A stretch of DNA of 64,000 nt from Olivibacter sp. SDN3 (lineage in GTDB: Bacteria > Bacteroidota > Bacteroidia > Sphingobacteriales > Sphingobacteriaceae): the NCBI RefSeq assembly GCF_014334135.1, contig NZ_CP060497.1, forward strand, positions 4,898,001-4,962,000, in the 5' to 3' direction. The translations under genes were made by a program, and so were the position numbers. The notes beneath the pieces were generated by a model, which saw nothing but the letters and a program-made list of their open reading frames with translations, was not told the origin of the DNA and did no database searches. Within the stretch, counting starts at the first letter, position 1, and each line of letters opens with the position of its first letter. Below are positions 1-64,000 of the stretch, in pieces.

Positions 1-157
1 TAGCCATCTCCAATTGTTCGGTATTCTGCCAATACTGCTCGTTAGGTATGGCATCAATAGGATCACGGTCAAGATAATCTTTACATCCTGCGATATGGAT
101 AAAAAGCAGCAATATCGCCATATAAAAACCATACTGTTTGATCATTAACATCTTCAT
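1..157 (-). CDS. SusD/RagB-family lipoprotein, N-terminal part only (cut by window edge)
   Basis: Only the first 52 codons are inside the window. They encode a hydrophobic signal peptide ending in a lipobox (HIAGC, Cys25), then KDYLDRDPID, the typical start of SusD/RagB outer-membrane substrate-binding lipoproteins. It lies 23 bp downstream of the SusC-like gene that ends at 181, the normal SusC-then-SusD order. In the family it would sit on the cell surface as the lid of the SusC channel. The ATG at 155-157 gives the best signal peptide. Substrate cannot be told from this fragment. Confidence 0.85.
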   Translation of the reverse strand, partial: MKMLMIKQYGFYMAILLLFIHIAGCKDYLDRDPIDAIPNEQYWQNTEQLEMA

Positions 158-180
158 CTTTATAAAATAACAAGTTCAGT

Positions 181-3100
181 CTATCTAAAATTCACATTGA
201 GGCCTACAACAAAAGTCTTCAGTTGTGGGTAAAAGTTTGCTCCCTGTCCAACAGACGCTTCGGGGTCATATCCGTAAAAGAAATCACTCATCGTAAAGAG
301 ATTCTCGGCAGATACATAAAACCGTAGCTTGCTCGCCCTGAATTTCTCTGTAATACGATCGGGCAAGGTATATCCTAACTGGATATTCTTTAAGCGTAAA
401 TAGGCAGCATTTTCAATCCAATAAGAAGAAAGCCTCGTATTATGGTCTCTGTTAAATACAAACCTGGGATAGGCCGCACCTGTATTCTCCGGTGTCCATC
501 GATCTAAATGTACCTCTTGAGGCATTGCGCTGTTGTTCATGAAGGGGTGACGGGCAGACCCCGTTAACCATCCATCCGCTTTACCAACCCCTTGTATAAA
601 GAAACTGAAGTCGATTCCTTTCCACGCCAGGTCTCCCCTAAACCCGTACGTGTAACGCGGAATATCACTGCCCAGAATATGGCGGTCTTTACCAACGGTA
701 ATTGCCTCGTCATCTTGATTTTGCGGGCGGTAGATCAAATCACCCGGACCTACCAGATCTCCGGCCTGGAAGGGAAACCTTGGCACATATTCGCCATCGA
801 CGAGATCAAAATCGTCTACCTGCGCAATGCGATCTGCTATAAAACCATAAAGCGCATCGATGGGATGCCCTACCAAACGAACCTGATTGCCTAAATTTTG
901 TGCATAATCATCCAAGCGGGTAATTTTATTCCTAACATCCGAAAGGTTGACATTCACGCCATATTTTACTTCTCCGATTTGATCCTGCCACGCCAAATTG
1001 ACCTCCCATCCTTTATTTTGTACCGCCCCTGCATTCTGCGAGGGGTAATTCGTGCCCATACCGATAACATCCGGTAGCGGTGGATTCAATAAAATATCAT
1101 TGGTATTATTGATAAAATAATCGGCTGCAATATCTAGTCGACCATTTAACATGGTTAGATCCAGCCCCACATTGAACTTCTCCGCCTGTTCCCATGTCAC
1201 GATACGATTGGCAAACTCTGTTTGTCGAAAACCGATGCGGGGTTGATTACCAATGGGGTTGTTTGACCCAACTTGCGCGGGTTCCAGAATAGACATATAG
1301 GGATAGTAAAGATCAACGTCTCCTCTCCTTATACGGTCATTTCCCTGTGTACCATAAGAAGCCCTCAATTTAGCGGTTTCAATGGTCGAACGTAAATTCT
1401 CAAAGAAATTTTCGGCAGAGAACACCCATCCAACAGAGGCTGATCCAAACCAGTTCCAACGTACTTCGGGAGCAAAACGCGAAGAACCATCATAACGGAA
1501 ATTTCCTTCGAACAGGTATTTACTATCGTATGCGTAATTTACCCTACCAAAAACGGATTGTAGCGCATATTGATATCCGCTACTTGTATTTAGCGGGTTA
1601 TCAACGCCCAGATTCAGTGAGGGTATGGTCTCCACCGGCAAATTCTGACGGGTCGCTTCGAAATAATTATTAATATTTTCCTCCTGTGAAACACCTAAAA
1701 GACCGCTTAGCTCATGCTTTTCTGCAAAAGTTTTGGCATAATTAACGGTACCGATAAAGGTTTGATATAAATTGGTATAATCCCTAACATCTATTGAATT
1801 GGGGAAATTATTCTGATAAATCCGCTCGTTGTCGTCTGGACTATAGTAGTTGATGGTAGAATTTAAAATTGTTCGTTTTCCATTCGAACGAACCAAACCA
1901 TACTGCGCTTTCACATCTAAACCATCAATAATCTGGAGTGTAGCACTCAGGTTCGCGGTTACCTCCTGCGAACCAAAACCATTATATCCGCCATCATTTG
2001 CCAGTGCTACGGGGTTACTCTGGCCGCCGTGATAACCCCAGCTTCCGTTTGTAAACCGTACCGGAACCAATGGGCGTATACTGGTAGCTGCTGCCAATAG
2101 ATCCCGCCCACCGTTTCCGCCAGCACTACTATTAACATCTCTGTCAATGTAACCGATATTCGCATCAATGGCCAAACGATCGAGCACCGTGGTGTTGATA
2201 CGCGCGCGGACATTATGGCGATTAGCTTTAAAGTTATCGCCTACCACCAATCCACCTTCGCCTAAATAGCCGTAGGAAAGAAAGTAATTCATATTCTCCC
2301 CACCGCCATTAATATTCAGGTTATGCCCCTGTTGTGGTGCATAGTCTTTATAAACTTCATCTATCCAGTCGGTATTGGCAAAATAGTTTGGATCAGAACC
2401 GTTGCGTGCTGTCTCGATCTGGTCGGCGGAGTAAACGGGCGTTTGCCCTGCGTTTCTTGTAGCTTCATTATGTAGTTCCATAAACTCTGGAGATCCCAAG
2501 AAGTTGGGTAGTGCCGTTGGCGTTTGCCGTCCATAATAACTATTCAAAGAGATATTCGGGCTCGTTCCTTTTTTCCCGGTTTTTGTAGTAACCAATATGA
2601 CGCCGTTTGCACCCCGAACGCCATAGATAGAAGAAGAGGCCGCATCTTTTAATACCGAAATACTCTCGATATCATCGGGGTTTAATATATTTAAATCGCC
2701 ACCGGGAATTCCATCTATGACAACTAGCGGCGAGGCGTCGCCCCAGGTACCAACGCCGCGTACCCGAATAGATGGGGCGTTCCCTCCGGGCACCGTACTG
2801 GTATTTCTAACGGTAACACCTGGCAACAAGCCCTGCATCCCTCTACCAACATTGGTAATCGGTCTGCTTTCCAGATCTTCACCCGTCATCGCCGATACCG
2901 CACCGGTTAGATTTATCTTTTTCTGCGTACCGTACCCCACTACTACCACCTCATCCAAAGACGCTACGTCTTCCTCGAGAAACACGTTAAAGTTATCATC
3001 GGCACCACTTATACGTCGTTCGGCAGGAAGGTATCCCAAGGAAGAAAAGACCAGGATATCACCAGGTTTGGCCTGAACAGAGAAAGCGCCATCCTCAGCA

Positions 3101-3606
3101 GTGGTAGCACCACCCTGGCCGGTTTTAATCCGAACGAGCACTCCGGGCAAGGCGCCTGCTGGTTGCTGGTCGTCATATACCTTCCCCCTAATGGTGACTG
3201 TGGAGTCCTGTTGGCGTGGCCTGTTCAGCTTCAATCTTGGTTTCTTGCTTTCTTTTATCGTTATCTGATTACCTGAAATACTGTAAATAAGAGAATTATC
3301 GGTTAGAACCTTATCTAAAACATCAAGTAATTCTTCGCCATCAACAGCTACAGACACTTGTTTCCCAGCGACAATTTTGTCACTATAAAATAAAGAATAT
3401 TTAGTTTGTCGCTGTATTTCGTGAAACAGGTCCGTGAGTTTTCCCTCATTGATCTGTACACTGATTTTACTCTGTGAATACGAATTAGCGTATACACTAA
3501 CCATGTTAATACATACCATAAATGCCGTTAACCTCAACATTCGGAAAATTTTTGAAATAAAACCTGCCTGTACACTACAGGATTGGCAGGCATAAAAAAA
3601 ATGCAT
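181..3606 (-). CDS. SusC/RagA-family TonB-dependent receptor with STN signalling domain
   Basis: This is a 1141-residue outer-membrane receptor. Visible regions in order are a signal sequence around residues 23-45 (MLRLTAFMVCI...YANSYSQ), an STN domain at about 47-115, a carboxypeptidase-D-regulatory-like domain at about 137-212, the plug that follows LDEVVVVGYGTQKK, and a long beta-barrel ending in NVNFR. SusC proteins import oligomeric nutrients with TonB energy. The STN domain is known to contact a FecR anti-sigma factor, and sigma and FecR genes lie directly upstream, so this receptor probably induces its own operon. The start could be Met1 or Met23; Met23 gives a classical signal peptide, but many family members carry a similar extension. 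No enzyme gene nearby reveals the substrate. Confidence 0.93.
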   Translation of the reverse strand: MHFFYACQSCSVQAGFISKIFRMLRLTAFMVCINMVSVYANSYSQSKISVQINEGKLTDLFHEIQRQTKYSLFYSDKIVAGKQVSVAVDGEELLDVLDKVLTDNSLIYSISGNQITIKESKKPRLKLNRPRQQDSTVTIRGKVYDDQQPAGALPGVLVRIKTGQGGATTAEDGAFSVQAKPGDILVFSSLGYLPAERRISGADDNFNVFLEEDVASLDEVVVVGYGTQKKINLTGAVSAMTGEDLESRPITNVGRGMQGLLPGVTVRNTSTVPGGNAPSIRVRGVGTWGDASPLVVIDGIPGGDLNILNPDDIESISVLKDAASSSIYGVRGANGVILVTTKTGKKGTSPNISLNSYYGRQTPTALPNFLGSPEFMELHNEATRNAGQTPVYSADQIETARNGSDPNYFANTDWIDEVYKDYAPQQGHNLNINGGGENMNYFLSYGYLGEGGLVVGDNFKANRHNVRARINTTVLDRLAIDANIGYIDRDVNSSAGGNGGRDLLAAATSIRPLVPVRFTNGSWGYHGGQSNPVALANDGGYNGFGSQEVTANLSATLQIIDGLDVKAQYGLVRSNGKRTILNSTINYYSPDDNERIYQNNFPNSIDVRDYTNLYQTFIGTVNYAKTFAEKHELSGLLGVSQEENINNYFEATRQNLPVETIPSLNLGVDNPLNTSSGYQYALQSVFGRVNYAYDSKYLFEGNFRYDGSSRFAPEVRWNWFGSASVGWVFSAENFFENLRSTIETAKLRASYGTQGNDRIRRGDVDLYYPYMSILEPAQVGSNNPIGNQPRIGFRQTEFANRIVTWEQAEKFNVGLDLTMLNGRLDIAADYFINNTNDILLNPPLPDVIGMGTNYPSQNAGAVQNKGWEVNLAWQDQIGEVKYGVNVNLSDVRNKITRLDDYAQNLGNQVRLVGHPIDALYGFIADRIAQVDDFDLVDGEYVPRFPFQAGDLVGPGDLIYRPQNQDDEAITVGKDRHILGSDIPRYTYGFRGDLAWKGIDFSFFIQGVGKADGWLTGSARHPFMNNSAMPQEVHLDRWTPENTGAAYPRFVFNRDHNTRLSSYWIENAAYLRLKNIQLGYTLPDRITEKFRASKLRFYVSAENLFTMSDFFYGYDPEASVGQGANFYPQLKTFVVGLNVNFR

Positions 3607-3650
3607 ACTTTAGTAAATAATTAATTGATACTCTAGTTAATTAGTTCATT

Positions 3651-3683
3651 AAACGGGAAAGTGTTCCAGCACTTGTCCCGTTT
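3651..3683 (-). terminator. Hairpin between fecR and susC
   Basis: The arms AAACGGGA-AAGTG and CACTT-GTCCCGTTT pair almost perfectly (one bulged base) just downstream of the fecR-like gene. On the minus strand only TTTAATG follows, so it is a weak terminator. It may instead set the fecR to susC expression ratio. Confidence 0.5.
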
Positions 3684-3713
3684 ACATACCATGCTTTAAT
3701 GCATTGCTTGGTT

Positions 3714-4802
3714 TTATTTTCTTTTAATGTATACCCTCCTTTCTATCTGGGTAGCCGCATATTCTTCCTGGTCGTACACGTGCTGTAAAACAGCTAGTAA
3801 AGGTTGACTTAAATCTAAGCTACCAGAGAAGGTATCCGCAGCAGGTAATCCCGTATGATCAAGAATTTTTGTATTATAAACACGTTCCAGTTTTTTTACA
3901 ATTTCACTTAAAGGTGTTTGGTTTAATAACAACTGTCGTTTCGTCCAGGAAATTGATTCTTCAATTGCAGCTTCCTTAACTGCGATTGTTCCCTTTTTGC
4001 GATCGACGGCCGCCATTGTACCTGGCTCAAGTATTTTTTTATCGAAATGACTTTCCTTTGTTTCGTGCACCTCAATGTTTCCGCTCAATAACACCGCGGT
4101 ATGCTGTTGGTCATTGGCATACACACTTAAATTGAATGTAGTTCCGAGTACATTAATATCCATATAATCAGATCGGACAATAAAGGGTCTATTCGCTTCG
4201 TGTTTTACTTCAAAATAGCCCTCACCCTCCAAATATACCTCTCGTTGATTTCCGGCAAACTGCTCGGGGAAAGTTAGGGTCGACCCCGCATTTAGCCATA
4301 TTTTCGAGCCATCTTCCAGCAACACTTCCGTCCGCTTACCATACGGAACGTTAATAGAACTAAATCTGGATTGTTTATTCTGCTTGCTTACAACGGGAAC
4401 AGTCTCATGCAGATCAGCTGCATCAGTATAATTGACAACGGAATCGGCCATTAGCTCATGGCTTCTCTTATCAGCATCCAGTAGTTGGACCTCCCCGGTA
4501 TCCCGAAAATGCATTTTATTCGTTTTTGCTATTACTACGATATCTACATCCGTTTTTTTATAATGGTAAAAAAAGTAAAATGCTCCAAAGAAAACAGCTG
4601 CCATGGCAACAGATAACCACCCAACGCTCCGTCTTCTATGCCGTTTTAATACAGGGCTATCAATGGTTCGAGTCACAATACTTGCCCAAAGCTGTTCTTT
4701 CTCCTTTGTCGTTAATTTTTCCGCACGAGCATTTTCAAGCGTGTTTTTGATGTTTTCTGTGATGTTTCTCCTTTTGTTCATGCGGGCTACTGCCATTTTC
4801 AT
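3714..4802 (-). CDS. FecR-family anti-sigma factor
   Basis: A 362-residue protein with a cytoplasmic N-terminal segment, one membrane segment at about residues 63-80 (LSVAMAAVFFGAFYFFY), a periplasmic FecR domain at about 145-245 (INVPYGKRTEVLLEDGSKIWLNAG region) and a C-terminal DUF4974-like region with TPLSEIVKKLERVYN. FecR proteins hold an ECF sigma factor inactive until the STN domain of the partner receptor signals. It sits between an ECF sigma gene and a SusC gene with STN, the standard cassette order. Met7 (ATG at 4784) is an alternative start. Confidence 0.92.
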   Translation of the reverse strand: MKMAVARMNKRRNITENIKNTLENARAEKLTTKEKEQLWASIVTRTIDSPVLKRHRRRSVGWLSVAMAAVFFGAFYFFYHYKKTDVDIVVIAKTNKMHFRDTGEVQLLDADKRSHELMADSVVNYTDAADLHETVPVVSKQNKQSRFSSINVPYGKRTEVLLEDGSKIWLNAGSTLTFPEQFAGNQREVYLEGEGYFEVKHEANRPFIVRSDYMDINVLGTTFNLSVYANDQQHTAVLLSGNIEVHETKESHFDKKILEPGTMAAVDRKKGTIAVKEAAIEESISWTKRQLLLNQTPLSEIVKKLERVYNTKILDHTGLPAADTFSGSLDLSQPLLAVLQHVYDQEEYAATQIERRVYIKRK

Positions 4803-4956
4803 TCCGCATACCTATGCGTCCACCCATAAGCGGTGATCATGGCCTTTTTATAAGAGAGAGGGGATAAACTCTTTTTTATAGACAATTATTTTATCTTTTT
4901 TATTAATCGCATGTGTGGTGACCGATTAAAGATAAGAGGTTAACCTATGGGGCTTG

Positions 4957-5556
4957 TCATTTCATCTGCTGACGACCAATAACCATACAGAGCAGCTGTA
5001 TCACCTGCACATGATCTACCTTCTCCCGTATACTTTTAATTGCTCTGTAAATAAGTGTTCTACAAGTGGCAACCGAAACCTGCATAAGTTCCGCTACTTC
5101 TTCATAACTGAGTTCTTCATGAAATTTCAGGTAAATCGCTTCTCGCTGACGGGACGGCAGAAGCGTAATAAGCTTTTGAAGTTTTCGGTAGAGATGCTGA
5201 TTTTCTTCCCGTTGAATCCACTGCGATTCTGTACTCCATTCTAAAGTAAAAGTATAATATAATTCCTGAGGGAGATCGTGCGCCCTATTTTCCTTCCTGA
5301 TTTTGTCTAATATAATCCTTCGTAGAGAAATGAAAAGATAAGGCCGTACGTTTACGTTAGGGTTGATATTATTTCTATACCTATAAAGGTCTGTAAATAA
5401 ATCCTGTATACTGTCTTTGACTAACTCACTATCGCGATGATATTTCTTTCCAAAAGTGTATAAACGGTCGATATACATATTGTAAAGTTCTTCAAACGCG
5501 CGATCACATCCTCCGATAAAATCTTGCCAATAGGTATATTCTTTTAGATCTGTCAT
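4957..5556 (-). CDS. RNA polymerase ECF-type sigma factor
   Basis: 199 residues with sigma-70 region 2 at about 20-88 (AFEELYNMYIDRLYTFG and the RPYLFISLRR segment) and region 4 at about 125-185 (LPSRQREAIYLKF, then ELSYEEVAELMQVS and CRTLIYRAIKSIRE as the helix-turn-helix). It is the first gene of the sigma/FecR/SusC/SusD cassette and should direct RNA polymerase to the downstream susCD promoter when FecR releases it. A TAATTTTG motif at 5596-5603, about 40 bp upstream, resembles the housekeeping -7 box, though I see no matching -33. Confidence 0.92.
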   Translation of the reverse strand: MTDLKEYTYWQDFIGGCDRAFEELYNMYIDRLYTFGKKYHRDSELVKDSIQDLFTDLYRYRNNINPNVNVRPYLFISLRRIILDKIRKENRAHDLPQELYYTFTLEWSTESQWIQREENQHLYRKLQKLITLLPSRQREAIYLKFHEELSYEEVAELMQVSVATCRTLIYRAIKSIREKVDHVQVIQLLCMVIGRQQMK

Positions 5557-5665
5557 TTATAACCCTTTAATAAAATTGCATTAACTTAATCTCATCAAAA
5601 TTAAGTATTACAGGCCCCACGTATATTACAGTAAAGTTAAGTTTATATTAAAATGGTTAAACTGT

Positions 5666-5699
5666 ACAGGCTCATGGATATTTCATCTCATGAGCCTGT
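5666..5699 (-). terminator. Inverted repeat downstream of the TIM-barrel isomerase gene
   Basis: ACAGGCTCATG and CATGAGCCTGT are perfect 11-bp arms around a 12-nt loop, in the spacer between the isomerase-like gene and the sigma gene. There is no strong T-run, so termination is likely but not certain. Confidence 0.55.
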
Positions 5700-5797
5700 T
5701 CAAACTTAAAAAAATTTATTTTATATTATAGCATGGCTTACAGATAAAATAAATGCTAAAGACCTTTTTATTAAGATAAAACACAGCATCAGCTGTA

Positions 5798-6700
5798 TTA
5801 ACTAAGTTTTTCTCCAACTTTTTCAAGGAGTATTTTTGATTTCTTGATACCCTCTTCTTCACTTAAATTGTCACCTTCATATTCGATACCAACGTATCCT
5901 TTATATCCGGCATCTTTTACAATTTTAAGCATGCGGAGATAATCTACTACGGTATCATTTCCCTCATCATCAAAATCATGTGTTTTCGCGCTTACTCCCT
6001 TGGCAAAAGGCATTAAATCGGTTACGCCCTGATACCTATCGTACTCATAGAAATTACCAAAATCCGGTAAGCTGCCACAATTCTTTTTACTTACTTCCTT
6101 TAACACCGAACTTAACCATTGGCCATCTGAAGATACACCACCATGGTTTTCTACAATCACATTAATTTTATGCTTGGACGCAAATTCACTTAACGACCCT
6201 AAACCATCAACAGCGGCTGCTTTTACTTCTTCAGGTGTTCCTTTACCGGCAGCGTTTACGCGAATGGCATGACATCCCAAAAATTTAGCTGCTTCTACCC
6301 ACTTATAATGATTTTCCACCGCTTTTTTTCTTTCCGAGTCGTCTGGTGCGCCTAGGTTTCCCTCACCATCAATCATGATCAGCACATTTTTAACACCATT
6401 GTCTTTCGAGCGCTTCAACATTTCCTGTAAATAGGTTTTATCGTTCGCCTTGTCCTTAAAAAATTGGTTTACATATTCTACACCAAAAATGCCATATTTT
6501 TTTGCAGCAGTTTCGGCAAAATCGAGATTGTCCAGTTCTTTTGCAAAAAGCGTTTTGTGCAATGACCATTGTGCCAATGAAATATCAAAAAACATTTTTT
6601 TGCCAGATGAAGCAAAGGCTTCCAAAGGTAAATTTGGTAAAACAGAAAGCCCCAAAGCACCCATACCCAGCTGCTTTAAAAATTCACGTCTATTGTTCAT
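5798..6700 (-). CDS. Exported sugar phosphate isomerase/epimerase-like (TIM-barrel) protein
   Basis: 300 residues. The N-terminus starts with a twin-arginine-like signal ([18 protein letters not shown]) ending near ASSGKK, so export by the Tat route is likely. The mature part matches the xylose isomerase-like TIM-barrel/hydroxypyruvate isomerase superfamily: the VENHGG segment, the GNF...YDRYQG segment and a C-terminal [10 protein letters not shown], which supply typical acidic and His metal ligands. Such proteins isomerise or epimerise sugars or inositols, but the substrate cannot be assigned here. It appears to be a single-gene unit. Confidence 0.82.
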
Positions 6701-6922
6701 GTTGTAAGGTTTTATAGGAAGGCAATTTAGGAAAAAAATTGAATATATAAAGGAGTTAACCTATTTTTTGGTTGGCAGTTTTGGTAAAACCAGTATGCAC
6801 ACGCTTTGATCTTGGAACGGGCTAACCTAAAAGTTACACCGCATCTTTATACATAGCGTATTTGTTTAATAATAATGTAAGCGCTGTTGTTTATCGTCTA
6901 AGTACATGAATGAGAAAATAGC

Positions 6923-6955
6923 GCCGGTAGGAGTATTACGATTGCTCCTACCGGC
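6923..6955 (-). terminator. Terminator of the FN3-protein gene
   Basis: Perfect 11-bp arms GCCGGTAGGAG / CTCCTACCGGC with an 11-nt loop, beginning only a few bases after the stop codon of the gene that ends at 6961. GCTATTTTC follows on the minus strand. Confidence 0.75.
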
Positions 6956-6960
6956 AGGAC

Positions 6961-7593
6961 TTATCGCGCCATTCGACTAATAGGTTCGCTCCAATCGCTC
7001 ACTCCTTTACCGTTCCGCGACCTCACCTTAACACGACAGATTATACCTGGCTCCAAGGGTGCCAGCACATTGTTACGCGACGACGTACTGGTGAACAATT
7101 GCTCCCAATCAGGCTCGCCCTGTTCATCCAATGAAGTAGCGTACCTATACTCATACTCCCAGGCACCCTTAACGGCGTTAAAATCTAATCGCAGTTGCCC
7201 GCTTTGCGATGTGTCCATTAATCGTAAACGCTCCGGGATAGCTGGGATGTCTACCGACGTTCTCGATTGCCGTACAGGAAAACCCGAGCTTAAAATAACG
7301 TGTAAAGCGCCATCCGCTACCGTGTTGACGTAAAAGGCTAATTTTTTCAGTTCGCCTTCCAAAATTTGGCGACTATGATTCTTTTCACTGGTATTCAACG
7401 GGCTGCCCCTTCTGGTGCTCGCCAGCTTTTCACGGAAGTCGTCTACCAATATTTGCACATCCTCCAAGGCCGGTACCGGCGTTCCAAAATGCGGATTGTC
7501 TGCCATTGCAGTAATCACCGTAACACCTAATGTAGCGAGTGCATCGTCTGAAAATCTTTTAAAACCTAAATTTGCTTGTCTATTGTTTTGCAT
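6961..7593 (-). CDS. Hypothetical protein with C-terminal fibronectin type III domain
   Basis: 210 residues without a signal peptide or membrane segment. The first 100 residues look helical (LVDDFREKLAST, LEGELKKLAFYVNTVADG). Residues about 115-207 form an FN3-like fold (IPAIPERLRL...DFNAVKGAWEYEYRYATS...PLEPGIICRVKVRSRNGKGVSDWSEPI). The family is known from Bacteroidota but I know of no function for it. A short ORF (7580-7717) overlaps the start by 14 bp and may be translationally coupled. A hairpin terminator follows at once. Confidence 0.75.
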   Translation of the reverse strand: MQNNRQANLGFKRFSDDALATLGVTVITAMADNPHFGTPVPALEDVQILVDDFREKLASTRRGSPLNTSEKNHSRQILEGELKKLAFYVNTVADGALHVILSSGFPVRQSRTSVDIPAIPERLRLMDTSQSGQLRLDFNAVKGAWEYEYRYATSLDEQGEPDWEQLFTSTSSRNNVLAPLEPGIICRVKVRSRNGKGVSDWSEPISRMAR

Positions 7594-7717
7594 AATTTCT
7601 AAAATTTAAAATTTGTGAAAAATTCTGTTGGTTGATCGTCTCATTGATCGTCACCGTAAAGTGCAGCATAACTGCACGATCTTCAAATGAAATACCGCCA
7701 GTTAAGGAGGTCGACAT
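7580..7717 (-). CDS. Possible small ORF of 45 aa upstream of the FN3 gene
   Basis: An ATG at 7715-7717 opens a 45-codon frame (MSTSLTGGISFEDRAVML...) that stops at 7580-7582, overlapping the first codons of the FN3 gene. The leader just before the ATG is purine-rich (GAAAAAAAGAAG), a usual ribosome-binding context in Bacteroidota. It has no hydrophobic signal and no recognised family. The overlap suggests a leader or coupled partner, but a chance ORF is not excluded. Confidence 0.4.
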   Translation of the reverse strand: MSTSLTGGISFEDRAVMLHFTVTINETINQQNFSQILNFRNYAKQ

Positions 7718-7821
7718 CGGCTTCTTTTTTTCTTTTTCATATACTTTTATAGTTTTCAATCTTACATCACTCCTTGATGTATGTTACAAAGGTTAGTAGA
7801 TATAGAAAAAGGCATGTCCGA

Positions 7822-7857
7822 TTTTGACGCTTTTGTCGTTTTTTGACGCTTTTGTCG
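7822..7857. repeat. Tandem direct repeat, 19-bp period
   Basis: TTTTGACGCTTTTGTCG occurs twice, at 7822-7838 and 7841-7857, in perfect copy. It lies about 100 bp upstream of the small ORF and FN3 gene, which are read away from it, so it could be a regulator-binding site. No regulator is known. Confidence 0.6.
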
Positions 7858-7944
7858 CGTTTGTTACAAAAAGAAATCGATAAACCTCGCCGAAAACCAT
7901 TGTTTTTTCTGTATTACCTGGCAGCAAATCTGTATGGGTTCATG

Positions 7945-8454
7945 ATGAAGTTAATTGACATTAACGCATTGCTAATTGACTTAACCTTGAAGTAGATCGT
8001 CTTCATATTGGATCCAATCGAATGGAACATCAAGATGATTGTTGCTAAGATCAAGTCTATTGCATTGCATAAAAAACCTGTTGTCTTTCATCTATTCCCA
8101 GTTGGACCGCTTCTATTTTCAATTGACCTGAAGTTCATGCTAATTGGATTGAAGTTCAAGTCAACTAGCATGGAAGCAAAAACAATCAACTTGAATATCT
8201 AGCTCAATGGGATAGCTTTCAAGTAGTATTAATTAGCTGTTGTGTTATTTGAATTTGCGATCAAGTTGATTGGTTAAAAGTCGTTGCCGCTTGACTTAAC
8301 AATAAAATCAACAGGTATTAAGGCCAAGAAAATCGGAAATGCTATAAAGTCAATCGACATCACCTTCAAGTTGATCAACTTAATCTTGAAATCAATAGAC
8401 TTCACGATAAAGACAAGTGGAAATATGATAACGATGATCAGGTTAGACACATAA
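7945..8454. repeat. Degenerate 21-bp-period array, 24 units; possibly a decayed heptapeptide-repeat gene
   Basis: From ATG 7945 to TAA 8452-8454 the sequence splits into 24 units of exactly 21 bp with no insertion or deletion. The unit consensus is roughly wTm-AAG-TyA-ATy-Gry-wTn-Amn. Read on plus it gives seven-residue units such as IKSIDIT, FKLINLI, LKSIDFT, with five in-frame stops (TAG at 7993, TAG at 8200, TAG and TAA in unit 14, TAA in unit 16). Because the unit is quasi-palindromic (GTCAATTGAC-like core), the minus strand also reads as VKSIDFK-type repeats, with four stops. It is therefore either a broken repeat-protein gene or non-coding repeat DNA. A strong hairpin terminator follows at 8458. 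No homologue is recognised. Confidence 0.75.
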
Positions 8455-8457
8455 AAA

Positions 8458-8484
8458 AGCCACGGCTTTCATTGCGCCGTGGCT
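8458..8484. terminator. Hairpin terminator after the 21-bp array
   Basis: AGCCACGGC / GCCGTGGCT form a 9-bp perfect stem with a 9-nt loop, flanked by an A-run on the left and ATTTATT on the right. It can act on either strand, between the array and the small gene at 8544. Confidence 0.75.
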
Positions 8485-8511
8485 ATTTATTAAAACATGA
8501 AATTTTCACTT

Positions 8512-8530
8512 CGAGCGGAGTGTCCGCTCG
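8512..8530 (-). terminator. Short hairpin downstream of the small HTH-like gene
   Basis: CGAGCGGA-GTG-TCCGCTCG is a perfect 8-bp inverted repeat 13 bp past the stop of the gene ending at 8544. The loop is only 3 nt and no clear T-run follows, so termination is plausible only. Confidence 0.45.
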
Positions 8531-8543
8531 CCATTACTAAGCG

Positions 8544-8756
8544 TTACTTCCTTCGCAGCTTCAGCACCCGTGCAATTTCCGCTACAGATGTATCCATGTA
8601 GTTTGAAACATGGTAGATCGTCACCGGCTGCCAACTTTTTAAAGCGAAAGTATCTCTAATCTGTTGCATCATCCGTTGGCAAGTGCGCATACTCTTGCCA
8701 GTTAACCGCTGCAAATCCGAAGTAAACATAAATAAACGTTGTAAAGCTATCTCCAT
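8544..8756 (-). CDS. Small HTH-like hypothetical protein, 70 aa
   Basis: A 70-residue basic protein. Residues 12-35 (TSDLQRLTGKSMRTCQRM) look like a helix-turn-helix similar to small Bacteroidota proteins with a LTG-x-S-x-RT-x-QR-x-M pattern, followed by QPVTIYHVSNYMDTSVAEI, a second possible helical pair. It may bind DNA, but the function is unknown. A promoter-like pair upstream (TATTTTTG at 8778-8785 and TTTG at 8809-8812, minus strand) supports expression. The overlapping 116-aa frame on the same strand looks spurious. Confidence 0.55.
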   Translation of the reverse strand: MEIALQRLFMFTSDLQRLTGKSMRTCQRMMQQIRDTFALKSWQPVTIYHVSNYMDTSVAEIARVLKLRRK

Positions 8757-8777
8757 ATCTTCCTTTTATTGCTAAAG

Positions 8778-8812
8778 CAAAAATAGCAACGTAAAAAGAA
8801 ACTTTAGACAAA
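8778..8812 (-). promoter_or_regulatory. Candidate promoter of the small HTH-like gene
   Basis: The -7 box TATTTTTG (8778-8785) and -33 box TTTG (8809-8812), read on minus, are 23 nt apart. This is slightly longer than the usual 19-21 nt of Bacteroidota promoters. Confidence 0.4.
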
Positions 8813-8974
8813 AAACCTAATAAAATGCAGCTTCTGTTGAATTTTTGAAAATTTTTCAATGCGTGTAAAACGTGCTTTACAAATTTGTTAACACCGATGT
8901 GTAGCTGTCTTATGAAAATGACAATGTTTTGAAAAAGCTTTTGTAACAAAGGGTGCTTCACGATAGGGTCTTCC

Positions 8975-9703
8975 CTAAACATTTCCCCAACCGTGCGCCA
9001 AAACATCCGCCAGATGCATCGTTTTCATCGTCAAATTATGTTTATCGATATATGCCTGTAAATGGAGTAAACAGGAAGCGTCGGTAGAGATAATGTATTC
9101 TGCACCTGCGTCCAGTGCGTTATTTACTTTCTGCTCAGCCATCGCACTGGATATACCACTAAACTTCACCGAAAAGGTACCACCAAAGCCACAACACATA
9201 TCGGTATCGCGCATCTCCATCAGTTCCAGTCCATCCACGTTTTTTAGCAAGAGCCTTGGTTCTTCTTTAATTCGACACTCCCGAAGTGCCGAACAGGAAT
9301 CGTGATAAACCGCTTTTCCCTCCAGTTCAGCGCCAAAATAATCCTTCTTTAAAATATTAACTAAAAAATCAGATAACTCATAAATGCTACCTTGTATTGA
9401 TCGGCATCGATTATGTACCATAGAATTAGTAAACAAATCGTTATAGCCATTTTTAATCATACCCGTACAGGAGGCCGAAGGTGATACGATATATTTTGAA
9501 TCGGCAAAATCTTCTAGAAATTTAGTTCCAATATCTTTGGCCTCATCCCAATAACCTGCGTTGTAAGCAGGCTGCCCGCAACAGGTTTGCTCAACGTTAT
9601 ATTGTACGCTACACCCCGCCTTCTCTAAAACTTTCACCGTATTAAAAGCAGTTGTTGGGTACAATTGGTCTATAAAACAAGGTATAAATAAATTAACATT
9701 CAT
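8975..9703 (-). CDS. LutA/YkgE-family (Fe-S)-binding protein
   Basis: About 242 residues from MNVNLFIP (ATG at 9701-9703; an upstream in-frame ATG at 9721 adds six residues unlike the family). It carries two CCG-type cysteine motifs, CCGQPAYNAG and CCGFGGTFSVKF, each in a cysteine-rich domain as in LutA/GlcF subunits that bind a 4Fe-4S cluster. In LutABC systems the protein helps oxidise L-lactate to pyruvate. Here no lutB or lutC lies beside it; instead it follows an MFS transporter by about 50 bp, so the two may be co-transcribed. Confidence 0.85.
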   Translation of the reverse strand: MNVNLFIPCFIDQLYPTTAFNTVKVLEKAGCSVQYNVEQTCCGQPAYNAGYWDEAKDIGTKFLEDFADSKYIVSPSASCTGMIKNGYNDLFTNSMVHNRCRSIQGSIYELSDFLVNILKKDYFGAELEGKAVYHDSCSALRECRIKEEPRLLLKNVDGLELMEMRDTDMCCGFGGTFSVKFSGISSAMAEQKVNNALDAGAEYIISTDASCLLHLQAYIDKHNLTMKTMHLADVLAHGWGNV

Positions 9704-9751
9704 GTTGCTGATTATTTTCAATACGTACTGTGCTAGATACCTGCTTCGGTA

Positions 9752-11065
9752 TTACAGCACATGCTCCAAGTGTTTTCTTCCCCTTTTATTTTCAAGCACT
9801 ATTCTAACTAGCAAAAATAGGCCCACAACAAAGTACAAAGCTAAACATAAAGCCGAATATCTGATATTAGCCGTTAGCTCCTCTATGAAAGCGAAAGAAA
9901 ATAAGCCAATTACGATGGCTAACTTTTCAGTAACATCATAAAAACTAAAAAATGCAGTTGTGTCTTTTTGATCTTTCGGAATAAGTTTAGAGTAGGTGGA
10001 GCGTGAGAGCGACTGTATTCCGCCCATAATCAATCCAACAACGGCCGCCAGTAAATAAAACTGCACTTCTGTATTTATATAATACGCGCTAACACAAACA
10101 GTTATCCATATCAGAACCACTATTGCCAGGACCTGCATGTTGCCCATCTTATTTGCCAAATAAGACATCATATAGGCACCTAAAATAGCTACCAATTGTA
10201 TAATTAAGATCGTTGCGATTAGCTTGGGAGCGCCCAAATGTAATATCTTCTCGCCAAAGGCAGCAGCCACCAGCATGGTTGTCTGTACGCCCATAGCGTA
10301 AAAGAAATAAGCTCCCAGAAATTTCCGCACACCGTCCAATTGTTTTATTTGCCTCCAAACTGCTTTTAGTTCGCTAAAGCCGCTTTTTAATACGTGTTTA
10401 CTCAACTTTTTCCCATTAGCTCTTCCCTCAGGTAATTTTTTAAAAGGAATCTGCGAAAAAGTCATCCACCAAACACCTACCAATAAAAAAGAAAGACGCG
10501 GTGCAAAACTGGCATCTGCTATGCCAAACCACTCTGGCTTCAGTACAAACACAAAGCAAATGATCTGAAGCAGTACGCTACCGATATAACCATAAGCAAA
10601 ACCTTGGGCACTTACGCGATCTTGTTGGTCAACACTTGCAATTTCCGGTAAGTATGAATTATTGAAAAGCACTCCCCCGATATAACCAGTAGCGGCCAAG
10701 ATACTACAGATAATACCCCATTCCAATGTTTCCAATTTAAAGAAAAACAGTCCTATGCAGGCAAAGCTACCTAAATAGGTAAAGCCTTTCATGAAAGTTT
10801 TCTTATTGCCTCTATTATCTGCTGTGGCCGACAAAAGGGGTAATACAAACACCATGGTTAAATAAGCAAAAGCCAAAGAATAATTTGCCAGCGCAGTATT
10901 GATAAATGTTAAACCAAAAAAGCTTACACGATCTCCCCCATCACTTGCGGTGGTAATAGCCGTATAATACGCTGGAAAAATAGTGGATGTGATAACTAGG
11001 TTATAAGCAGAATTCGACCAATCAAACATGGCCCACGCTCGTATGGTTGACTTATCGTTTTTCAC
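9752..11065 (-). CDS. MFS transporter, UMF1 (Atg22-like) family
   Basis: 437 residues with about 12 membrane segments and the N-terminal signature RAWAMFDWSNSAYNLVI, which marks the UMF1/Atg22-like branch of the major facilitator superfamily. GGIQSLSRSTYSKLIPKDQK in the second half is a typical loop motif. Yeast Atg22 exports amino acids from the vacuole; the bacterial substrate is not known. It is upstream of the LutA-like gene in the same direction. A TAGGTTTG motif at 11073-11080 lies only 8 bp before the ATG, so a very short leader is possible. Confidence 0.85.
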   Translation of the reverse strand: MKNDKSTIRAWAMFDWSNSAYNLVITSTIFPAYYTAITTASDGGDRVSFFGLTFINTALANYSLAFAYLTMVFVLPLLSATADNRGNKKTFMKGFTYLGSFACIGLFFFKLETLEWGIICSILAATGYIGGVLFNNSYLPEIASVDQQDRVSAQGFAYGYIGSVLLQIICFVFVLKPEWFGIADASFAPRLSFLLVGVWWMTFSQIPFKKLPEGRANGKKLSKHVLKSGFSELKAVWRQIKQLDGVRKFLGAYFFYAMGVQTTMLVAAAFGEKILHLGAPKLIATILIIQLVAILGAYMMSYLANKMGNMQVLAIVVLIWITVCVSAYYINTEVQFYLLAAVVGLIMGGIQSLSRSTYSKLIPKDQKDTTAFFSFYDVTEKLAIVIGLFSFAFIEELTANIRYSALCLALYFVVGLFLLVRIVLENKRGRKHLEHVL

Positions 11066-11118
11066 TACAACACAAACCTACTTTTTTCTTTTGAAAGTAA
11101 AGCTATTTTTAAAAAAAA

Positions 11119-11149
11119 TATGCCGGTGAAATAATATTTCACCGGCATA
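11119..11149 (-). terminator. Terminator of the susCD operon ending at 11172
   Basis: Perfect 14-bp arms TATGCCGGTGAAAT / ATTTCACCGGCATA with a 3-nt spacer, followed on the minus strand by an eight-T run. It lies 22 bp after the susD stop and separates it from the MFS gene. Confidence 0.85.
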
Positions 11150-11171
11150 ATAACACATTCCGAATATTTTC

Positions 11172-12893
11172 TTAATAACCTGAGTTTTGGGTCAAGATGC
11201 CCCCGCTTCGATCAAGTTCTGTCTGTGGTATCGGATAATACTCATTTTGGGGTTGGAAGCTTAAGTTTCTTGAGATGCTCAAGTAACCTCCTTCAAAGCC
11301 CGAATAACTATCAAGTACCTGTTGTGCGACACCCCAACGCACCAAATCATAAAAACGGTGTCCTTCTAAGGCGAGTTCCAATCTTCTTTCGAAGCGTACT
11401 GCGTTACGTGCATATTCTGCATTGGGGAAGGACTGGTACGGCTGTACGTCATAGTCAGCAACCGGTGAACCCCCCGCAACTTTTGGTGCTAAATTAGCCG
11501 CCCTACTACGTACTGCATTGACCAGCTCGAGTGCTCCCGGAAGGTCTCCCAACTCTACTTTACACTCCGCTGCCATCAGGTATACATCGGCCAATCGAAT
11601 GATTTTTACATTTAAGCCAGTGACCTGTACCGTTCCTGCCACGGTATTGCCTGCAAACTGTGCCTGTTCAATGGTATGTTTTATGCCAACGAACGGACCT
11701 GCAAAACCTGGATCACGTATCCATGCATCTCCTGGCATAGTTCCCCAATCACGGAAGGGAACGCCCCTACGGCCCACGGTATAATCTAAACGTGGATCAA
11801 CCCGCAAGGTGCGGTCGACCTGATAATTACTTTTGTCGCTTCCAGTCAATCCAAAATCGGAAAGGTAAGGATCATCCCGATAACTTCCGTCCAACATCGG
11901 CAGCCCATCATCATCAACACGAAAAGCATTAACCAGATCGAAGGATGGTTGCAAGAAGCCACAGCAGTTGATCGGGGCATTTCCGTAGAAGAAATTCAAC
12001 ATGTCGCCGGTATTGGCATTATCACCGCTTCCATCAGGATTCAAACCATGCTGTACTTCAAAAATCGATTCCGGTCCATTCTCGGCCGTAATATCATAAT
12101 TATCTGTAAAAGATAAACCTGCAAGGTCTGGCTTACTGTCTATTACAGCTTGCAGAAAAGGCAAAGCTTCATCATGTCGTTGCTGATATAGTAAAAATTT
12201 ACCTAGATACGCCTGTGCAACAGGTAGATTGACACGACCAACTTCTCCGTTATACTTTTCCTCTGTTAAGTTTTCGATGGCGAAGCGTAGGTCTTCTTCA
12301 ATCATTGGGCTAATATCACTATCATTCGGGGTATTGGCCGCATCTTCCGTAGAGGTGACGCCTTCATCTACCCAAGGTACGTTTACAAATAAACGTTTGA
12401 GCATAAAATAGTAATGCGCACGTAATAAACGTGTTTCGCCCTGAATCTGCACGGCACGCTCCTCGTCAAATTTCTCGTCGTCTCCAGCCTGGAGATCTGC
12501 CAGTACCCTTAAAGTATTATTACAACGCGTGATACCTTCATAAAAACGGTTCCAAGCCACTTCCAATTGATCATTAGTGCTCGTAGGCCGATTCTGCTCA
12601 ATGAAATTCATGTTCGGTTGATCACCATTGTTACTGCCCTTATGTGCATTATCTGCCGCAACGTCGCCAAACAACCACTGACTGGGAGCCGAACTAAAGC
12701 TAGCCCAAAGTCCTTCTATGTTGCCGTTCAGCATGGAGTAAGAACCAATCAGTAAACCTTCCACTCCTTCTCTACTCTCTACCTGCGGAAAAGTCAACTC
12801 CCCTTGAGGATTAGGCTCTAAAAAACTCTTACTACAGGAAAGTATCGTTGTCAACGTTATCACTGCAATACATATATGTTTTAATCTTTTCAT
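11172..12893 (-). CDS. SusD/RagB-family outer-membrane lipoprotein
   Basis: 573 residues with a lipoprotein signal (lipobox near TILSCSKSFLEP) and the SusD layout: the N-terminal SusD-like region with NPQGELTFPQ and RAHYYFMLKRLF, and the C-terminal RagB part with YLMAAECKVELGD, NAVRSRAA and LALEGHRFYDLVRWG, a family hallmark. It should capture substrate for the SusC encoded 22 bp upstream. It is clearly paralogous to the SusD at 18478-20208, sharing the HKGS..DQPNMN and VGRRGV segments, which points to a duplicated operon. Confidence 0.94.
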   Translation of the reverse strand: MKRLKHICIAVITLTTILSCSKSFLEPNPQGELTFPQVESREGVEGLLIGSYSMLNGNIEGLWASFSSAPSQWLFGDVAADNAHKGSNNGDQPNMNFIEQNRPTSTNDQLEVAWNRFYEGITRCNNTLRVLADLQAGDDEKFDEERAVQIQGETRLLRAHYYFMLKRLFVNVPWVDEGVTSTEDAANTPNDSDISPMIEEDLRFAIENLTEEKYNGEVGRVNLPVAQAYLGKFLLYQQRHDEALPFLQAVIDSKPDLAGLSFTDNYDITAENGPESIFEVQHGLNPDGSGDNANTGDMLNFFYGNAPINCCGFLQPSFDLVNAFRVDDDGLPMLDGSYRDDPYLSDFGLTGSDKSNYQVDRTLRVDPRLDYTVGRRGVPFRDWGTMPGDAWIRDPGFAGPFVGIKHTIEQAQFAGNTVAGTVQVTGLNVKIIRLADVYLMAAECKVELGDLPGALELVNAVRSRAANLAPKVAGGSPVADYDVQPYQSFPNAEYARNAVRFERRLELALEGHRFYDLVRWGVAQQVLDSYSGFEGGYLSISRNLSFQPQNEYYPIPQTELDRSGGILTQNSGY

Positions 12894-12915
12894 CTTCTTT
12901 ACGCGTTTAATCCAA

Positions 12916-15900
12916 TTAAAAACTTAAATTAACCCCGAACAAAAACTGCCTATTGAGCGGATAAATACCGCGGTCTACCCCAAGCACCGGATAGGCCCCG
13001 CCTCCTGCCTGACTGACTTCAGGATCAAGACCAGTGTAATTGGTGATCGTGAACAGGTTCGTTATTCCTAAATATATCCGCATTCTATCAATACCCCAGT
13101 CTCTTGTAAACATATTTTCTGTTGGCAGCGTATAACCAATCTGCAGGTTACGCATTCTAAAGAAACTGCCATCCTGTACATAATAACTGGAAGAAGCGTA
13201 TTCAAAATCAGAAGCTCCACGGTAAAGAGATGGAATATTACTGCCCGTATTGGTAGGACTCCAAGCATCCAATAAGCGTGTGGTTAACGCACCATCAAAT
13301 GTGGTAAAGTCTGTGAAATAACGAGTTGCTTCGTACAAATCATTCCCCTGCGATGCATTGAAGAACATGGAAACGTCAAAGTTCTTGTAAGATGCGTTGA
13401 AGCTGATAGAATAGATAAAATCAGGATGCGGGTTACCGATGATTGTACGGTCTTCTGGGTCAATAACGCCATCGCCATTGATGTCGGCATATTTAAGTCC
13501 ACCTACACGAGCACCCGCATACGTTGCTTCTGATTCAAGTTCCGCCTCGTTTTGGTAAATTCCCGCTACTTGATAGCCGAAGAAAGAACCAAAAGGTGCA
13601 CCTGCTCTTAATACAGTAGTAGATAACGTTCTAAAGTTACCGTAAATCTGTTGAGTGACGCCAGGTGCTAAACTCAATACTTCGTTGACATTTCGCGTGA
13701 AATTTAGACCTACATCAAATTTAAAAGGACGATCATCTTCCCTGCCATAGTGGTATCCTAAGTTAATTTCAAAACCGCGGTTGCGCATATCTCCCACATT
13801 CACGTAGGGAGAAGTACCACCGCCCACGGCTACTGATGGCAAAGGCACTTGGTACAACATATCTGTTGTCTTTTTATCGTACCAATCGAAGGTTCCATCG
13901 AACTTTCCATTAAACAACGTAAAATCTAAACCAAAATTCAGCTGCGATACTTCTTCCCATTTTACATCCGGATTGCTATAAGCATGTTGGCGGATACCTG
14001 TCACACTTCCCGAGCCATTGATCGGGTAAGTGGAAGTGATTAACGATGATTGGATACGGTCAAGGAACTGGAATGCCGGTATACGTTGATTACCTGTGAT
14101 ACCATAAGTTGCTCTGACCTTTAGATCTGTGAGCCAATCGGCTTCACTCATGAACTCCTCTTGTGACAAGCGCCATGCAAAACTACCGGCGGGAAAAACA
14201 CCATACTTATTTTCGGAACCAAAATTCGAAGAACCGTCTCGACGAACCGTTGCACTGAACAAATAGCGGTCTTTGAGAGAGTAGTCGGCCTTGGCGAACA
14301 GGGAGAATAAAGAACCTAAATCACCGAAACTTGAATTACTGATATTAGACGTTCCGGTATCCAGATAATAATAATCTAAATTACCTAATACAAAAAAGTC
14401 ATTACGTGCACCATTTAATTGTCGGCTTCTATTACGGATGGCTTCCGTACCAGCTAAAACGGTCAGTATGTGATCGTCGTTAATGTTTAACCGGTAGTTT
14501 AAGGTGTTGGTCCAAGTCCATTCTGTATTGTATCCCTGGTATTCGCTCAGGTTATTATTGTTTGTGCCCTCTGAAAATTCGAGGTTTGGATAAGCCATAC
14601 TCAAACCATTATAATTTTCATACCTTAACCCAAAGGAGGTACGCGCAACAAGTCCTTTCGCTAAATCTACTTCACCGAAGACGTTTCCAAAAAAGAAATT
14701 ACTTCGGTTCTTGTTATCTTTTCCCCGATACAACATGGCTAAGGGGTTCTGAGCATTACCTAACATCCCCCCTCTGGTTCCCGCAAAATTCCCCATGACA
14801 TCGTAAACCGGGACTATTGTTGGAATCCTATAGGCAAAGCCGAGAGGACTACCTTCATCTTGATATTCACCCGGTACATTTACGTTAGACCCCATTCCAA
14901 AATTTTCGGTATAGCTGTATTGTGCATTTTCACCAAACCTGAACTTATTATTGAATGCGGAGAACTGGGTGTTCGACCGAAGATTAAAACGCTCAAAACC
15001 TGTATGTTTGATAATACCCTTTTGGCCAAGATAACCAGCAGACATCGCATAGGTTGCATTCTCGCTACCGCCTGTGGCACCAAGTTGATAGTTCTGCATG
15101 GGTGCACTGCCCATCATTTCGTCAAACCAGTTTGTTCCAGCTTGATTGGCCTCAGTGATTTGATAAAATGTTCCCGGATCACGTGAGTAATTGTAATTGG
15201 CTGGGTCTGCCAGTTCGGGTGTGACATCAGCGCCAATAGCTGAACCCGCTAAAAGATAGCCCGGTAATACGGGGTTTTCTCCACCTCCGTAAAGCCGAGA
15301 CAGTTCACTTGCAGGATTTAAACCTGAATTACGATACGATTGATAAAGATTTTCTGCGTATTGCTGTGGACCCATCATCGTTGGAAAGCCCGACGACCGG
15401 GGCACTTGCGATCCATAATTAGCATCCAACGTAATTCTAGGTTTTCCTTCCAACCCTTGCTTAGTGGTAACAATCACGACCCCATTGTTTGCCCTTGCTC
15501 CATAAATAGACGCTGCAGACGCATCTTTAAGTACCTGCATACTTTCTATATCATTTTGGTTCAACCAACTAAGCTTCCCTTCATAAGGTACACCGTCTAT
15601 TACATAAAGCGGTTCATTATTATTAATTGTACTGAAGCCCCTGATACGGATCTGCGGAGTAGAACCCGGCGCACCATCGGTTACGATATTCACCCCCGGT
15701 GCTCTTCCCTGCAACGCTTCCACAGCACTTGCCGCGGGTTGACTCTTCATCTCATTTACATTTACCACGGCTACCGAGCCTGTGATATCCCTTCTACGCT
15801 GGCTTGAATAACCTGTGACTACGACTTCATCCAAATCGCTGGTCTGCGATTCCAAACTGATACTATAGGTATCCTGTTCCGATGTTACCGTAAATTCCTG

Positions 15901-16437
15901 ACTGGTATAACCGATATAAGAAACAACGATTACATCGTTAACATTTGCCGTCAGTGAAAATGCGCCCTGTTCATTTGTTAAAATACCACTGTTGGTGTTT
16001 TTTACCAATACGCTAACGCCAGGCAGTGGTTCATTGCTGGCAGCATCGATTACCCGACCGGTGATTTCTTTCTGCTGGGCCTGTTGCGATAATAGGATCC
16101 TTCCATTATCAATTTTATAAGCAATATTCAACGGAGCAAGTACACCGTCTAAGACAGCCGCTAAATCAGATGCTTGTATATCAACTTCCACTATCCGGTG
16201 TGCACCAATAGCAGAAGGACTGTACACAAACTTAACCTGAGACTGACTCTCCACCTGTTGTAACAAGTTTTTCAGGCTCATTTTCGTCGCTGTTATATGG
16301 ACGTTTTTTTTAAGTACACCCTGTGCTTCCGCGGAATTCGCATAAGAAGAAAATGTACCTATAGAGATGAGCAAAGCGTGAATAAAGGATATTCTCATCG
16401 CTGTTGTAATTAAAGCAGTAATTCGTTCTTTTTTCAT
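12916..16437 (-). CDS. SusC/RagA-family TonB-dependent receptor with STN domain
   Basis: 1173 residues. Order: signal peptide (about 1-38, ending SSYANSAEAQ), STN domain (about 45-115), a carboxypeptidase-D-regulatory-like domain (ITGRVIDAASNEPLPGVSVL, about 125-200), a plug after LDEVVVTGYSSQRRRDITG, and a barrel ending in FGVNLSF. The STN domain together with an upstream fecR and sigma gene indicates signal transduction on substrate binding. The barrel is very similar to that of the receptor at 20220-23528, which lacks STN. Its substrate is unknown. Confidence 0.95.
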   Translation of the reverse strand: MKKERITALITTAMRISFIHALLISIGTFSSYANSAEAQGVLKKNVHITATKMSLKNLLQQVESQSQVKFVYSPSAIGAHRIVEVDIQASDLAAVLDGVLAPLNIAYKIDNGRILLSQQAQQKEITGRVIDAASNEPLPGVSVLVKNTNSGILTNEQGAFSLTANVNDVIVVSYIGYTSQEFTVTSEQDTYSISLESQTSDLDEVVVTGYSSQRRRDITGSVAVVNVNEMKSQPAASAVEALQGRAPGVNIVTDGAPGSTPQIRIRGFSTINNNEPLYVIDGVPYEGKLSWLNQNDIESMQVLKDASAASIYGARANNGVVIVTTKQGLEGKPRITLDANYGSQVPRSSGFPTMMGPQQYAENLYQSYRNSGLNPASELSRLYGGGENPVLPGYLLAGSAIGADVTPELADPANYNYSRDPGTFYQITEANQAGTNWFDEMMGSAPMQNYQLGATGGSENATYAMSAGYLGQKGIIKHTGFERFNLRSNTQFSAFNNKFRFGENAQYSYTENFGMGSNVNVPGEYQDEGSPLGFAYRIPTIVPVYDVMGNFAGTRGGMLGNAQNPLAMLYRGKDNKNRSNFFFGNVFGEVDLAKGLVARTSFGLRYENYNGLSMAYPNLEFSEGTNNNNLSEYQGYNTEWTWTNTLNYRLNINDDHILTVLAGTEAIRNRSRQLNGARNDFFVLGNLDYYYLDTGTSNISNSSFGDLGSLFSLFAKADYSLKDRYLFSATVRRDGSSNFGSENKYGVFPAGSFAWRLSQEEFMSEADWLTDLKVRATYGITGNQRIPAFQFLDRIQSSLITSTYPINGSGSVTGIRQHAYSNPDVKWEEVSQLNFGLDFTLFNGKFDGTFDWYDKKTTDMLYQVPLPSVAVGGGTSPYVNVGDMRNRGFEINLGYHYGREDDRPFKFDVGLNFTRNVNEVLSLAPGVTQQIYGNFRTLSTTVLRAGAPFGSFFGYQVAGIYQNEAELESEATYAGARVGGLKYADINGDGVIDPEDRTIIGNPHPDFIYSISFNASYKNFDVSMFFNASQGNDLYEATRYFTDFTTFDGALTTRLLDAWSPTNTGSNIPSLYRGASDFEYASSSYYVQDGSFFRMRNLQIGYTLPTENMFTRDWGIDRMRIYLGITNLFTITNYTGLDPEVSQAGGGAYPVLGVDRGIYPLNRQFLFGVNLSF

Positions 16438-16511
16438 AAATTAGAAAAATTTTGGTTTGTAAGGGCTTCCCTTCGACAGTGGCCCAAAAAATCATTATTT
16501 TATCCTTTAAA

Positions 16512-16545
16512 GCCGGCGATATCCCCATATTGCCGGCCTTTTTTT
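16512..16545 (+). terminator. Hairpin with T-run in the fecR-susC spacer
   Basis: GCCGGC-GATATCCCCATATT-GCCGGC forms a stem with an inner ATAT/ATAT pairing, followed on plus by a run of T. All neighbouring genes are on minus, where the hairpin is followed by TTTAAAGG instead. It may be a weak two-way terminator or a structured susC leader. Confidence 0.4.
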
Positions 16546-16600
16546 CGTTAACTGCTGTCTGTTTTTGTCATGTCATTGGTTTGTTTTTGGTTGTTATTGT

Positions 16601-17635
16601 TTATTGTTTGATTAAAATCTTTTTGCCTTTTACGGTATAATTTGTTTGCGTTACCTCACAAATAATATCCAGCTGATCAAATAGACTCATATCTTGGATG
16701 TCTCCCGTAAAAGTCGTATTTGTTAAAGATGGGTCAAGTGAAATAGGTAGGCCATAAATAGCTTCTAAACGACTGCTTAATTCGTGCAATGTAATTTCAG
16801 TAAAGTTTAAGGAAACTGAAGACAATATCGTGGGAGAAACCGGAACAGGATGTGCAGCTATTCCTTCTTCCAACCGCCCTTTTGCATCGTCCAATACAGC
16901 GCGGTGGTTTGTAGTTAATTGAACTTTTTCAGGTTTTGACAACACTCTTTTTAATACATTTTTTCGTCTACTATTATCTATTACTTCCACCTTACCGGAA
17001 AACACAGTGATTTCCTCTGTTTCCTTTCCCGGCATTTTACGAATCAAAAAGGATGTACCCAATACCTTGGTAATGGTTGTGTTATGAAAAACATAAAATG
17101 GTCTACTGGCATTGGCTTTTACCTGAAAATAGGCATCACCTGTTACGTGTACCTCTCTATTATCCAAAAACGTAGCAGCATACCGTAAACTCGCCTTGGC
17201 AAAAAGCTTTATGGTAGAACTGTCTGGCAGCACTACCAAGCTAACCGAATCTGTATCGTTCCTGATAGTGGTAATCTCATTGGTAGGAACATTTGACACA
17301 AAGGATGCATCTGTTGGATATTCTTCTAATCGCTTCTGCACAAACCACAGCGTGGATAGCAATAACACACTACAAGAAGCTGCTACCAACCATATTTTAG
17401 GGAAGTTTATCGTTTTACTTAACGAAATGGTTTTTGAAGATGATGACGGTTGTGTCTGCTGATTGATTTTCTCCCACAGCTCCTTTTCCAGTGAATTTAA
17501 ATCAATGGACGCCTTATCTCCCTTAAACTCTTTATTCAACTCGTCATACCAGCTGTCAATCCATTCTTTTTCTTTGGCACTGCACTCGCCGGATAGATAA
17601 CGCAAAAGTAACTGGTGAAAATCACGTCTACTCAT
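16601..17635 (-). CDS. FecR-family anti-sigma factor
   Basis: 344 residues: cytoplasmic N-terminus with LLRYLSGECSAKEKEWIDSW, a membrane segment at about 78-96 (IWLVAASCSVLLLSTLWFV), a FecR domain at about 120-215 (SVSLVVLPDSSTIKLFAKAS, then a VHVTGDAYFQVK motif) and a C-terminal DUF4974-like domain (LHELSSRLEAIYGLPI, TNTTFTGDI). It should link the STN domain of the downstream SusC to the sigma factor encoded upstream. The sigma gene is 62 bp away and both read in the same direction. Confidence 0.92.
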   Translation of the reverse strand: MSRRDFHQLLLRYLSGECSAKEKEWIDSWYDELNKEFKGDKASIDLNSLEKELWEKINQQTQPSSSSKTISLSKTINFPKIWLVAASCSVLLLSTLWFVQKRLEEYPTDASFVSNVPTNEITTIRNDTDSVSLVVLPDSSTIKLFAKASLRYAATFLDNREVHVTGDAYFQVKANASRPFYVFHNTTITKVLGTSFLIRKMPGKETEEITVFSGKVEVIDNSRRKNVLKRVLSKPEKVQLTTNHRAVLDDAKGRLEEGIAAHPVPVSPTILSSVSLNFTEITLHELSSRLEAIYGLPISLDPSLTNTTFTGDIQDMSLFDQLDIICEVTQTNYTVKGKKILIKQ

Positions 17636-17697
17636 AATTTAGCTTTATATAATTGGTCTTTTTCCCCGACCTATCATATAGAGTCAATTAAGTAAGT

Positions 17698-18294
17698 TTA
17701 TACCCTAAAAATAAATTTTAAAAAAAAGGAAAACACTGTTACACAGACTAATAAATAATCTTTCAACGACACACGTAAACTTTTCAGGGATTTGGTGATA
17801 TGATATTCAACTGCTTTTTCAGATAATTTTAAGCGTTGCGCAATTTCTTTGATAGAAAAGGCTTCCATTCGACTTAATTCAAAGATTTCCTTGGTTTTAA
17901 CAGGTAATTTGGCAATACCCTCTTCAATAGCTCCAGCTAAACAATTATAATTAAGTTGGTCTTCCACAGAATTGTCTACCAGTGTCTGTTCCTGCTGATT
18001 GGCTGTATACCTTTCTAAATGTAACTGTGCTCGGATGTGATTAATAAATTGGAACTTAATAGCGGCATGAAGATAAGATGGAAGATGTTGGATATTTTGT
18101 TGCTCTCTTTTCTCCCATAATGAAATGAAAATTTTTTGTGTAATCTCCTCCGCAAGTAGCTCATTTCCTGATTTTTCAACGACCTTCCAATAACACATTT
18201 TCCAATACTTTTCATATATTGCTTGGAATGCCTGATAATCATTTTCTGATAATCTCCTTAAGAGTATAGCATCTTCTTGGTTAGTGTTTGGCAT
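17698..18294 (-). CDS. RNA polymerase ECF-type sigma factor
   Basis: 198 residues: region 2 at about 18-90 (AFQAIYEKYWKMCYWKV, EEITQKIFISLWEKR) and region 4 at about 125-180 (LPVKTKEIFELSRMEAFSIK, EIAQRLKLSEKAVEYHI). The final 18 residues are hydrophobic (LLVCVTVFSFFLKFIF), a tail common in Bacteroidota ECF factors of sigma/FecR/SusC cassettes. It is preceded by a good promoter at 18317-18348 and heads the fecR-susC-susD string. Confidence 0.92.
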   Translation of the reverse strand: MPNTNQEDAILLRRLSENDYQAFQAIYEKYWKMCYWKVVEKSGNELLAEEITQKIFISLWEKREQQNIQHLPSYLHAAIKFQFINHIRAQLHLERYTANQQEQTLVDNSVEDQLNYNCLAGAIEEGIAKLPVKTKEIFELSRMEAFSIKEIAQRLKLSEKAVEYHITKSLKSLRVSLKDYLLVCVTVFSFFLKFIFRV

Positions 18295-18316
18295 ATGATT
18301 TTCTATTGGTTGGTAA

Positions 18317-18348
18317 CAAACCTAATAAAAATTATGAAAAACCCCAAT
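18317..18348 (-). promoter_or_regulatory. Promoter of the second ECF sigma gene
   Basis: Read on minus, the -7 box TAGGTTTG (18317-18324) and an ATTG -33 element (18345-18348) are 20 nt apart, matching the Bacteroidota housekeeping pattern. The start codon lies 23 bp downstream. Confidence 0.6.
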
Positions 18349-18406
18349 AAAACACGTTAATACCTGTATTTATGTCATCTGATTTTTTCGATCGAAGTAA
18401 AATAAA

Positions 18407-18442
18407 CGAAAGTCCGGTTGGATGTATCCAACCGGACTTTCG
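18407..18442 (-). terminator. Terminator of the upstream susCD pair
   Basis: Perfect 17-bp arms starting CGAAAGTCCGG and ending CCGGACTTTCG, with a 2-nt centre, 36 bp past the susD stop and followed on minus by TTTATTTT. It isolates this operon from the sigma/FecR cassette downstream. Confidence 0.85.
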
Positions 18443-18477
18443 ACAATATTGTATTCCTATCAAATACAATTCTTTCG

Positions 18478-20208
18478 TTAATAATTCGGATCCTGTTGAA
18501 GTGTTCCTCTGCTCTGATCAATCTGATCTTGTGGTAGTGGATAATACGCATTTCGCGGCGCAAAAGAAATACCTCTATAAGCTTCCAAAATACTTCCTTC
18601 GAACGATGAGTAACTTGACACAACCTGCTCGGCCACACCCCATCTCACCAGATCATAAAACCGATGACCTTCAAAAGCAAGTTCCAAACGACGCTCAAAG
18701 CGCAGCGCAGTTCGTGCATATTCCGCATTTGGAAAACTAGGGTACAATCCTATTTGGTAGTCTGCCGCAGGCGTTCCTCCTTCTGTACCATCAAGCGTTT
18801 TATGCGGAATATTTGCTGCCCGCTGGCGTACGAGGTTAACCAAACGTAAGGCTTCTCCCAAGTTCCCTAACTCAATGTTACACTCGGCAGCCATTAAAAT
18901 CACATCAGATAGACGAATCAAATTCACGTCTAGTGCCGTTATATATGCAGCTCCCGCAACCGTATGACTAGCAAATTTACTTTGAGGCACCATGGTCTTG
19001 ATAATAATGAAAGGTCCGGCATATGCAGGATCGCGAATCCACGGGTCGCCGGGCATTACACCATAATCTAAATATTGTACGCCCCTACGTCCTACATTGT
19101 AATCCAACCGAGGGTCAAAACGTAAACTGGTGTTCAGCGAATAATTGGTTTTCGCTGATCCCGACAAGCCAAGATCAGATAAATAAGGATTATTACGATA
19201 GGAGTTGTCCAGATAGGGCAAACCATTGGTATCCACCTTATAGGCATTAACCAGATCGATAGTGGGCTGGTAAAAACCGCAACACCCAACGGGTGAGGTG
19301 CCGTATAAACCGCTCAACATATCTCCTACGTTTGCATTATCTCCGCCACCGTCAGGACTGATGGCATGTTGTACAGAGAAGATAGCTTCCGGACCATTTT
19401 CAGTATCCAGATCAAAGTTATCCCAATAATTTAGGCCTGTTATAGCAGGCCTGCTGGCAATAACTGCATTGAACAAGGTAAGGGCCTCATCATATTCTCC
19501 AAGGTATAACAGCACTTTTCCTAAATAGGCCTGTGCAATTATCCTGTCTACTCGCCCTACTTCGTTATTGTATTTAGTAGCCGTAAGATTGTCTACCGCA
19601 AAACGTAAATCAGCAACAATTTGTGGATATACATCTGAATCGTTAGGTTGTACAGCGGCTTCCGTGACCGGAATGTTTTCGTCGATATACGGAATCCTGG
19701 CAAATAAACGTCTTAATAAAAAGTAGTAGTGTGCCCGTAGTAACCTTGCCTCTCCCTGAATTTGAACAGAGCGCTCATCACTAAAACGTTCTTCACTTTC
19801 CTGTACAGCAACCAAGGTACGAAGCGTGCTATTACAGCGCTGAATTCCTTCGTAGTAATTGCGCCACATCACCGATAAATTATCGTTGGTACTGGTCGGT
19901 TGGTGTGACTCAATCAGGTTCATGTTTGGCTGATCGGACCCTGTACTACCTTTATGGGCGTTATCTGATGCCACTTCGCCAAATAACCATTGACTGGGAG
20001 CCGAAGCGTAGTTGCCCCAGGTACCATTCACATTGCCATTGAGCAAGCCATATGCCCCAACCAACAACCCTTCTACTCCTTCCTGTGTTTCGACTTGAAC
20101 CGGAGATAATTCTCCCTGAGGCACCTTATCTAAAAAATCCTGCTTACATCCGTAAATTACAGTTAACGTAATCAACAGAATGGAATATGTTATTTTTTTC
20201 ATCGTCAT
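18478..20208 (-). CDS. SusD/RagB-family outer-membrane lipoprotein (paralogue)
   Basis: 576 residues with lipobox at TVIYGCKQDF and the same layout as the SusD at 11172-12893: VPQGELSPVQ, RAHYYFLLRRLF, CCGFYQPTIDLVNAY, VGRRGVQYLDYGVMPGD, and LAFEGHRFYDLVRWGV. The two are so alike over their whole length that a tandem duplication is the simplest explanation. It pairs with the SusC encoded 11 bp upstream. Two alternative starts (Met1 or Met3) differ trivially. Confidence 0.94.
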   Translation of the reverse strand: MTMKKITYSILLITLTVIYGCKQDFLDKVPQGELSPVQVETQEGVEGLLVGAYGLLNGNVNGTWGNYASAPSQWLFGEVASDNAHKGSTGSDQPNMNLIESHQPTSTNDNLSVMWRNYYEGIQRCNSTLRTLVAVQESEERFSDERSVQIQGEARLLRAHYYFLLRRLFARIPYIDENIPVTEAAVQPNDSDVYPQIVADLRFAVDNLTATKYNNEVGRVDRIIAQAYLGKVLLYLGEYDEALTLFNAVIASRPAITGLNYWDNFDLDTENGPEAIFSVQHAISPDGGGDNANVGDMLSGLYGTSPVGCCGFYQPTIDLVNAYKVDTNGLPYLDNSYRNNPYLSDLGLSGSAKTNYSLNTSLRFDPRLDYNVGRRGVQYLDYGVMPGDPWIRDPAYAGPFIIIKTMVPQSKFASHTVAGAAYITALDVNLIRLSDVILMAAECNIELGNLGEALRLVNLVRQRAANIPHKTLDGTEGGTPAADYQIGLYPSFPNAEYARTALRFERRLELAFEGHRFYDLVRWGVAEQVVSSYSSFEGSILEAYRGISFAPRNAYYPLPQDQIDQSRGTLQQDPNY

Positions 20209-20219
20209 CTCATTTAAAT

Positions 20220-23200
20220 TTAGAAACCTATATTTATACCGAATAAATACTGCCTTGACATGGGATAAACTCCCTGATCAACCCCCAAAGCAGAGAAGGT
20301 ACTACTTGAAGGAGGAACTTCAGGATCAATTCCGGTATACTTGGTGATCGTGAACAAGTTAGTAGCTGTAGCATACAAACGGATGCTGTTTACACCGGTT
20401 CTTCCTCCGAAGAATTTTTCAACTGGTAATGTATACCCGATCTGCAAATTCCGCATACGGAAAAAGCTACCATCCTGTACATAATAACTCGAAGACGCAT
20501 ACTCAAAATCAGAAGCATTCCGATAAGGAGATGGTACTAAGCTACCGGTATTGGTAGGGCTCCAAGCATCAAGTATACGCGCACTGGTAGCTCCATCAAA
20601 GGTCCCAAAGTCTGTAAAATAGCGGGTCGCTTCATAGATATCATTTCCTTGTGATCCATTAAAAAACATGGAAATATCGAAATTTTTATAAGATGCGTTA
20701 AACCCAAGTGAATAGATAAAATCCGGGTGTGGATTACCGATAATCGTACGATCGTCCGGACCGATCTCACCATCTCCGTTAATATCGGCATAACGCAGGC
20801 CACCAACCCTCGCACCGGTATACGTGGGCAAGGATGCCAGTTCTTCTTCACTCTGATAGATACCTGCGACTTCGTAACCAAAAAATGAGCTAAAAGGAAC
20901 TCCTGGTCTCAGGATAGATGTTTGCAAGCTCCGGAAATTACCATACAATTGCTGTGAAACGGATGGCGCCAGGCTTACCAAAAGGTTTTCATTTTTAGAA
21001 AAATTAGCCGTCACATCAAATTTAAAGGGATTATCATTAGTTCTTCCATAGTGATAAACTAATCCCAACTCAACTCCTCTATTACGCATATCGCCAATAT
21101 TAACAAAGGGAGAGCTACCTGCACCAACGGCTATTGCCGGAAGAGGCACCGGATACAACATATCTTTTGTATTTCTATTATACCAATCGAACGTACCTTC
21201 AAACATGCCATTCGCCAAGGTGAAATCGGCACCAATGTTCAAAGAGCCTACCTCCTCCCATTTTACCTCTTCATTGCTATAGGCATTTTGCCATACACCA
21301 GTGCTTATACTGGATCCTCCGGGAGTTGGATATGAAGAGCTGGCCAAACTTGCCTGATAACGATTTAGAAACTGAAAAGCTGGGATATTCTGATTTCCGG
21401 TAAGGCCATAACTTCCCCTGATTTTAAAATCATCCAACCACGATACGTCTTTTAAGAAAGCCTCTTCCGATAAACGCCAACCAATACTTCCCGCAGGATA
21501 AAATCCATATTGGTAGGTCGGACCGAAATTGGACGAACCGTCCCGTCTGGCGGTCAGGCTTACCAGATATCTGTTAGAAAATGAATAGTCGGCTTTAGCA
21601 AAAATAGAAAAAAGTGAACGCTGCGTTCCATTACTGTTATTGGTAATATTTGCCGTACCTCTGTCGAGATAATAGTAATCGAGGTTACCTAAAATAAAAT
21701 AATTGTTTCTACCTCCCCCCATATTACGTTCAACGTAATTAATAGCTTCCGTTCCAGCTACTACATTCAGCAAATGTTGATCATCGATATTGAGGTTGTA
21801 GTTTAAGGTATTGGTCCAAGTCCATTCGGCATTATAACCCTGGCTTTCTGACATGCCATTATTGTTACTACCTTCAGAGAACTCGAGGTTTGGATAGAAG
21901 ATGTTAATTCCCGCCCAATTTTCGTAATTAACACCAAAACTGGTCCGGGCGGTCAAACCCTGAATAATATCGGCCTCCGCATAGGCATTTCCAAGGAAAC
22001 GATTACTTTTGGTACGATTATCCTTTGCCCGATAAGCTAGTGCTACCGGGTTCTGGGCATTTCCCAATTGACCGCCACGGGTACCGGCGAAATTACCCAT
22101 GATGTCATAAACCGGCACAATTGTCGGCGCCCTAAAGGAGAAACCCAGAAGTGAGCCTTCGCCCTGATAGTCGCCAGGAGTATTTACATTGGCGCCAAAA
22201 CCCAGATGATTTGTATAGGTGTAATTGGCATTTTCGCCTATTCTCAATTTGCCGTTTAGGGCCTTAAGCATCGTATTTACCCGAATATTGAAACGGTCAA
22301 AGTCTGTATGAATAATAGAACCCTGTTGCCCGAAATAGCCACCAGACATCGCATATGTAGCGTTTTCGGTGCCCCCATTGGCACTTAATTGGTAGCTTTG
22401 CATGGGCGCATTTTTGGTCATCTCATCAAACCAATTAGTTCCTGCTTGATTGGCACGTGTTATTTGATAAAAAGTGGCGTTCTCGCGACTATAATTGTAT
22501 CTCGAAGGATCTGCATCAGCCGCCGTAATATTATGGCCCAATGCTCCTCCGGCAAGTAAGTACTCAGGTAAGGTCGGAGAAGCACCCCCGCCATACATGG
22601 TAGCCGTAGCAGTTGCTGGATTTAAACCCGCATTTTGATAAGCCAAATAAAGGTTTTGCGCCCACTGCATAGGATTCATCATCTTTGGAAAGGCGTCTTT
22701 ACGGGGATTTTGCGTGCCATAATACACATCTAAGTTTATCCTATTCGGACCTACCGATCCCTTACGTGTGGTGATGATAACCACACCATTGTTTGCCCTA
22801 GAGCCATAAATAGAAGCTGAAGCTGCATCTTTTAATACTTGCATCGACTCTATGTCGGCTTGGTTCAACCAACTTAATTTTCCCTGGTAAGGTACACCAT
22901 CCACAATGTATAGTGGATCATTATTATTGATGGTACTGAAACCCCGTACCCGAATTAACGGTGTGGATCCCGGAGCACCGTCTGCCACAATTTGAACCCC
23001 TGTGGCCTTACCTTGTAAACCCTCTACTGCACTTGCTGCTGGTTGTGCCTTTATCTGATTGACATCAACCACGGCTACAGCTCCAGTAATATCTTTACGT
23101 CTTTGGGAAGAATATCCTGTTACCACAACTTCTTCCAGGTTTCCAATTTCTGTTGTTAAGGCTATATTATATATACTTTGGCTTTCGATGACCGAAAACT

Positions 23201-23528
23201 CCCTTGACACATACCCGATGTAAGTAATTTGTATCAGATCGTTTGTACTTACAGTTAGGTTATATCTCCCCTGTTCATCAGTTAATACCCCTGTTCGGGT
23301 TCCTTTAACAAAAACACTTACGCCTGGCAAGGGTGAACCGTCTTCTGCATTGGTGATAACTCCTGCTATACGCTGTTCTTGTAAAATAGTTAAGTTATTT
23401 CCATGAACAATCGGGCCGGGTACCGATGGTTTCGCATATCCATCTTCCCCGATTGTGATCATTAATACCTGAAGTAGGCATAGGCTTATTGCGGTCTTTG
23501 ACCATGCAACAATTTTCTCTTGTTTCAT
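20220..23528 (-). CDS. SusC/RagA-family TonB-dependent receptor lacking STN (paralogue)
   Basis: 1102 residues. After a signal sequence (about 1-32) and a short linker comes the carboxypeptidase-D-regulatory-like domain (RIAGVITNAEDGSPLPGVS, about 53-125), the plug (VVVTGYSSQRRKDITGAVAVV) and the barrel. The STN domain found in its paralogue at 12916-16437 is absent, so it should not signal through FecR. No sigma/FecR pair precedes it and a 421-bp spacer carries its own possible promoter. It may therefore be controlled separately or by the neighbouring sigma factor in trans. Confidence 0.94.
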   Translation of the reverse strand: MKQEKIVAWSKTAISLCLLQVLMITIGEDGYAKPSVPGPIVHGNNLTILQEQRIAGVITNAEDGSPLPGVSVFVKGTRTGVLTDEQGRYNLTVSTNDLIQITYIGYVSREFSVIESQSIYNIALTTEIGNLEEVVVTGYSSQRRKDITGAVAVVDVNQIKAQPAASAVEGLQGKATGVQIVADGAPGSTPLIRVRGFSTINNNDPLYIVDGVPYQGKLSWLNQADIESMQVLKDAASASIYGSRANNGVVIITTRKGSVGPNRINLDVYYGTQNPRKDAFPKMMNPMQWAQNLYLAYQNAGLNPATATATMYGGGASPTLPEYLLAGGALGHNITAADADPSRYNYSRENATFYQITRANQAGTNWFDEMTKNAPMQSYQLSANGGTENATYAMSGGYFGQQGSIIHTDFDRFNIRVNTMLKALNGKLRIGENANYTYTNHLGFGANVNTPGDYQGEGSLLGFSFRAPTIVPVYDIMGNFAGTRGGQLGNAQNPVALAYRAKDNRTKSNRFLGNAYAEADIIQGLTARTSFGVNYENWAGINIFYPNLEFSEGSNNNGMSESQGYNAEWTWTNTLNYNLNIDDQHLLNVVAGTEAINYVERNMGGGRNNYFILGNLDYYYLDRGTANITNNSNGTQRSLFSIFAKADYSFSNRYLVSLTARRDGSSNFGPTYQYGFYPAGSIGWRLSEEAFLKDVSWLDDFKIRGSYGLTGNQNIPAFQFLNRYQASLASSSYPTPGGSSISTGVWQNAYSNEEVKWEEVGSLNIGADFTLANGMFEGTFDWYNRNTKDMLYPVPLPAIAVGAGSSPFVNIGDMRNRGVELGLVYHYGRTNDNPFKFDVTANFSKNENLLVSLAPSVSQQLYGNFRSLQTSILRPGVPFSSFFGYEVAGIYQSEEELASLPTYTGARVGGLRYADINGDGEIGPDDRTIIGNPHPDFIYSLGFNASYKNFDISMFFNGSQGNDIYEATRYFTDFGTFDGATSARILDAWSPTNTGSLVPSPYRNASDFEYASSSYYVQDGSFFRMRNLQIGYTLPVEKFFGGRTGVNSIRLYATATNLFTITKYTGIDPEVPPSSSTFSALGVDQGVYPMSRQYLFGINIGF

Positions 23529-23949
23529 AATTTAATACATGAGTGTTTGGTTATTTTGTTGGTTTACCACAAACGTATCTAAACGCTGTTCGGTTGCTTT
23601 GGAAGTACGTGAATGCTATGTCATACAAATAGGTTTTAAGCAGATTTCATGCAGGGGAAAACATCATCCTCTTCGAACATAAATGGATTATTTTCGACAA
23701 AGGATTGCCTAGGGGTACGCATTGGTCCACCCTTGCTATCATCTGAAATTGGTTTAAAAATTTAGTTTATAATGGTCGATCGAATCTTTTACTCTAAGTT
23801 AAGATTCTCAGAAATTTGGTAGACTATTTATCCATATAATTTCATTTAACGTACTAAACAAACGTAACACAATTATTACATATTTGCAACAATAAAATTC
23901 ATTTTTATACGAATGCCTATTGAATCGAGAAAAACTGTGCTAGAGAGGT
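23529..23949. other. 421-bp spacer between recQ and the STN-less susC
   Basis: AT-rich and without a credible ORF. A minus-strand TACGTTTG (23570-23577) about 42 bp before the susC start resembles a -7 box but has no clear -33 element, which could mean activation or an ECF-type -35 that I cannot recognise. No hairpin terminator for the recQ side is evident. Confidence 0.4.
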
Positions 23950-25857
23950 TTAGAGGTAATACTTCCCATTATTTAGTTTAATCATCCCATTATCTACCAG
24001 GTTGCGTATCACCGTAATTCTATCTTTTTCCTGCCCAAGATGTATACTTCCAATCAGGTCATCCAAGGATAAATGTTCGTTTGCCAAAAGATTGGTGATT
24101 TCAACAACCAATTTATCTTCTATGTCCTCTTGGTTAACTTGGCGGTTTTTACGGCGACAATAATCACAAATCCCGCAATCTGCTACCTCTTTCTCTCCAA
24201 AATAAGCTAACAGTTTCCGCTGTCTACAGTCGTCCTCCTCTAAGTAGTTGAGCATGCTGTTCAACTGTTCTTTTCCAACTTCCTTACGTTCATCTAAATG
24301 TTTTTTATTAATGTTTAGGTGCTGGGAATCACTTCTAGGTTGCAAGAACTGTAACTGAGGTTTGTCCGTTTGCGGAAGATAAGTAACTACGCCGTATTGC
24401 TGCAGTTGTTGAAGTAAACGCACTACTTCCTCCATTTTTATTCCTACTTTTCGGGCCAGATCGGTTTCCCTAAAAGGAACATAATAATCAAAAGCACCAC
24501 CATAGGCCCTTAAGATCGTTTTTATGAATCCATCCAGGTTAGCATGCGCCACCTGAAAACTATATAGATCATGTGAGGATACTTCAAACTTTAACCTCGA
24601 AGGTATATAAACATTTTCTGACACAGCGATCCATTCGTCGCGTTCTAAAAATTTCAGGGCACTGATCGTTTTAAGTGGTTCTAATTGGTAGCGATTGCAA
24701 AAATCTGCCAAATCAAAATCGAAACTGAGGTACTGTCCGGCACCGTAGGCTAATTGAAAATAATTTCCCAAGTGATAATAGATCTGAATAATTTCTTTGA
24801 TGGTGGGAAAACTCTGTTCGAAGTTTCTTTGGAGCTTAATTCGATCCTCTTCATTAAACAGCAAAACCGCATAGGCGCTTTTTTCATCACGACCGGCTCG
24901 TCCTGCTTCCTGATAATAAGCTTCCAGGGAATCTGGAATATCTAAATGCACAACAAAGCGCACATCCGCTTTATCAATTCCCATCCCGAATGCGTTGGTT
25001 GCTACCATGACCTGTGTAATACCTTTTTTCCAGGACTCCTGTTTCTTGGTTCGTTCCGGAGTTGATAAACCAGCATGATAAAAATCTGCATTTACCTGCT
25101 CTAACAATAATAGCCGCGTAACCTCTTGCGTTTCCCTTCTGTTTCTAACGTAGACTATTCCACTTCCACCGGTATTTCTTATAATATTGAGTAATCGACG
25201 TGCTTTATTAGCTTCTTCGATAACGATGTACGCCAGGTTCGGTCTTACGAAACTTTTAACAAAAACGGCCGAAGTGTCTGTTTTCTGCCGCCTAAATTGT
25301 AATTTTTCTTGAATGTCAATAATCACTCTTTCCGTAGCAGTAGCTGTCAAAGCCAGATAAGGCACCTCGGGATGTAACTGCCTAAGCTCTGCCAGATGCA
25401 GATAAGGCGGTCTGAAATCATATCCCCACTGCGATATACAATGCGCCTCATCTATTGCATACAGATTGACCTTCATATAACGAATGCGCTCACGGACCAA
25501 ATCACTCATCAAACGCTCTGGAGACAAATAGAGAAATTTTATTTTTCCATAAATACAATTATCCAAGGTGATATCTACTTCCCGCTTCGTCATGCCTGCA
25601 TATATTGCTACCGCTTCAATGCCCCTCGCCCGCAAGTTTTCTACTTGGTCTTTCATTAACGCAATTAGGGGAGTAACCACCAGGCAAATACCTTCCTTAG
25701 TCAGCGCTGGAACCTGAAAACAGATAGACTTTCCTCCTCCGGTGGGCATTAATGCTAAAGTATCATTACCAGATAATACCTGCTGGATAACCTCCTCTTG
25801 CAAAGGTCTAAACTTGGCGTATCCCCAGTAATGTTGTAAAATTTCTTGTATAGACAT
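23950..25857 (-). CDS. recQ: ATP-dependent DNA helicase RecQ
   Basis: 635 residues. The N-terminal helicase has Walker A PTGGGKS (about 38-44), the DEAH box in AIDEAHCISQWGYDFRP, TATATERV, and motif VI QEAGRAGRDEKSAYA. A four-cysteine zinc cluster (C-x16-C-x2-C-x2-C, about 544-568) lies much later than in E. coli RecQ, after a winged-helix-like stretch, and no HRDC domain is visible. RecQ unwinds 3'-tailed DNA in recombinational repair. It begins 3 bp after the comEC stop, as the last gene of a repair/uptake-like operon. Confidence 0.93.
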   Translation of the reverse strand: MSIQEILQHYWGYAKFRPLQEEVIQQVLSGNDTLALMPTGGGKSICFQVPALTKEGICLVVTPLIALMKDQVENLRARGIEAVAIYAGMTKREVDITLDNCIYGKIKFLYLSPERLMSDLVRERIRYMKVNLYAIDEAHCISQWGYDFRPPYLHLAELRQLHPEVPYLALTATATERVIIDIQEKLQFRRQKTDTSAVFVKSFVRPNLAYIVIEEANKARRLLNIIRNTGGSGIVYVRNRRETQEVTRLLLLEQVNADFYHAGLSTPERTKKQESWKKGITQVMVATNAFGMGIDKADVRFVVHLDIPDSLEAYYQEAGRAGRDEKSAYAVLLFNEEDRIKLQRNFEQSFPTIKEIIQIYYHLGNYFQLAYGAGQYLSFDFDLADFCNRYQLEPLKTISALKFLERDEWIAVSENVYIPSRLKFEVSSHDLYSFQVAHANLDGFIKTILRAYGGAFDYYVPFRETDLARKVGIKMEEVVRLLQQLQQYGVVTYLPQTDKPQLQFLQPRSDSQHLNINKKHLDERKEVGKEQLNSMLNYLEEDDCRQRKLLAYFGEKEVADCGICDYCRRKNRQVNQEDIEDKLVVEITNLLANEHLSLDDLIGSIHLGQEKDRITVIRNLVDNGMIKLNNGKYYL

Positions 25858-25860
25858 TAG

Positions 25861-28029
25861 TCACTGCTTATTAGCATCCCAAACATAAGCAAAATTATCC
25901 TTTAGTACATAGGTAGAAATACCCAGTATACCCGCTTTCGACAGCAGTGCATTTAGTGTTCTCTTATCGTTTGATGCATCTAAAATCAGTACGATATGTT
26001 GTCTTATGTTATTCGGTATCTCAGTAAGGTCTATCTGTGCATTGTTTCGAATCATCAGCCATCGCAATGTTGCCCTGAAATGTGGCGTCGAATGCGCACC
26101 ATCCACTATAAGCAACTCTCTTTCTCCGAATCTGATTCGACTATTTTCAATAGCAATACCTGCCCGACTGGCGAAGAGACTTCCTTTGTTAACAAACCGT
26201 CTATTTCCGCTAATAGCGTAGGCCCCTACCGTTGGCATGACAGCATATTGAAAACCGGCATCTTCCGTAGACGGAACATTACTGTACACCACCACATTTC
26301 CGCGTTTTATCATACCTACCGCCAGTTTCTTCCGCATATTAAAAACAATGAGTTGTTCTCTTTCATAAGCGTACCAACGTTTATAATTAAATATGACTCC
26401 CAGTAAAAGCAAACTCGCGACGCCTAAAAAAAGCTTCTTTTTGCACCCATATTGAAAGCTAAGTACAAGGAGTACTATTGACAGATAGGTAAGCATATAT
26501 TGAGGAGCGGTTATCCAAATATCTTCTATCGCCGCCATTGGCCAGGATTCAATAGCCATAAGTAACCTGTTCATTGTCAGAATGAATTTTTCCAAACCGA
26601 CGCCCAATGCAATACTAATGTTGTTGGCAGGCAATAATAATAACAGAAAACCTCCATAAATAATAATACTGACAGGCAAGACAATCAACAGGTTGGCCGG
26701 AAGAAAATAAACCGGAAATAAATGAAAATAGTACAGCACCAAAGGAAATGTTGCCAACTGTGCGGCACATGAAAGTGATAAATAATTATACAACCATCGT
26801 AAAACCACCTGAGTATGTGTAAACAAAGCCATTAATTTAGGCATCAGCCATACAATACCGAGCACCGCAAGGTACGACAATTGAAAGCCTATTTCTGCAA
26901 TATATTTTGGGTTATACAATAACAAAAAAAAGGCTGATGCAGCAATGTTATTATAGACATTACGTTGCCGACTAAAAGTGTTACCAATTATTACGAAACT
27001 GATCATAAATGCCGCACGAAGAACAGAAGCCGAAAAACCTGTAATCAAGGCATAAGTCCATACGAAGAGTAACAACAGCAGCAGTCGAATAAGCTTTAAC
27101 TTCTTTTTTCCTTCCATCCATTTTAAACCGAACGAAAAACAGGCAAACACAATACCTACGTGCATGCCTGATACGGCAAGTACATGAATGGTTCCAGTGG
27201 ATGAAAAGGTTTTTACCAGCTCCTTATCTAGATCAGCCCGGTAGCCCAGCACCAAGGTTGAAACGATAGCTAAAGCATCGTCGTCATTGATGTACTGACC
27301 GAATTTTGTTAACATTTCCTTTCGGCGATTTAGTGCATACTTTATCAATTTGTTCCCTTTACTCAAACCGGTTTTTTTAATCTGATACGCTTGCAAGTAA
27401 GATTGGTGCCAAATATTACGCTCCTGGAGATAAGCGCCGTAGTTAAATTCGTGCGGGTTAAGTGCGGCAGGAACAACTTGTATATTACTTTGTATGAGTA
27501 GCTGATCCCCATAGAAGAGGTTTAATGATTTCACAGAAGAATTAACACGCAATAAAAGCTTTCCATCTGCTGGCAACCACTTCCCAGCTGCATCGCTTAG
27601 ACCGCTAACACTAAATTGAAAGGTAGTCATGCCAGACCTCACTTTTGGCTCACTGGCTATTGTCCCTACCAGATAAGTACTTGATTGATGGCTAAAATGT
27701 AAACGGTTGATTTTAGGATGGTTCTTCCAAGTAAGCAACCAGCCAAAAAAGCAGATGCAAAGAAAAAACATCGGCCCTTGCAAACAACTTCCACCTGAAG
27801 CAGCTCTGCGTTGACTTTTTCGGAACCTTCCAGTAAACGGAATCACGAAAAACGTTATAACAGCTAGTAGAAACAGGCAACATAATGTGTGATAAACAAC
27901 TTTGGAAACAGGTATGCAATAAGATAGGCCAATACCAATCAATAATAAACATACGAAATGTGCAAAAGGCACTTTACTCCGATGAATCCTTAGGTTCTCC
28001 AAATCGTTATTAAACATCAGAACCGACAT
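25861..28029 (-). CDS. comEC: ComEC/Rec2-family DNA uptake channel protein
   Basis: 722 residues, polytopic. The N-terminal part has membrane segments and a DUF4131-like soluble region; the centre is the Competence domain with VLAVSGMHVGIVFA and GFSASVLRAAFM, both hallmarks. The C-terminal about 190 residues do not show the HxHxDH metal motif of the beta-lactamase-like domain found in longer ComEC proteins. ComEC carries single-stranded DNA across the inner membrane during transformation. An internal ATG at 28017 overlaps the stop of the upstream gene as TGATG and is probably the real start (718 aa). Confidence 0.9.
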   Translation of the reverse strand: MSVLMFNNDLENLRIHRSKVPFAHFVCLLLIGIGLSYCIPVSKVVYHTLCCLFLLAVITFFVIPFTGRFRKSQRRAASGGSCLQGPMFFLCICFFGWLLTWKNHPKINRLHFSHQSSTYLVGTIASEPKVRSGMTTFQFSVSGLSDAAGKWLPADGKLLLRVNSSVKSLNLFYGDQLLIQSNIQVVPAALNPHEFNYGAYLQERNIWHQSYLQAYQIKKTGLSKGNKLIKYALNRRKEMLTKFGQYINDDDALAIVSTLVLGYRADLDKELVKTFSSTGTIHVLAVSGMHVGIVFACFSFGLKWMEGKKKLKLIRLLLLLLFVWTYALITGFSASVLRAAFMISFVIIGNTFSRQRNVYNNIAASAFFLLLYNPKYIAEIGFQLSYLAVLGIVWLMPKLMALFTHTQVVLRWLYNYLSLSCAAQLATFPLVLYYFHLFPVYFLPANLLIVLPVSIIIYGGFLLLLLPANNISIALGVGLEKFILTMNRLLMAIESWPMAAIEDIWITAPQYMLTYLSIVLLVLSFQYGCKKKLFLGVASLLLLGVIFNYKRWYAYEREQLIVFNMRKKLAVGMIKRGNVVVYSNVPSTEDAGFQYAVMPTVGAYAISGNRRFVNKGSLFASRAGIAIENSRIRFGERELLIVDGAHSTPHFRATLRWLMIRNNAQIDLTEIPNNIRQHIVLILDASNDKRTLNALLSKAGILGISTYVLKDNFAYVWDANKQ

Positions 28030-30062
28030 CTTATCTGTAGCTTGACTTCCGGCTTATGGTTTCCTTCCAAACGATCTAAGCCGGTACCGGTATAATCGAC
28101 ACCATCATATCTAAAAGATGCATACCTGCACCATAAATCTATCCCTCTAGCAACCTTATACCGTAAGTTGAGGTAATAGCGGAACCCCTTATTGCTGTAA
28201 AGCGGAAATGAATATGCATAGAGTACATCACTCTCAAACGCATAGATACGCGATTGATAACTATCGGTGTTAAATAAAGCAAACCGCATATTGCCCGATA
28301 AACTGGAGGTTAACGGCGCATAAATGATATCCTGATATATCAGGTAGCCATATTCTTTTATGCGATCTTTTTTATATTGAACCACTTCCGCCCTATTGCG
28401 CATACGTATTGTCTCATGGAAACTATATTGCACTTCCGCCCGGCACTGTTGCCTGACAACATTTTCTAAAAAATTTACCACCTGCTGCTGCCCATTCTCC
28501 GATTTTCCACGATACCGATATCGCAATGCGTAACGTGTTTGCTTATTAGGTGTGTAAGTAATTTGTGAAAACAGATCAACACCATCAGAAGGTGCATCTA
28601 CACGGTATCTCAACCACGGAAACTTAAAATAATCGGCATACCCCACCCATTGAAAGGCTCTGCTGGGTTGAAAAATCAGGCCGGTGTAGAATCCAGCTTC
28701 GTTCACGGCATTACTGCCCTCAGCTATCGCTTGATTGTAAAAAGCATGGTAGTCTCTTTGGTAATTGCGTTGCTGTAATACCAGCGAAAACTGGTGCGAT
28801 AAAGTAGCGATAATCCCATTAGTATATGCGATGCCAGTACCTAAGCTATGAGCAAATTCGCCAAAAATATAAAGGTTCATCACGTTATAATTGTAATAAA
28901 TACTCGTATTGGTTAACTGTTGGCCACGAAAGAAATAGGCATTGTATAATTGGGGTCTTGGCGACAGTTCACCATCAAAATGCGTTTGATAAATAGTAGA
29001 ACCTAAAGTCAATTTAGCAGTTTGATATTGTGCGTTTGCACCAAAAATAAACTCACCAAGATTATGTTTGTTGGCCACCTCGCTTGGTGTTCGATGTAGG
29101 CCGTTTTGGCCCAGAGCACTGAATTTATTTCCGTTTTCTCCTTCCTCCTGCAAAGTGGCTGTTAATTTTTTGTAGGATACAAAGGGCGTAAATGCAATTT
29201 TTTTTAGGCTATAAGTTGCAGCAAGACCCCGAAAGAACGAAAACTCATTGGTAGAGGTATAAGGCTGTAAACCACCACCCTGTCTCGCCATATGCTGTAC
29301 CAAAGCCCCTTTTCCAAAGCTCAACCCTGTCCACAAAGCCAAACCTTGGCCAAACTGCATCGCATAATCGCCTAACACTACATGTTTCCATCTTTTTTGG
29401 TTGCCGAGGTAAATGCTTCCGGAGTAAAAATCAAACCCGTAGGGTTGTGCACCAGCGAAGAACTGTTCGCCGGGATCTTTTTTCATATTCAATGACAAAC
29501 GAAAGTCTGGTGTATATTGATACCGATAACGCACAAATAGGCGACTTGGAGACCCCAGATACCTTGATCGAGTGGAATCTTGGATGGTGTATCCCAATTG
29601 ATTTCCTATCACCCTTCCATACCGCATCATCAAATCGTGTTTACCCTCACGCAAATAATCATAAACATCAGCCCCTTTCAATGCTGAAATTTCATCTACC
29701 TTAACAAAGGGCAATAGCAGCCTGATGATATTCAGACCTAAATCCTTCACTGCCTGGAGCTCGTAAATGGTTATATAATCGCCAGATGTTCTACGATGTT
29801 CAAGGATGCCCGATACTTGCATAGGCGACAATATCCGGAGTTCTGTCAGCTCCCTTCCATCTGTTTTGTTTAGATTAATAGGATGTATACGATAATAATT
29901 TAATTTTTCTGTTAATTCCGTATAATCGAAATCCTCCCCCAGTTCTTCCACCATCGACTCAACAAGCTGCTCAATCAGTAGATCGTTAGTTTGCGCACAA
30001 GTATAATAGCAACACAACGATAGGAAAAGAGTTGCCAAGGTGTATTTAAAAAGCATAGGCAA
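28017..30062 (-). CDS. Helix-hairpin-helix protein with predicted outer-membrane barrel
   Basis: 681 residues. A signal peptide (about 1-23, ending YTCAQT) is followed by helix-hairpin-helix repeats at about 45-120 (INLNKTDGRELTELRILSP, then a GDYITIYELQAVKDLG segment). The rest is rich in aromatic alternating strands (YRYQYTPDFRLSLNMKK, FRYYLNLRYKVARGIDLW) as in outer-membrane barrels. The HHH part resembles DNA-binding ComEA-like modules. With comEC directly downstream, a role in DNA passage is a reasonable guess but is not shown. The gene overlaps its upstream neighbour by 17 bp. Confidence 0.8.
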   Translation of the reverse strand: MPMLFKYTLATLFLSLCCYYTCAQTNDLLIEQLVESMVEELGEDFDYTELTEKLNYYRIHPINLNKTDGRELTELRILSPMQVSGILEHRRTSGDYITIYELQAVKDLGLNIIRLLLPFVKVDEISALKGADVYDYLREGKHDLMMRYGRVIGNQLGYTIQDSTRSRYLGSPSRLFVRYRYQYTPDFRLSLNMKKDPGEQFFAGAQPYGFDFYSGSIYLGNQKRWKHVVLGDYAMQFGQGLALWTGLSFGKGALVQHMARQGGGLQPYTSTNEFSFFRGLAATYSLKKIAFTPFVSYKKLTATLQEEGENGNKFSALGQNGLHRTPSEVANKHNLGEFIFGANAQYQTAKLTLGSTIYQTHFDGELSPRPQLYNAYFFRGQQLTNTSIYYNYNVMNLYIFGEFAHSLGTGIAYTNGIIATLSHQFSLVLQQRNYQRDYHAFYNQAIAEGSNAVNEAGFYTGLIFQPSRAFQWVGYADYFKFPWLRYRVDAPSDGVDLFSQITYTPNKQTRYALRYRYRGKSENGQQQVVNFLENVVRQQCRAEVQYSFHETIRMRNRAEVVQYKKDRIKEYGYLIYQDIIYAPLTSSLSGNMRFALFNTDSYQSRIYAFESDVLYAYSFPLYSNKGFRYYLNLRYKVARGIDLWCRYASFRYDGVDYTGTGLDRLEGNHKPEVKLQIRCRF

Positions 30063-30846
30063 TAAATGTTTGTGGAGAAAGCCCGAGCTTAGGATGTATA
30101 ACCATCGCCATGTCTAGGAATATACCTTTAAAAAATAGGCCTATCCCACAAAATTGCTTAAATTCATCGACGGCCAATCCTCCGCGGAAACTGATCCAAC
30201 TGATCGGGAGATATTCTAAACCGGCACGAACATCTACCCTTTCCGTACTTATGATTTTATCGACATCTGCTGTAAGCAAAAGATTGGTATTTACGCGATA
30301 CCCTGTTCCCAATTTTACCTGAGCCGGTACCGCAGCATGGGCAGTATTATGGTATTTAACATTGCCGACGTTGGACATATGCACACCAACTGTCCAGTTG
30401 GTATTGAGGTAGCATTGTAAACCTATGTCTACTGAAAACAACTGATCTCCACCGTATTTATCTATACGGAGCTGATTATAATTAACGGTTACTGCAGTGG
30501 CCAATAACTGACCGAAATGGCGGGCAAAAGAAGCCGCCAATTTCAACTCGCTATACGTTCCTGTAATACCGTAATCAGAAACATGCGCACCCAGAACGCC
30601 TAGTTTAGTGGGCTTTGCGACAACTGCTCCCTGATAACGGATATCGCTTTGCATGAAATGCGCTTGATAATAAGTTCCCACTTCAAGTTTTTTTAACGTA
30701 ATTAAACCTGCCGGATTACTCGTAAGCGCGCTCAGCCCCTGAAGTGCGGTACCCGTATTACCCATGCCGCTAAAGCGAGCAGCAGGATTGATTTGGGCCA
30801 CAACCGTTAATGGTAAAAATAGTTGGATTATAATTTTGAAAAACAT
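30046..30846 (-). CDS. PorV/PorQ-like outer-membrane protein
   Basis: 266 residues with a signal peptide ending VVAQINPAARFSGMGNTGTAL, a start typical of the PorV/PorQ (FadL-like) barrel group, followed by NPAGLITLKKLEVGTYYQ and repeated beta strands. PorV-type proteins carry type IX secretion cargo or remain uncharacterised barrels; this one is shorter than PorV (about 380 aa) and nearer PorQ in size. It is the first gene of the operon leading to the HHH protein, ComEC and RecQ. Confidence 0.65.
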   Translation of the reverse strand: MFFKIIIQLFLPLTVVAQINPAARFSGMGNTGTALQGLSALTSNPAGLITLKKLEVGTYYQAHFMQSDIRYQGAVVAKPTKLGVLGAHVSDYGITGTYSELKLAASFARHFGQLLATAVTVNYNQLRIDKYGGDQLFSVDIGLQCYLNTNWTVGVHMSNVGNVKYHNTAHAAVPAQVKLGTGYRVNTNLLLTADVDKIISTERVDVRAGLEYLPISWISFRGGLAVDEFKQFCGIGLFFKGIFLDMAMVIHPKLGLSPQTFIAYAF

Positions 30847-30926
30847 ATCACCATAAAGGTACTTACAATACGGTAACTCGGTGATCTGTTCAGTAGAATG
30901 AACAAAATGAATGAATTAGCGCTGCA

Positions 30927-31388
30927 TTATGGCGATGTTTTACGTTTCAAAAATTCCGCTAAGGCTATTTGGTCTGTTTTAAAGGTTAAATCTGAAACCT
31001 TCATATTACTGATAGGTACCCATCGAAATGACTGCAAAACCTCTCCCTCCGTCTCATCAAAATCGAAAGCTCTTGCCTTAAAATTTAGTGTAAAAGGTTC
31101 TTTATTTATTACTTGATAATAGATGGAAATAATCTGACTATCGTTAAAATAAGAATGCTCATAAAAATCTGTGGTATAGACATGTCCCAATACCTCCACC
31201 TCAATCATGCACTCCTCAAAATATTCCCTTCGCAAACCCTCGCGAAGCCCCTCTCCGTATTCAAGGCCTCCTCCAGGAAATTTACTGAATCGCTTACCAT
31301 ATTCCTGCTCATCGCTTATCAATAATTCGTTCTGCTCATTTAAGAGTAAACCATACACCCTTACATTAAATGGATACAATGCCTGCAT
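30927..31388 (-). CDS. Nudix hydrolase
   Basis: 153 residues. The Nudix box is at about 39-61: GGGLEYGEGLREGLRREYFEE, matching G-x5-E-x7-R-E-x2-E-E with the catalytic glutamates present, but the usual Gly after EE-x is Met here. Nudix enzymes cleave nucleoside diphosphates linked to another moiety; the substrate is not evident. It is transcribed divergently from uvrD. A TACTTTTG motif (31406-31413, minus) lies 18 bp before the start. Confidence 0.88.
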   Translation of the reverse strand: MQALYPFNVRVYGLLLNEQNELLISDEQEYGKRFSKFPGGGLEYGEGLREGLRREYFEECMIEVEVLGHVYTTDFYEHSYFNDSQIISIYYQVINKEPFTLNFKARAFDFDETEGEVLQSFRWVPISNMKVSDLTFKTDQIALAEFLKRKTSP

Positions 31389-31530
31389 ACGTCTTTTAAG
31401 AAATTCAAAAGTAAAAATATAAATTAAAAAAATTAACTTATCTAATAAACCTTAAGAAATCGCTCCAACCTAGACCACTCAGCTAACATTTTTTTTCTAT
31501 CTTTACACCTCTAAAAAAGGCAAGAACATT

Positions 31531-33813
31531 TTGGATTATTTAAAAGGACTAAACCCCTCTCAGCGAGCTGCAGTAGAGCAAACAGAAGGACCGGTCATGA
31601 TTGTTGCGGGAGCTGGGTCTGGTAAGACACGCGTAATTACATATCGAGTAGCCCATTTAATACGTAAAGGTATAGACCCATTCCATATTTTAGTGTTGAC
31701 CTTCACAAACAAAGCCGCGAAGGAAATGCGCGAACGCATTATGAATGTGGTCGGCAATGAGGCAAAAAACATATGGATGGGAACATTCCACTCGGTATTC
31801 GCCAAGATTCTTCGGGTTGAGGCACAGCACATTGGATACCCAAGCAACTTTACCATATACGATACGGACGATAGTAAAAGTTTATTGCGTTCGATTTTAA
31901 AAGAAATGCAATTGGACGACAAATTGTATAATGCTAATTTTGTATACAACCGCATTTCAGCGGCTAAAAATAATTTGATATCCGCCGCCGAGTACCAAAA
32001 GAATGCGCAAATTCAGGCAGAAGATCAATCCGGTGGCAGAGGACAGCTCGGATTGATTTACCAAACCTACACGCAGCGATGTTACAAAGCGGGAGCAATG
32101 GATTTTGACGATTTACTATTCAAAACCAACGTTTTGCTCAAAGAACACCCCGAAATACTATACAAGTATCAAACCAAGTTTAAGTATTTAATGGTAGATG
32201 AATATCAAGACACCAACTTTTCGCAGTATCTAATTGTGAAAAGATTAGCAGCAATTAACGAAAACATCTGTGTTGTGGGAGATGATGCACAAAGTATTTA
32301 TGCTTTCAGGGGGGCCAACATTCAAAATATATTAAACTTTGAAAAGGATTATCCGGATTTGAATGTATTCAAATTGGAACAAAATTATCGGTCTACCCAA
32401 AACATCGTCAATGCCGCCAACAGCATCATATCCAACAATAAAAACCAATTAAAGAAAAGCGTGTTCTCTGAGAATGAGACAGGCGATAAAATAAATGTAG
32501 TACGTGCTTTTAGTGATAATGAAGAGGGAAAAATGGTTGCGGAAAACATTCTTCAGGATCGATCACTTCATTCCCTAAGGTTTAAGGATTTCGCTATATT
32601 ATATCGAACCAATGCGCAGTCCCGCGCCATGGAAGAGTCGCTCAGAAAACTGAATATTCCCTATAAGATATACGGCGGTACGTCTTTTTATCAACGAAAA
32701 GAAATAAAAGACTTAATAGCCTATTTTAGACTTACATTTAACCCTAACGATGAAGAAGCATTAAAGCGGGTTATCAATTACCCACGAAGGGGTATCGGCG
32801 ATACTTCCGTGGAACGCATTTTTATAGCCGCGGATCAACATCAAACAAGCTTATGGGAAGTCATTGCCAATCCGCAAAATTTCCTCGATGGTCGAACTGC
32901 TGGCGTAGTGTATCCTTTTGGTTCGCTCATACAGAGTTTCCAGGTTCTGGCAAAGAATAATAATGCCTATGACGTAGCCTTACATATCGCCCAACATTCG
33001 GGCATTCTGAAAGATCTATATGAAGATAAATCCGTTGAGGGTTTAAACCGATACGAAAACATTCAGGAATTACTCAATGGGATTAAAGAATTCAGCGAAC
33101 GTGAAGACATTGAAGAAAAGGGGCTCGATATTTTTATGCAAGATATCGCTTTGTTAACAAATGATGATAAAGACAAAGATCCGAATGCCGATACCGTTTC
33201 GTTAATGACTATACACTCTTCAAAAGGCTTGGAGTTTTCGCAGGTTTATATTGTAGGTCTAGAAGAAAACCTATTTCCTTCACAGCTATCACTTAATTCG
33301 CGAAGCGACCTCGAAGAGGAACGGAGGTTATTCTATGTAGCCGTTACCCGTGCTGAAAAAAAACTGACCTTATCGTACGCAACTTCGAGATACCGCTGGG
33401 GGACGCTGAACAACTGCGAACCCAGTAGATTTATTGATGAAATAGATCCTCGCTATCTGGCACTTGATTTCAAAGCTCCTGGAGCTGATACGATACCAAG
33501 CACCTCTTTTGGTAGAGAGCGTGATAGCTGGGGCCAATCATCACAGGACATCTTCACCAAGCCGAAACCGAAAATTGCTTCTAAAACTACCACTATTCTA
33601 CCCAAAGCGCACCAACCAACAGCTGGCTTTGCGCCGTCAGACACCAGTAACCTTCAAGTAGGAATGGAAGTAGAACACGAGCGCTTTGGTTTTGGAAAAG
33701 TTCTTAATTTAGAAGGGAATAAACCCGATATAAAAGCAACTATTTTTTTTAAAGAATTAGGACAGAAACAATTGTTGCTTAAATTTGCAAAACTTAGAAT
33801 TGTCAATAATTAA
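31531..33813 (+). CDS. uvrD: UvrD/PcrA-family superfamily I DNA helicase
   Basis: 760 residues starting with TTG; no in-frame ATG fits the conserved DYLKGLNPSQRAAVEQ start. Visible motifs are Walker A AGAGSGKTRV (about 26-35), TFHSVFAKILR, VDEYQDTN (about 224-231), GDDAQSIYAFRGA, LEQNYRST, TIHSSKGLEF and YVAVTRAEKKL. The tail ends with a Tudor-like VGMEVEHERFGFGKVLNLEG segment known in PcrA/UvrD. It unwinds DNA with 3'-5' polarity in excision repair and removal of RecA filaments. A TATCTTTA box at 31498-31505 may be its -7 element. Confidence 0.95.
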   Translation: MDYLKGLNPSQRAAVEQTEGPVMIVAGAGSGKTRVITYRVAHLIRKGIDPFHILVLTFTNKAAKEMRERIMNVVGNEAKNIWMGTFHSVFAKILRVEAQHIGYPSNFTIYDTDDSKSLLRSILKEMQLDDKLYNANFVYNRISAAKNNLISAAEYQKNAQIQAEDQSGGRGQLGLIYQTYTQRCYKAGAMDFDDLLFKTNVLLKEHPEILYKYQTKFKYLMVDEYQDTNFSQYLIVKRLAAINENICVVGDDAQSIYAFRGANIQNILNFEKDYPDLNVFKLEQNYRSTQNIVNAANSIISNNKNQLKKSVFSENETGDKINVVRAFSDNEEGKMVAENILQDRSLHSLRFKDFAILYRTNAQSRAMEESLRKLNIPYKIYGGTSFYQRKEIKDLIAYFRLTFNPNDEEALKRVINYPRRGIGDTSVERIFIAADQHQTSLWEVIANPQNFLDGRTAGVVYPFGSLIQSFQVLAKNNNAYDVALHIAQHSGILKDLYEDKSVEGLNRYENIQELLNGIKEFSEREDIEEKGLDIFMQDIALLTNDDKDKDPNADTVSLMTIHSSKGLEFSQVYIVGLEENLFPSQLSLNSRSDLEEERRLFYVAVTRAEKKLTLSYATSRYRWGTLNNCEPSRFIDEIDPRYLALDFKAPGADTIPSTSFGRERDSWGQSSQDIFTKPKPKIASKTTTILPKAHQPTAGFAPSDTSNLQVGMEVEHERFGFGKVLNLEGNKPDIKATIFFKELGQKQLLLKFAKLRIVNN

Positions 33814-33873
33814 GTTATATGGCTTACGCATCGATGTGTGAATGAATAGCCGATAACTTGTAAAAGGAAGAAT

Positions 33874-34560
33874 ATGGAATTTGATTATAACAGCACCCGT
33901 AAAAAGTTAATACTAGCTGAATACGGCCGTAACGTACAGAATATGGTAGCCTATATCTGTACGCTTCCAACCAGGGAAGAAAGAAATCGCCATGCACAGG
34001 TGGTAATAGATCTTATGGGTTTTTTAAATCCACATTTAAGAGATGTTTCTGATTTCAAGCATAAATTGTGGGATCATCTACATATTATCTCTGATTTTAA
34101 AATTGATGTAGATTCCCCTTACCCAGTACCGATACCTGGAGCGATACATGCAAAGCCAGAAACCCTTAACTATCCACAACATCGCATTAAGTATAAGCAC
34201 TATGGTCATACCATCGAATTGATGATTGAAAAAGCTAAAAAAATAGAAGATCCTGAGCGTAAAAAGCAGATGGTTCAAGCTATGGCTAATTTCATGAAGA
34301 TGGCCTATGTAACGTGGAACAAAGATTCCGTCACGGATGATCATATCATACACGATCTAAAGGAAATGTCTGAAGGCATATTGGAGTTAGATGAAGACAT
34401 TAATCTTACCAAACTCGAATTTAAGACACCTCCTCCAGGCAATCGCACAAAAGGTGGGAGCAACACCAATCAACAAGGTGGAAATGGTGGCGGTCAAAAA
34501 AACAGGCAACAGCATAAAAACCAAAACAACAATGGCAAAAAGCGTGGCAAACGCTTTTAA
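33874..34560 (+). CDS. DUF4290-family protein
   Basis: 228 residues. The N-terminal about 180 residues match the Bacteroidota family DUF4290 (MEFDYNSTRKKLILAEYGRN, YICTLPTREERNRHAQ, KLWDHLHIISDF). The C-terminal tail is a low-complexity run of Asn, Gln, Gly and Lys (TNQQGGNGGGQKNRQQHK), probably disordered and possibly nucleic-acid binding. Its function is unknown. It lies between uvrD and murA, all on plus, with a hairpin after it. Confidence 0.88.
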   Translation: MEFDYNSTRKKLILAEYGRNVQNMVAYICTLPTREERNRHAQVVIDLMGFLNPHLRDVSDFKHKLWDHLHIISDFKIDVDSPYPVPIPGAIHAKPETLNYPQHRIKYKHYGHTIELMIEKAKKIEDPERKKQMVQAMANFMKMAYVTWNKDSVTDDHIIHDLKEMSEGILELDEDINLTKLEFKTPPPGNRTKGGSNTNQQGGNGGGQKNRQQHKNQNNNGKKRGKRF

Positions 34561-34586
34561 AGCCTTCGAATAGCTTATTTTTAGTC

Positions 34587-34646
34587 AACCGGCCTATTAT
34601 CTTTGTGTTTTTACGAACAACGAAAGATATAGGGCCGGTTTTAGTT
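34587..34646 (+). terminator. Long-loop terminator with a murA promoter inside
   Basis: AACCGGCC (34587-34594) pairs with GGCCGGTT (34633-34640), followed by TTAGTTTTTT. The 38-nt loop holds TATCTTTG (34598-34605), a perfect TAnnTTTG -7 box for murA, though no -33 TTTG is placed correctly. The overlap of the two signals is unusual and unproven. Confidence 0.4.
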
Positions 34647-34671
34647 TTTTAAACACAACCGATCTACTTGA

Positions 34672-35994
34672 ATGAACGCATTTGAAATTTACGGCGGTCA
34701 AGCGCTAAAAGGGGAAATCACACCACAGGGGGCCAAGAACGAGGCCTTACAGATACTTTCTGCAGTATTGTTAACCTCAGATAAAGTAACCATAAGTAAT
34801 ATTCCTGACATCAAAGATGTCAACAAACTCATTGAATTACTAGCAGACCTGGGCGTCAGTATAGAACGTATTAACAAAGACACCTATACTTTTGAAGCAA
34901 ATAATATTAACATAGATCATTTCCAGTCAGACACATTTAAAACAAAAGGCGGTAGTCTAAGAGGGTCTATAATGATTGTTGGTCCGCTATTGGCACGATT
35001 TGGCAAGGCGTCTATCCCCAAACCTGGTGGTGATAAAATCGGCCGTAGAAGACTAGACACACACTTTTTAGGTTTTGAAAAATTAGGGGCAAAATTCAAT
35101 TATGATCCCGACGCCCATTTTTTTCATGTGGATGCAACGAATCTCAAAGGCACCTACATTTTGCTGGATGAGGCGTCGGTAACGGGTACAGCCAATATTG
35201 TAATGGCTGCGGTGCTGGCTAAGGGTACAACTACCATCTATAACGCCGCTTGCGAACCATATCTTCAACAGCTCTGCAAGATGCTCAATAGAATGGGTGC
35301 TAAAATAACAGGAATAGGCTCCAATTTGCTAAAAATTGAGGGTGTGGACAGTCTGACAGGAACGGAACACCGCATGTTACCCGACATGATTGAGATTGGC
35401 TCCTTCATTGGCTTAGCAGCTATGACAGGTTCGGAAATCACTATCAAGGACGTACACTTCGAGGAATTAGGAATCATCCCTACTGTTTTTAGAAGATTAG
35501 GTATTCAGTTAACACATAGGGGTAATGACATCTACATCCCAGCTCAAAACTCTTATGAAATAGAAACCTTCATTGATGGCTCGATACTTACCATAGCAGA
35601 CGCGCCCTGGCCTGGCTTCACCCCAGATCTATTAAGTATAGTACTTGTTGTTGCCACGCAGGCCAAAGGAAATGTACTGATTCATCAAAAAATGTTTGAA
35701 AGCAGACTATTTTTTGTTGATAAATTAATAGATATGGGGGCACAGATTATTCTATGCGATCCTCACCGCGCTACTGTAATCGGACTTAACAAGGCATTTA
35801 AATTACGTGGAATCGAAATGACCTCTCCGGATATCAGGGCCGGTGTATCGCTCTTAATAGCTGCCCTCTCAGCGCAAGGTAAATCTGTTATCTACAATAT
35901 CGAACAAATAGAAAGAGGGTATCAACACATTGATGAACGGCTACAGGCAATTGGTGCACAGATAAAACGAATAGATGCAAACCCGGGACATTAA
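34672..35994 (+). CDS. murA: UDP-N-acetylglucosamine 1-carboxyvinyltransferase MurA
   Basis: 440 residues; catalyses the first committed step of peptidoglycan synthesis, enolpyruvyl transfer from PEP to UDP-GlcNAc. The two EPSP-synthase-like domains are intact, with K22-N23 in QGAKNEAL and the later RAGVSLLIAALSAQG segment. In the catalytic loop the sequence is PGGDKIGRRRLDTH: Asp121 occupies the place of the Cys (Cys115 in E. coli) that fosfomycin alkylates. Asp at this site is known in other MurA enzymes and gives natural fosfomycin resistance. It follows DUF4290 by about 110 bp. Confidence 0.96.
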   Translation: MNAFEIYGGQALKGEITPQGAKNEALQILSAVLLTSDKVTISNIPDIKDVNKLIELLADLGVSIERINKDTYTFEANNINIDHFQSDTFKTKGGSLRGSIMIVGPLLARFGKASIPKPGGDKIGRRRLDTHFLGFEKLGAKFNYDPDAHFFHVDATNLKGTYILLDEASVTGTANIVMAAVLAKGTTTIYNAACEPYLQQLCKMLNRMGAKITGIGSNLLKIEGVDSLTGTEHRMLPDMIEIGSFIGLAAMTGSEITIKDVHFEELGIIPTVFRRLGIQLTHRGNDIYIPAQNSYEIETFIDGSILTIADAPWPGFTPDLLSIVLVVATQAKGNVLIHQKMFESRLFFVDKLIDMGAQIILCDPHRATVIGLNKAFKLRGIEMTSPDIRAGVSLLIAALSAQGKSVIYNIEQIERGYQHIDERLQAIGAQIKRIDANPGH

Positions 35995-36144
35995 ATAACG
36001 TAATGCAAAACTTTTTTATCATATTTCTGTTAAAAAAATTGTCTATATTGTTCAATCTATTTATTCTTACTTTATTTGTGAAATAAATGTTTAACCATTT
36101 ATTTCATATGAAAGTTTAAAACGTTAACCCAAATTAAAAAAACG

Positions 36145-36771
36145 ATGAAAAAAAAGTTTATCTTATTCGGTACGGCTATTGCATTACTATTAGCCTCATG
36201 TGCAGGTAATCCTGAAGGCACACGTTCTGACGCTACCGACGCGACTGAAGTTGGCGAAGCTGCAGGCGCAGAGATTCCCGTAGATGCCAATGCTTCCGAA
36301 GTGAAGTGGGAAGGCACAAAGGTGACAGGGAGTCATTATGGAACTGTCGACATAAGTTCTGGGAAGCTATTTATAGATAATGATGTATTAACCGGAGGTG
36401 AATTCGCTTTTGATTTAAGCACGATTAAAAGTGATGACCTTGAGGGAGAATATAAAGAGAAATTGGAAGGTCACCTGAAAAGTGATGATTTTTTTGACGT
36501 AGAAAATCATCCAGAAGCTACCTTCGTTATTACCAACGTAACACCTGAAGAAGAGAACAAATTAAAAGTTTCAGGAAATCTAACGATTAGAGGAACAAGT
36601 AAAAACATCTCATTCATAACGGATGTAACTGAATCCAATGAAAACAAATTTGATGGTATTGCAGATTTTAATATCGCGCGCGAAGATTGGGGGGTTAGTT
36701 ATGCGGGTCAAGCAGATGATCTAATCAGCAAAGAAATTAATTTCAAGATTCATTTGGTTGCGAGTAAATAA
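36145..36771 (+). CDS. YceI-family lipoprotein
   Basis: 208 residues with a lipoprotein signal (KKKFILFGTAIALLLASC, Cys19). The mature part is the YceI lipocalin-like barrel: SEVKWEGTKVTGSHYGTVD, DVLTGGEFAFDLSTIKSDD, HPEATFVITNV and the conserved LTIRGTSKNISF. YceI proteins bind isoprenoid-like lipids in a beta-barrel. An acidic spacer (EGTRSDATDATEVGEA) links the lipid anchor to the barrel. It is a single-gene unit with a hairpin downstream. Confidence 0.9.
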   Translation: MKKKFILFGTAIALLLASCAGNPEGTRSDATDATEVGEAAGAEIPVDANASEVKWEGTKVTGSHYGTVDISSGKLFIDNDVLTGGEFAFDLSTIKSDDLEGEYKEKLEGHLKSDDFFDVENHPEATFVITNVTPEEENKLKVSGNLTIRGTSKNISFITDVTESNENKFDGIADFNIAREDWGVSYAGQADDLISKEINFKIHLVASK

Positions 36772-36782
36772 AATAAAAAATT

Positions 36783-36846
36783 AAAAGGTATAAGGATTAA
36801 ACGTCGTAGAAAATCAAAGCTATCTATCTTAATTCTTATACTTTTT
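36783..36846 (+). terminator. Terminator between yceI and the convergent cbs gene
   Basis: AAAAGGTATAAGGATTAA and TTAATTCTTATACTTTTT form 18-bp arms with two mismatches around a 28-nt loop, ending in a T-run. It can serve both converging genes. Confidence 0.5.
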
Positions 36847-36921
36847 CCTTCCATTTATTCGGCCAAATGCTATTCTTCATAAAACACACCTTTCATACAA
36901 CCGGTTCATTTAACTCCGTTG

Positions 36922-38283
36922 TTATTCCGATATGGCATTAATGATGTCATATTGTGTGATGATTTCCAGCTTGCCTTCTTTATCTTCCACCAAAACAGCA
37001 TTATTATTTCGATCAATCAACGCGGATAGTTTATCGATTGACGTGTTTAGATCTACAAAAGGAAAAGGGGCTGTCATGATATGCTCAACCTTGCCCGACT
37101 TCACTACAGGATTTTCCAGCAAGGCATTTAATATATCAGCTTCGGTTACCTTTCCTACAACCATGCCTTGTTGTGTGACCGGAACCTGAGAAATATTCAA
37201 TGTTTTCATCATATTGAAAGTCTCGATAACAGATTGCTCTCCATTTACCATTACCGTGTCCTGTTCTCCTCTCAATTTCAGTATTTTTTCAGCTGTTATC
37301 TTCTTATCTTTAAGAAAACCTCTTTCACGTAGCCAATCCTCGTTAAACATCTTACCCATGTAACGTGAACCATGGTCGTGAAAGATAACTACGACCACAT
37401 CTCCCTCTTTCAATTGATCGGCAAGTTGCAACAATCCTGCTATTGCAGCCCCAGCAGAATTCCCAACAAAAATCCCCTCTTTGCGAGCAATTTCTCTAGT
37501 CATAAGAGCAGCATCTTTATCCGTTACCTTTTCAAAATAATCGATTACGTCAAAATCCACATTCTTAGGTAGAAAGTCTTCACCAATGCCTTCTGTTATA
37601 TAGGGATAGATTTCATTTTTATCAAATACGCCAGTTTCTTTATATTTCTTAAATATCGAACCATAGGAATCAATGCCCCAAATTTTAATCTCCGGATTTT
37701 TCTCTTTCAAATATTTACCCGCGCCACTGATCGTTCCCCCGGTACCAACGCCCACAAGTAGATGAGTGATTTTTCCCTCCGTCTGTTCCCAGATTTCTGG
37801 CCCAGTTTGCTCATAATGCGCTTGTGTATTTGACAAATTATCGTATTGATTGGGTTTCCAGGCATTAGATGTCTCCCGTTCGAGCCTACTTGAAACGGAA
37901 TAATACGAACGGGGATCCTCTGGTTCAACGTTTGTAGGACAAACAATTACTTCTGCTCCAAAAGCCCTTAACGCATCAATTTTTTCTTTCGATTGTTTAT
38001 CAGTTGTAGTAAAAATACATTTATATCCTTTGATTACGGCAGCCATGGCAAGTCCCATACCAGTATTCCCTGAAGTACCTTCGATAATCGTTCCACCCGG
38101 CTTTAAGAGCCCTTCGCGTTCTGCATCCTCGATCATCTTTATAGCCATACGATCTTTAATAGAATTTCCAGGATTGGTCGTCTCTATTTTGGCAAGCACA
38201 GTAGCCTTAATATCTTTGGTTAAGTTGTTTAGCTTTACCAATGGAGTATTTCCTATAGTTTCTAATATATTATTATACCACAT
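36922..38283 (-). CDS. Cystathionine beta-synthase with CBS-domain pair
   Basis: 453 residues. The PLP-dependent cysteine synthase fold carries the Schiff-base lysine at about 43 in NPGNSIKDRMA and the phosphate loop GTGGTISG. Residues about 335-453 are two CBS domains, which bind adenine nucleotides or S-adenosylmethionine in other enzymes and often regulate them. It condenses serine or an activated serine with homocysteine. EGTSGNTGMGLA is the PLP/substrate loop. A cysteine synthase role cannot be excluded from sequence alone. A promoter with 20-nt spacing lies just upstream. Confidence 0.9.
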   Translation of the reverse strand: MWYNNILETIGNTPLVKLNNLTKDIKATVLAKIETTNPGNSIKDRMAIKMIEDAEREGLLKPGGTIIEGTSGNTGMGLAMAAVIKGYKCIFTTTDKQSKEKIDALRAFGAEVIVCPTNVEPEDPRSYYSVSSRLERETSNAWKPNQYDNLSNTQAHYEQTGPEIWEQTEGKITHLLVGVGTGGTISGAGKYLKEKNPEIKIWGIDSYGSIFKKYKETGVFDKNEIYPYITEGIGEDFLPKNVDFDVIDYFEKVTDKDAALMTREIARKEGIFVGNSAGAAIAGLLQLADQLKEGDVVVVIFHDHGSRYMGKMFNEDWLRERGFLKDKKITAEKILKLRGEQDTVMVNGEQSVIETFNMMKTLNISQVPVTQQGMVVGKVTEADILNALLENPVVKSGKVEHIMTAPFPFVDLNTSIDKLSALIDRNNNAVLVEDKEGKLEIITQYDIINAISE

Positions 38284-38307
38284 GTGCTATATATTTTATC
38301 ACTTATA

Positions 38308-38339
38308 CAAAAATAACTAAATTGACTTGTTAATGCAAT
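38308..38339 (-). promoter_or_regulatory. Promoter of the cystathionine beta-synthase gene
   Basis: The minus-strand -7 box TATTTTTG (38308-38315) and ATTG -33 (38336-38339) are 20 nt apart, 25 bp before the ATG. Confidence 0.55.
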
Positions 38340-38366
38340 GATGCACCCACGAAGTGAACCACAGAT

Positions 38367-39185
38367 TTAAAACTTCAAGTGTTTTACGGTCAACCCATTA
38401 TTAATAAGCTGTTTTAATGAGTCTATCCCAATCTTTAAATGTGTTTCTACATAATTGACGGTTACAGCCGAGTCACTTTCCTGTGTTTTCACGCCTTCGG
38501 GAACCATCGGTTGGTCTGAAATAAGCAATAATGCACCTGTAGGAATTTTATTGGCAAAACCTACCGTAAATATAGTTGCTGTCTCCATATCTACGGCCAT
38601 TGCCCGCAGTGATTTTAGATATTTCTTAAAATCCTTATCGTGTTCCCAAACTCTCCTGTTTGTTGTGTAGACGGTTCCCGTCCAATAGTCGAGGCTATAA
38701 TCTCTGATAGTGGTAGAGATTGCTTTCTGCAAGGCGAACGCCGGTAGCGCTGGCACTTCTGGGTGTAAATAATCGTTAGAAGTACCTTCACCCCGAATAG
38801 CAGCAATGGGTAATACAAGATCGCCAATGTTGTTTTTCTTTTTCAAGCCCCCTGCTTTGCCTAAAAAAAGAGCAGCTTTCGGCTGTATCGCCGATAGCAG
38901 ATCCATAATAGTAGCCGCAACCGGGCTTCCCATCCCAAAATTAATAATGGTAATACCTGCAGCAGTTACACTCTGCATTGGTTTATCCAAACCATAAATA
39001 GGTGCGTTGTCATGCCACTCGGAAAAGAGTTTTAAATAATTCGAGAAATTTGCTAGCAAAATATACGCTCCAAACTCCTCCAATGGTCTTCCCGTATACC
39101 TGGGCAACCAATTTCTAACAATATCTTCTTTATTTTTGAGACCAGATTTTACAGGTGTTTCAACTTCTTTTGTTTTATTCGCCAT
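38367..39185 (-). CDS. AMP nucleosidase
   Basis: About 272 residues from ATG 39185 (MANKTKEVETP...); an in-frame upstream ATG at 39275 adds 30 residues that run into the clpX terminator and is less likely. The PNP/UDP-phosphorylase fold shows IVRNWLPRYTGRPLEEFG, the LFLGKAGGLKKKN loop and AVDMETATIFTVGFAN, the conserved nucleoside-binding Glu region. The enzyme hydrolyses AMP to adenine and ribose 5-phosphate. It is transcribed in the same direction as clpX but separated from it by a hairpin. Confidence 0.88.
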   Translation of the reverse strand: MANKTKEVETPVKSGLKNKEDIVRNWLPRYTGRPLEEFGAYILLANFSNYLKLFSEWHDNAPIYGLDKPMQSVTAAGITIINFGMGSPVAATIMDLLSAIQPKAALFLGKAGGLKKKNNIGDLVLPIAAIRGEGTSNDYLHPEVPALPAFALQKAISTTIRDYSLDYWTGTVYTTNRRVWEHDKDFKKYLKSLRAMAVDMETATIFTVGFANKIPTGALLLISDQPMVPEGVKTQESDSAVTVNYVETHLKIGIDSLKQLINNGLTVKHLKF

Positions 39186-39283
39186 AATATCATCTTTTAG
39201 AAAAAATCGCCCAAGCTTAAAGCAACGGCTGAATGGGTATGGATCATTAAAATATGCGTAACCCGCAAAATTCAATATACAAA

Positions 39284-39310
39284 AAATCCCCCGATTTTAG
39301 CGGGGGATTT
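39284..39310 (-). terminator. clpX terminator
   Basis: AAATCCCCCG / CGGGGGATTT, 10-bp perfect arms with a 7-nt loop, 8 bp past the clpX stop and followed on minus by a six-T run. Confidence 0.88.
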
Positions 39311-39317
39311 ACAACCT

Positions 39318-40562
39318 TTATGCTACCTGCAATTTCTTCAGGTCAGATTTTTCGAATTTCTGTTTTGCATAATCCAAGGTAACGAAAAGATCTCCTCCCC
39401 CCTCCTTGTCTTTAGACGGTATTTCGAACATGGCATCTAACATTATGGCCTCACAAATGGCTCGTAGCCCTCTGGCACCCAGTTTAAATTCATTTGCTTT
39501 ATCAACAATAAACTCATAAACTTCCGGTTCGAACTGTAGTTTTATATGTTCGTAGTCAAATAATTTCTGATATTGCTTGATCAGCGCATTTTTTGGTTGC
39601 GTAAGAATACTGAGCAAAGTATCTCTATCTAATGGGTTTAGATAAGTAACAACGGGTAACCGTCCGATAAGCTCAGGTATTAATCCGAAAGCCTTTAAAT
39701 CCTGTGGTGTTATATATTTATAAAGATTATTTAAATCTATCTCCGCTTGATCCTGATTCATCTTGTATCCAACAGTTTGCGCACGCATACGATTGGCTAT
39801 CTTTTTCTGTATACCATCAAAAGCACCTCCACAGATGAAAAGAATATTACTGGTATTCACTGCTATCATCTTTTGGTCGGGATGTTTTCTACCCCCTTGA
39901 GGCGGCACATTAACTACAGTACCTTCTAAAATTTTCAAAAGAGCCTGCTGTACTCCCTCTCCCGACACATCTCTTGTAATAGATGGATTATCACTTTTGC
40001 GAGCGATTTTATCTATTTCATCGATATAGATAATTCCACGCTCCGCTGAAGCAACATCATAATCAGCTGCCTGCAATAATCTTGTTAAAATACTTTCGAC
40101 ATCTTCTCCCACATAACCAGCTTCTGTCAAAACAGTAGCATCGCAAATGCAGAAAGGCACGTTCAGTACTTTGGCAATTGTCTTTGCTAACAAGGTTTTT
40201 CCAGTTCCAGTCTCTCCAACCATAATGATATTGGATTTTTCTATTTCTATCTCATCTTTTTCTATCTTTTGGTTTAACCGCTTATAGTGGTTATAAACCG
40301 CTACAGAAAGAACCTTTTTAGCGTCATCTTGTCCAATAACATACTGATCTAAATGTGACTTTATTTCAGCAGGTTTCAACAATTTCAATGCCGCTTGTAC
40401 ACTTTTATTTTTACGTAAGGTGAGCTCCTCGGCCAAAATCTCGTTTGCCTGTGTAACGCATCGATCACATATATGGGCATCATTACCCGCAATGAGCATC
40501 AATGTCTCGGACTTTCGCAAACCACAAAATGAACAAGTAACTTCTCTTGAATTCTTTGCCAT
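39318..40562 (-). CDS. clpX: ATP-dependent protease ATPase subunit ClpX
   Basis: 414 residues. Four cysteines at 10, 13, 32 and 35 (CSFCG...ICDRC) form the N-terminal zinc-binding domain. The AAA+ core has Walker [10 protein letters not shown] (about 116), Walker [13 protein letters not shown], and the RKHPDQ and GRLPVV segments; the C-terminal sensor 2 is [10 protein letters not shown]. ClpX unfolds substrates and feeds them to ClpP. The clpP stop is 1 bp before its start codon, so clpP and clpX are co-transcribed. Confidence 0.96.
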
Positions 40563-40563
40563 T

Positions 40564-41259
40564 TTATTTATCCTTCTTTCCTGTTAATACCTCATCAATC
40601 ATGCCGTTTTCTTTAGCCTCCGATGAAGTCATCCAAAAATCACGATCCGAAGCCTTTTCAACCCAATCGTAGGGCTGCCCCGAGTGATCAGCAATTATCT
40701 GATAAAGTTCTTTTTTCAACTTCAGCATCTCGCGAAGATTAATTTCCATATCAGCCGCAACACCCTGCGCACCTCCCGAAGGTTGATGAATCATCACACG
40801 GGAATGTTTTAAAGCTGCTCGCTTTCCTTTTGCCCCAGCGACTAACAATACAGCACCCATAGAAGCCGCCATACCGGTACAGATGGTAGCAACATCGGGA
40901 GCTATGTACTGCATGGTATCATAGATACCTAACCCTGCATACACGCTGCCACCTGGGGAGTTAATATAAATCTGAATATCCCGATGTGCGTCGGCAGATT
41001 GTAAAAATAGCAGCTGCGCCTGTATAATATTAGCCACTTGGTCAGTAACAGCATCGCCTAAAAATATAATCCTATCCATCATCAAACGAGAAAAAACGTC
41101 CATCTGGGCTACATTTAGTTGACGTTCTTCTATAATGTATGGAGTTAATGACACAGGCGATTGTTGTTCTACCTTATTGATAAATTTATCTACATGCTGG
41201 CTCCCGATACGATGGTGCTTAACAGCGTATTTTCGGAATTCATTTTTATCTATATTCAT
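40564..41259 (-). CDS. clpP: ATP-dependent Clp protease proteolytic subunit ClpP
   Basis: 231 residues, slightly longer than E. coli ClpP because of an N-terminal extension of about 25 residues. The catalytic triad is visible: Ser133 in GMAASMGAV, His158 in VMIHQPSGG, Asp207 in [25 protein letters not shown] is the oxyanion-loop region. It is followed directly by clpX, and a trigger factor gene lies upstream behind a terminator, the usual tig-clpP-clpX order. The start could lie slightly inside; no RBS decides it. Confidence 0.95.
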
Positions 41260-41479
41260 ACGATTTTACTTTTTTGCCTAGCTAAGATATAAGATTAATT
41301 CTAAAATCTATAATCACAGACAACTTGATCACATTTTTTACCTGGCACATATACAAAGAGTACGCCAACACCCTGATTGACACATTTTCAAGAAAACCAC
41401 CTGACAATCTGCCTGCATTTATTCTAAACCTGACAAGATCTTCCTTGAACCAAGATAAAATCAAAATCGGACCAAACTA

Positions 41480-41515
41480 AAAAGGCCGCCCATTAATAAC
41501 GATGGACGGCCTTTT
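41480..41515 (-). terminator. Trigger factor gene terminator
   Basis: AAAAGGCCGCCCAT and ATGGACGGCCTTTT pair over 14 bp with one mismatch, 20 bp after the tig stop. TTAGTTTGG follows on minus. The remaining 220 bp to clpP show no ORF worth calling. Confidence 0.8.
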
Positions 41516-41534
41516 GTTATCTCTTTGTAAGAAA

Positions 41535-42878
41535 TTACTTTAGTTCCAAAAACTTGTTATAATCGATATCCTTCTTATTCAGTTTAACAACTCCTTTTAA
41601 AAAGTCAAATACTTTCAAGGCCTTTACTTCCTCAAAAAGCCTGTTTGCCTGTTCCTTATCCTGTAAAAACTGAACAGTATACTGAGATAGCTGCTCTTCA
41701 CTTACCGGCTGCGGACTATACATTTTGAACTGCGCTGCAATGCGCTCCTTTGCAAGTTTAAATACCTCTTCGTATTTAATCTCCAACTTATTCTCCGTGA
41801 TGATTTTATTTTCAATCAAGGTCCACTTCAGGTTCTTCACAAAATCTTCATATCCTTCATTTAATTCCTCATCGGTCAATTTCTCATTCGTAGCTTTCAA
41901 CCAACGCTTCAAAAATTCGTCTGGAAACTTGACGTCCACTTTCTCCATACCCAAAGTGTATAGATCATTTTGCAAACGCTGATCTGAATTCTGCACTAGC
42001 ATAGATTCCACCTCGGTTGTTACACGAGCCCTAAATTCCTCTTCCGTTTTTACTTCACCCTCACCAAAAAGTTTATCAAAAAATTCTTGATTAAGATCGG
42101 CTTCTTCTAATCTATTTACATTTTTAACGACTAACTTGAAAGTTGTGTCTGCCAAGCTCGCAACCTCTTCTTCTGTAATATTCAGTAATTTCGCGATGGC
42201 CTCATCGTTAAAAGCCTTTTTAAGATCAATACTAACCTCATCGTCCTTCTTCAGCCCGATCAATGCCTTCTTAGTTTTCTTATCCTCCACCAAATCCGTA
42301 CGAACTGATGCTGTATTTTCTATACCACCTTCTAAAGGATTACCTTCCTTATCAAGCTGGGTAAGCGTACTGTACAAGACATCTCCATCTTCAGCGACCT
42401 CTGGATTGGTCATTTTACCATAACTCTTGCGTAAGTTTTTTATACGTGAAGCTAAAGTTTCTTCATCCACTTTAATGTCATACTGTGTCAATTTATCTTT
42501 TTCACTGAAGGGCGCTTCAAACGTTGGTGCCAGACCTATTTCATACTGGAACTTAAATTCATCATTAAAATCCCATTTGTATTCTGTAGTATCCCCTTCT
42601 TTTGGTAAAGGCTGACCCAATACTTCAATTTTATTCTCACTCAAGTAGTTATTCAGACTGTCACTTACCAAGCGATTAATCTCATCAAAAAGAATGGCCT
42701 TTCCATAGGTTTTCTTAATATGTGAAGTGGGTACCATCCCTGGACGGAAGCCAGGTAATTTTGCTTTCTTCGCTTGTTCCTTAATTGCCTTGTTTACACT
42801 CTCCGTATAATCTGCAGGAACAACATCTACATTGATAACTGCATTCAGGTCGTCTACTTTCTCCTGTGAAATGTTCAT
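41535..42878 (-). CDS. tig: Trigger factor
   Basis: 447 residues from ATG 42878 (MNISQEKVDDLNAVINVDV). An upstream in-frame ATG at 42938 would put the start at the end of the tRNA-Leu terminator and is rejected. The ribosome-binding signature is seen as KAKLPGFRPGMVPTSHIKKT. The middle region is a diverged FKBP-like domain and the C-terminal arms are helical. Trigger factor is the first chaperone met by nascent chains at the ribosome exit. The Bacteroidota form has weak PPIase conservation, as here. Confidence 0.93.
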   Translation of the reverse strand: MNISQEKVDDLNAVINVDVVPADYTESVNKAIKEQAKKAKLPGFRPGMVPTSHIKKTYGKAILFDEINRLVSDSLNNYLSENKIEVLGQPLPKEGDTTEYKWDFNDEFKFQYEIGLAPTFEAPFSEKDKLTQYDIKVDEETLASRIKNLRKSYGKMTNPEVAEDGDVLYSTLTQLDKEGNPLEGGIENTASVRTDLVEDKKTKKALIGLKKDDEVSIDLKKAFNDEAIAKLLNITEEEVASLADTTFKLVVKNVNRLEEADLNQEFFDKLFGEGEVKTEEEFRARVTTEVESMLVQNSDQRLQNDLYTLGMEKVDVKFPDEFLKRWLKATNEKLTDEELNEGYEDFVKNLKWTLIENKIITENKLEIKYEEVFKLAKERIAAQFKMYSPQPVSEEQLSQYTVQFLQDKEQANRLFEEVKALKVFDFLKGVVKLNKKDIDYNKFLELK

Positions 42879-42908
42879 TAGTTGCGTTTTAATATGCTCA
42901 ATACAAAA

Positions 42909-42935
42909 ATTCCCCCCGATGTTGTCGGGAGGAAT
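42909..42935 (-). terminator. Terminator of tRNA-Leu(UAG)
   Basis: Minus-strand stem ATTCCTCCCGA / TCGGGGGGAAT with a 5-nt loop and one mismatch, followed by TTTTTG. It starts 5 bp beyond the tRNA 3' end. Confidence 0.85.
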
Positions 42936-42939
42936 CAAG

Positions 42940-43021
42940 TGCGGAAGAAGGGACTCGAACCCCCACGCCTCTCGGCGCCAGATCCTAAGTCTGGTGCGGC
43001 TACCAATTACGCCACTTCCGC
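42940..43021 (-). tRNA. tRNA-Leu, anticodon UAG
   Basis: 82 nt. Acceptor GCGGAAG pairs with CTTCCGC, discriminator A; the anticodon stem CCAGA/TCTGG closes the loop CTTAGGA with anticodon TAG, reading CUA-family leucine codons. The T-arm GGGGGTTCGAGTCCC and a long variable arm fit a class II leucine tRNA. CCA is not encoded. A well-formed promoter lies 25 bp upstream. Confidence 0.95.
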
Positions 43022-43045
43022 AGTACTTAGTGTTATTTTGGATTG

Positions 43046-43077
43046 CAAAACTAATACATTATACCCTTCTCTCCAAA
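43046..43077 (-). promoter_or_regulatory. Promoter of tRNA-Leu(UAG)
   Basis: Minus-strand -7 box TAGTTTTG (43046-43053) and -33 TTTG (43074-43077) are 20 nt apart, an exact match to the Bacteroidota consensus. Confidence 0.75.
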
Positions 43078-43142
43078 TATTTTTAAAAGAAATTGATACG
43101 CCTCATCCTAATAAGCTGATTTATGGGGTATTATTTTTCCTA

Positions 43143-43718
43143 TCAAACTAATTTGCGGCAATATTCCTTTAATTGCGCATCAGAAAGTACTGCCGTAACG
43201 GAATTTGTTTCTATTGCTGCTTTAGGCATAACATCCACCTCTGCGAATTCAGGATTTTGAACCAATGTTACTCCGCCATATCTGTGTACGGCGCGGAGGC
43301 CCTCCGCACCATCCTTATTTGCTCCTGACAATAAAATAGCAACTAATTTATCTTGAAAGACTTCGGCCGCGCTTTGCAATGACACATCAATTGACGGCCT
43401 ACAATAGTTCACCGGTTCTGAAACGTCCAGTGCCACTGTCTTATCGGTTTCAATCAATAAATGGTATCCCCCCGGCACAAAATATATTATCCCAGGTGTT
43501 AGTTTTTCTTTTTCTTCAGCCTCCTTAGCCCGCAATCTACATTTCTGTTGCACCATTTCCTCCAACGTACTATGGAACTTATCATTTCTATGGATAATTA
43601 CCAATATAGCAAATGATATATCCGACTTAAGTTCCTGCAACAATTCCATCAACAACATTACACCTCCGGCAGAGCAGGCTATAACTAATAGATCAATCTG
43701 TTTATCCTGATCATACAT
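43143..43718 (-). CDS. Stand-alone CheB-like methylesterase
   Basis: 191 residues made only of the CheB catalytic domain with no receiver. The triad can be placed: Ser16 in IACSAGGV, His43 in IIHRNDKFH, and the Asp in LLSGANKDGAEGLRA. CheB removes methyl groups from chemoreceptor glutamates. In Bacteroidota such free-standing copies often sit near CheR and hybrid kinases, but none of these is in the window and no receptor gene is close, so a non-chemotactic role is possible. Confidence 0.87.
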   Translation of the reverse strand: MYDQDKQIDLLVIACSAGGVMLLMELLQELKSDISFAILVIIHRNDKFHSTLEEMVQQKCRLRAKEAEEKEKLTPGIIYFVPGGYHLLIETDKTVALDVSEPVNYCRPSIDVSLQSAAEVFQDKLVAILLSGANKDGAEGLRAVHRYGGVTLVQNPEFAEVDVMPKAAIETNSVTAVLSDAQLKEYCRKLV

Positions 43719-44144
43719 GTCTATCTCCCCGCATCTTCAATATTTTTTAAGCAGTGTACAACCTATACCCGCACTGGTAGGCAATTTACGCAGACTGTAA
43801 TTAAAATACAATATTATCACAAGGTGTTTACATAATATTTGCCTTAGCTAAACGGTTAACTATTCACTTTAATTGCCATGCTAAACTTAGCGAAAGCCCT
43901 CTACTTCTTTGTAAAGTATGCGCAGTAGTATACAGAATTAATGCACTTGACAACACGTCGTTTCGTTGACTAAAAACATGAAGCCATTACTATTATTACT
44001 TTTCTTTTTTATATACATTTGCGGGACTACTATTAAGAATTATTATAAATAAACACCAGGATACAGAAGCATAATAGTAGAAAAATACTACGATACAGTT
44101 AATTCAAATGCGTATCGAATTTTTTTATTATCATTTTTTTGATC
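43719..44144. other. 426-bp spacer between divergent cheB and araC-type genes
   Basis: Low-GC and without a convincing gene. A TACATTTG box at 44014-44021 on plus could be the -7 element of the AraC-type gene, though no matching -33 is seen. A 24-codon frame at 43978-44052 with a hydrophobic start overlaps this box and is listed among the rejected items. Confidence 0.35.
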
Positions 44145-45128
44145 ATGACAAAAAAAATAGGTTTAGCAATGTTTCAGGAAATATTCAGAGCTGAAGCAAT
44201 AACGAATATGTCAGATGCCTATATTACAGACGAGGTTTACACAATTAACCATCTTCATCTAAGTGCAAAGCATCGGATTATTAAATTTGAAGGAATTTCT
44301 ATCATTTATCGTGATTGGCAATTGCCTGCACCTATATCCCTATTAACTAAGCACGAAAGACCTTTTTTAAAAATGCAATTTGAAATTGAGGGGTATTCTG
44401 ATTTCGTAAGTGATGTAAGTATACCCTACAAAAGTATTGAGATACCTAACGGCAGGCATACTTTACTTTTCTTGCCTGAAGTAACTGGCACACTATACTA
44501 CCCCAATTCACGTAAGGTATTAGATGTCATATTCACGAAAGAATACATTTCTGATCTTTTTGGAAATGATCTCCGTTGCCTGCTCCATTTCGGAAAAAGT
44601 ATTGAAAACGGACAACCTTCGCTAATTGGCAACAACAGCTTGTTTATCACCAATCAGATGAAACGGATTATCGCCGAAATCTTGCATTGTACCTATCATG
44701 GGATCTTTAAAAAAACCTATATTGAAGCTAAAATCGTAGAGCTTCTAAATCTGCAGATTGATCAATTTACAAATACGAACATCTCCGCTACCAATACGAT
44801 CAAATTGCATAAGGAGGACATTGACAAGTTGTACTATCTGAAGGAAATCATTGATAAAAAACCAGGAGCGAACTATTCACTTATGCAACTCGCAGAAATT
44901 GGCGGATTTAACGATTTTAAACTAAAAAAAGGTTTTAAACAATTGTTTGGTAATACTGTGTTCGGATATATCAATGATGTAAGGATGGAAAAATCGCATG
45001 AGTTGTTGCGAGAGGGAAAAATGAGTATTGCCAATATAGCATTTCTAATGGGTTATAAATATCCACACCATTTCTCCAAAACCTTCAAAAAGAAATTCGG
45101 CTATTTACCAAAAGAAGTAAAAGCCTAA
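44145..45128 (+). CDS. AraC-family transcriptional regulator
   Basis: 327 residues from ATG 44145; a TTG two codons upstream is less likely. The C-terminal about 100 residues form the double helix-turn-helix: YSLMQLAEIGGFNDFKLKKGF, FGYINDVRMEKSHELLREG and SIANIAFLMGYKYPHHFSKTFKKKFG. The N-terminal part (about 1-220) does not look like a canonical cupin and is unassigned. This type is common in Bacteroidota near siderophore or xenobiotic genes. No obvious target gene is adjacent. A strong terminator follows at 45338. Confidence 0.88.
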   Translation: MTKKIGLAMFQEIFRAEAITNMSDAYITDEVYTINHLHLSAKHRIIKFEGISIIYRDWQLPAPISLLTKHERPFLKMQFEIEGYSDFVSDVSIPYKSIEIPNGRHTLLFLPEVTGTLYYPNSRKVLDVIFTKEYISDLFGNDLRCLLHFGKSIENGQPSLIGNNSLFITNQMKRIIAEILHCTYHGIFKKTYIEAKIVELLNLQIDQFTNTNISATNTIKLHKEDIDKLYYLKEIIDKKPGANYSLMQLAEIGGFNDFKLKKGFKQLFGNTVFGYINDVRMEKSHELLREGKMSIANIAFLMGYKYPHHFSKTFKKKFGYLPKEVKA

Positions 45129-45337
45129 AAAAGGCTGATGATCTATTTTGTTTTTGGAAGAAAAAAGGGTGTTTAATTTAGTGTTTATCATCCGAAACTA
45201 CCTTTTAGTGTAAGGAAAACACCTATTGGTGTAAATTTTTCGTTTTTTTGAATTGAAACCGTTTAATTAGCATTAGTTTTTATATCCATAAGGCATTTAG
45301 CTCATTAGGTTAGGTTGATTAAAAAACAGTAGTTTTT

Positions 45338-45367
45338 AACCTCACTTCCCCAAAGTGAGGTTTTTTT
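45338..45367 (+). terminator. Terminator downstream of the AraC-type gene
   Basis: AACCTCACTT and AAAGTGAGGTT pair with a short C-rich loop, followed by a run of T. It lies about 210 bp past the stop, so a longer 3' transcript or a small RNA between them is possible. Confidence 0.8.
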
Positions 45368-45588
45368 ATTTTCTATAAATTAGCTCAACTACACGTTGAT
45401 TCACCCAAACGGCATTATGGAAAGCTTATCATACTAAAATCATTTCGTCTATTGCATCATCATCTTGTTATCCGTTTTGCATGAGATAGATGAGCCTGTA
45501 AATGGAAACGGATGTAAAAGGAATTTATTACAACAATAGGATATACCTATTCGCTACAGATCGCAAGAGCCAAGGCAGGGATAAAAAA

Positions 45589-45616
45589 ATCGTCTGTAAA
45601 ACATTTTACAGACGAT
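45589..45616 (-). terminator. Palindromic terminator of the lipocalin operon
   Basis: ATCGTCTGTAAAA and TTTTACAGACGAT are perfect 13-bp arms with a 2-nt centre. On minus a TTTTTTTAT tract follows, giving a good intrinsic terminator about 95 bp after the gene ending at 45710. Confidence 0.75.
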
Positions 45617-45709
45617 CATCCAATTTTAAGTACCGTCCAGGGGGAATACTTTCAACATTTGAAACGCTTTTTAAGGCTTATTGAACCTAATTAATACAAG
45701 ATTTGAAGA

Positions 45710-45985
45710 TTACTGTATTTCTTCATTCCTGAATGTTCGAGTATCAATTTTCAGAATATTATCATGTTGATTCGTAATGACGCTTTCAACATATTCATTC
45801 TCCTTCAGCTGTCTCCTGTACTTGCTGCACATCTGTTGATAAAGCTGTTTTACTTTTCTGCGATCGCGGTATCGGACTAGGTATCCCTTTGCTTCACTAA
45901 GGCCAAATCCAATTACTGCACCAACAATACGTTCAATGATACATAGCCTACTACGTATATAAAATTTAGACCCAGCCAAAAACAA
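45710..45985 (-). CDS. Hypothetical protein, 91 aa
   Basis: I do not recognise this protein. It starts at the base following the lipocalin stop codon, so coupling is likely. The N-terminal third has a hydrophobic, Gly-rich stretch (IERIVGAVIGFGLSEAKGYL); the rest is charged (RYRDRRKVKQLYQQM, CSKYRRQLKENEYVE) and probably helical. It could be a small membrane-associated protein or the tail of a decayed gene. The codon use is ordinary and a terminator follows. Confidence 0.45.
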   Translation of the reverse strand: MFLAGSKFYIRSRLCIIERIVGAVIGFGLSEAKGYLVRYRDRRKVKQLYQQMCSKYRRQLKENEYVESVITNQHDNILKIDTRTFRNEEIQ

Positions 45986-46489
45986 CTATTTTTTCTTCCA
46001 CACCACTGTTGCCGTAACAGCCCCGCCATTGGTAGTATTGGTTACCACATAGCTCAACATATTATTTTCAAGTTTGTAAGAACGTAACTGCACATCGCCC
46101 TCCCAGTTAGGATAAAAAGCATACTGTACATTGAAAGTAATCGTGTGCTTTTCAGGGTGAACAGTATATGTACCAAAATGCGAATTGTTGCCCTGCACCA
46201 AGGCAAGGTTTTCATCCGGCGTAGCCTTATTCTTGTCTCCTGCTGAGACTTTTGGACGAGTAGCTTTTAAAATTTGTATAGCGTAATCACCAGCGTCAGT
46301 AAACACAAGCAAACCCACAGGATTTTCGCCGTAAGGCAATGTTTTGCTTCCATCTGCATTGATATTTTCTACTGCTATCAACGACCATGTACCGACAAAT
46401 TGTTTTCTGGTTTTTTTTGACAGCCTTAGATCCTGTGCCCGTAAAGGAGTAAATAACATTATAAATGCAACACACATTAAGTATCTCAT
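45986..46489 (-). CDS. Lipocalin-like domain protein (secreted)
   Basis: 167 residues with a signal peptide (MRYLMCVAFIMLFTPLRAQ). The mature part has FVGTWSLIAVENINADGS, NPVGLLVFTDAGDYAIQI and HFGTYTVHPEKHTITF, the pattern of the lipocalin-like family found beside Bacteroidota oxidoreductases. A ligand is not known. It is third in a minus-strand string: SDR, tautomerase-like gene, lipocalin, 91-aa protein. Confidence 0.8.
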   Translation of the reverse strand: MRYLMCVAFIMLFTPLRAQDLRLSKKTRKQFVGTWSLIAVENINADGSKTLPYGENPVGLLVFTDAGDYAIQILKATRPKVSAGDKNKATPDENLALVQGNNSHFGTYTVHPEKHTITFNVQYAFYPNWEGDVQLRSYKLENNMLSYVVTNTTNGGAVTATVVWKKK

Positions 46490-46522
46490 AAATCATTGTT
46501 TATTTTTAAAAATTTAGTTTGT

Positions 46523-46873
46523 TTAATGTCGCAACAAGTGCCTGTTGCAATAACCTGCTTTTGTAAATTCATCTACACTTGAAGCTATAAAATCAATAGC
46601 AGGAAACAAGCCTATCAGTGTTTTTACAACACGTTGCGACAAATCGGCTTTTTGTTCTTCCGTTCTTCCTGCTAGAATATATCTGAATACATGAATGAAG
46701 TCGGTCTTTTTACCTCCAACTTCGTACCGCACATAAGGGTTCACTCTTACTTTAATATCTTCTTCTATAAAAAGACCACTTGCAATAGAAGCATCAAATA
46801 CTGCTGTTAAGATCTCTGGTTCAGACACCTGTGTTAAAACATTTGCCGAACAATCAATAATAAAATGTGGCAT
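46523..46873 (-). CDS. 5-carboxymethyl-2-hydroxymuconate isomerase-like tautomerase
   Basis: 116 residues beginning MPHFIIDCSANVL, the diagnostic start of the CHMI (HpaF) family in which Pro after the removed Met is the catalytic base. The typical enzyme acts in homoprotocatechuate degradation. No other hpa gene is nearby, so it may have another tautomerase role. It lies 14 bp after the SDR gene. Confidence 0.82.
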   Translation of the reverse strand: MPHFIIDCSANVLTQVSEPEILTAVFDASIASGLFIEEDIKVRVNPYVRYEVGGKKTDFIHVFRYILAGRTEEQKADLSQRVVKTLIGLFPAIDFIASSVDEFTKAGYCNRHLLRH

Positions 46874-46887
46874 AATTTATTCGTTTT

Positions 46888-47451
46888 TTAATGGTAGCCA
46901 ATTCGTATAATTTCTCCGTTAGCCGAAGTTGCAATGCTTTTTAAATAGCCTTTAATCAAATCTTCGGCAGCAATGTCTGTGATTTTTGATGGGCTTATCA
47001 CATTAATCCTGATACCTCTTGGCATTTCCAATGCAGCTGCCAATACAAAGCTGTTTACAGCGCCATTTGCTACAGCTTTTCCTGATGAACCTTTTGCAGG
47101 ATTTTCACCCATTTTGCCTGATATGAGTGTAAATGAACCATGGTCATGGATGTGTTTCAGACCTGTAATTACAAGATTTATTTGAGCCAATAATTTTTGT
47201 TGCACTCCTGTAAAATATTTCTCATCCGTCATAGAAGGTAAGTCGCTTGTAACACTGTCGCCTGCCGCACAAACAACCGCATCTACAGTTCCTATTTGTG
47301 CAAATAGATTTTCAAGGGAAGCGATAGAAGAAATATCCGCCGAAACATCGCCACTGTTTCTTCCTGCCGTAATTACTTCATGTTTTTGTTGTAAGGCAGG
47401 TGTAATAATTTTTCCGATATTGCCATTTGCACCGATAATTAAAATTTTCAT
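46888..47451 (-). CDS. Short-chain dehydrogenase/reductase
   Basis: 187 residues from ATG 47451 (MKILIIGANGNIGKIITPAL); an upstream ATG at 47493 lies in the promoter region and is rejected. The Rossmann motif GANGNIG and the GDVSADISS segment are followed by VDAVVCAAG and a short SGKMGENPAKGSSGKA segment, where the active site Ser/Tyr/Lys is diverged: the Tyr of YxxxK is not evident. At under 200 residues it is at the short end of the family. It reads divergently from the AraC regulator at 47539. Confidence 0.8.
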   Translation of the reverse strand: MKILIIGANGNIGKIITPALQQKHEVITAGRNSGDVSADISSIASLENLFAQIGTVDAVVCAAGDSVTSDLPSMTDEKYFTGVQQKLLAQINLVITGLKHIHDHGSFTLISGKMGENPAKGSSGKAVANGAVNSFVLAAALEMPRGIRINVISPSKITDIAAEDLIKGYLKSIATSANGEIIRIGYH

Positions 47452-47471
47452 TTTCTTATAATTTGATAACG

Positions 47472-47533
47472 CAAAGTTATTCAGAAAATACACCTCTTAA
47501 TTTGTACTATTTTACACTTTTTTTGTATTTTTA
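47472..47533. promoter_or_regulatory. Divergent promoters between the SDR operon and its AraC regulator
   Basis: The minus-strand box TAACTTTG (47472-47479) would serve the SDR operon; on plus, TTTG (47501-47504) and TATTTTTA (47526-47533, one mismatch to TAnnTTTG) 21 nt apart would serve the regulator. The whole spacer is 87 bp, so a regulator bound here could act on both. Confidence 0.45.
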
Positions 47534-47538
47534 CTGCT

Positions 47539-48384
47539 ATGAAAGGAGAAACTTTGTACAGGCCTTATGAAATAGAATGGAAAGAAATGCTACGCTTCCC
47601 CAAAACCACCAAGCGCAATAATTTTTTTGAATTGATTTATGTGATAGACGGAACAGGCATTCAAATAGTAAACAAAAACAAGTTTAACTATCGCAAAGGC
47701 AATTTATTTTTACTAACCCCACAGGATGTATATTCATTTGATATTACTACGCCAACAACTTTCTTTTTTCTCCGTTTCAATGAATTATTTGTAAAGGAAA
47801 AAACCGACAAAGACAAAGATGCCGTAAACCAGGTGGAATATATTTTGCAAAATGCCAGTCACCGCCCGGGATGTATTTTAAAGAACAAAGTGGACAAGCC
47901 ATTGATCACATCGCTTATTGAAAGTATCCTAAACGAACAAACCAATCAACAGTTGTACTACAATCGCATTACAGAGCAAATTACTAACACCATCATTACC
48001 GTTGTGGCAAGGAATATTGCTTTAAAACTTCCAAAGAACATAAAAGAAAGCACCGGCGAGCCAGTATTAGAGATACTGCAATACATTCAGGAAAATATTT
48101 TTGACCAAGAAAATTTAAGGGCAGAAAAACTCAGTGACCATTTTAATATATCGCTGAATTACTTGGGACGTTACTTTAAAAAGCAAATAGGTGAAACCCT
48201 GCAAAGCTATATCGTCAACTACAAATTGAGACTGGTAGAGATAAGGCTGCTGCACAGCGATATGCGGATAAATGAAATCGCTTACGAACTTAATTTCTCC
48301 GATGAAAGCCACCTGAACCGTGTATTTAAAAAATATAAAGGGATGAATCCGTCCGAGTTCAGAAAGACAAATAACACAAATTGA
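47539..48384 (+). CDS. AraC-family regulator with cupin-like sensor domain
   Basis: 281 residues. Residues 1-150 resemble the AraC-type cupin (FFELIYVIDGTGIQIVNKN, YRKGNLFLLTPQDVYSFDI). The C-terminal HTH pair is clear: LRAEKLSDHFNISLNYLGRYFKK, LQSYIVNYKLRLVEIRLLH and INEIAYELNFSDESHLNRVFKKY. It is divergent from the SDR/tautomerase/lipocalin operon with only 87 bp between, so it probably controls that operon in response to a small ligand. Confidence 0.88.
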   Translation: MKGETLYRPYEIEWKEMLRFPKTTKRNNFFELIYVIDGTGIQIVNKNKFNYRKGNLFLLTPQDVYSFDITTPTTFFFLRFNELFVKEKTDKDKDAVNQVEYILQNASHRPGCILKNKVDKPLITSLIESILNEQTNQQLYYNRITEQITNTIITVVARNIALKLPKNIKESTGEPVLEILQYIQENIFDQENLRAEKLSDHFNISLNYLGRYFKKQIGETLQSYIVNYKLRLVEIRLLHSDMRINEIAYELNFSDESHLNRVFKKYKGMNPSEFRKTNNTN

Positions 48385-48456
48385 AAATTCAGCAACAGCA
48401 CTTGTGTACGCTAGCGCACCAAGACGAACGGCGTCTGTTACGGCAATCACGGCCTT

Positions 48457-48750
48457 TTGATACAATTCTTGCGCACAAAGGTTAAAAATGGATTAGGTAA
48501 GTTCTGTTTGCATTATAGAGCATTGTACGACCATCCAAATAATGATTGTCTAAGAGCGGTTTTGAACATCGAAATGATAGACAATAATCACTACTTTCCT
48601 AATCCCGGATACAGAACCTACGACCAACACTTTTTCCCGTGTCCATTGTCTATTCTGTATGTTCAATTAAACCATATTGAAGTTCTAAAAGATAAAGAGA
48701 ATACATACATTAACGCAGACATAGTCATTTTCTCAAAAGACTTTAAATAA
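48457..48750 (+). CDS. Doubtful ORF or gene remnant, 97 aa
   Basis: A TTG-initiated frame with no family I recognise (NHYFPNPGYRTYDQHFF, LNHIEVLKDKENTYINADI). The amino acid mix looks natural for a real protein, and an internal ATG (MIDNNHYF) is possible, but there is no good start signal. A GC-richer patch (48405-48455) precedes it and differs in base use from its surroundings. It may be the remains of a transferred gene next to the broken antitoxin. Confidence 0.3.
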   Translation: MIQFLRTKVKNGLGKFCLHYRALYDHPNNDCLRAVLNIEMIDNNHYFPNPGYRTYDQHFFPCPLSILYVQLNHIEVLKDKENTYINADIVIFSKDFK

Positions 48751-48801
48751 AGGACAATACAGGGGTAGACTATGATTTCCTAAATGAAGTCGCCAACATG
48801 G

Positions 48802-49143
48802 ATGAGCAGAAATTTTATGACGAATTGGAATATCAAATATTCAAATACCGAGCAATGGAGCCAGCAGGAAGCCGATGAATTGGAAAAACTAAGCCTGTTG
48901 GCCGAACGGTACGAGGATTAGGAGATGAAACTGATGCCCATGCCAGTAATGCTTAGTGCCGTGGTGGAAGCAAAAAAAGAAGAATTGGGCGTCACCCAAA
49001 AAGGACTGGCATCCATCCTTGGCATCGGCGCACCGAAATTATCCCAAATACTCAACGGAAAACGTGATCCCGATGTGGGTTTTCTGAAATCATTGCATCA
49101 AAAATTGGGGATTGATGGGAATTTTATTTTGGAAAAAGTATAG
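48802..49143 (+). pseudogene. HigA-like (XRE) antitoxin interrupted by an amber codon
   Basis: In one frame from ATG 48802 or 48817 there is a HigA-type N-terminal region (NWNIKYSNTEQWSQQEADEL, LSLLAERYED), then TAG at 48919-48921, then without frame change a complete XRE helix-turn-helix (LGVTQKGLASILGIGAPKLSQ, LNGKRDPDVGFLKSLHQKLG). The continuity on both sides of the stop argues for a point mutation. The 72-residue downstream part may still be made: AGGAG at 48920-48924 is 9 bp before ATG 48934. No HigB-like toxin is found upstream. Confidence 0.7.
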
Positions 49144-49176
49144 AATTTATTGCACTTTTTTAAACTCTGTAAAAAC

Positions 49177-49214
49177 AAAAAAACCTGAAAATCAACTGAT
49201 TAACAGGTTTTTTT
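49177..49214. terminator. Two-way terminator between the antitoxin remnant and tRNA-Leu(CAA)
   Basis: AAAAAAACCTG and CAGGTTTTTTT give 11-bp arms ending in T-runs on both strands, directly at the tRNA 3' side. Confidence 0.8.
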
Positions 49215-49216
49215 AG

Positions 49217-49296
49217 TACCCAGGGCCGGGATCGAACCGGCACGGTTTCCCACTAGTGTTTGAGACTAGCGCGTCTACCAATTCCGCCACCTGGGC
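49217..49296 (-). tRNA. tRNA-Leu, anticodon CAA
   Basis: 80 nt. Acceptor GCCCAGG pairs with CCTGGGT (G-U at the first pair), discriminator A; anticodon stem CTAGT/ACTAG closes loop CTCAAAC, anticodon CAA, reading UUG. The T-arm GCCGGTTCGATCCCGGC is complete and the variable arm is long. CCA is not encoded. Confidence 0.95.
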
Positions 49297-49321
49297 ATCA
49301 CATTGTACCGCTAACGGGATG

Positions 49322-49353
49322 CAAATATATCTGTTAATACTACAATCACCAAA
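49322..49353 (-). promoter_or_regulatory. Promoter of tRNA-Leu(CAA)
   Basis: Minus-strand -7 box TATATTTG (49322-49329) and -33 TTTG (49350-49353) with a 20-nt spacer. The -33 lies inside the rseP 3' inverted repeat, so transcription from rseP and the tRNA promoter may interfere. Confidence 0.7.
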
Positions 49354-49378
49354 TAAAATTAAAATTTTATTTGGTGAT
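49345..49378 (-). terminator. AT-rich inverted repeat after rseP
   Basis: ATCACCAAATAAAATT / AATTTTATTTGGTGAT, perfect 16-bp arms with a 2-nt centre, 8 bp past the rseP stop. There is no T-run, so its strength is uncertain. Confidence 0.6.
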
Positions 49379-49385
49379 ATAGCTG

Positions 49386-50726
49386 TTAAGGTAATTTATC
49401 ACCTACGGCCTTCATAATATCATTTCCCAGCGCAAAAATCATTAGTGCTACTATAATAATGAAACCAACAACTTGTGCCCTTTCCATAAACTTATCACTC
49501 AGCGGTTTACCCTTAATCATCTCCACTACTAAAAAGAGCGCATGCCCCCCATCTAAAGCCGGAATAGGTAATATATTCATAAGCGCTAACGCCATTGATA
49601 ATAAACCCACCAAACTCCAAAATTTCACCCAATCCACTTGTCCACCGAACATTCTGGCAATCCCCACAGGGCCTGATAAAGCCTTATTCGCCTTTACTTG
49701 CCCGGTAACCACCTTACCTAGAGCCTTAGCATTATCTGTCAAAGAGCCCCACGCTTTAGCCGCACCCACTGGAAGAGCTTCTAAAAAGCCATATTTAACC
49801 TGCTCCTGGGGAATACGACTAAGATCCCTTCCAGTATAAACACCCAATTTTCCTTCGGCATCGATTTTGGCCTGCACCGTATCCACCGTGCCCGCCCTGG
49901 AAAAAACAATGGTTGCTTCTTTATTTTTACTTGCTTGCAGCTGCTCCGTCATCTGATCCCAAAAAATAATAGGTTGCTGATTGATAGCTATTAAACTATC
50001 GCCCTCTTTTAGACCTACTTTTTCAGCGATCCCCCCCTCTTCCAACTGTTCGATTTGTTTAATTCTTATACGAGGTATTACAAATTCATCTATGCCTAAA
50101 TCAGAAACCTCATTTAATATATCACCGGGAACAGTTAAATCAATCAGTTCACCGTTTCTTAGAATAGTTAATTTTGTGTTTCCCAGTAAGACCTTTGGAC
50201 TACGCACGTCTTCAAACCGTACTACACGTTCATCATCAATAGCGGTAATTAAATCACCTGCTTGCAGGCCCACCTGCTTACCAATAATCCCCGGGGCCAA
50301 ACCATCAGCTAATTTATCATTTGGAATAAACGTTTCTCCGTAACGGAGTGTAAGCATCCAAAAAATAAATATCCCTAAAATAATATTGACAATAATTCCC
50401 GCCAACATGACAATTAGTCGTTGCCAAGCGGGTTTAGATCGGAACTCCCAAGGCTGTGGTTCTCCTTTTAACTGATCGGTGTCCATGGATTCATCGATCA
50501 TACCGGCAATCTTCACATAACCTCCCAAAGGTAGCCATCCAATGCCGTATTCACATCCTTTATAGTTAAACTTAAAGAGCTTTACGCCCCATGCATCAAA
50601 AAAAAGATAAAACTTTTCAACTTTTATTCCAAAGGCTCGGGCAGCTAAAAAGTGTCCCAATTCATGTAAAACAATCAAAATAGACAGACCAAGCAATAAT
50701 TGGCCCGCCATAATTAATCCACTCAT
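49386..50726 (-). CDS. rseP: RIP metalloprotease RseP (site-2 protease)
   Basis: 446 residues. The zinc motif HELGH is at residues 21-25 inside the first membrane segment, with PALDGGHALF near the C-terminus giving the third ligand Asp. Two PDZ-like regions occupy the periplasmic middle (GKQVGLQAGDLITAIDD and AEKVGLKEGDSLIAINQQ). Such proteases cut membrane-bound anti-sigma factors and remnant signal peptides. FecR-type anti-sigma factors in this genome are possible substrates, which is an inference. dxr lies 3 bp upstream. Confidence 0.95.
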   Translation of the reverse strand: MSGLIMAGQLLLGLSILIVLHELGHFLAARAFGIKVEKFYLFFDAWGVKLFKFNYKGCEYGIGWLPLGGYVKIAGMIDESMDTDQLKGEPQPWEFRSKPAWQRLIVMLAGIIVNIILGIFIFWMLTLRYGETFIPNDKLADGLAPGIIGKQVGLQAGDLITAIDDERVVRFEDVRSPKVLLGNTKLTILRNGELIDLTVPGDILNEVSDLGIDEFVIPRIRIKQIEQLEEGGIAEKVGLKEGDSLIAINQQPIIFWDQMTEQLQASKNKEATIVFSRAGTVDTVQAKIDAEGKLGVYTGRDLSRIPQEQVKYGFLEALPVGAAKAWGSLTDNAKALGKVVTGQVKANKALSGPVGIARMFGGQVDWVKFWSLVGLLSMALALMNILPIPALDGGHALFLVVEMIKGKPLSDKFMERAQVVGFIIIVALMIFALGNDIMKAVGDKLP

Positions 50727-50729
50727 TCT

Positions 50730-51917
50730 CTATTTTTCTATTTGATATACTTTTTTCTTTTTTGTTACTAATTGTTCGGCAAAAAGTCTTGCCTCCTTAT
50801 CCGTTTGCAAATAATCATCAAGCTTGGGTGAGGCGATGAATGGAATCTTCTGAAGCGTTTCACTGATGATCGTACTCATTTCCCTAAAACCGGTTTCATC
50901 ACGCAAAAATGCTGCCACAGCCACTTCGTTGGCAGCGTTTAACACACATGGCATATTGCCTCCACTTCTTAAGGCATCAAAAGCAAGCGCTAGATTTGCA
51001 AAAGTCTTTGTATCGGGTTGTTCAAAGCTTAGGCATGGGTGCTTTAGAAAATCAAAACGTTCAAAGGTATTCGCTAACCTACCAGGATAAGTCAGTGCAT
51101 ATTGTATAGGTAATTTCATATCTGGCAATCCCATCTGCGCCTTTAGTGAACCGTCTTTAAACTGCACTAGCGAATGTATGATTGACTGCGGATGAACAAC
51201 CACCTCAATTTGATCCACATCCAATCCAAAAAGCCATTTCGCTTCAATCACTTCCAAACCTTTATTCATCAATGAAGCCGAATCGATTGTGATTTTTTGT
51301 CCCATTACCCAGTTGGGGTGCATGAGTGCCTCTTTCTTAGTGATGGTTGATAAAGAAGTGGCATCCTTACCTCTGAAAGGCCCTCCTGAGGCTGTCAGAT
51401 ATATTTTTTCCAGTGTGCTTTTTTCCTCACCCACTAAACATTGATAAATAGCAGAATGCTCGGAGTCTACTGGCAAAATGGCCACCTCATTTTTTTCTGC
51501 TAACTTCATGATAAGTTCTCCGGCCACCACTAGCGTTTCCTTATTAGCCAGGGCAATATTTTTACCCGATTTTATAGCCGCGATTGTGGGTTTCAACCCT
51601 GCAAACCCTACTAATGCAGTCAACACGATATCTATCAATGGCCGCTGCACTACTTCTTCCAAGGCCTGCTGTCCACTCAGCACTTCGATACCTTTTGAGC
51701 CAAGCACTTCGTCAACCGCAGCACGCTTACTTTCATCCGTAATGACCACAACCTTTGGCAGGAATTCCATTGCCTGTTCAATTAACAATGTCGCATTGCC
51801 AGCGGCAGTCAACACTTCGACATCAAACAGCTCCCGATGTTCTCTAACAACAGATAAAGCCTGTGTGCCGATACTTCCAGTAGCTCCTAATATTGCAATT
51901 CTCTTCTTTTTGATCAC
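50730..51917 (-). CDS. dxr: 1-deoxy-D-xylulose 5-phosphate reductoisomerase
   Basis: 395 residues, the usual length. NADPH motif GATGSIGTQAL, metal ligands in PVDSEHSAIYQ (Asp, Glu) and MNKGLEVIEA (Glu), and the ALTYPGR loop are all visible. It makes 2-C-methyl-D-erythritol 4-phosphate, the committed step of non-mevalonate isoprenoid synthesis. The start codon is GTG and overlaps the stop of the GH3-like gene as GTGA, so translation is probably coupled. Confidence 0.96.
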   Translation of the reverse strand: MIKKKRIAILGATGSIGTQALSVVREHRELFDVEVLTAAGNATLLIEQAMEFLPKVVVITDESKRAAVDEVLGSKGIEVLSGQQALEEVVQRPLIDIVLTALVGFAGLKPTIAAIKSGKNIALANKETLVVAGELIMKLAEKNEVAILPVDSEHSAIYQCLVGEEKSTLEKIYLTASGGPFRGKDATSLSTITKKEALMHPNWVMGQKITIDSASLMNKGLEVIEAKWLFGLDVDQIEVVVHPQSIIHSLVQFKDGSLKAQMGLPDMKLPIQYALTYPGRLANTFERFDFLKHPCLSFEQPDTKTFANLALAFDALRSGGNMPCVLNAANEVAVAAFLRDETGFREMSTIISETLQKIPFIASPKLDDYLQTDKEARLFAEQLVTKKKKVYQIEK

Positions 51918-53413
51918 TTAATATAGTTTTCTAATTGATCAGCAATTATACGATCATTTGCCAGACGAGGCAGCTTGTTCTGTCCTCCTAATTTCCCCAA
52001 AGATCGCATATAATTTATAAAACTTCCCTTCTTCATTGATCTGATGATTAAAGGTTGCAGGATTTTGCCTTCGATCAAGTCGAAATAATAGCTATTTTTA
52101 CGTTGGAGCTCTTGATCCACTTTAGCTCGGAATTCGTTCAAATTAACCGGTAGAGTTCCAAATTCAATAAACCATTCGTGATATGGCAATTCGCCCACTG
52201 GTGGATTGACCTGCGGAGCCACCGTAAACTCTGTAACTTCCACCCCTTCACTTCTGGCAACGCTCATCAATGCATGTTCCACTTCTTCGCCAATTACATG
52301 TTCACCAAAGGCAGATATAAAATGTTTTATCCTCCCAGATACCACAATTCTGTAGGGGTTTAAAGATACAAATTTAACCGTATCTCCTAAATTGTAAGCC
52401 CAAAGCCCAGCATTGGTACTTAGTATAAGGGCATAATTTCTGTTTAATTCCACTTCCGATAAGCTTAACCTGGTAGGTTGCTCATGAAAAACTTCCTCTG
52501 CAGGAACAAATTCGTAAAATATACCCGAATCAGGCAGCAATAACATCCCCTTTTCTTTTTGGCTATCTTGAAAAGCAATAAAACCTTCCGAAGCAGGATA
52601 CGTTTCTATCGAGTCGATCCTTTTACCAACGATCTCCTCCAAACGGCTTCTATAGGGTTCGAAATTCACGCCTCCATATACAAAGAGACTGAAATTTCTA
52701 AAGATATCTTTTATTCTTTTACCATTTGTTCTTGCAAATAACCTTTCAAAATACATTTGGACCCACGGAGGGATACCTGATATTAGCCGCATATCTTCAT
52801 GGAGCGTTTCCTCAACAATTTTATCAACTTTTGACTCCCAGTCCCCCATGCAATTTGTTTGAAAACTTGGTAATCGATTACGTTGTAAATAGGTTGGCAC
52901 ATAATGGGCAACGATACCCGATAAACGGCCAATTTTAATACCATTTTTCTCTTGCATAAGTGGACTTCCCTGCAAAAAGATCATCTTCCCTTCTACAAAA
53001 GAAGTATTTCCAGTTTCATGAATATAACTTAGTAAAGCATTTCTTGCAGCATTAATATGCTCGGGCATAGAATCTTTGGTTAGGGGTATATATTTCACTC
53101 CTGAGGTCGTACCTGAAGTTTTTGCCATATATAACGGCTTCCCGGGCCACAGCACATCGATTTTACCAGAAAGCACCTGTTCGATATAAGGTTTAAGTCC
53201 TTCGTAATCTCTTATTGGTACCTTTTCTTTAAAATCAGCGTACGAACGTATACCATCAAACTCATGATCATTTCCAAACGCTGTATGCTTGGCAGATGAA
53301 ATCAGTTGTTTGAACACCTTCTCTTGCGATTCTACCGCACTCTTTCGCCATTTATTTATTTTCCTTACTACGAACGCGGCAAAAGGTTTGCTTAAAGCAG
53401 CTTTTATACCCAT
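51914..53413 (-). CDS. GH3-family acyl-adenylate-forming protein
   Basis: 499 residues from ATG 53413 (MGIKAALSKPFAAFVVRK); an ATG 45 bp upstream adds an unlike segment. The GH3 auxin-responsive family signature is seen as MAKTSGTTSGVKYIPLT, the ATP-binding loop, and the GGVNFEPYRSRLEEIVG and YPASEGFIAFQ segments. Plant GH3 enzymes join amino acids to hormones; the bacterial substrates are unknown. It is the first gene of a GH3, dxr, rseP string. Confidence 0.9.
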   Translation of the reverse strand: MGIKAALSKPFAAFVVRKINKWRKSAVESQEKVFKQLISSAKHTAFGNDHEFDGIRSYADFKEKVPIRDYEGLKPYIEQVLSGKIDVLWPGKPLYMAKTSGTTSGVKYIPLTKDSMPEHINAARNALLSYIHETGNTSFVEGKMIFLQGSPLMQEKNGIKIGRLSGIVAHYVPTYLQRNRLPSFQTNCMGDWESKVDKIVEETLHEDMRLISGIPPWVQMYFERLFARTNGKRIKDIFRNFSLFVYGGVNFEPYRSRLEEIVGKRIDSIETYPASEGFIAFQDSQKEKGMLLLPDSGIFYEFVPAEEVFHEQPTRLSLSEVELNRNYALILSTNAGLWAYNLGDTVKFVSLNPYRIVVSGRIKHFISAFGEHVIGEEVEHALMSVARSEGVEVTEFTVAPQVNPPVGELPYHEWFIEFGTLPVNLNEFRAKVDQELQRKNSYYFDLIEGKILQPLIIRSMKKGSFINYMRSLGKLGGQNKLPRLANDRIIADQLENYIK

Positions 53414-53645
53414 AATAATAATAATGGATGTTGGTTGATTATAAAACGAAACCTGCATGAACTACCGCACAAAAAAAAACATGACCTTACCGCAGCGATC
53501 TTTTGAACGTCGTCGAGAAAAAACGTAATATGAAAAATAAAATAGCTCATGCAACCTTCATTGCCGTTAAAAACTTAGCGTAGCGATCTCATTGATACCG
53601 CTAACGGTCAAAAATACATCAATAAACAATTTATTATAATGAAAA

Positions 53646-54434
53646 TCAAATAATATTTTTAATAAACCCAGGATCATCTTCTCCCTTATATTCTTTCATC
53701 ATTTGCCTATACGCCAAAGCAATTGCTACACTGGATAAAGGAACTATCAGAAATGAGTTTACTAAACTCATACCCGCCGATAACATCGGATACGACCTAT
53801 AGTTAAAATATATGGACAATAAATGTAAAATGGTCAAAAATGTTAACAAAAGCAACAATTTAAAAAAATTGCCTCTCGTAATCGCAAAACTTAATCGGAT
53901 TGCCTTAAAAGGTCTTTCATGTCTATCAATGATAAAAAACGGATAAAAAGCTACCCGTATCATAAAGCTGATAAAAAAAACAATGGAAAGAAAAGCAAAT
54001 AAATCTACAGCACGTTCGGTGCTATTATATATGTATATAACCGGTAATATGAGTACTGCCAACAAAGCGAAAGCTACTAAAATAATTAATAGAAGTCCCA
54101 ACATGGCAATAAAAAAGTAACTCAGCTCTTTTGTTGAAGGTATGGTATCTGATAGCGAAACATGTTCCCTCTCGTCATCCATTACGTGAAAAATGTATTT
54201 AAACAATGTCAATTGTATACCAAAATAAATGACTACAAAAGAGATTGCCATAACTGAACTGAAAACCGGGTTAAAATCCCTGAAATAAAAGGCTAAAATC
54301 CCTGAAGTGTTGGACGTAAGAAAAAGTAAGAGGCAAAGTCCGGCAATAGAAAAATAATGCCTTTTCAAAACATCCCAAGCAGAATTTATCACCTCGTTCA
54401 CGGCAAATGTACTATCTTTTAAGAATTGGATCAT
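53646..54434 (-). CDS. Multi-spanning membrane protein of unknown function
   Basis: 262 residues with about six membrane segments: YFSIAGLCLLLFLTSN, VMAISFVVIYFGIQLTL, IAMLGLLLIILVAFALLA, LFAFLSIVFFISFMI, FKLLLLLTFLTILHLL and FLIVPLSSVAIALAY. I do not recognise the family with certainty; the layout resembles glycerophosphodiester-phosphodiesterase-associated and YciC-type membrane domains. It is divergent from the bestrophin gene. Confidence 0.65.
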   Translation of the reverse strand: MIQFLKDSTFAVNEVINSAWDVLKRHYFSIAGLCLLLFLTSNTSGILAFYFRDFNPVFSSVMAISFVVIYFGIQLTLFKYIFHVMDDEREHVSLSDTIPSTKELSYFFIAMLGLLLIILVAFALLAVLILPVIYIYNSTERAVDLFAFLSIVFFISFMIRVAFYPFFIIDRHERPFKAIRLSFAITRGNFFKLLLLLTFLTILHLLSIYFNYRSYPMLSAGMSLVNSFLIVPLSSVAIALAYRQMMKEYKGEDDPGFIKNII

Positions 54435-54509
54435 TTAATGTGTATATTAAGTACAAACCTAACATAAAATTTTTTTATTAGCCTAATGTTCATAAAACAA
54501 TCTCAACAT

Positions 54510-54544
54510 TTTGCTGTTACCGTAATCGTAAAACGGTATTTTTG
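54510..54544 (+). promoter_or_regulatory. Candidate promoter of the bestrophin gene
   Basis: TTTG (54510-54513) and TATTTTTG (54537-54544), with a 23-nt spacer, slightly long. The start codon is 51 bp downstream. Confidence 0.45.
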
Positions 54545-54594
54545 CCGGGATTGTGTTATTTTAAAATATTTATCCGTATTTTTTTATTCCTTAT

Positions 54595-55485
54595 ATGATT
54601 GTAGAAACTAATGTCCGCGCAAGCCATATGTTCAAACTTATTGGCAAATGGCTCATCATCTATCTTTTGCTTGCTCTTTTTGTATGTGTCAGTTACATTG
54701 AATGGGGCTGGGATATCGCCATACCGGAAACCGAGATAGCTATCATGGGTACAGCACTTTCCATTTTAATGGGTTTCCGGGTCGACGCGGCCTACAAGCG
54801 ATGGTGGGAAGCACGCATTATCTGGGGAGCAATTGTCAATAACTCAAGAACGTTTGCCCGAGAGGTCGTTAATTTTGTTGGAAAACACGACCCGGATGCT
54901 AGTAGACAATTGATTTATCGGCAAATTGGTTTTGTGGAGGCTACAGGTAAACATCTGCGTAAACAGGGAGGGAAAGAACATTTAGCACGCCTATTGTCAG
55001 CAGAAGATTTTCAAACAATCCAAACAAAAAAGCATGTTCCCAATACGCTCTTAATGATGAATTTGAAGCAACTAACTGAATTAAATCTTCAAGGTTCGCT
55101 ATCTACCTATTTATTGGTTCAGATTGAAACGATCATCCATAACTTAACGGATGAACTGGGAAAAGCGGAAAGGATTAAAAACACGCCATTCCCTGTTCCC
55201 TATGGATATTTTTCGTGGCTTCTAGTGCATTCCTTTGCTTGTTTAATTCCTTTTGCAATGGTGAAAGAACTAGGTTACTTAACCATTTTACTGGCTATTA
55301 TACTTTCGTTTATCTTTCTTATTATTGAGCAAATAGCTATTCAGATACAGGATCCGTTTGAAAATCGGCATAATGACACACCTGTTACAACAATTGCTAA
55401 AAATATTGAAATAGATCTGAGAGAAATTCTAAATGAATCTCCACTTCCAGCACCATTAACACCAAAAGCTGGTGTCAGTATGTAA
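54595..55485 (+). CDS. Bestrophin-family anion channel
   Basis: 296 residues matching the bacterial bestrophin-like (UPF0187) family: TALSILMGFRVDAAYKRWWEAR, WGAIVNNSRTFAREV and the C-terminal IEQIAIQIQDPFENRHNDTP, which is highly typical. Membrane segments lie at about 15-35, 45-60 and 205-250. Such channels conduct chloride or other anions as pentamers. It is a single gene with its own promoter and a strong terminator. Confidence 0.93.
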   Translation: MIVETNVRASHMFKLIGKWLIIYLLLALFVCVSYIEWGWDIAIPETEIAIMGTALSILMGFRVDAAYKRWWEARIIWGAIVNNSRTFAREVVNFVGKHDPDASRQLIYRQIGFVEATGKHLRKQGGKEHLARLLSAEDFQTIQTKKHVPNTLLMMNLKQLTELNLQGSLSTYLLVQIETIIHNLTDELGKAERIKNTPFPVPYGYFSWLLVHSFACLIPFAMVKELGYLTILLAIILSFIFLIIEQIAIQIQDPFENRHNDTPVTTIAKNIEIDLREILNESPLPAPLTPKAGVSM

Positions 55486-55510
55486 TATACTAGAAGATTT
55501 TCTCCTCAGC

Positions 55511-55548
55511 AAAAAGCGGTTATGTTTCAAAACATAACCGCTTTTTTT
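55511..55548. terminator. Strong two-way terminator
   Basis: AAAAAGCGGTTATGTTT / AAACATAACCGCTTTTT, perfect 17-bp arms with a 2-nt centre, with T-runs on both strands. It serves the bestrophin gene and the convergent small membrane gene. Confidence 0.92.
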
Positions 55549-55564
55549 CGCAACAGACCTATTT

Positions 55565-55828
55565 TTATATAAATTCAGCCTTTTCAGGATGATGCGATTC
55601 TTTGACAATTAAACGTTTCACATCACATGTACCCGTTGCCCCCCTGTAAAGTAGCGCACTGCCAATCGCAACCTGTCCTAAAGCCAATAAAGGTTTTTTG
55701 AAAAGTTCACGCACACCTTTGTAAATCATATATGTTCCTGTACCTATTGATATTACACGTTCAGAAAAGTCAATATTTGGTGTACAATCATCCTCTAAAA
55801 AGTAGTCTCTGTTTTCAACGTTTGTCAT
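55565..55828 (-). CDS. Small DUF2892/YgaP-like membrane protein
   Basis: 87 residues. Residues 22-70 (ERVISIGTGTYMIYKGVREL, LALGQVAIGSALLYRGATGTCD) resemble the two-helix DUF2892 module, with the conserved YRGATG-x-C near the end. The role is unknown. The acidic N-terminal segment (EDDCTPN) is likely cytoplasmic. Confidence 0.65.
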   Translation of the reverse strand: MTNVENRDYFLEDDCTPNIDFSERVISIGTGTYMIYKGVRELFKKPLLALGQVAIGSALLYRGATGTCDVKRLIVKESHHPEKAEFI

Positions 55829-55898
55829 GATACAATAATTAAGTTTATTTTATATAACAAATGTCTACTCATTAGGTTTTAGCTTTCCATACCGATCA

Positions 55899-56882
55899 CT
55901 AAACAGGTATTGCTAAATCCGGATTAAAATCTTCATCGTGCAAGTGGCTGATCTGCGTAGCTTTTTCATAGTTGGTAGACTTTTTAGAGAAGAAATCGTG
56001 TTGAGTGGTTTCTAGGTTGAGCCCGTTTAATACTATTGAGTTCACATCCTTCACTTCAAAAAGCTCGTCAAAACCCAGATTCATCAAAGCTTTATTTGCA
56101 TTATAACGCACATATTCTTTAACCTCCGCCGTTAAGCCAACATCGGTATAAATTTCTTCTGTATATTTTAACTCATTTTCATACAGTAGCGTTAAAAGAT
56201 CCAACACATCCTGTTTGGTTTTTTCTTTATTCGGCAATTTCTTAAAGACGTCCTGTGCCAGCATCCCTACAAAAACACCATGGATAGATTCATCAGCCAC
56301 AATTTTTTTAATGATATCCGCACTGGCAACCATCTGCCCCTGCCCTGCTAGCCATAATGGAATAAAGAAACCGCTATAAAAAAGAAAAGATTCTAAAAGC
56401 ACCGATGCTGCCAAAGACATAAACAACTCTTCATTAGTTATTTTTTTCTTATCCAATACACGATAATATTTGTCTATCGTAGCAGCCTTAAACTGTAGGT
56501 ACTTATTTTCCTGTACCCACTCAAAAAGCTCGTTAATCTCAGGTGTACTAGCAACGGTTGTAAAGATGGTGGAATAGGATTTGGCGTGTATCGCTTCCAT
56601 CATGCACATATAGGACAATACAGCTTTGCTCTGTAAACCATCAATATGGTCTATAATTTTTGGCATCCCGGTATGGCTTTGCAGCGTATCTAACAACGTT
56701 AAGCCACCCAATGCCTTTTTATAAGTCTCCTGCATTTCGGGAGCAAGTTTTTTCCATACATCGATATCTTTTGATGGAATATATTCTGTATCTATCCAGA
56801 ACTGCCTGATATTCTGTTCCCAAAACATTCCTACATAATCGTTCTCTGGGGTATTCCAATTTACTGCTTTATATTGATTCAT
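55899..56882 (-). CDS. nrdF: Class Ib ribonucleotide reductase beta subunit NrdF
   Basis: 327 residues. The metal site can be placed: Asp65 (LTLLDTLQ), Glu96 and His99 in MMEAIHAKSY, the radical Tyr103 in the same segment, and Glu/His in VADESIHGVF. It supplies the tyrosyl radical to NrdE. Neighbours nrdH, nrdI and nrdE confirm class Ib, which uses a manganese or iron centre activated with NrdI. A 46-bp perfect palindrome lies 18 bp before the start codon. Confidence 0.95.
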   Translation of the reverse strand: MNQYKAVNWNTPENDYVGMFWEQNIRQFWIDTEYIPSKDIDVWKKLAPEMQETYKKALGGLTLLDTLQSHTGMPKIIDHIDGLQSKAVLSYMCMMEAIHAKSYSTIFTTVASTPEINELFEWVQENKYLQFKAATIDKYYRVLDKKKITNEELFMSLAASVLLESFLFYSGFFIPLWLAGQGQMVASADIIKKIVADESIHGVFVGMLAQDVFKKLPNKEKTKQDVLDLLTLLYENELKYTEEIYTDVGLTAEVKEYVRYNANKALMNLGFDELFEVKDVNSIVLNGLNLETTQHDFFSKKSTNYEKATQISHLHDEDFNPDLAIPV

Positions 56883-56899
56883 TTTTTTTATTCATATAT

Positions 56900-56945
56900 G
56901 TTTCAAGAGTGTTTTCAGAAATATTTCTGAAAACACTCTTGAAAC
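56900..56945. repeat. 46-bp perfect palindrome between nrdE and nrdF
   Basis: The arms GTTTCAAGAGTGTTTTCAG.. and ..CTGAAAACACTCTTGAAAC are 23 bp each with no centre and no mismatch. As mRNA it would form a very stable hairpin right in front of nrdF, with no T-run after it. It could lower nrdF translation or protect nrdE mRNA. Confidence 0.9.
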
Positions 56946-56976
56946 CCAACCTAATTCTTCTTAATACTTCAGCCCC

Positions 56977-59103
56977 TTATACCGAACAAGAGATACATTC
57001 ATCTATTGATGCTTTTCTAGTACGCGTATAGTATAACGATTTCAACCCCACCTGTTGAGCATAAATATAATATTTAGCCAAATCACGCGTGGTATCCTTC
57101 GAATTTGTGTGTAAAATGGTTGAAATACCTTGGTCCACATGTCTTTGTATAACGGAAATTAAACGCAGGACATTCTTCTGATCCATATCATATGCCGATT
57201 TATAATAGAAATAATTATCATTATTTAAATAGGGCATTGGATAATAAGTTGTACTATCACCATACTCACGCACTTCTATAGTATCTACAACCGGCATTAC
57301 AGATGCAGTTGCGTTCATAATGTAGGAAGTAGACTGGTTAGGCGCAATAGCCATACGATAAGCATGATATAAACCGTGTTCCATTACCTGTTGGCTTAAA
57401 CTTTCCCAAGCTGCGCGGTCTGGTATAGCAACCCCCTCAAATAATTCTTTTATCCGATCGGTTACCGGTAGAAAGTCTTGGTTGATATATTTACCAAAGT
57501 AACTACCATTAGCGTAATCAGATTGCTCAAAACCTTCAAACTTTACCCCTCTTTCCCTGGCTATTTCCATCGAGCTTTCGATAGAGTAAAAATTAACCAT
57601 CATGAAGAAAACATTACAGAAGTCTAACGCCTCTTTACTTTCATACATGATAAAATTCTTAGCTAGAAAGCCATGTAAATTCATTGCTCCTAAACCTACG
57701 CTGTGCAGCTCTCTATTTGCCTTCTGGATGGTCGGAACCATTTTGATATCGGTAATATCAGACACCACTGTCAATGAACGCATTGCTGTCTTTACTACTT
57801 CTTTTATCCGTTTATTTTCCATCGTAGTAGCGATGTTCAAAGAGCCAAGGTTACAGGAAATACCGTAACGAACGGTATCTTCTTCATGGTAGGCATTAAT
57901 CTCTGAAACTTGCGACAATTGCATGATTTCGGTACATAGGTTAGAAAACTTCACCGATCCCAGGCCATTCAACGCATGCCCTTTATTCGCATTATCTTTG
58001 AAGAACAGGTAGGGATAACCACTTTCTTTCTGTGTTTGCGCAATTTTAATAATCAGATGTCGGGCATTTACTTTTCGTTTCTTCACTTTAGGATTACTAA
58101 TTAACTCGTCGTACATCTGCCCCATATCCATTTCATCTAAATATTGGCCATATTCCTGAAAAACAGTATGTGGGTAGAACAAATAGCAAACCTCATCGGC
58201 AGCAGCAATTTGCATGAATTTATCAGGAACGATGACACCAATAGAAAGTGATTTAATACGTAGTTTCTCATCTACATTAATTTTCTTACAATCTAGAAAT
58301 TCTTCGATATCCGTATGAAAGATATTCAAGTACACCGCGCCTGCTCCCGGTCTTTGTCCAAGCTGATTCGCGTATGAAAACGTATCTTCCAATATTTTCA
58401 TTACCGGTAATACACCACTTGACCTACCTTCAACTCCTTTTATCGCTTCTCCTCTGCCTCGTACCTTTGATATATTGAAAGAAACTCCCCCTCCAATGGA
58501 AGACAATTTCATTGCCTCATCGACAGCATAGCTAATGCCACTTAAATTATCACCAATTTCATCTAAAAAACATGAAACTAATTCTCCCGAACGCAATTTA
58601 CCCGCATTCAAAAAAGTTGGTGTAGCGGGTTGATATTCCTGATTGATCAGAATTTCTGCATATTCAAGCGCTCGCGGTACATCCCCCCCGGCGAGATAAA
58701 GGGCAACACATACTACCCGATCTTCATAACGCTCTAAAAACTTCTCTCCACTATCATCGCGTAAGGCATAACTTTGAAAAAATTTGAAAGCACTCATGAA
58801 CGACGGAAACCTAAACTTGCGTGCGTAAACGAAATCATAAACTTCTTTTATTTGCTCAAACGTGTAATGCTCGTAGAAGTTTACGTAATACTTGTTTTCG
58901 ATTAAGTAATCTATCTTTTCCTTCAAGGTATAAAAGAATACCGTATTCTTATTAACATAATCCAAAAAATACGATCTTACTGCTTCTTTATCTTTATAAA
59001 GACGAAACTCATCCTCGTCTTTGGTCATGATTTCGTTATTAAGCAATATCCATTTTTTGGTAATCATTGGATTCTTGGTGCTCGTAGTATTCATGGTACT
59101 CAA
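56977..59103 (-). CDS. nrdE: Class Ib ribonucleotide reductase alpha subunit NrdE
   Basis: 708 residues. Active site features are SCFLDEIGDN, the catalytic NLCTEIMQ (Asn, Cys, Glu) and SCNLGSLNIA. The C-terminal redox pair is DECISCSV, reduced by NrdH. It makes deoxynucleoside diphosphates. The start lies within nrdI: Met1, Met4 or Met13 (59103, 59094 or 59067) all overlap the nrdI end, while Met26 would cut off the conserved N-terminus. No allosteric ATP cone is present, as expected for class Ib. Confidence 0.95.
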   Translation of the reverse strand: MSTMNTTSTKNPMITKKWILLNNEIMTKDEDEFRLYKDKEAVRSYFLDYVNKNTVFFYTLKEKIDYLIENKYYVNFYEHYTFEQIKEVYDFVYARKFRFPSFMSAFKFFQSYALRDDSGEKFLERYEDRVVCVALYLAGGDVPRALEYAEILINQEYQPATPTFLNAGKLRSGELVSCFLDEIGDNLSGISYAVDEAMKLSSIGGGVSFNISKVRGRGEAIKGVEGRSSGVLPVMKILEDTFSYANQLGQRPGAGAVYLNIFHTDIEEFLDCKKINVDEKLRIKSLSIGVIVPDKFMQIAAADEVCYLFYPHTVFQEYGQYLDEMDMGQMYDELISNPKVKKRKVNARHLIIKIAQTQKESGYPYLFFKDNANKGHALNGLGSVKFSNLCTEIMQLSQVSEINAYHEEDTVRYGISCNLGSLNIATTMENKRIKEVVKTAMRSLTVVSDITDIKMVPTIQKANRELHSVGLGAMNLHGFLAKNFIMYESKEALDFCNVFFMMVNFYSIESSMEIARERGVKFEGFEQSDYANGSYFGKYINQDFLPVTDRIKELFEGVAIPDRAAWESLSQQVMEHGLYHAYRMAIAPNQSTSYIMNATASVMPVVDTIEVREYGDSTTYYPMPYLNNDNYFYYKSAYDMDQKNVLRLISVIQRHVDQGISTILHTNSKDTTRDLAKYYIYAQQVGLKSLYYTRTRKASIDECISCSV

Positions 59104-59461
59104 TTATTTTGTCAATATACTGCTGAACGTCTAACATACTGCCAGATAATTCAAACTTAAACAATAGCGGGAGTTTATATAATGCAGCCACCCGATCCGC
59201 TGCCCGGCCGTAATTCTGCCCCCAATTTTTATTTCCACTTGCCGAAACCGTTCTTATAAAAGCGTGATTTTGCTGCATAAATCTATCGGTAACGATGGGC
59301 ACTTCACCTTTACCTGTTGTAAACGTTATCAAATGCCCTGGTTCGGAAATCGCCAAATCTTCATTTATACGCCGTATAGTCCACCCAGTCTTTGCTTCCA
59401 GTTTGTGTACAAACCGATCAACATTACCTGTTTTGCTATCGTAATAAATCCAATTTTGCAT
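59039..59461 (-). CDS. nrdI: NrdI flavodoxin-like activator of ribonucleotide reductase
   Basis: 140 residues. IYYDSKTGNVDRFVHKLE is the flavodoxin-like phosphate loop of NrdI, and the GKGEVPIVTDRFM and SASGNKNWGQNYGRAADRVA segments match the family's FMN-binding loops. NrdI delivers oxidant to the manganese centre of NrdF. It overlaps nrdE by up to 65 bp and follows nrdH by 21 bp. Confidence 0.93.
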   Translation of the reverse strand: MQNWIYYDSKTGNVDRFVHKLEAKTGWTIRRINEDLAISEPGHLITFTTGKGEVPIVTDRFMQQNHAFIRTVSASGNKNWGQNYGRAADRVAALYKLPLLFKFELSGSMLDVQQYIDKIIEYHEYYEHQESNDYQKMDIA

Positions 59462-59482
59462 ATACTCAAAATGTGTAGCCGT

Positions 59483-59719
59483 CTACATAATCGTTATAGC
59501 AGAAAGTTCATCTGGTTTAAACCCGATAACGCGTTTCACTTCTTGGTTCTCATGTGTTACAATAACTGTAGGCACCGACCGAACTTTATATTGCATTGCT
59601 AACTCAGGGTTCTCAAAAGGGTTTATTTTTTCGTAATTAACCCCCTTATTATCAAGAAATTCCGACACCATATTGCAAGGTGCGCAATCATCTTTCTCAA
59701 ACTTTATAATTCTAACCAT
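59483..59719 (-). CDS. nrdH: NrdH-like thioredoxin/glutaredoxin
   Basis: 78 residues from ATG 59719 (MVRIIKFEKDDCAPC); an upstream ATG at 59776 adds 19 unlike residues. The redox motif is Cys12-Ala-Pro-Cys15, with the cis-proline in VRSVPTVIV. It is first in the nrdHIEF string and should reduce the NrdE C-terminal cysteines. CAPC is nearer thioredoxins than the CMQC/CVQC typical of NrdH, so the thioredoxin name is also possible. Confidence 0.85.
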   Translation of the reverse strand: MVRIIKFEKDDCAPCNMVSEFLDNKGVNYEKINPFENPELAMQYKVRSVPTVIVTHENQEVKRVIGFKPDELSAITIM

Positions 59720-59979
59720 AATGCGTATTTTTAGTGAAACTTTTCGAGGAACTCCTACAAAAGTGCAGTATACCATTTAGAATAGGTATAAATAATTATC
59801 AACACTAGTGGATTATTCCACATTTGTAGTTTTAGAAAAAATTGGTATGATTTTTAATCTCGAGAATAAAGCAAAATAAACAGCGTTAACGAGGCCATTA
59901 ACAGCTTAAAAAACATTCGCCCTTTGATCACAAAAAACGGAAACTGTAGCATCTACGTTAAACAATTATTACCTTCTTA

Positions 59980-60741
59980 TTAAACAATTGTTACTTTCAC
60001 TCCCATACTTTCCAATTCAGACTGCATGTGTTGTGGTATTCCCTTATCGGTTATAATCTCATCAATTTCATCCAGCCCACATATTCTTCCGAAACCACGT
60101 TTACCAAATTTAGTCGAATCGGCCAATACTATAGTTTTTTGCGAAACTTCAATCATTTTCCTATTAAGATGAGCTTCCTGACCATTAGTCGTAGTCAACC
60201 CGAATTCGGGATCTATTCCATCAACGCCCAGAAAAAGCTTACTGCAGAAAAAATCTTCAAGTATTCTCTCTGCATATGGACCAGCGACCGATGCAGAAGT
60301 GGTACGTATCATCCCTCCCAGCTGCAAAATTTCTACATGCTGATGTCGGTTTAATTCAATCGCTACATTCAACGCCGAAGTTACTACGGTCAAGCTCTCT
60401 ACCGGATGAATATGCCTAGCCATGGCAAGCACTGTTGTGCCCGAAGCGATAATAATTGAATCGTTCGCTTCTACCAGTTTAGCAGCTGTTACGGCAATCA
60501 TAGCCTTTTCTTCAGACTGCATTTTTTCCTTCTCAACCACTGAACGATCGCTGGTATAGGGATTGTTTAATGTTGCTCCGCCATGTGTGCGGAACAGCAT
60601 CTGCATTTCCTCTAAGAGCTTAAGGTCTTTTCTGATGGTAACCGAAGAAACATCCAGCTCCTTACACAAATCCAGCACATTAATAGACCCTTTCTCATGA
60701 AGATACTTAAGTATAAACTGATGCCGTTCTACGCTATTCAT
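59980..60741 (-). CDS. glpR: DeoR/GlpR-family transcriptional repressor
   Basis: 253 residues. The DeoR HTH is at 1-56 (FILKYLHEKGSINVLDLCKELDVSSVTIRKDLK). The sugar-phosphate-binding part carries FRTHGGATL, IIIASGTTVLAMARHI, LFLGVDGIDPEFGLTT and VLADSTKFGKRGF. Location beside glpD and glpK suggests repression relieved by glycerol 3-phosphate. It reads divergently from glpD with a 197-bp spacer holding repeated TTTCGATA sites. Confidence 0.85.
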   Translation of the reverse strand: MNSVERHQFILKYLHEKGSINVLDLCKELDVSSVTIRKDLKLLEEMQMLFRTHGGATLNNPYTSDRSVVEKEKMQSEEKAMIAVTAAKLVEANDSIIIASGTTVLAMARHIHPVESLTVVTSALNVAIELNRHQHVEILQLGGMIRTTSASVAGPYAERILEDFFCSKLFLGVDGIDPEFGLTTTNGQEAHLNRKMIEVSQKTIVLADSTKFGKRGFGRICGLDEIDEIITDKGIPQHMQSELESMGVKVTIV

Positions 60742-60801
60742 AATATAATAAGTTTGAAGCTAAATTACTGCTTTTCTACTAAAAACAAAGCATTCGTCAA
60801 G

Positions 60802-60830
60802 TTTCATTTTGTTTCGATATTATTTCGATA
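60802..60830. promoter_or_regulatory. Candidate GlpR operator
   Basis: TTTCATTT (60802-60809), TTTCGATA (60812-60819) and TTTCGATA (60823-60830) are spaced 10 and 11 bp apart, one helix turn. TTTCG-rich direct repeats are a known style of DeoR-family operators. They end just before the glpD -33 box. Confidence 0.55.
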
Positions 60831-60837
60831 GTTTTTA

Positions 60838-60868
60838 TTTGATTTCTAAAAATTATCATTTACCTTTG
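60838..60868 (+). promoter_or_regulatory. glpD promoter
   Basis: TTTG (60838-60841), a 19-nt spacer and TACCTTTG (60861-60868) match the Bacteroidota consensus exactly. The leader to the ATG is about 65 nt. Confidence 0.75.
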
Positions 60869-60938
60869 CTTGACACCAGTTGAAGCGTAATATTAGGCTA
60901 AAATTAATATTTAACTCTGCTATAACTATTATCGACAT

Positions 60939-62573
60939 ATGCCGAACACCAAAAAAAACGATCAGTTAATGAATCGCGACTCGAGCATTCAATATGTAAA
61001 CCAGCCTCAAACATGGGACATCGCCATTATTGGGGGTGGTGCAACAGGCTTGGGGATTGCTGTAGACGCTGCTTCAAGAGGATATAAAACCCTTTTAGTC
61101 GAACAGGCAGACTTTGCGAAGGGAACCTCCAGTAGAAGCACTAAACTTGTTCATGGTGGTGTTCGTTATTTGGCTCAAGGAGACATAAAGCTGGTTTATG
61201 GTGCACTTCGTGAGCGTGGAATTTTATTTAGAAACGCGCCGCATCTTGTGCACGCTCAAAGCTTCATTATTCCCTGTTATACGTGGTTTGCTAAACTAAA
61301 GTTTTTAATCGGATTGAAGATTTATGATTGGATGGCCGGCAAATACCGCATCGGCAAGTCGTCTTTGTTATCTAAAACGAAACTTGCAACGTTTATCCCA
61401 ACTATAAAAACGAAACAATTAAAAGGTGGTATCGAATATTTTGACGGACAATTTGATGATGCGCGACTTGCGATCAATTTAGCTCAAACAGCCAATAAAT
61501 ATGGTGCAACACTTATCAATTACGCCAAAGTAACAGAACTGGAAAAAGATAATACAGGAAAAATCACCGGTTTCATTTTCACAGATCAAGAGACAGGCAA
61601 ACAATACGGTGTCCAATCTAAAGTTGTGATCAATGCAACAGGCGTATTTGTAGATGAAATTTTAACACTTGAACAAGCCAACCACCGCCCACTGGTACGG
61701 CCCAGTCAGGGAGTACATGTGGTTGTTCCGTTATCCTTTTTAAATGGCAAAAGCGCACTTATGATTCCAGAAACAAGTGACGGAAGAGTACTTTTTGGCG
61801 TTCCCTGGCACGAGCATTTGATATTGGGAACGACAGATACGCCGTTAAATGAACATAGTTTGGAGCCTCGGGCCCTAACCGAAGAAGTTGATTTTATTTT
61901 AAATACCGCTGCACAATACCTCACCAGAAAGCCCGGCCGCTCTGACGTGTTAAGCGTCTTCGCCGGCTTGAGACCTCTGGCCGCCCCAAAAGACGGACAA
62001 GAAAGTACAAAGGAGATTTCACGCGATCATAAATTAATGGTTAGCACTTCTGGTTTAGTGACCATCACCGGTGGGAAGTGGACTACCTATAGAAAAATGG
62101 CAGAAGACACCGTTAATCAATGTATAAGATCTGGCAATCTACAGCCTGCAAATTGCCAGACAGCGGATATTAAAATACATGGAGCCACAAATGGTGTCTC
62201 AAGTGATCACTCATTAAAAATATACGGATCAGACGCTGCTCAAATACAATCGCTCGTCGCTGAAACTCCCCGGTTAAGTGAAAAAATTCATAAAAACTAC
62301 CATTATATCCATGCAGAGGTTATTTGGGCAACTCGACATGAAATGGCACGCAATGTGGAAGACATTTTAGCCAGGCGCTTACGCGTCCTCTTCCTCGATG
62401 CGCGGGCTGCCATAGAAATGGTTCCTATCGTGGCAGCATTAATGGGCCAGGAACTACAGAAAGATGAAACATGGCAGAAACAGCAAATACAGGATTTCAA
62501 ACAGCTTGCACAGGGGTACTTATTAGAAAACAAAAATAACACACCCTATCAAAAACATACCATTACTAAATAA
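60939..62573 (+). CDS. glpD: Glycerol-3-phosphate dehydrogenase (FAD-dependent)
   Basis: 544 residues. FAD motif IIGGGATGLGIAVDAASRG, then the family block TSSRSTKLVHGGVRYL and GTTDTPLN. It oxidises glycerol 3-phosphate to dihydroxyacetone phosphate and passes electrons to quinone. VTITGGKWTTYRKMAEDT is the C-terminal FAD contact. The next gene, glpK, starts 53 bp after its stop, so they form an operon. Confidence 0.95.
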   Translation: MPNTKKNDQLMNRDSSIQYVNQPQTWDIAIIGGGATGLGIAVDAASRGYKTLLVEQADFAKGTSSRSTKLVHGGVRYLAQGDIKLVYGALRERGILFRNAPHLVHAQSFIIPCYTWFAKLKFLIGLKIYDWMAGKYRIGKSSLLSKTKLATFIPTIKTKQLKGGIEYFDGQFDDARLAINLAQTANKYGATLINYAKVTELEKDNTGKITGFIFTDQETGKQYGVQSKVVINATGVFVDEILTLEQANHRPLVRPSQGVHVVVPLSFLNGKSALMIPETSDGRVLFGVPWHEHLILGTTDTPLNEHSLEPRALTEEVDFILNTAAQYLTRKPGRSDVLSVFAGLRPLAAPKDGQESTKEISRDHKLMVSTSGLVTITGGKWTTYRKMAEDTVNQCIRSGNLQPANCQTADIKIHGATNGVSSDHSLKIYGSDAAQIQSLVAETPRLSEKIHKNYHYIHAEVIWATRHEMARNVEDILARRLRVLFLDARAAIEMVPIVAALMGQELQKDETWQKQQIQDFKQLAQGYLLENKNNTPYQKHTITK

Positions 62574-62611
62574 TATGCGTTTTTCTTAATATGTAAACCA
62601 AAACATCGTAG

Positions 62612-64000
<1,389 letters not shown>

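What the first reader, a model, noticed from the sequence alone, without database searches (positions are those of the whole stretch)
7945..8454. A 510-bp array with an exact 21-bp period and no insertion or deletion
24 consecutive units keep a seven-codon rhythm (IKSID.., FKLIN.., LKSIDF..) over 504 bp although units are quite diverged. Five stops on plus and four on minus exclude an intact gene, yet indel-free periodicity suggests past coding constraint or active repeat turnover. The unit is quasi-palindromic, so both strands read as similar heptapeptides. It ends in a stop codon and a strong terminator as a gene would.
Basis: partly seen in the sequence, partly recalled or inferred. Interest (0 to 1): 0.7.

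Follow-up and report, generated by a model that had tools for sequence, protein, structure and literature searches.

The report
Strict 21-bp DNA array beside FN3 gene
A non-coding stretch of about 24 mirror-symmetric 21-base units, exactly two DNA turns apart, sits in front of one small gene in many bacteria of a large phylum; its sequence differs between copies but its spacing does not, and what reads it is unknown.

Summary
In detail: window 7945-8454 has an indel-free 21-bp period far beyond chance. It is not a dying protein gene. Arrays of the same kind lie 5' of the neighbouring FN3-domain gene in 93 of 128 distinct FN3 loci of the family, and at 7 of 7 loci elsewhere in the phylum that match the FN3 profile over its length, plus one partial match. 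None of 100 control chunks of the host genome reaches the threshold. Unit sequence differs between loci, is dyad-symmetric in 71 of 93 arrays, takes substitutions but few indels outside multiples of 21, and shows no coding signal or RNA-hairpin strand bias. The consensus is weakly maintained. A small HTH gene often lies beside it, but HTH similarity predicts a separate 10-bp-phased promoter operator rather than the array. Best reading: a helically phased lattice of protein-binding sites in cis to the FN3 promoter, reader unknown, working like plasmid iterons or centromere arrays but not meeting their membership tests. My paper searches found no description.

The parts
7945..8454 (.). 21-bp array, 24 units, core AAAGTCAATTGACTTT, dyad-symmetric, non-coding
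   Evidence: arrays of the same kind at 93 of 128 FN3 loci
6961..7593 (-). FN3 gene, 210 aa: N-terminal helical part plus C-terminal fibronectin type III domain; the gene that arrays accompany
   Evidence: Pfam fn3 E 0.006, below its cut-off; PDB FN3 sequences match profile positions 109-206; AlphaFold pLDDT 93.1; the 50 Foldseek hits shown are FN3 domains
8544..8756 (-). small HTH-type protein gene (70 aa), before the array in the FN3 direction
   Evidence: 60% identical to L031 and L032; no Pfam or NCBIfam family at its cut-off, so HTH is inferred from sequence pattern and from the place of HTH genes in relatives; structure not run
7822..7864 (.). promoter-side short repeats (GACAAAAGCGTCAAAA type, 9-10 bp), shared with L031 and L032; proposed HTH operator
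8459..8483 (-). terminator-like hairpin GCCACGGC..GCCGTGGC with T-run on the minus strand, between HTH gene and array
   Evidence: sequence, (read by eye; the terminator scan was not run)
7594..7944 (-). spacer between array and FN3 start; holds the short repeats; no exact TAnnTTTG box here, although 53 of 91 spacers have one

Best explanation
The array is a cis-acting DNA element: about 24 tandem, dyad-symmetric sites spaced exactly two helical turns (21 bp), so that a symmetric DNA-binding protein can load side by side on one face of the helix and form a continuous nucleoprotein filament in front of the promoter of the FN3 gene. Shown here: strict period, dyad symmetry at DNA level, few out-of-phase indels, weak maintenance of the consensus, no coding signal, linkage to the FN3 gene in several families of the phylum, and a separate HTH-linked operator and, in 53 of 91 loci, a -7 box between array and gene. 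Inferred: that a protein binds it, that binding sets expression of the FN3 gene (silencing until a threshold, or activation), and that each locus has its own reader. The adjacent HTH is disfavoured; the FN3 protein is the one product known to be shared by the array loci, which were found through it.
For: 93 of 128 distinct FN3 loci of the family have an array 5' of FN3 (median 227 bp away), one more has it 3'; 0 of 100 control chunks reach the threshold, and in the same loci 5 of 1310 scores at other periods 16-26 do (from 3 loci plus L125). Period 21 is the top of periods 12-39 in 92 of 94. Outside the family 7 of 7 loci with a profile-wide FN3 match have arrays, and of 19 partial matches L252 (209-aa frame) has one, L253 has a coding repeat and 17 have none. 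Palindromicity p about 0.01 or less in 71 of 93; G.T and A.C mismatches at mirrored positions are equally affected (excess 0.006 +/- 0.005, 48 of 93 positive), i.e. symmetric on both strands. Non-21 indels 4 per 527 substitutions in arrays v 13 per 225 in spacers, p 1.2e-4. Polarised substitutions toward consensus 33 v 19.9 expected, away 88 v 104.6. Olivibacter consensuses change symmetrically: AAAGTCAATTGACTTT, AAAGCCGATCGGCTTT, AAACTTAATTAAGTTT. TAnnTTTG between array and gene in 53 of 91 (11 on the other strand, 10 expected).
Against: No reader was found. Array similarity fades quickly: below 80% FN3 identity most arrays are unlike. L031 and L032 have the same HTH over 73 shared residues and 92% alike FN3, yet different consensuses (similarity 0.62). 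22 of 93 arrays miss the palindromicity level. A/T content peaks at 7 bp, not 10.5, which a simple one-dimer-per-two-turns picture does not predict. 34 of 128 FN3 loci lack a detected array, so FN3 does not need it. Array bases change at least as fast as spacer bases (0.119 v 0.091). One pair not, L098/L096, has 2 single-base indels for 76 substitutions. One of six triples (L127/L146/L172) shows no change toward consensus (1.2 expected).
Confidence: 0.5

Rival explanations
1. Satellite-like tandem repeat: periodically rebuilt from a palindromic seed at a fixed hot spot 5' of FN3 and then decaying, with little function.
For: Fast substitution (0.119 per site); star-like units with no neighbour effect, as after one burst; arrays replaced between FN3 relatives; weak 21-bp peaks at several loci below threshold; the consensus-rate ratio 2.30 is what neutral decay would also give (my arithmetic).
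Against: Same period in several families; few out-of-phase indels; substitutions toward consensus enriched; dyad symmetry; linkage to one gene.
Confidence: 0.2
2. Structured non-coding RNA: the transcribed array folds into a run of hairpins.
For: Folding z -4.7 and -3.3 (window strands), -4.2 (L031), -5.1 (L034); in L242 and L243 the array ends 59 and 42 bp from the FN3 start and could be transcribed; L097 shows local complementarity beyond column frequencies (z 3.4).
Against: In most of the 30 arrays tested complementarity at mirrored positions does not exceed column frequencies; no G.U over A.C asymmetry; no Rfam family at gathering score in 12 loci; a palindromic repeat folds well whatever its role; where a TAnnTTTG box is found it lies between array and gene.
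Confidence: 0.12
3. The array is the operator array of the adjacent small HTH protein.
For: An HTH homologue lies upstream in 65 of 93 array loci, its stop a median 50 bp before the array; array similarity is high when HTH identity is 0.7 or more (29 pairs).
Against: 28 of 93 array loci have no detected HTH homologue (some have short flanks). In the six distant loci printed no small HTH gene was noticed before the array, though L243 has a LuxR-type response-regulator-like ORF (by eye). Of 24 window-type HTH loci with no FN3 within the fetched 1.5-kb flanks, none has a 21-bp array (L217 scores 59.5 at 21 but 92.5 at 10). For pairs at FN3 identity 0.5-0.85 the DNA-binding domain predicts the promoter operator (rho 0.54, partial 0.52) better than the array (0.27, partial 0.15). 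L158 and L159 share recognition helix and operator but not array.
Confidence: 0.1
4. Remnant of a heptad-repeat protein gene.
For: Period divisible by three, few indels, best frames with 4-5 stops.
Against: Stop-free frames 27 of 93 v 24.2 expected; no consistent codon-position bias.
Confidence: 0.02
5. Intrinsically curved or flexible DNA phased at 10.5 bp.
For: 21 bp is two helical turns.
Against: Share of A/T power at 10.5 bp is 0.069, below the null 0.099; the peak is at 7 bp (0.216).
Confidence: 0.04

Closest known systems
pSM19035 parS heptad arrays (omega/ParB, RHH)
   Same: Contiguous short repeats where contiguity matters, 7-bp units, left-handed spiral of dimers (PMC9499535, abstract and passages seen); here A/T content also peaks at 7 bp within 21
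   Different: Plasmid partition with ParA; here chromosomal, 21-bp period, sequence differing between loci; no partition ATPase noticed among the genes of nine cassettes read
Plasmid iterons (recalled)
   Same: Tandem repeats about two turns apart beside a gene, locus-specific sequence
   Different: No rep gene noticed, no plasmid: two FN3 proteins found no match in 72,556 plasmids
ParR/parC and TubR/tubC centromeres (recalled)
   Same: Repeat array beside a small DNA-binding protein gene
   Different: No filament motor gene noticed among the cassette genes read; the HTH tracks another element
Phage lysis modules
   Same: 26 of 46 FN3 loci have a gene of the cluster named DUF5675 from one member, 12 of 46 one of the cluster named CHAP from two members; FN3 proteins weakly match PHROG tail families
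   Different: No match of two FN3 proteins in 50,697 phages, none in viral contigs; no lysis-type gene noticed next to the window's FN3 gene

Membership tests
Protein-coding repeat gene | Open frame or codon-biased substitutions | tested here: not met
Plasmid iteron origin | Tandem sites about two turns apart | tested here: met
Plasmid iteron origin | Adjacent rep gene on a plasmid | tested here: not met
   The window lies on a single 6.1-Mb contig; neighbours read; no plasmid hit
Partition centromere (parS/parC/tubC) | Cognate small DNA-binding protein whose specificity tracks the array | tested here: not met
   The adjacent HTH tracks the promoter operator rather than the array; other readers untested
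Partition centromere (parS/parC/tubC) | Motor ATPase/GTPase in the locus | tested here: inconclusive
   None noticed among ORFs printed for nine loci; not searched by profile
Operator array of the adjacent HTH | Array consensus follows HTH recognition residues independently of descent | tested here: not met
Structured RNA | Covariation or G.U asymmetry on the transcribed strand | tested here: not met
   (exception L097)
Known Rfam family | Gathering-score match | tested here: not met
   12 loci; window 6600-9700, three hits, all below gathering
Protein-bound DNA lattice | Physical binding in 21-bp register | not testable with these tools
   needs footprinting or DAP-seq

The most novel reading that the evidence does not exclude
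The array is read by the FN3 locus's own protein: FN3 subunits nucleate on the 21-bp lattice (three 7-bp contacts per two turns) and grow a DNA-guided fibre, which, where lysis-type enzymes and small membrane proteins follow FN3, is later released by them. That would be a new class of programmed nucleoprotein assembly, with several self-specific copies in some genomes.
Probability: 0.1. Interest if true: 0.92.

Novelty: new variant of a known kind. Interest (0 to 1): 0.7.

Why it matters
A non-coding element whose spacing is kept across a phylum while its sequence is free escapes normal homology searches; TRF and blastn-type searches did not show it here. It marks a gene family of unknown role, present in up to at least seven copies per genome (where seven is the scoring cap), that is often joined to lysis-type genes, and gives a direct handle (array, operator, promoter, gene) for finding out what that family does. 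Sets of arrays with diverging symmetric consensuses are also a natural data set for how DNA recognition evolves.

Tried and rejected
Array as operator of the HTH: favoured for a time, dropped. Repeat protein. RNA hairpins: looked positive, searches did not support it. Curved DNA. A promoter in each unit: TAnnTTTG is depleted in arrays, 11 sense and 3 antisense v 23.2 expected. (rate out of consensus 0.074 v 0.170) was first taken as selection, but neutral decay from a perfect array predicts a similar ratio (my own arithmetic), so it counts for nothing; one search replaced it. DNA-level search for the array in relatives and plasmids gave nothing convincing. Paper searches with no relevant hit in the listings; one search was aimed at pSM19035. 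Fold search of the FN3 model in the viral library did not run.

Limits: the FN3 loci are the best-scoring and many of the further listed hits, not a random draw; each genome was scored on at most 7 candidates there; loci from related genomes are not independent. The array threshold 8 was written into the script and lies above the control maximum 7.1; control chunks were 4 kb and FN3 regions up to 4.7 kb. L252 was counted beside the profile-wide matches only after its array was seen. The pair L100/L064 lies in one genome, at contig ends. In one search the outgroup of one triple differs by 46%. HTH classes were made by rough patterns, 9 loci unclassed. In one search the operator was taken as the 60 bp of the spacer with the strongest 10-bp repeat. 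The structure of the window's HTH could not be run.

Full report
Observation. The 510 bp at 7945-8454 have lag-21 identity 0.460 against 0.274 +/- 0.020 in 2000 dinucleotide shuffles, and high identity at lags 42 to 126; no other period from 5 to 60 in the 64-kb window gives as strong a signal. The units stand in register without a gap, consensus ATAAAGTCAATTGACTTTAAG. The best frames hold 5 stops on plus and 4 on minus, the other four 10 to 24.

Surroundings. On the minus strand the order is: HTH-type gene (8544-8756), hairpin with T-run (8459-8483, by eye), array, short 9-10 bp repeats (7822-7864), FN3 gene (6961-7593). Nearest named relatives of the FN3 gene are Olivibacter. The FN3 protein is predicted with confidence (pLDDT 93.1) as four helices plus an FN3 sandwich; solved structures match the FN3 part (best hits shown).

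Arrays follow the FN3 gene. In the first FN3 relatives, arrays of period 21 appeared at the corresponding place with different units. I then took 131 FN3 loci, 128 distinct after removing L051, L062 and L063. With a score threshold of 8 (maximum of 100 control 4-kb chunks from 400 kb of the host genome: 7.1), 93 of 128 have an array 5' of FN3 and one (L106) 3' of it; the array ends a median 227 bp from FN3. Scores of 8 or more at other periods 16-26 in the same loci are 5 of 1310: L132 at 16 and 24, L080 at 23, L105 at 24, L125 at 18. Period 21 is the top of periods 12-39 in 92 of 94; several loci below threshold also peak weakly at 21 in the same place. Outside the family, the profiles found 7 loci, in 6 genomes, that match over the whole profile (L238 to L243 and L248; some fetched twice as L244-L247 and L263); 7 of 7 have 21-bp arrays, scores 9.8 to 83.6. 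Of 19 partial matches, L252 (C-terminal match in a 209-aa frame) also has one, L253's signal lies beside a match in a 1,847-residue reading frame, and 17 have none. One FN3 orthologue, in O. domesticus (L030), shows no array, HTH homologue or short repeats.

What the arrays are not. A frame free of stops exists in 27 of 93 arrays against 24.2 expected after resampling columns. Between orthologous arrays, substitutions fall evenly over codon positions except in one of five non-independent pairs (p 0.035). Of 30 arrays (29 distinct) most show no covariation of mirrored positions beyond column frequencies; L097 (z 3.4) and L079 (2.1) are above, L089 and L106 strongly below. G.T and A.C mismatches at mirrored positions are equally affected relative to background. 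No Rfam family reaches its gathering score. A/T content shows no 10.5-bp peak; it peaks at 7 bp (101 arrays). Promoter-like -7 boxes are depleted in the arrays.

What the arrays are. Symmetry about a dyad reaches p of about 0.01 or less in 71 of 93 arrays; 160 control segments folded at 21 have 95th percentile z 2.0 and maximum 3.2, against a median of 4.0 for the arrays. In 13 close pairs the arrays took 527 substitutions, 4 indels that are not multiples of 21 and 2 that are; the spacers took 225 substitutions and 13 indels (Fisher p 1.2e-4). Two further pairs were left out because their arrays differed by more than 25%; L098/L096, not in this set, has 2 single-base indels for 76 substitutions. 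Units are equally alike near and far (0.471 v 0.470, 81 arrays), although L074, L077, L078 and L091 carry 105-bp and L075 63-bp higher-order repeats. In six triples with an outgroup, 33 changes went toward consensus (19.9 expected) and 88 away (104.6 expected); none of 500 simulations reached 33, but one triple had none toward (1.2 expected). So the consensus is maintained, though weakly, while spacing is guarded more strongly. Consensus similarity is near complete above 85% FN3 identity and mostly lost below 80%, with exceptions such as window and L032 and a group with core GTGATCAC / GGGATCCC.

Who reads them. A small HTH homologue lies upstream in 65 of 93 array loci, a few of them about 1 kb or more away. 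Array similarity is high when HTH identity is high, but then FN3 identity is high too. Between array and FN3 there is another element: repeats phased at 10 bp (mean lag-10 identity 0.341 v about 0.265, 82 loci) followed in 53 of 91 loci by a TAnnTTTG box on the FN3 strand (11 on the other strand, 10 expected), median 84 bp from the start codon; that this is the Bacteroidetes -7 box is recalled. This operator goes with the HTH: for 378 pairs at FN3 identity 0.5-0.85 the DNA-binding domain correlates 0.54 with operator similarity (0.52 after removing FN3 identity) but 0.27 (0.15) with array similarity; for pairs below 0.7, 0 of 300 label permutations reach the operator correlation with the recognition helix and 24 of 300 the array one (55 loci). 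L158 and L159 share recognition helix and operator, but their arrays differ. In the Olivibacter trio the operator is shared while the array consensus drifts, even between L031 and L032 with identical HTH over 73 residues. The HTH therefore most likely acts at the operator, and the array's reader is unknown.

Context of the cassette. In many loci of the large genus g16 (Sphingobacterium by L035, my inference) the genes before the HTH include a histidine kinase with a response regulator (LytTR match below its cut-off), or another regulator; after or before FN3, 26 of 46 loci have a DUF5675-type gene and 12 of 46 a CHAP-type gene, and small membrane proteins are common. This suggests a lysis-type operon, but no such gene was noticed next to the window's FN3 gene, so lysis cannot be the universal role. 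Two FN3 proteins had no match in plasmids or phages and the family profile none in viral contigs.

Mechanism and novelty. I hold a DNA lattice of symmetric sites, two turns apart, bound cooperatively in front of the FN3 promoter, as most likely (0.5). Closest in working are parS heptad arrays of pSM19035, where four or more contiguous repeats are needed (PMC9499535, abstract and passages seen), and plasmid iterons (recalled). Membership in either is not met. Nine paper searches listed no description of such arrays; only titles and abstract starts were seen there, and subscription journals are mostly not held.

Noticed in passing
L217 787-974: Window-type HTH homologue in genome G162, with no FN3 within the fetched flanks, has a strong 10/11-bp tandem array beside it (score 92.5), like an expanded version of the proposed HTH operator.
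   Followed up: no
L030: Olivibacter domesticus keeps a 76% identical FN3 gene without detected array, HTH homologue or short repeats: a natural comparison strain for array function.
   Followed up: partly
L080, 1077-1254 bp after FN3 start: A nearly perfect 23-bp tandem repeat 3' of FN3, while only a weak 21-bp trace remains 5'.
   Followed up: no
L132, -1359 to -1178 from FN3: An 8-bp-based repeat (TTGCGTAT type) further upstream.
   Followed up: no
L074, L077, L078, L091, L075: Arrays with higher-order repeats of 105 bp (5 units) or 63 bp (3 units), i.e. whole-block duplications.
   Followed up: partly
L017 133-777: A coding 21-bp repeat (heptapeptides) in a gene that looks by eye like a pseudouridine synthase; not an FN3 array, but a false positive for lag-21 scans.
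   Followed up: partly
L078, L085, L089, L102 upstream region: An acyltransferase-like gene of about 300 aa (cluster 10, named by eye) precedes the kinase/regulator pair in these four FN3 cassettes.
   Followed up: no
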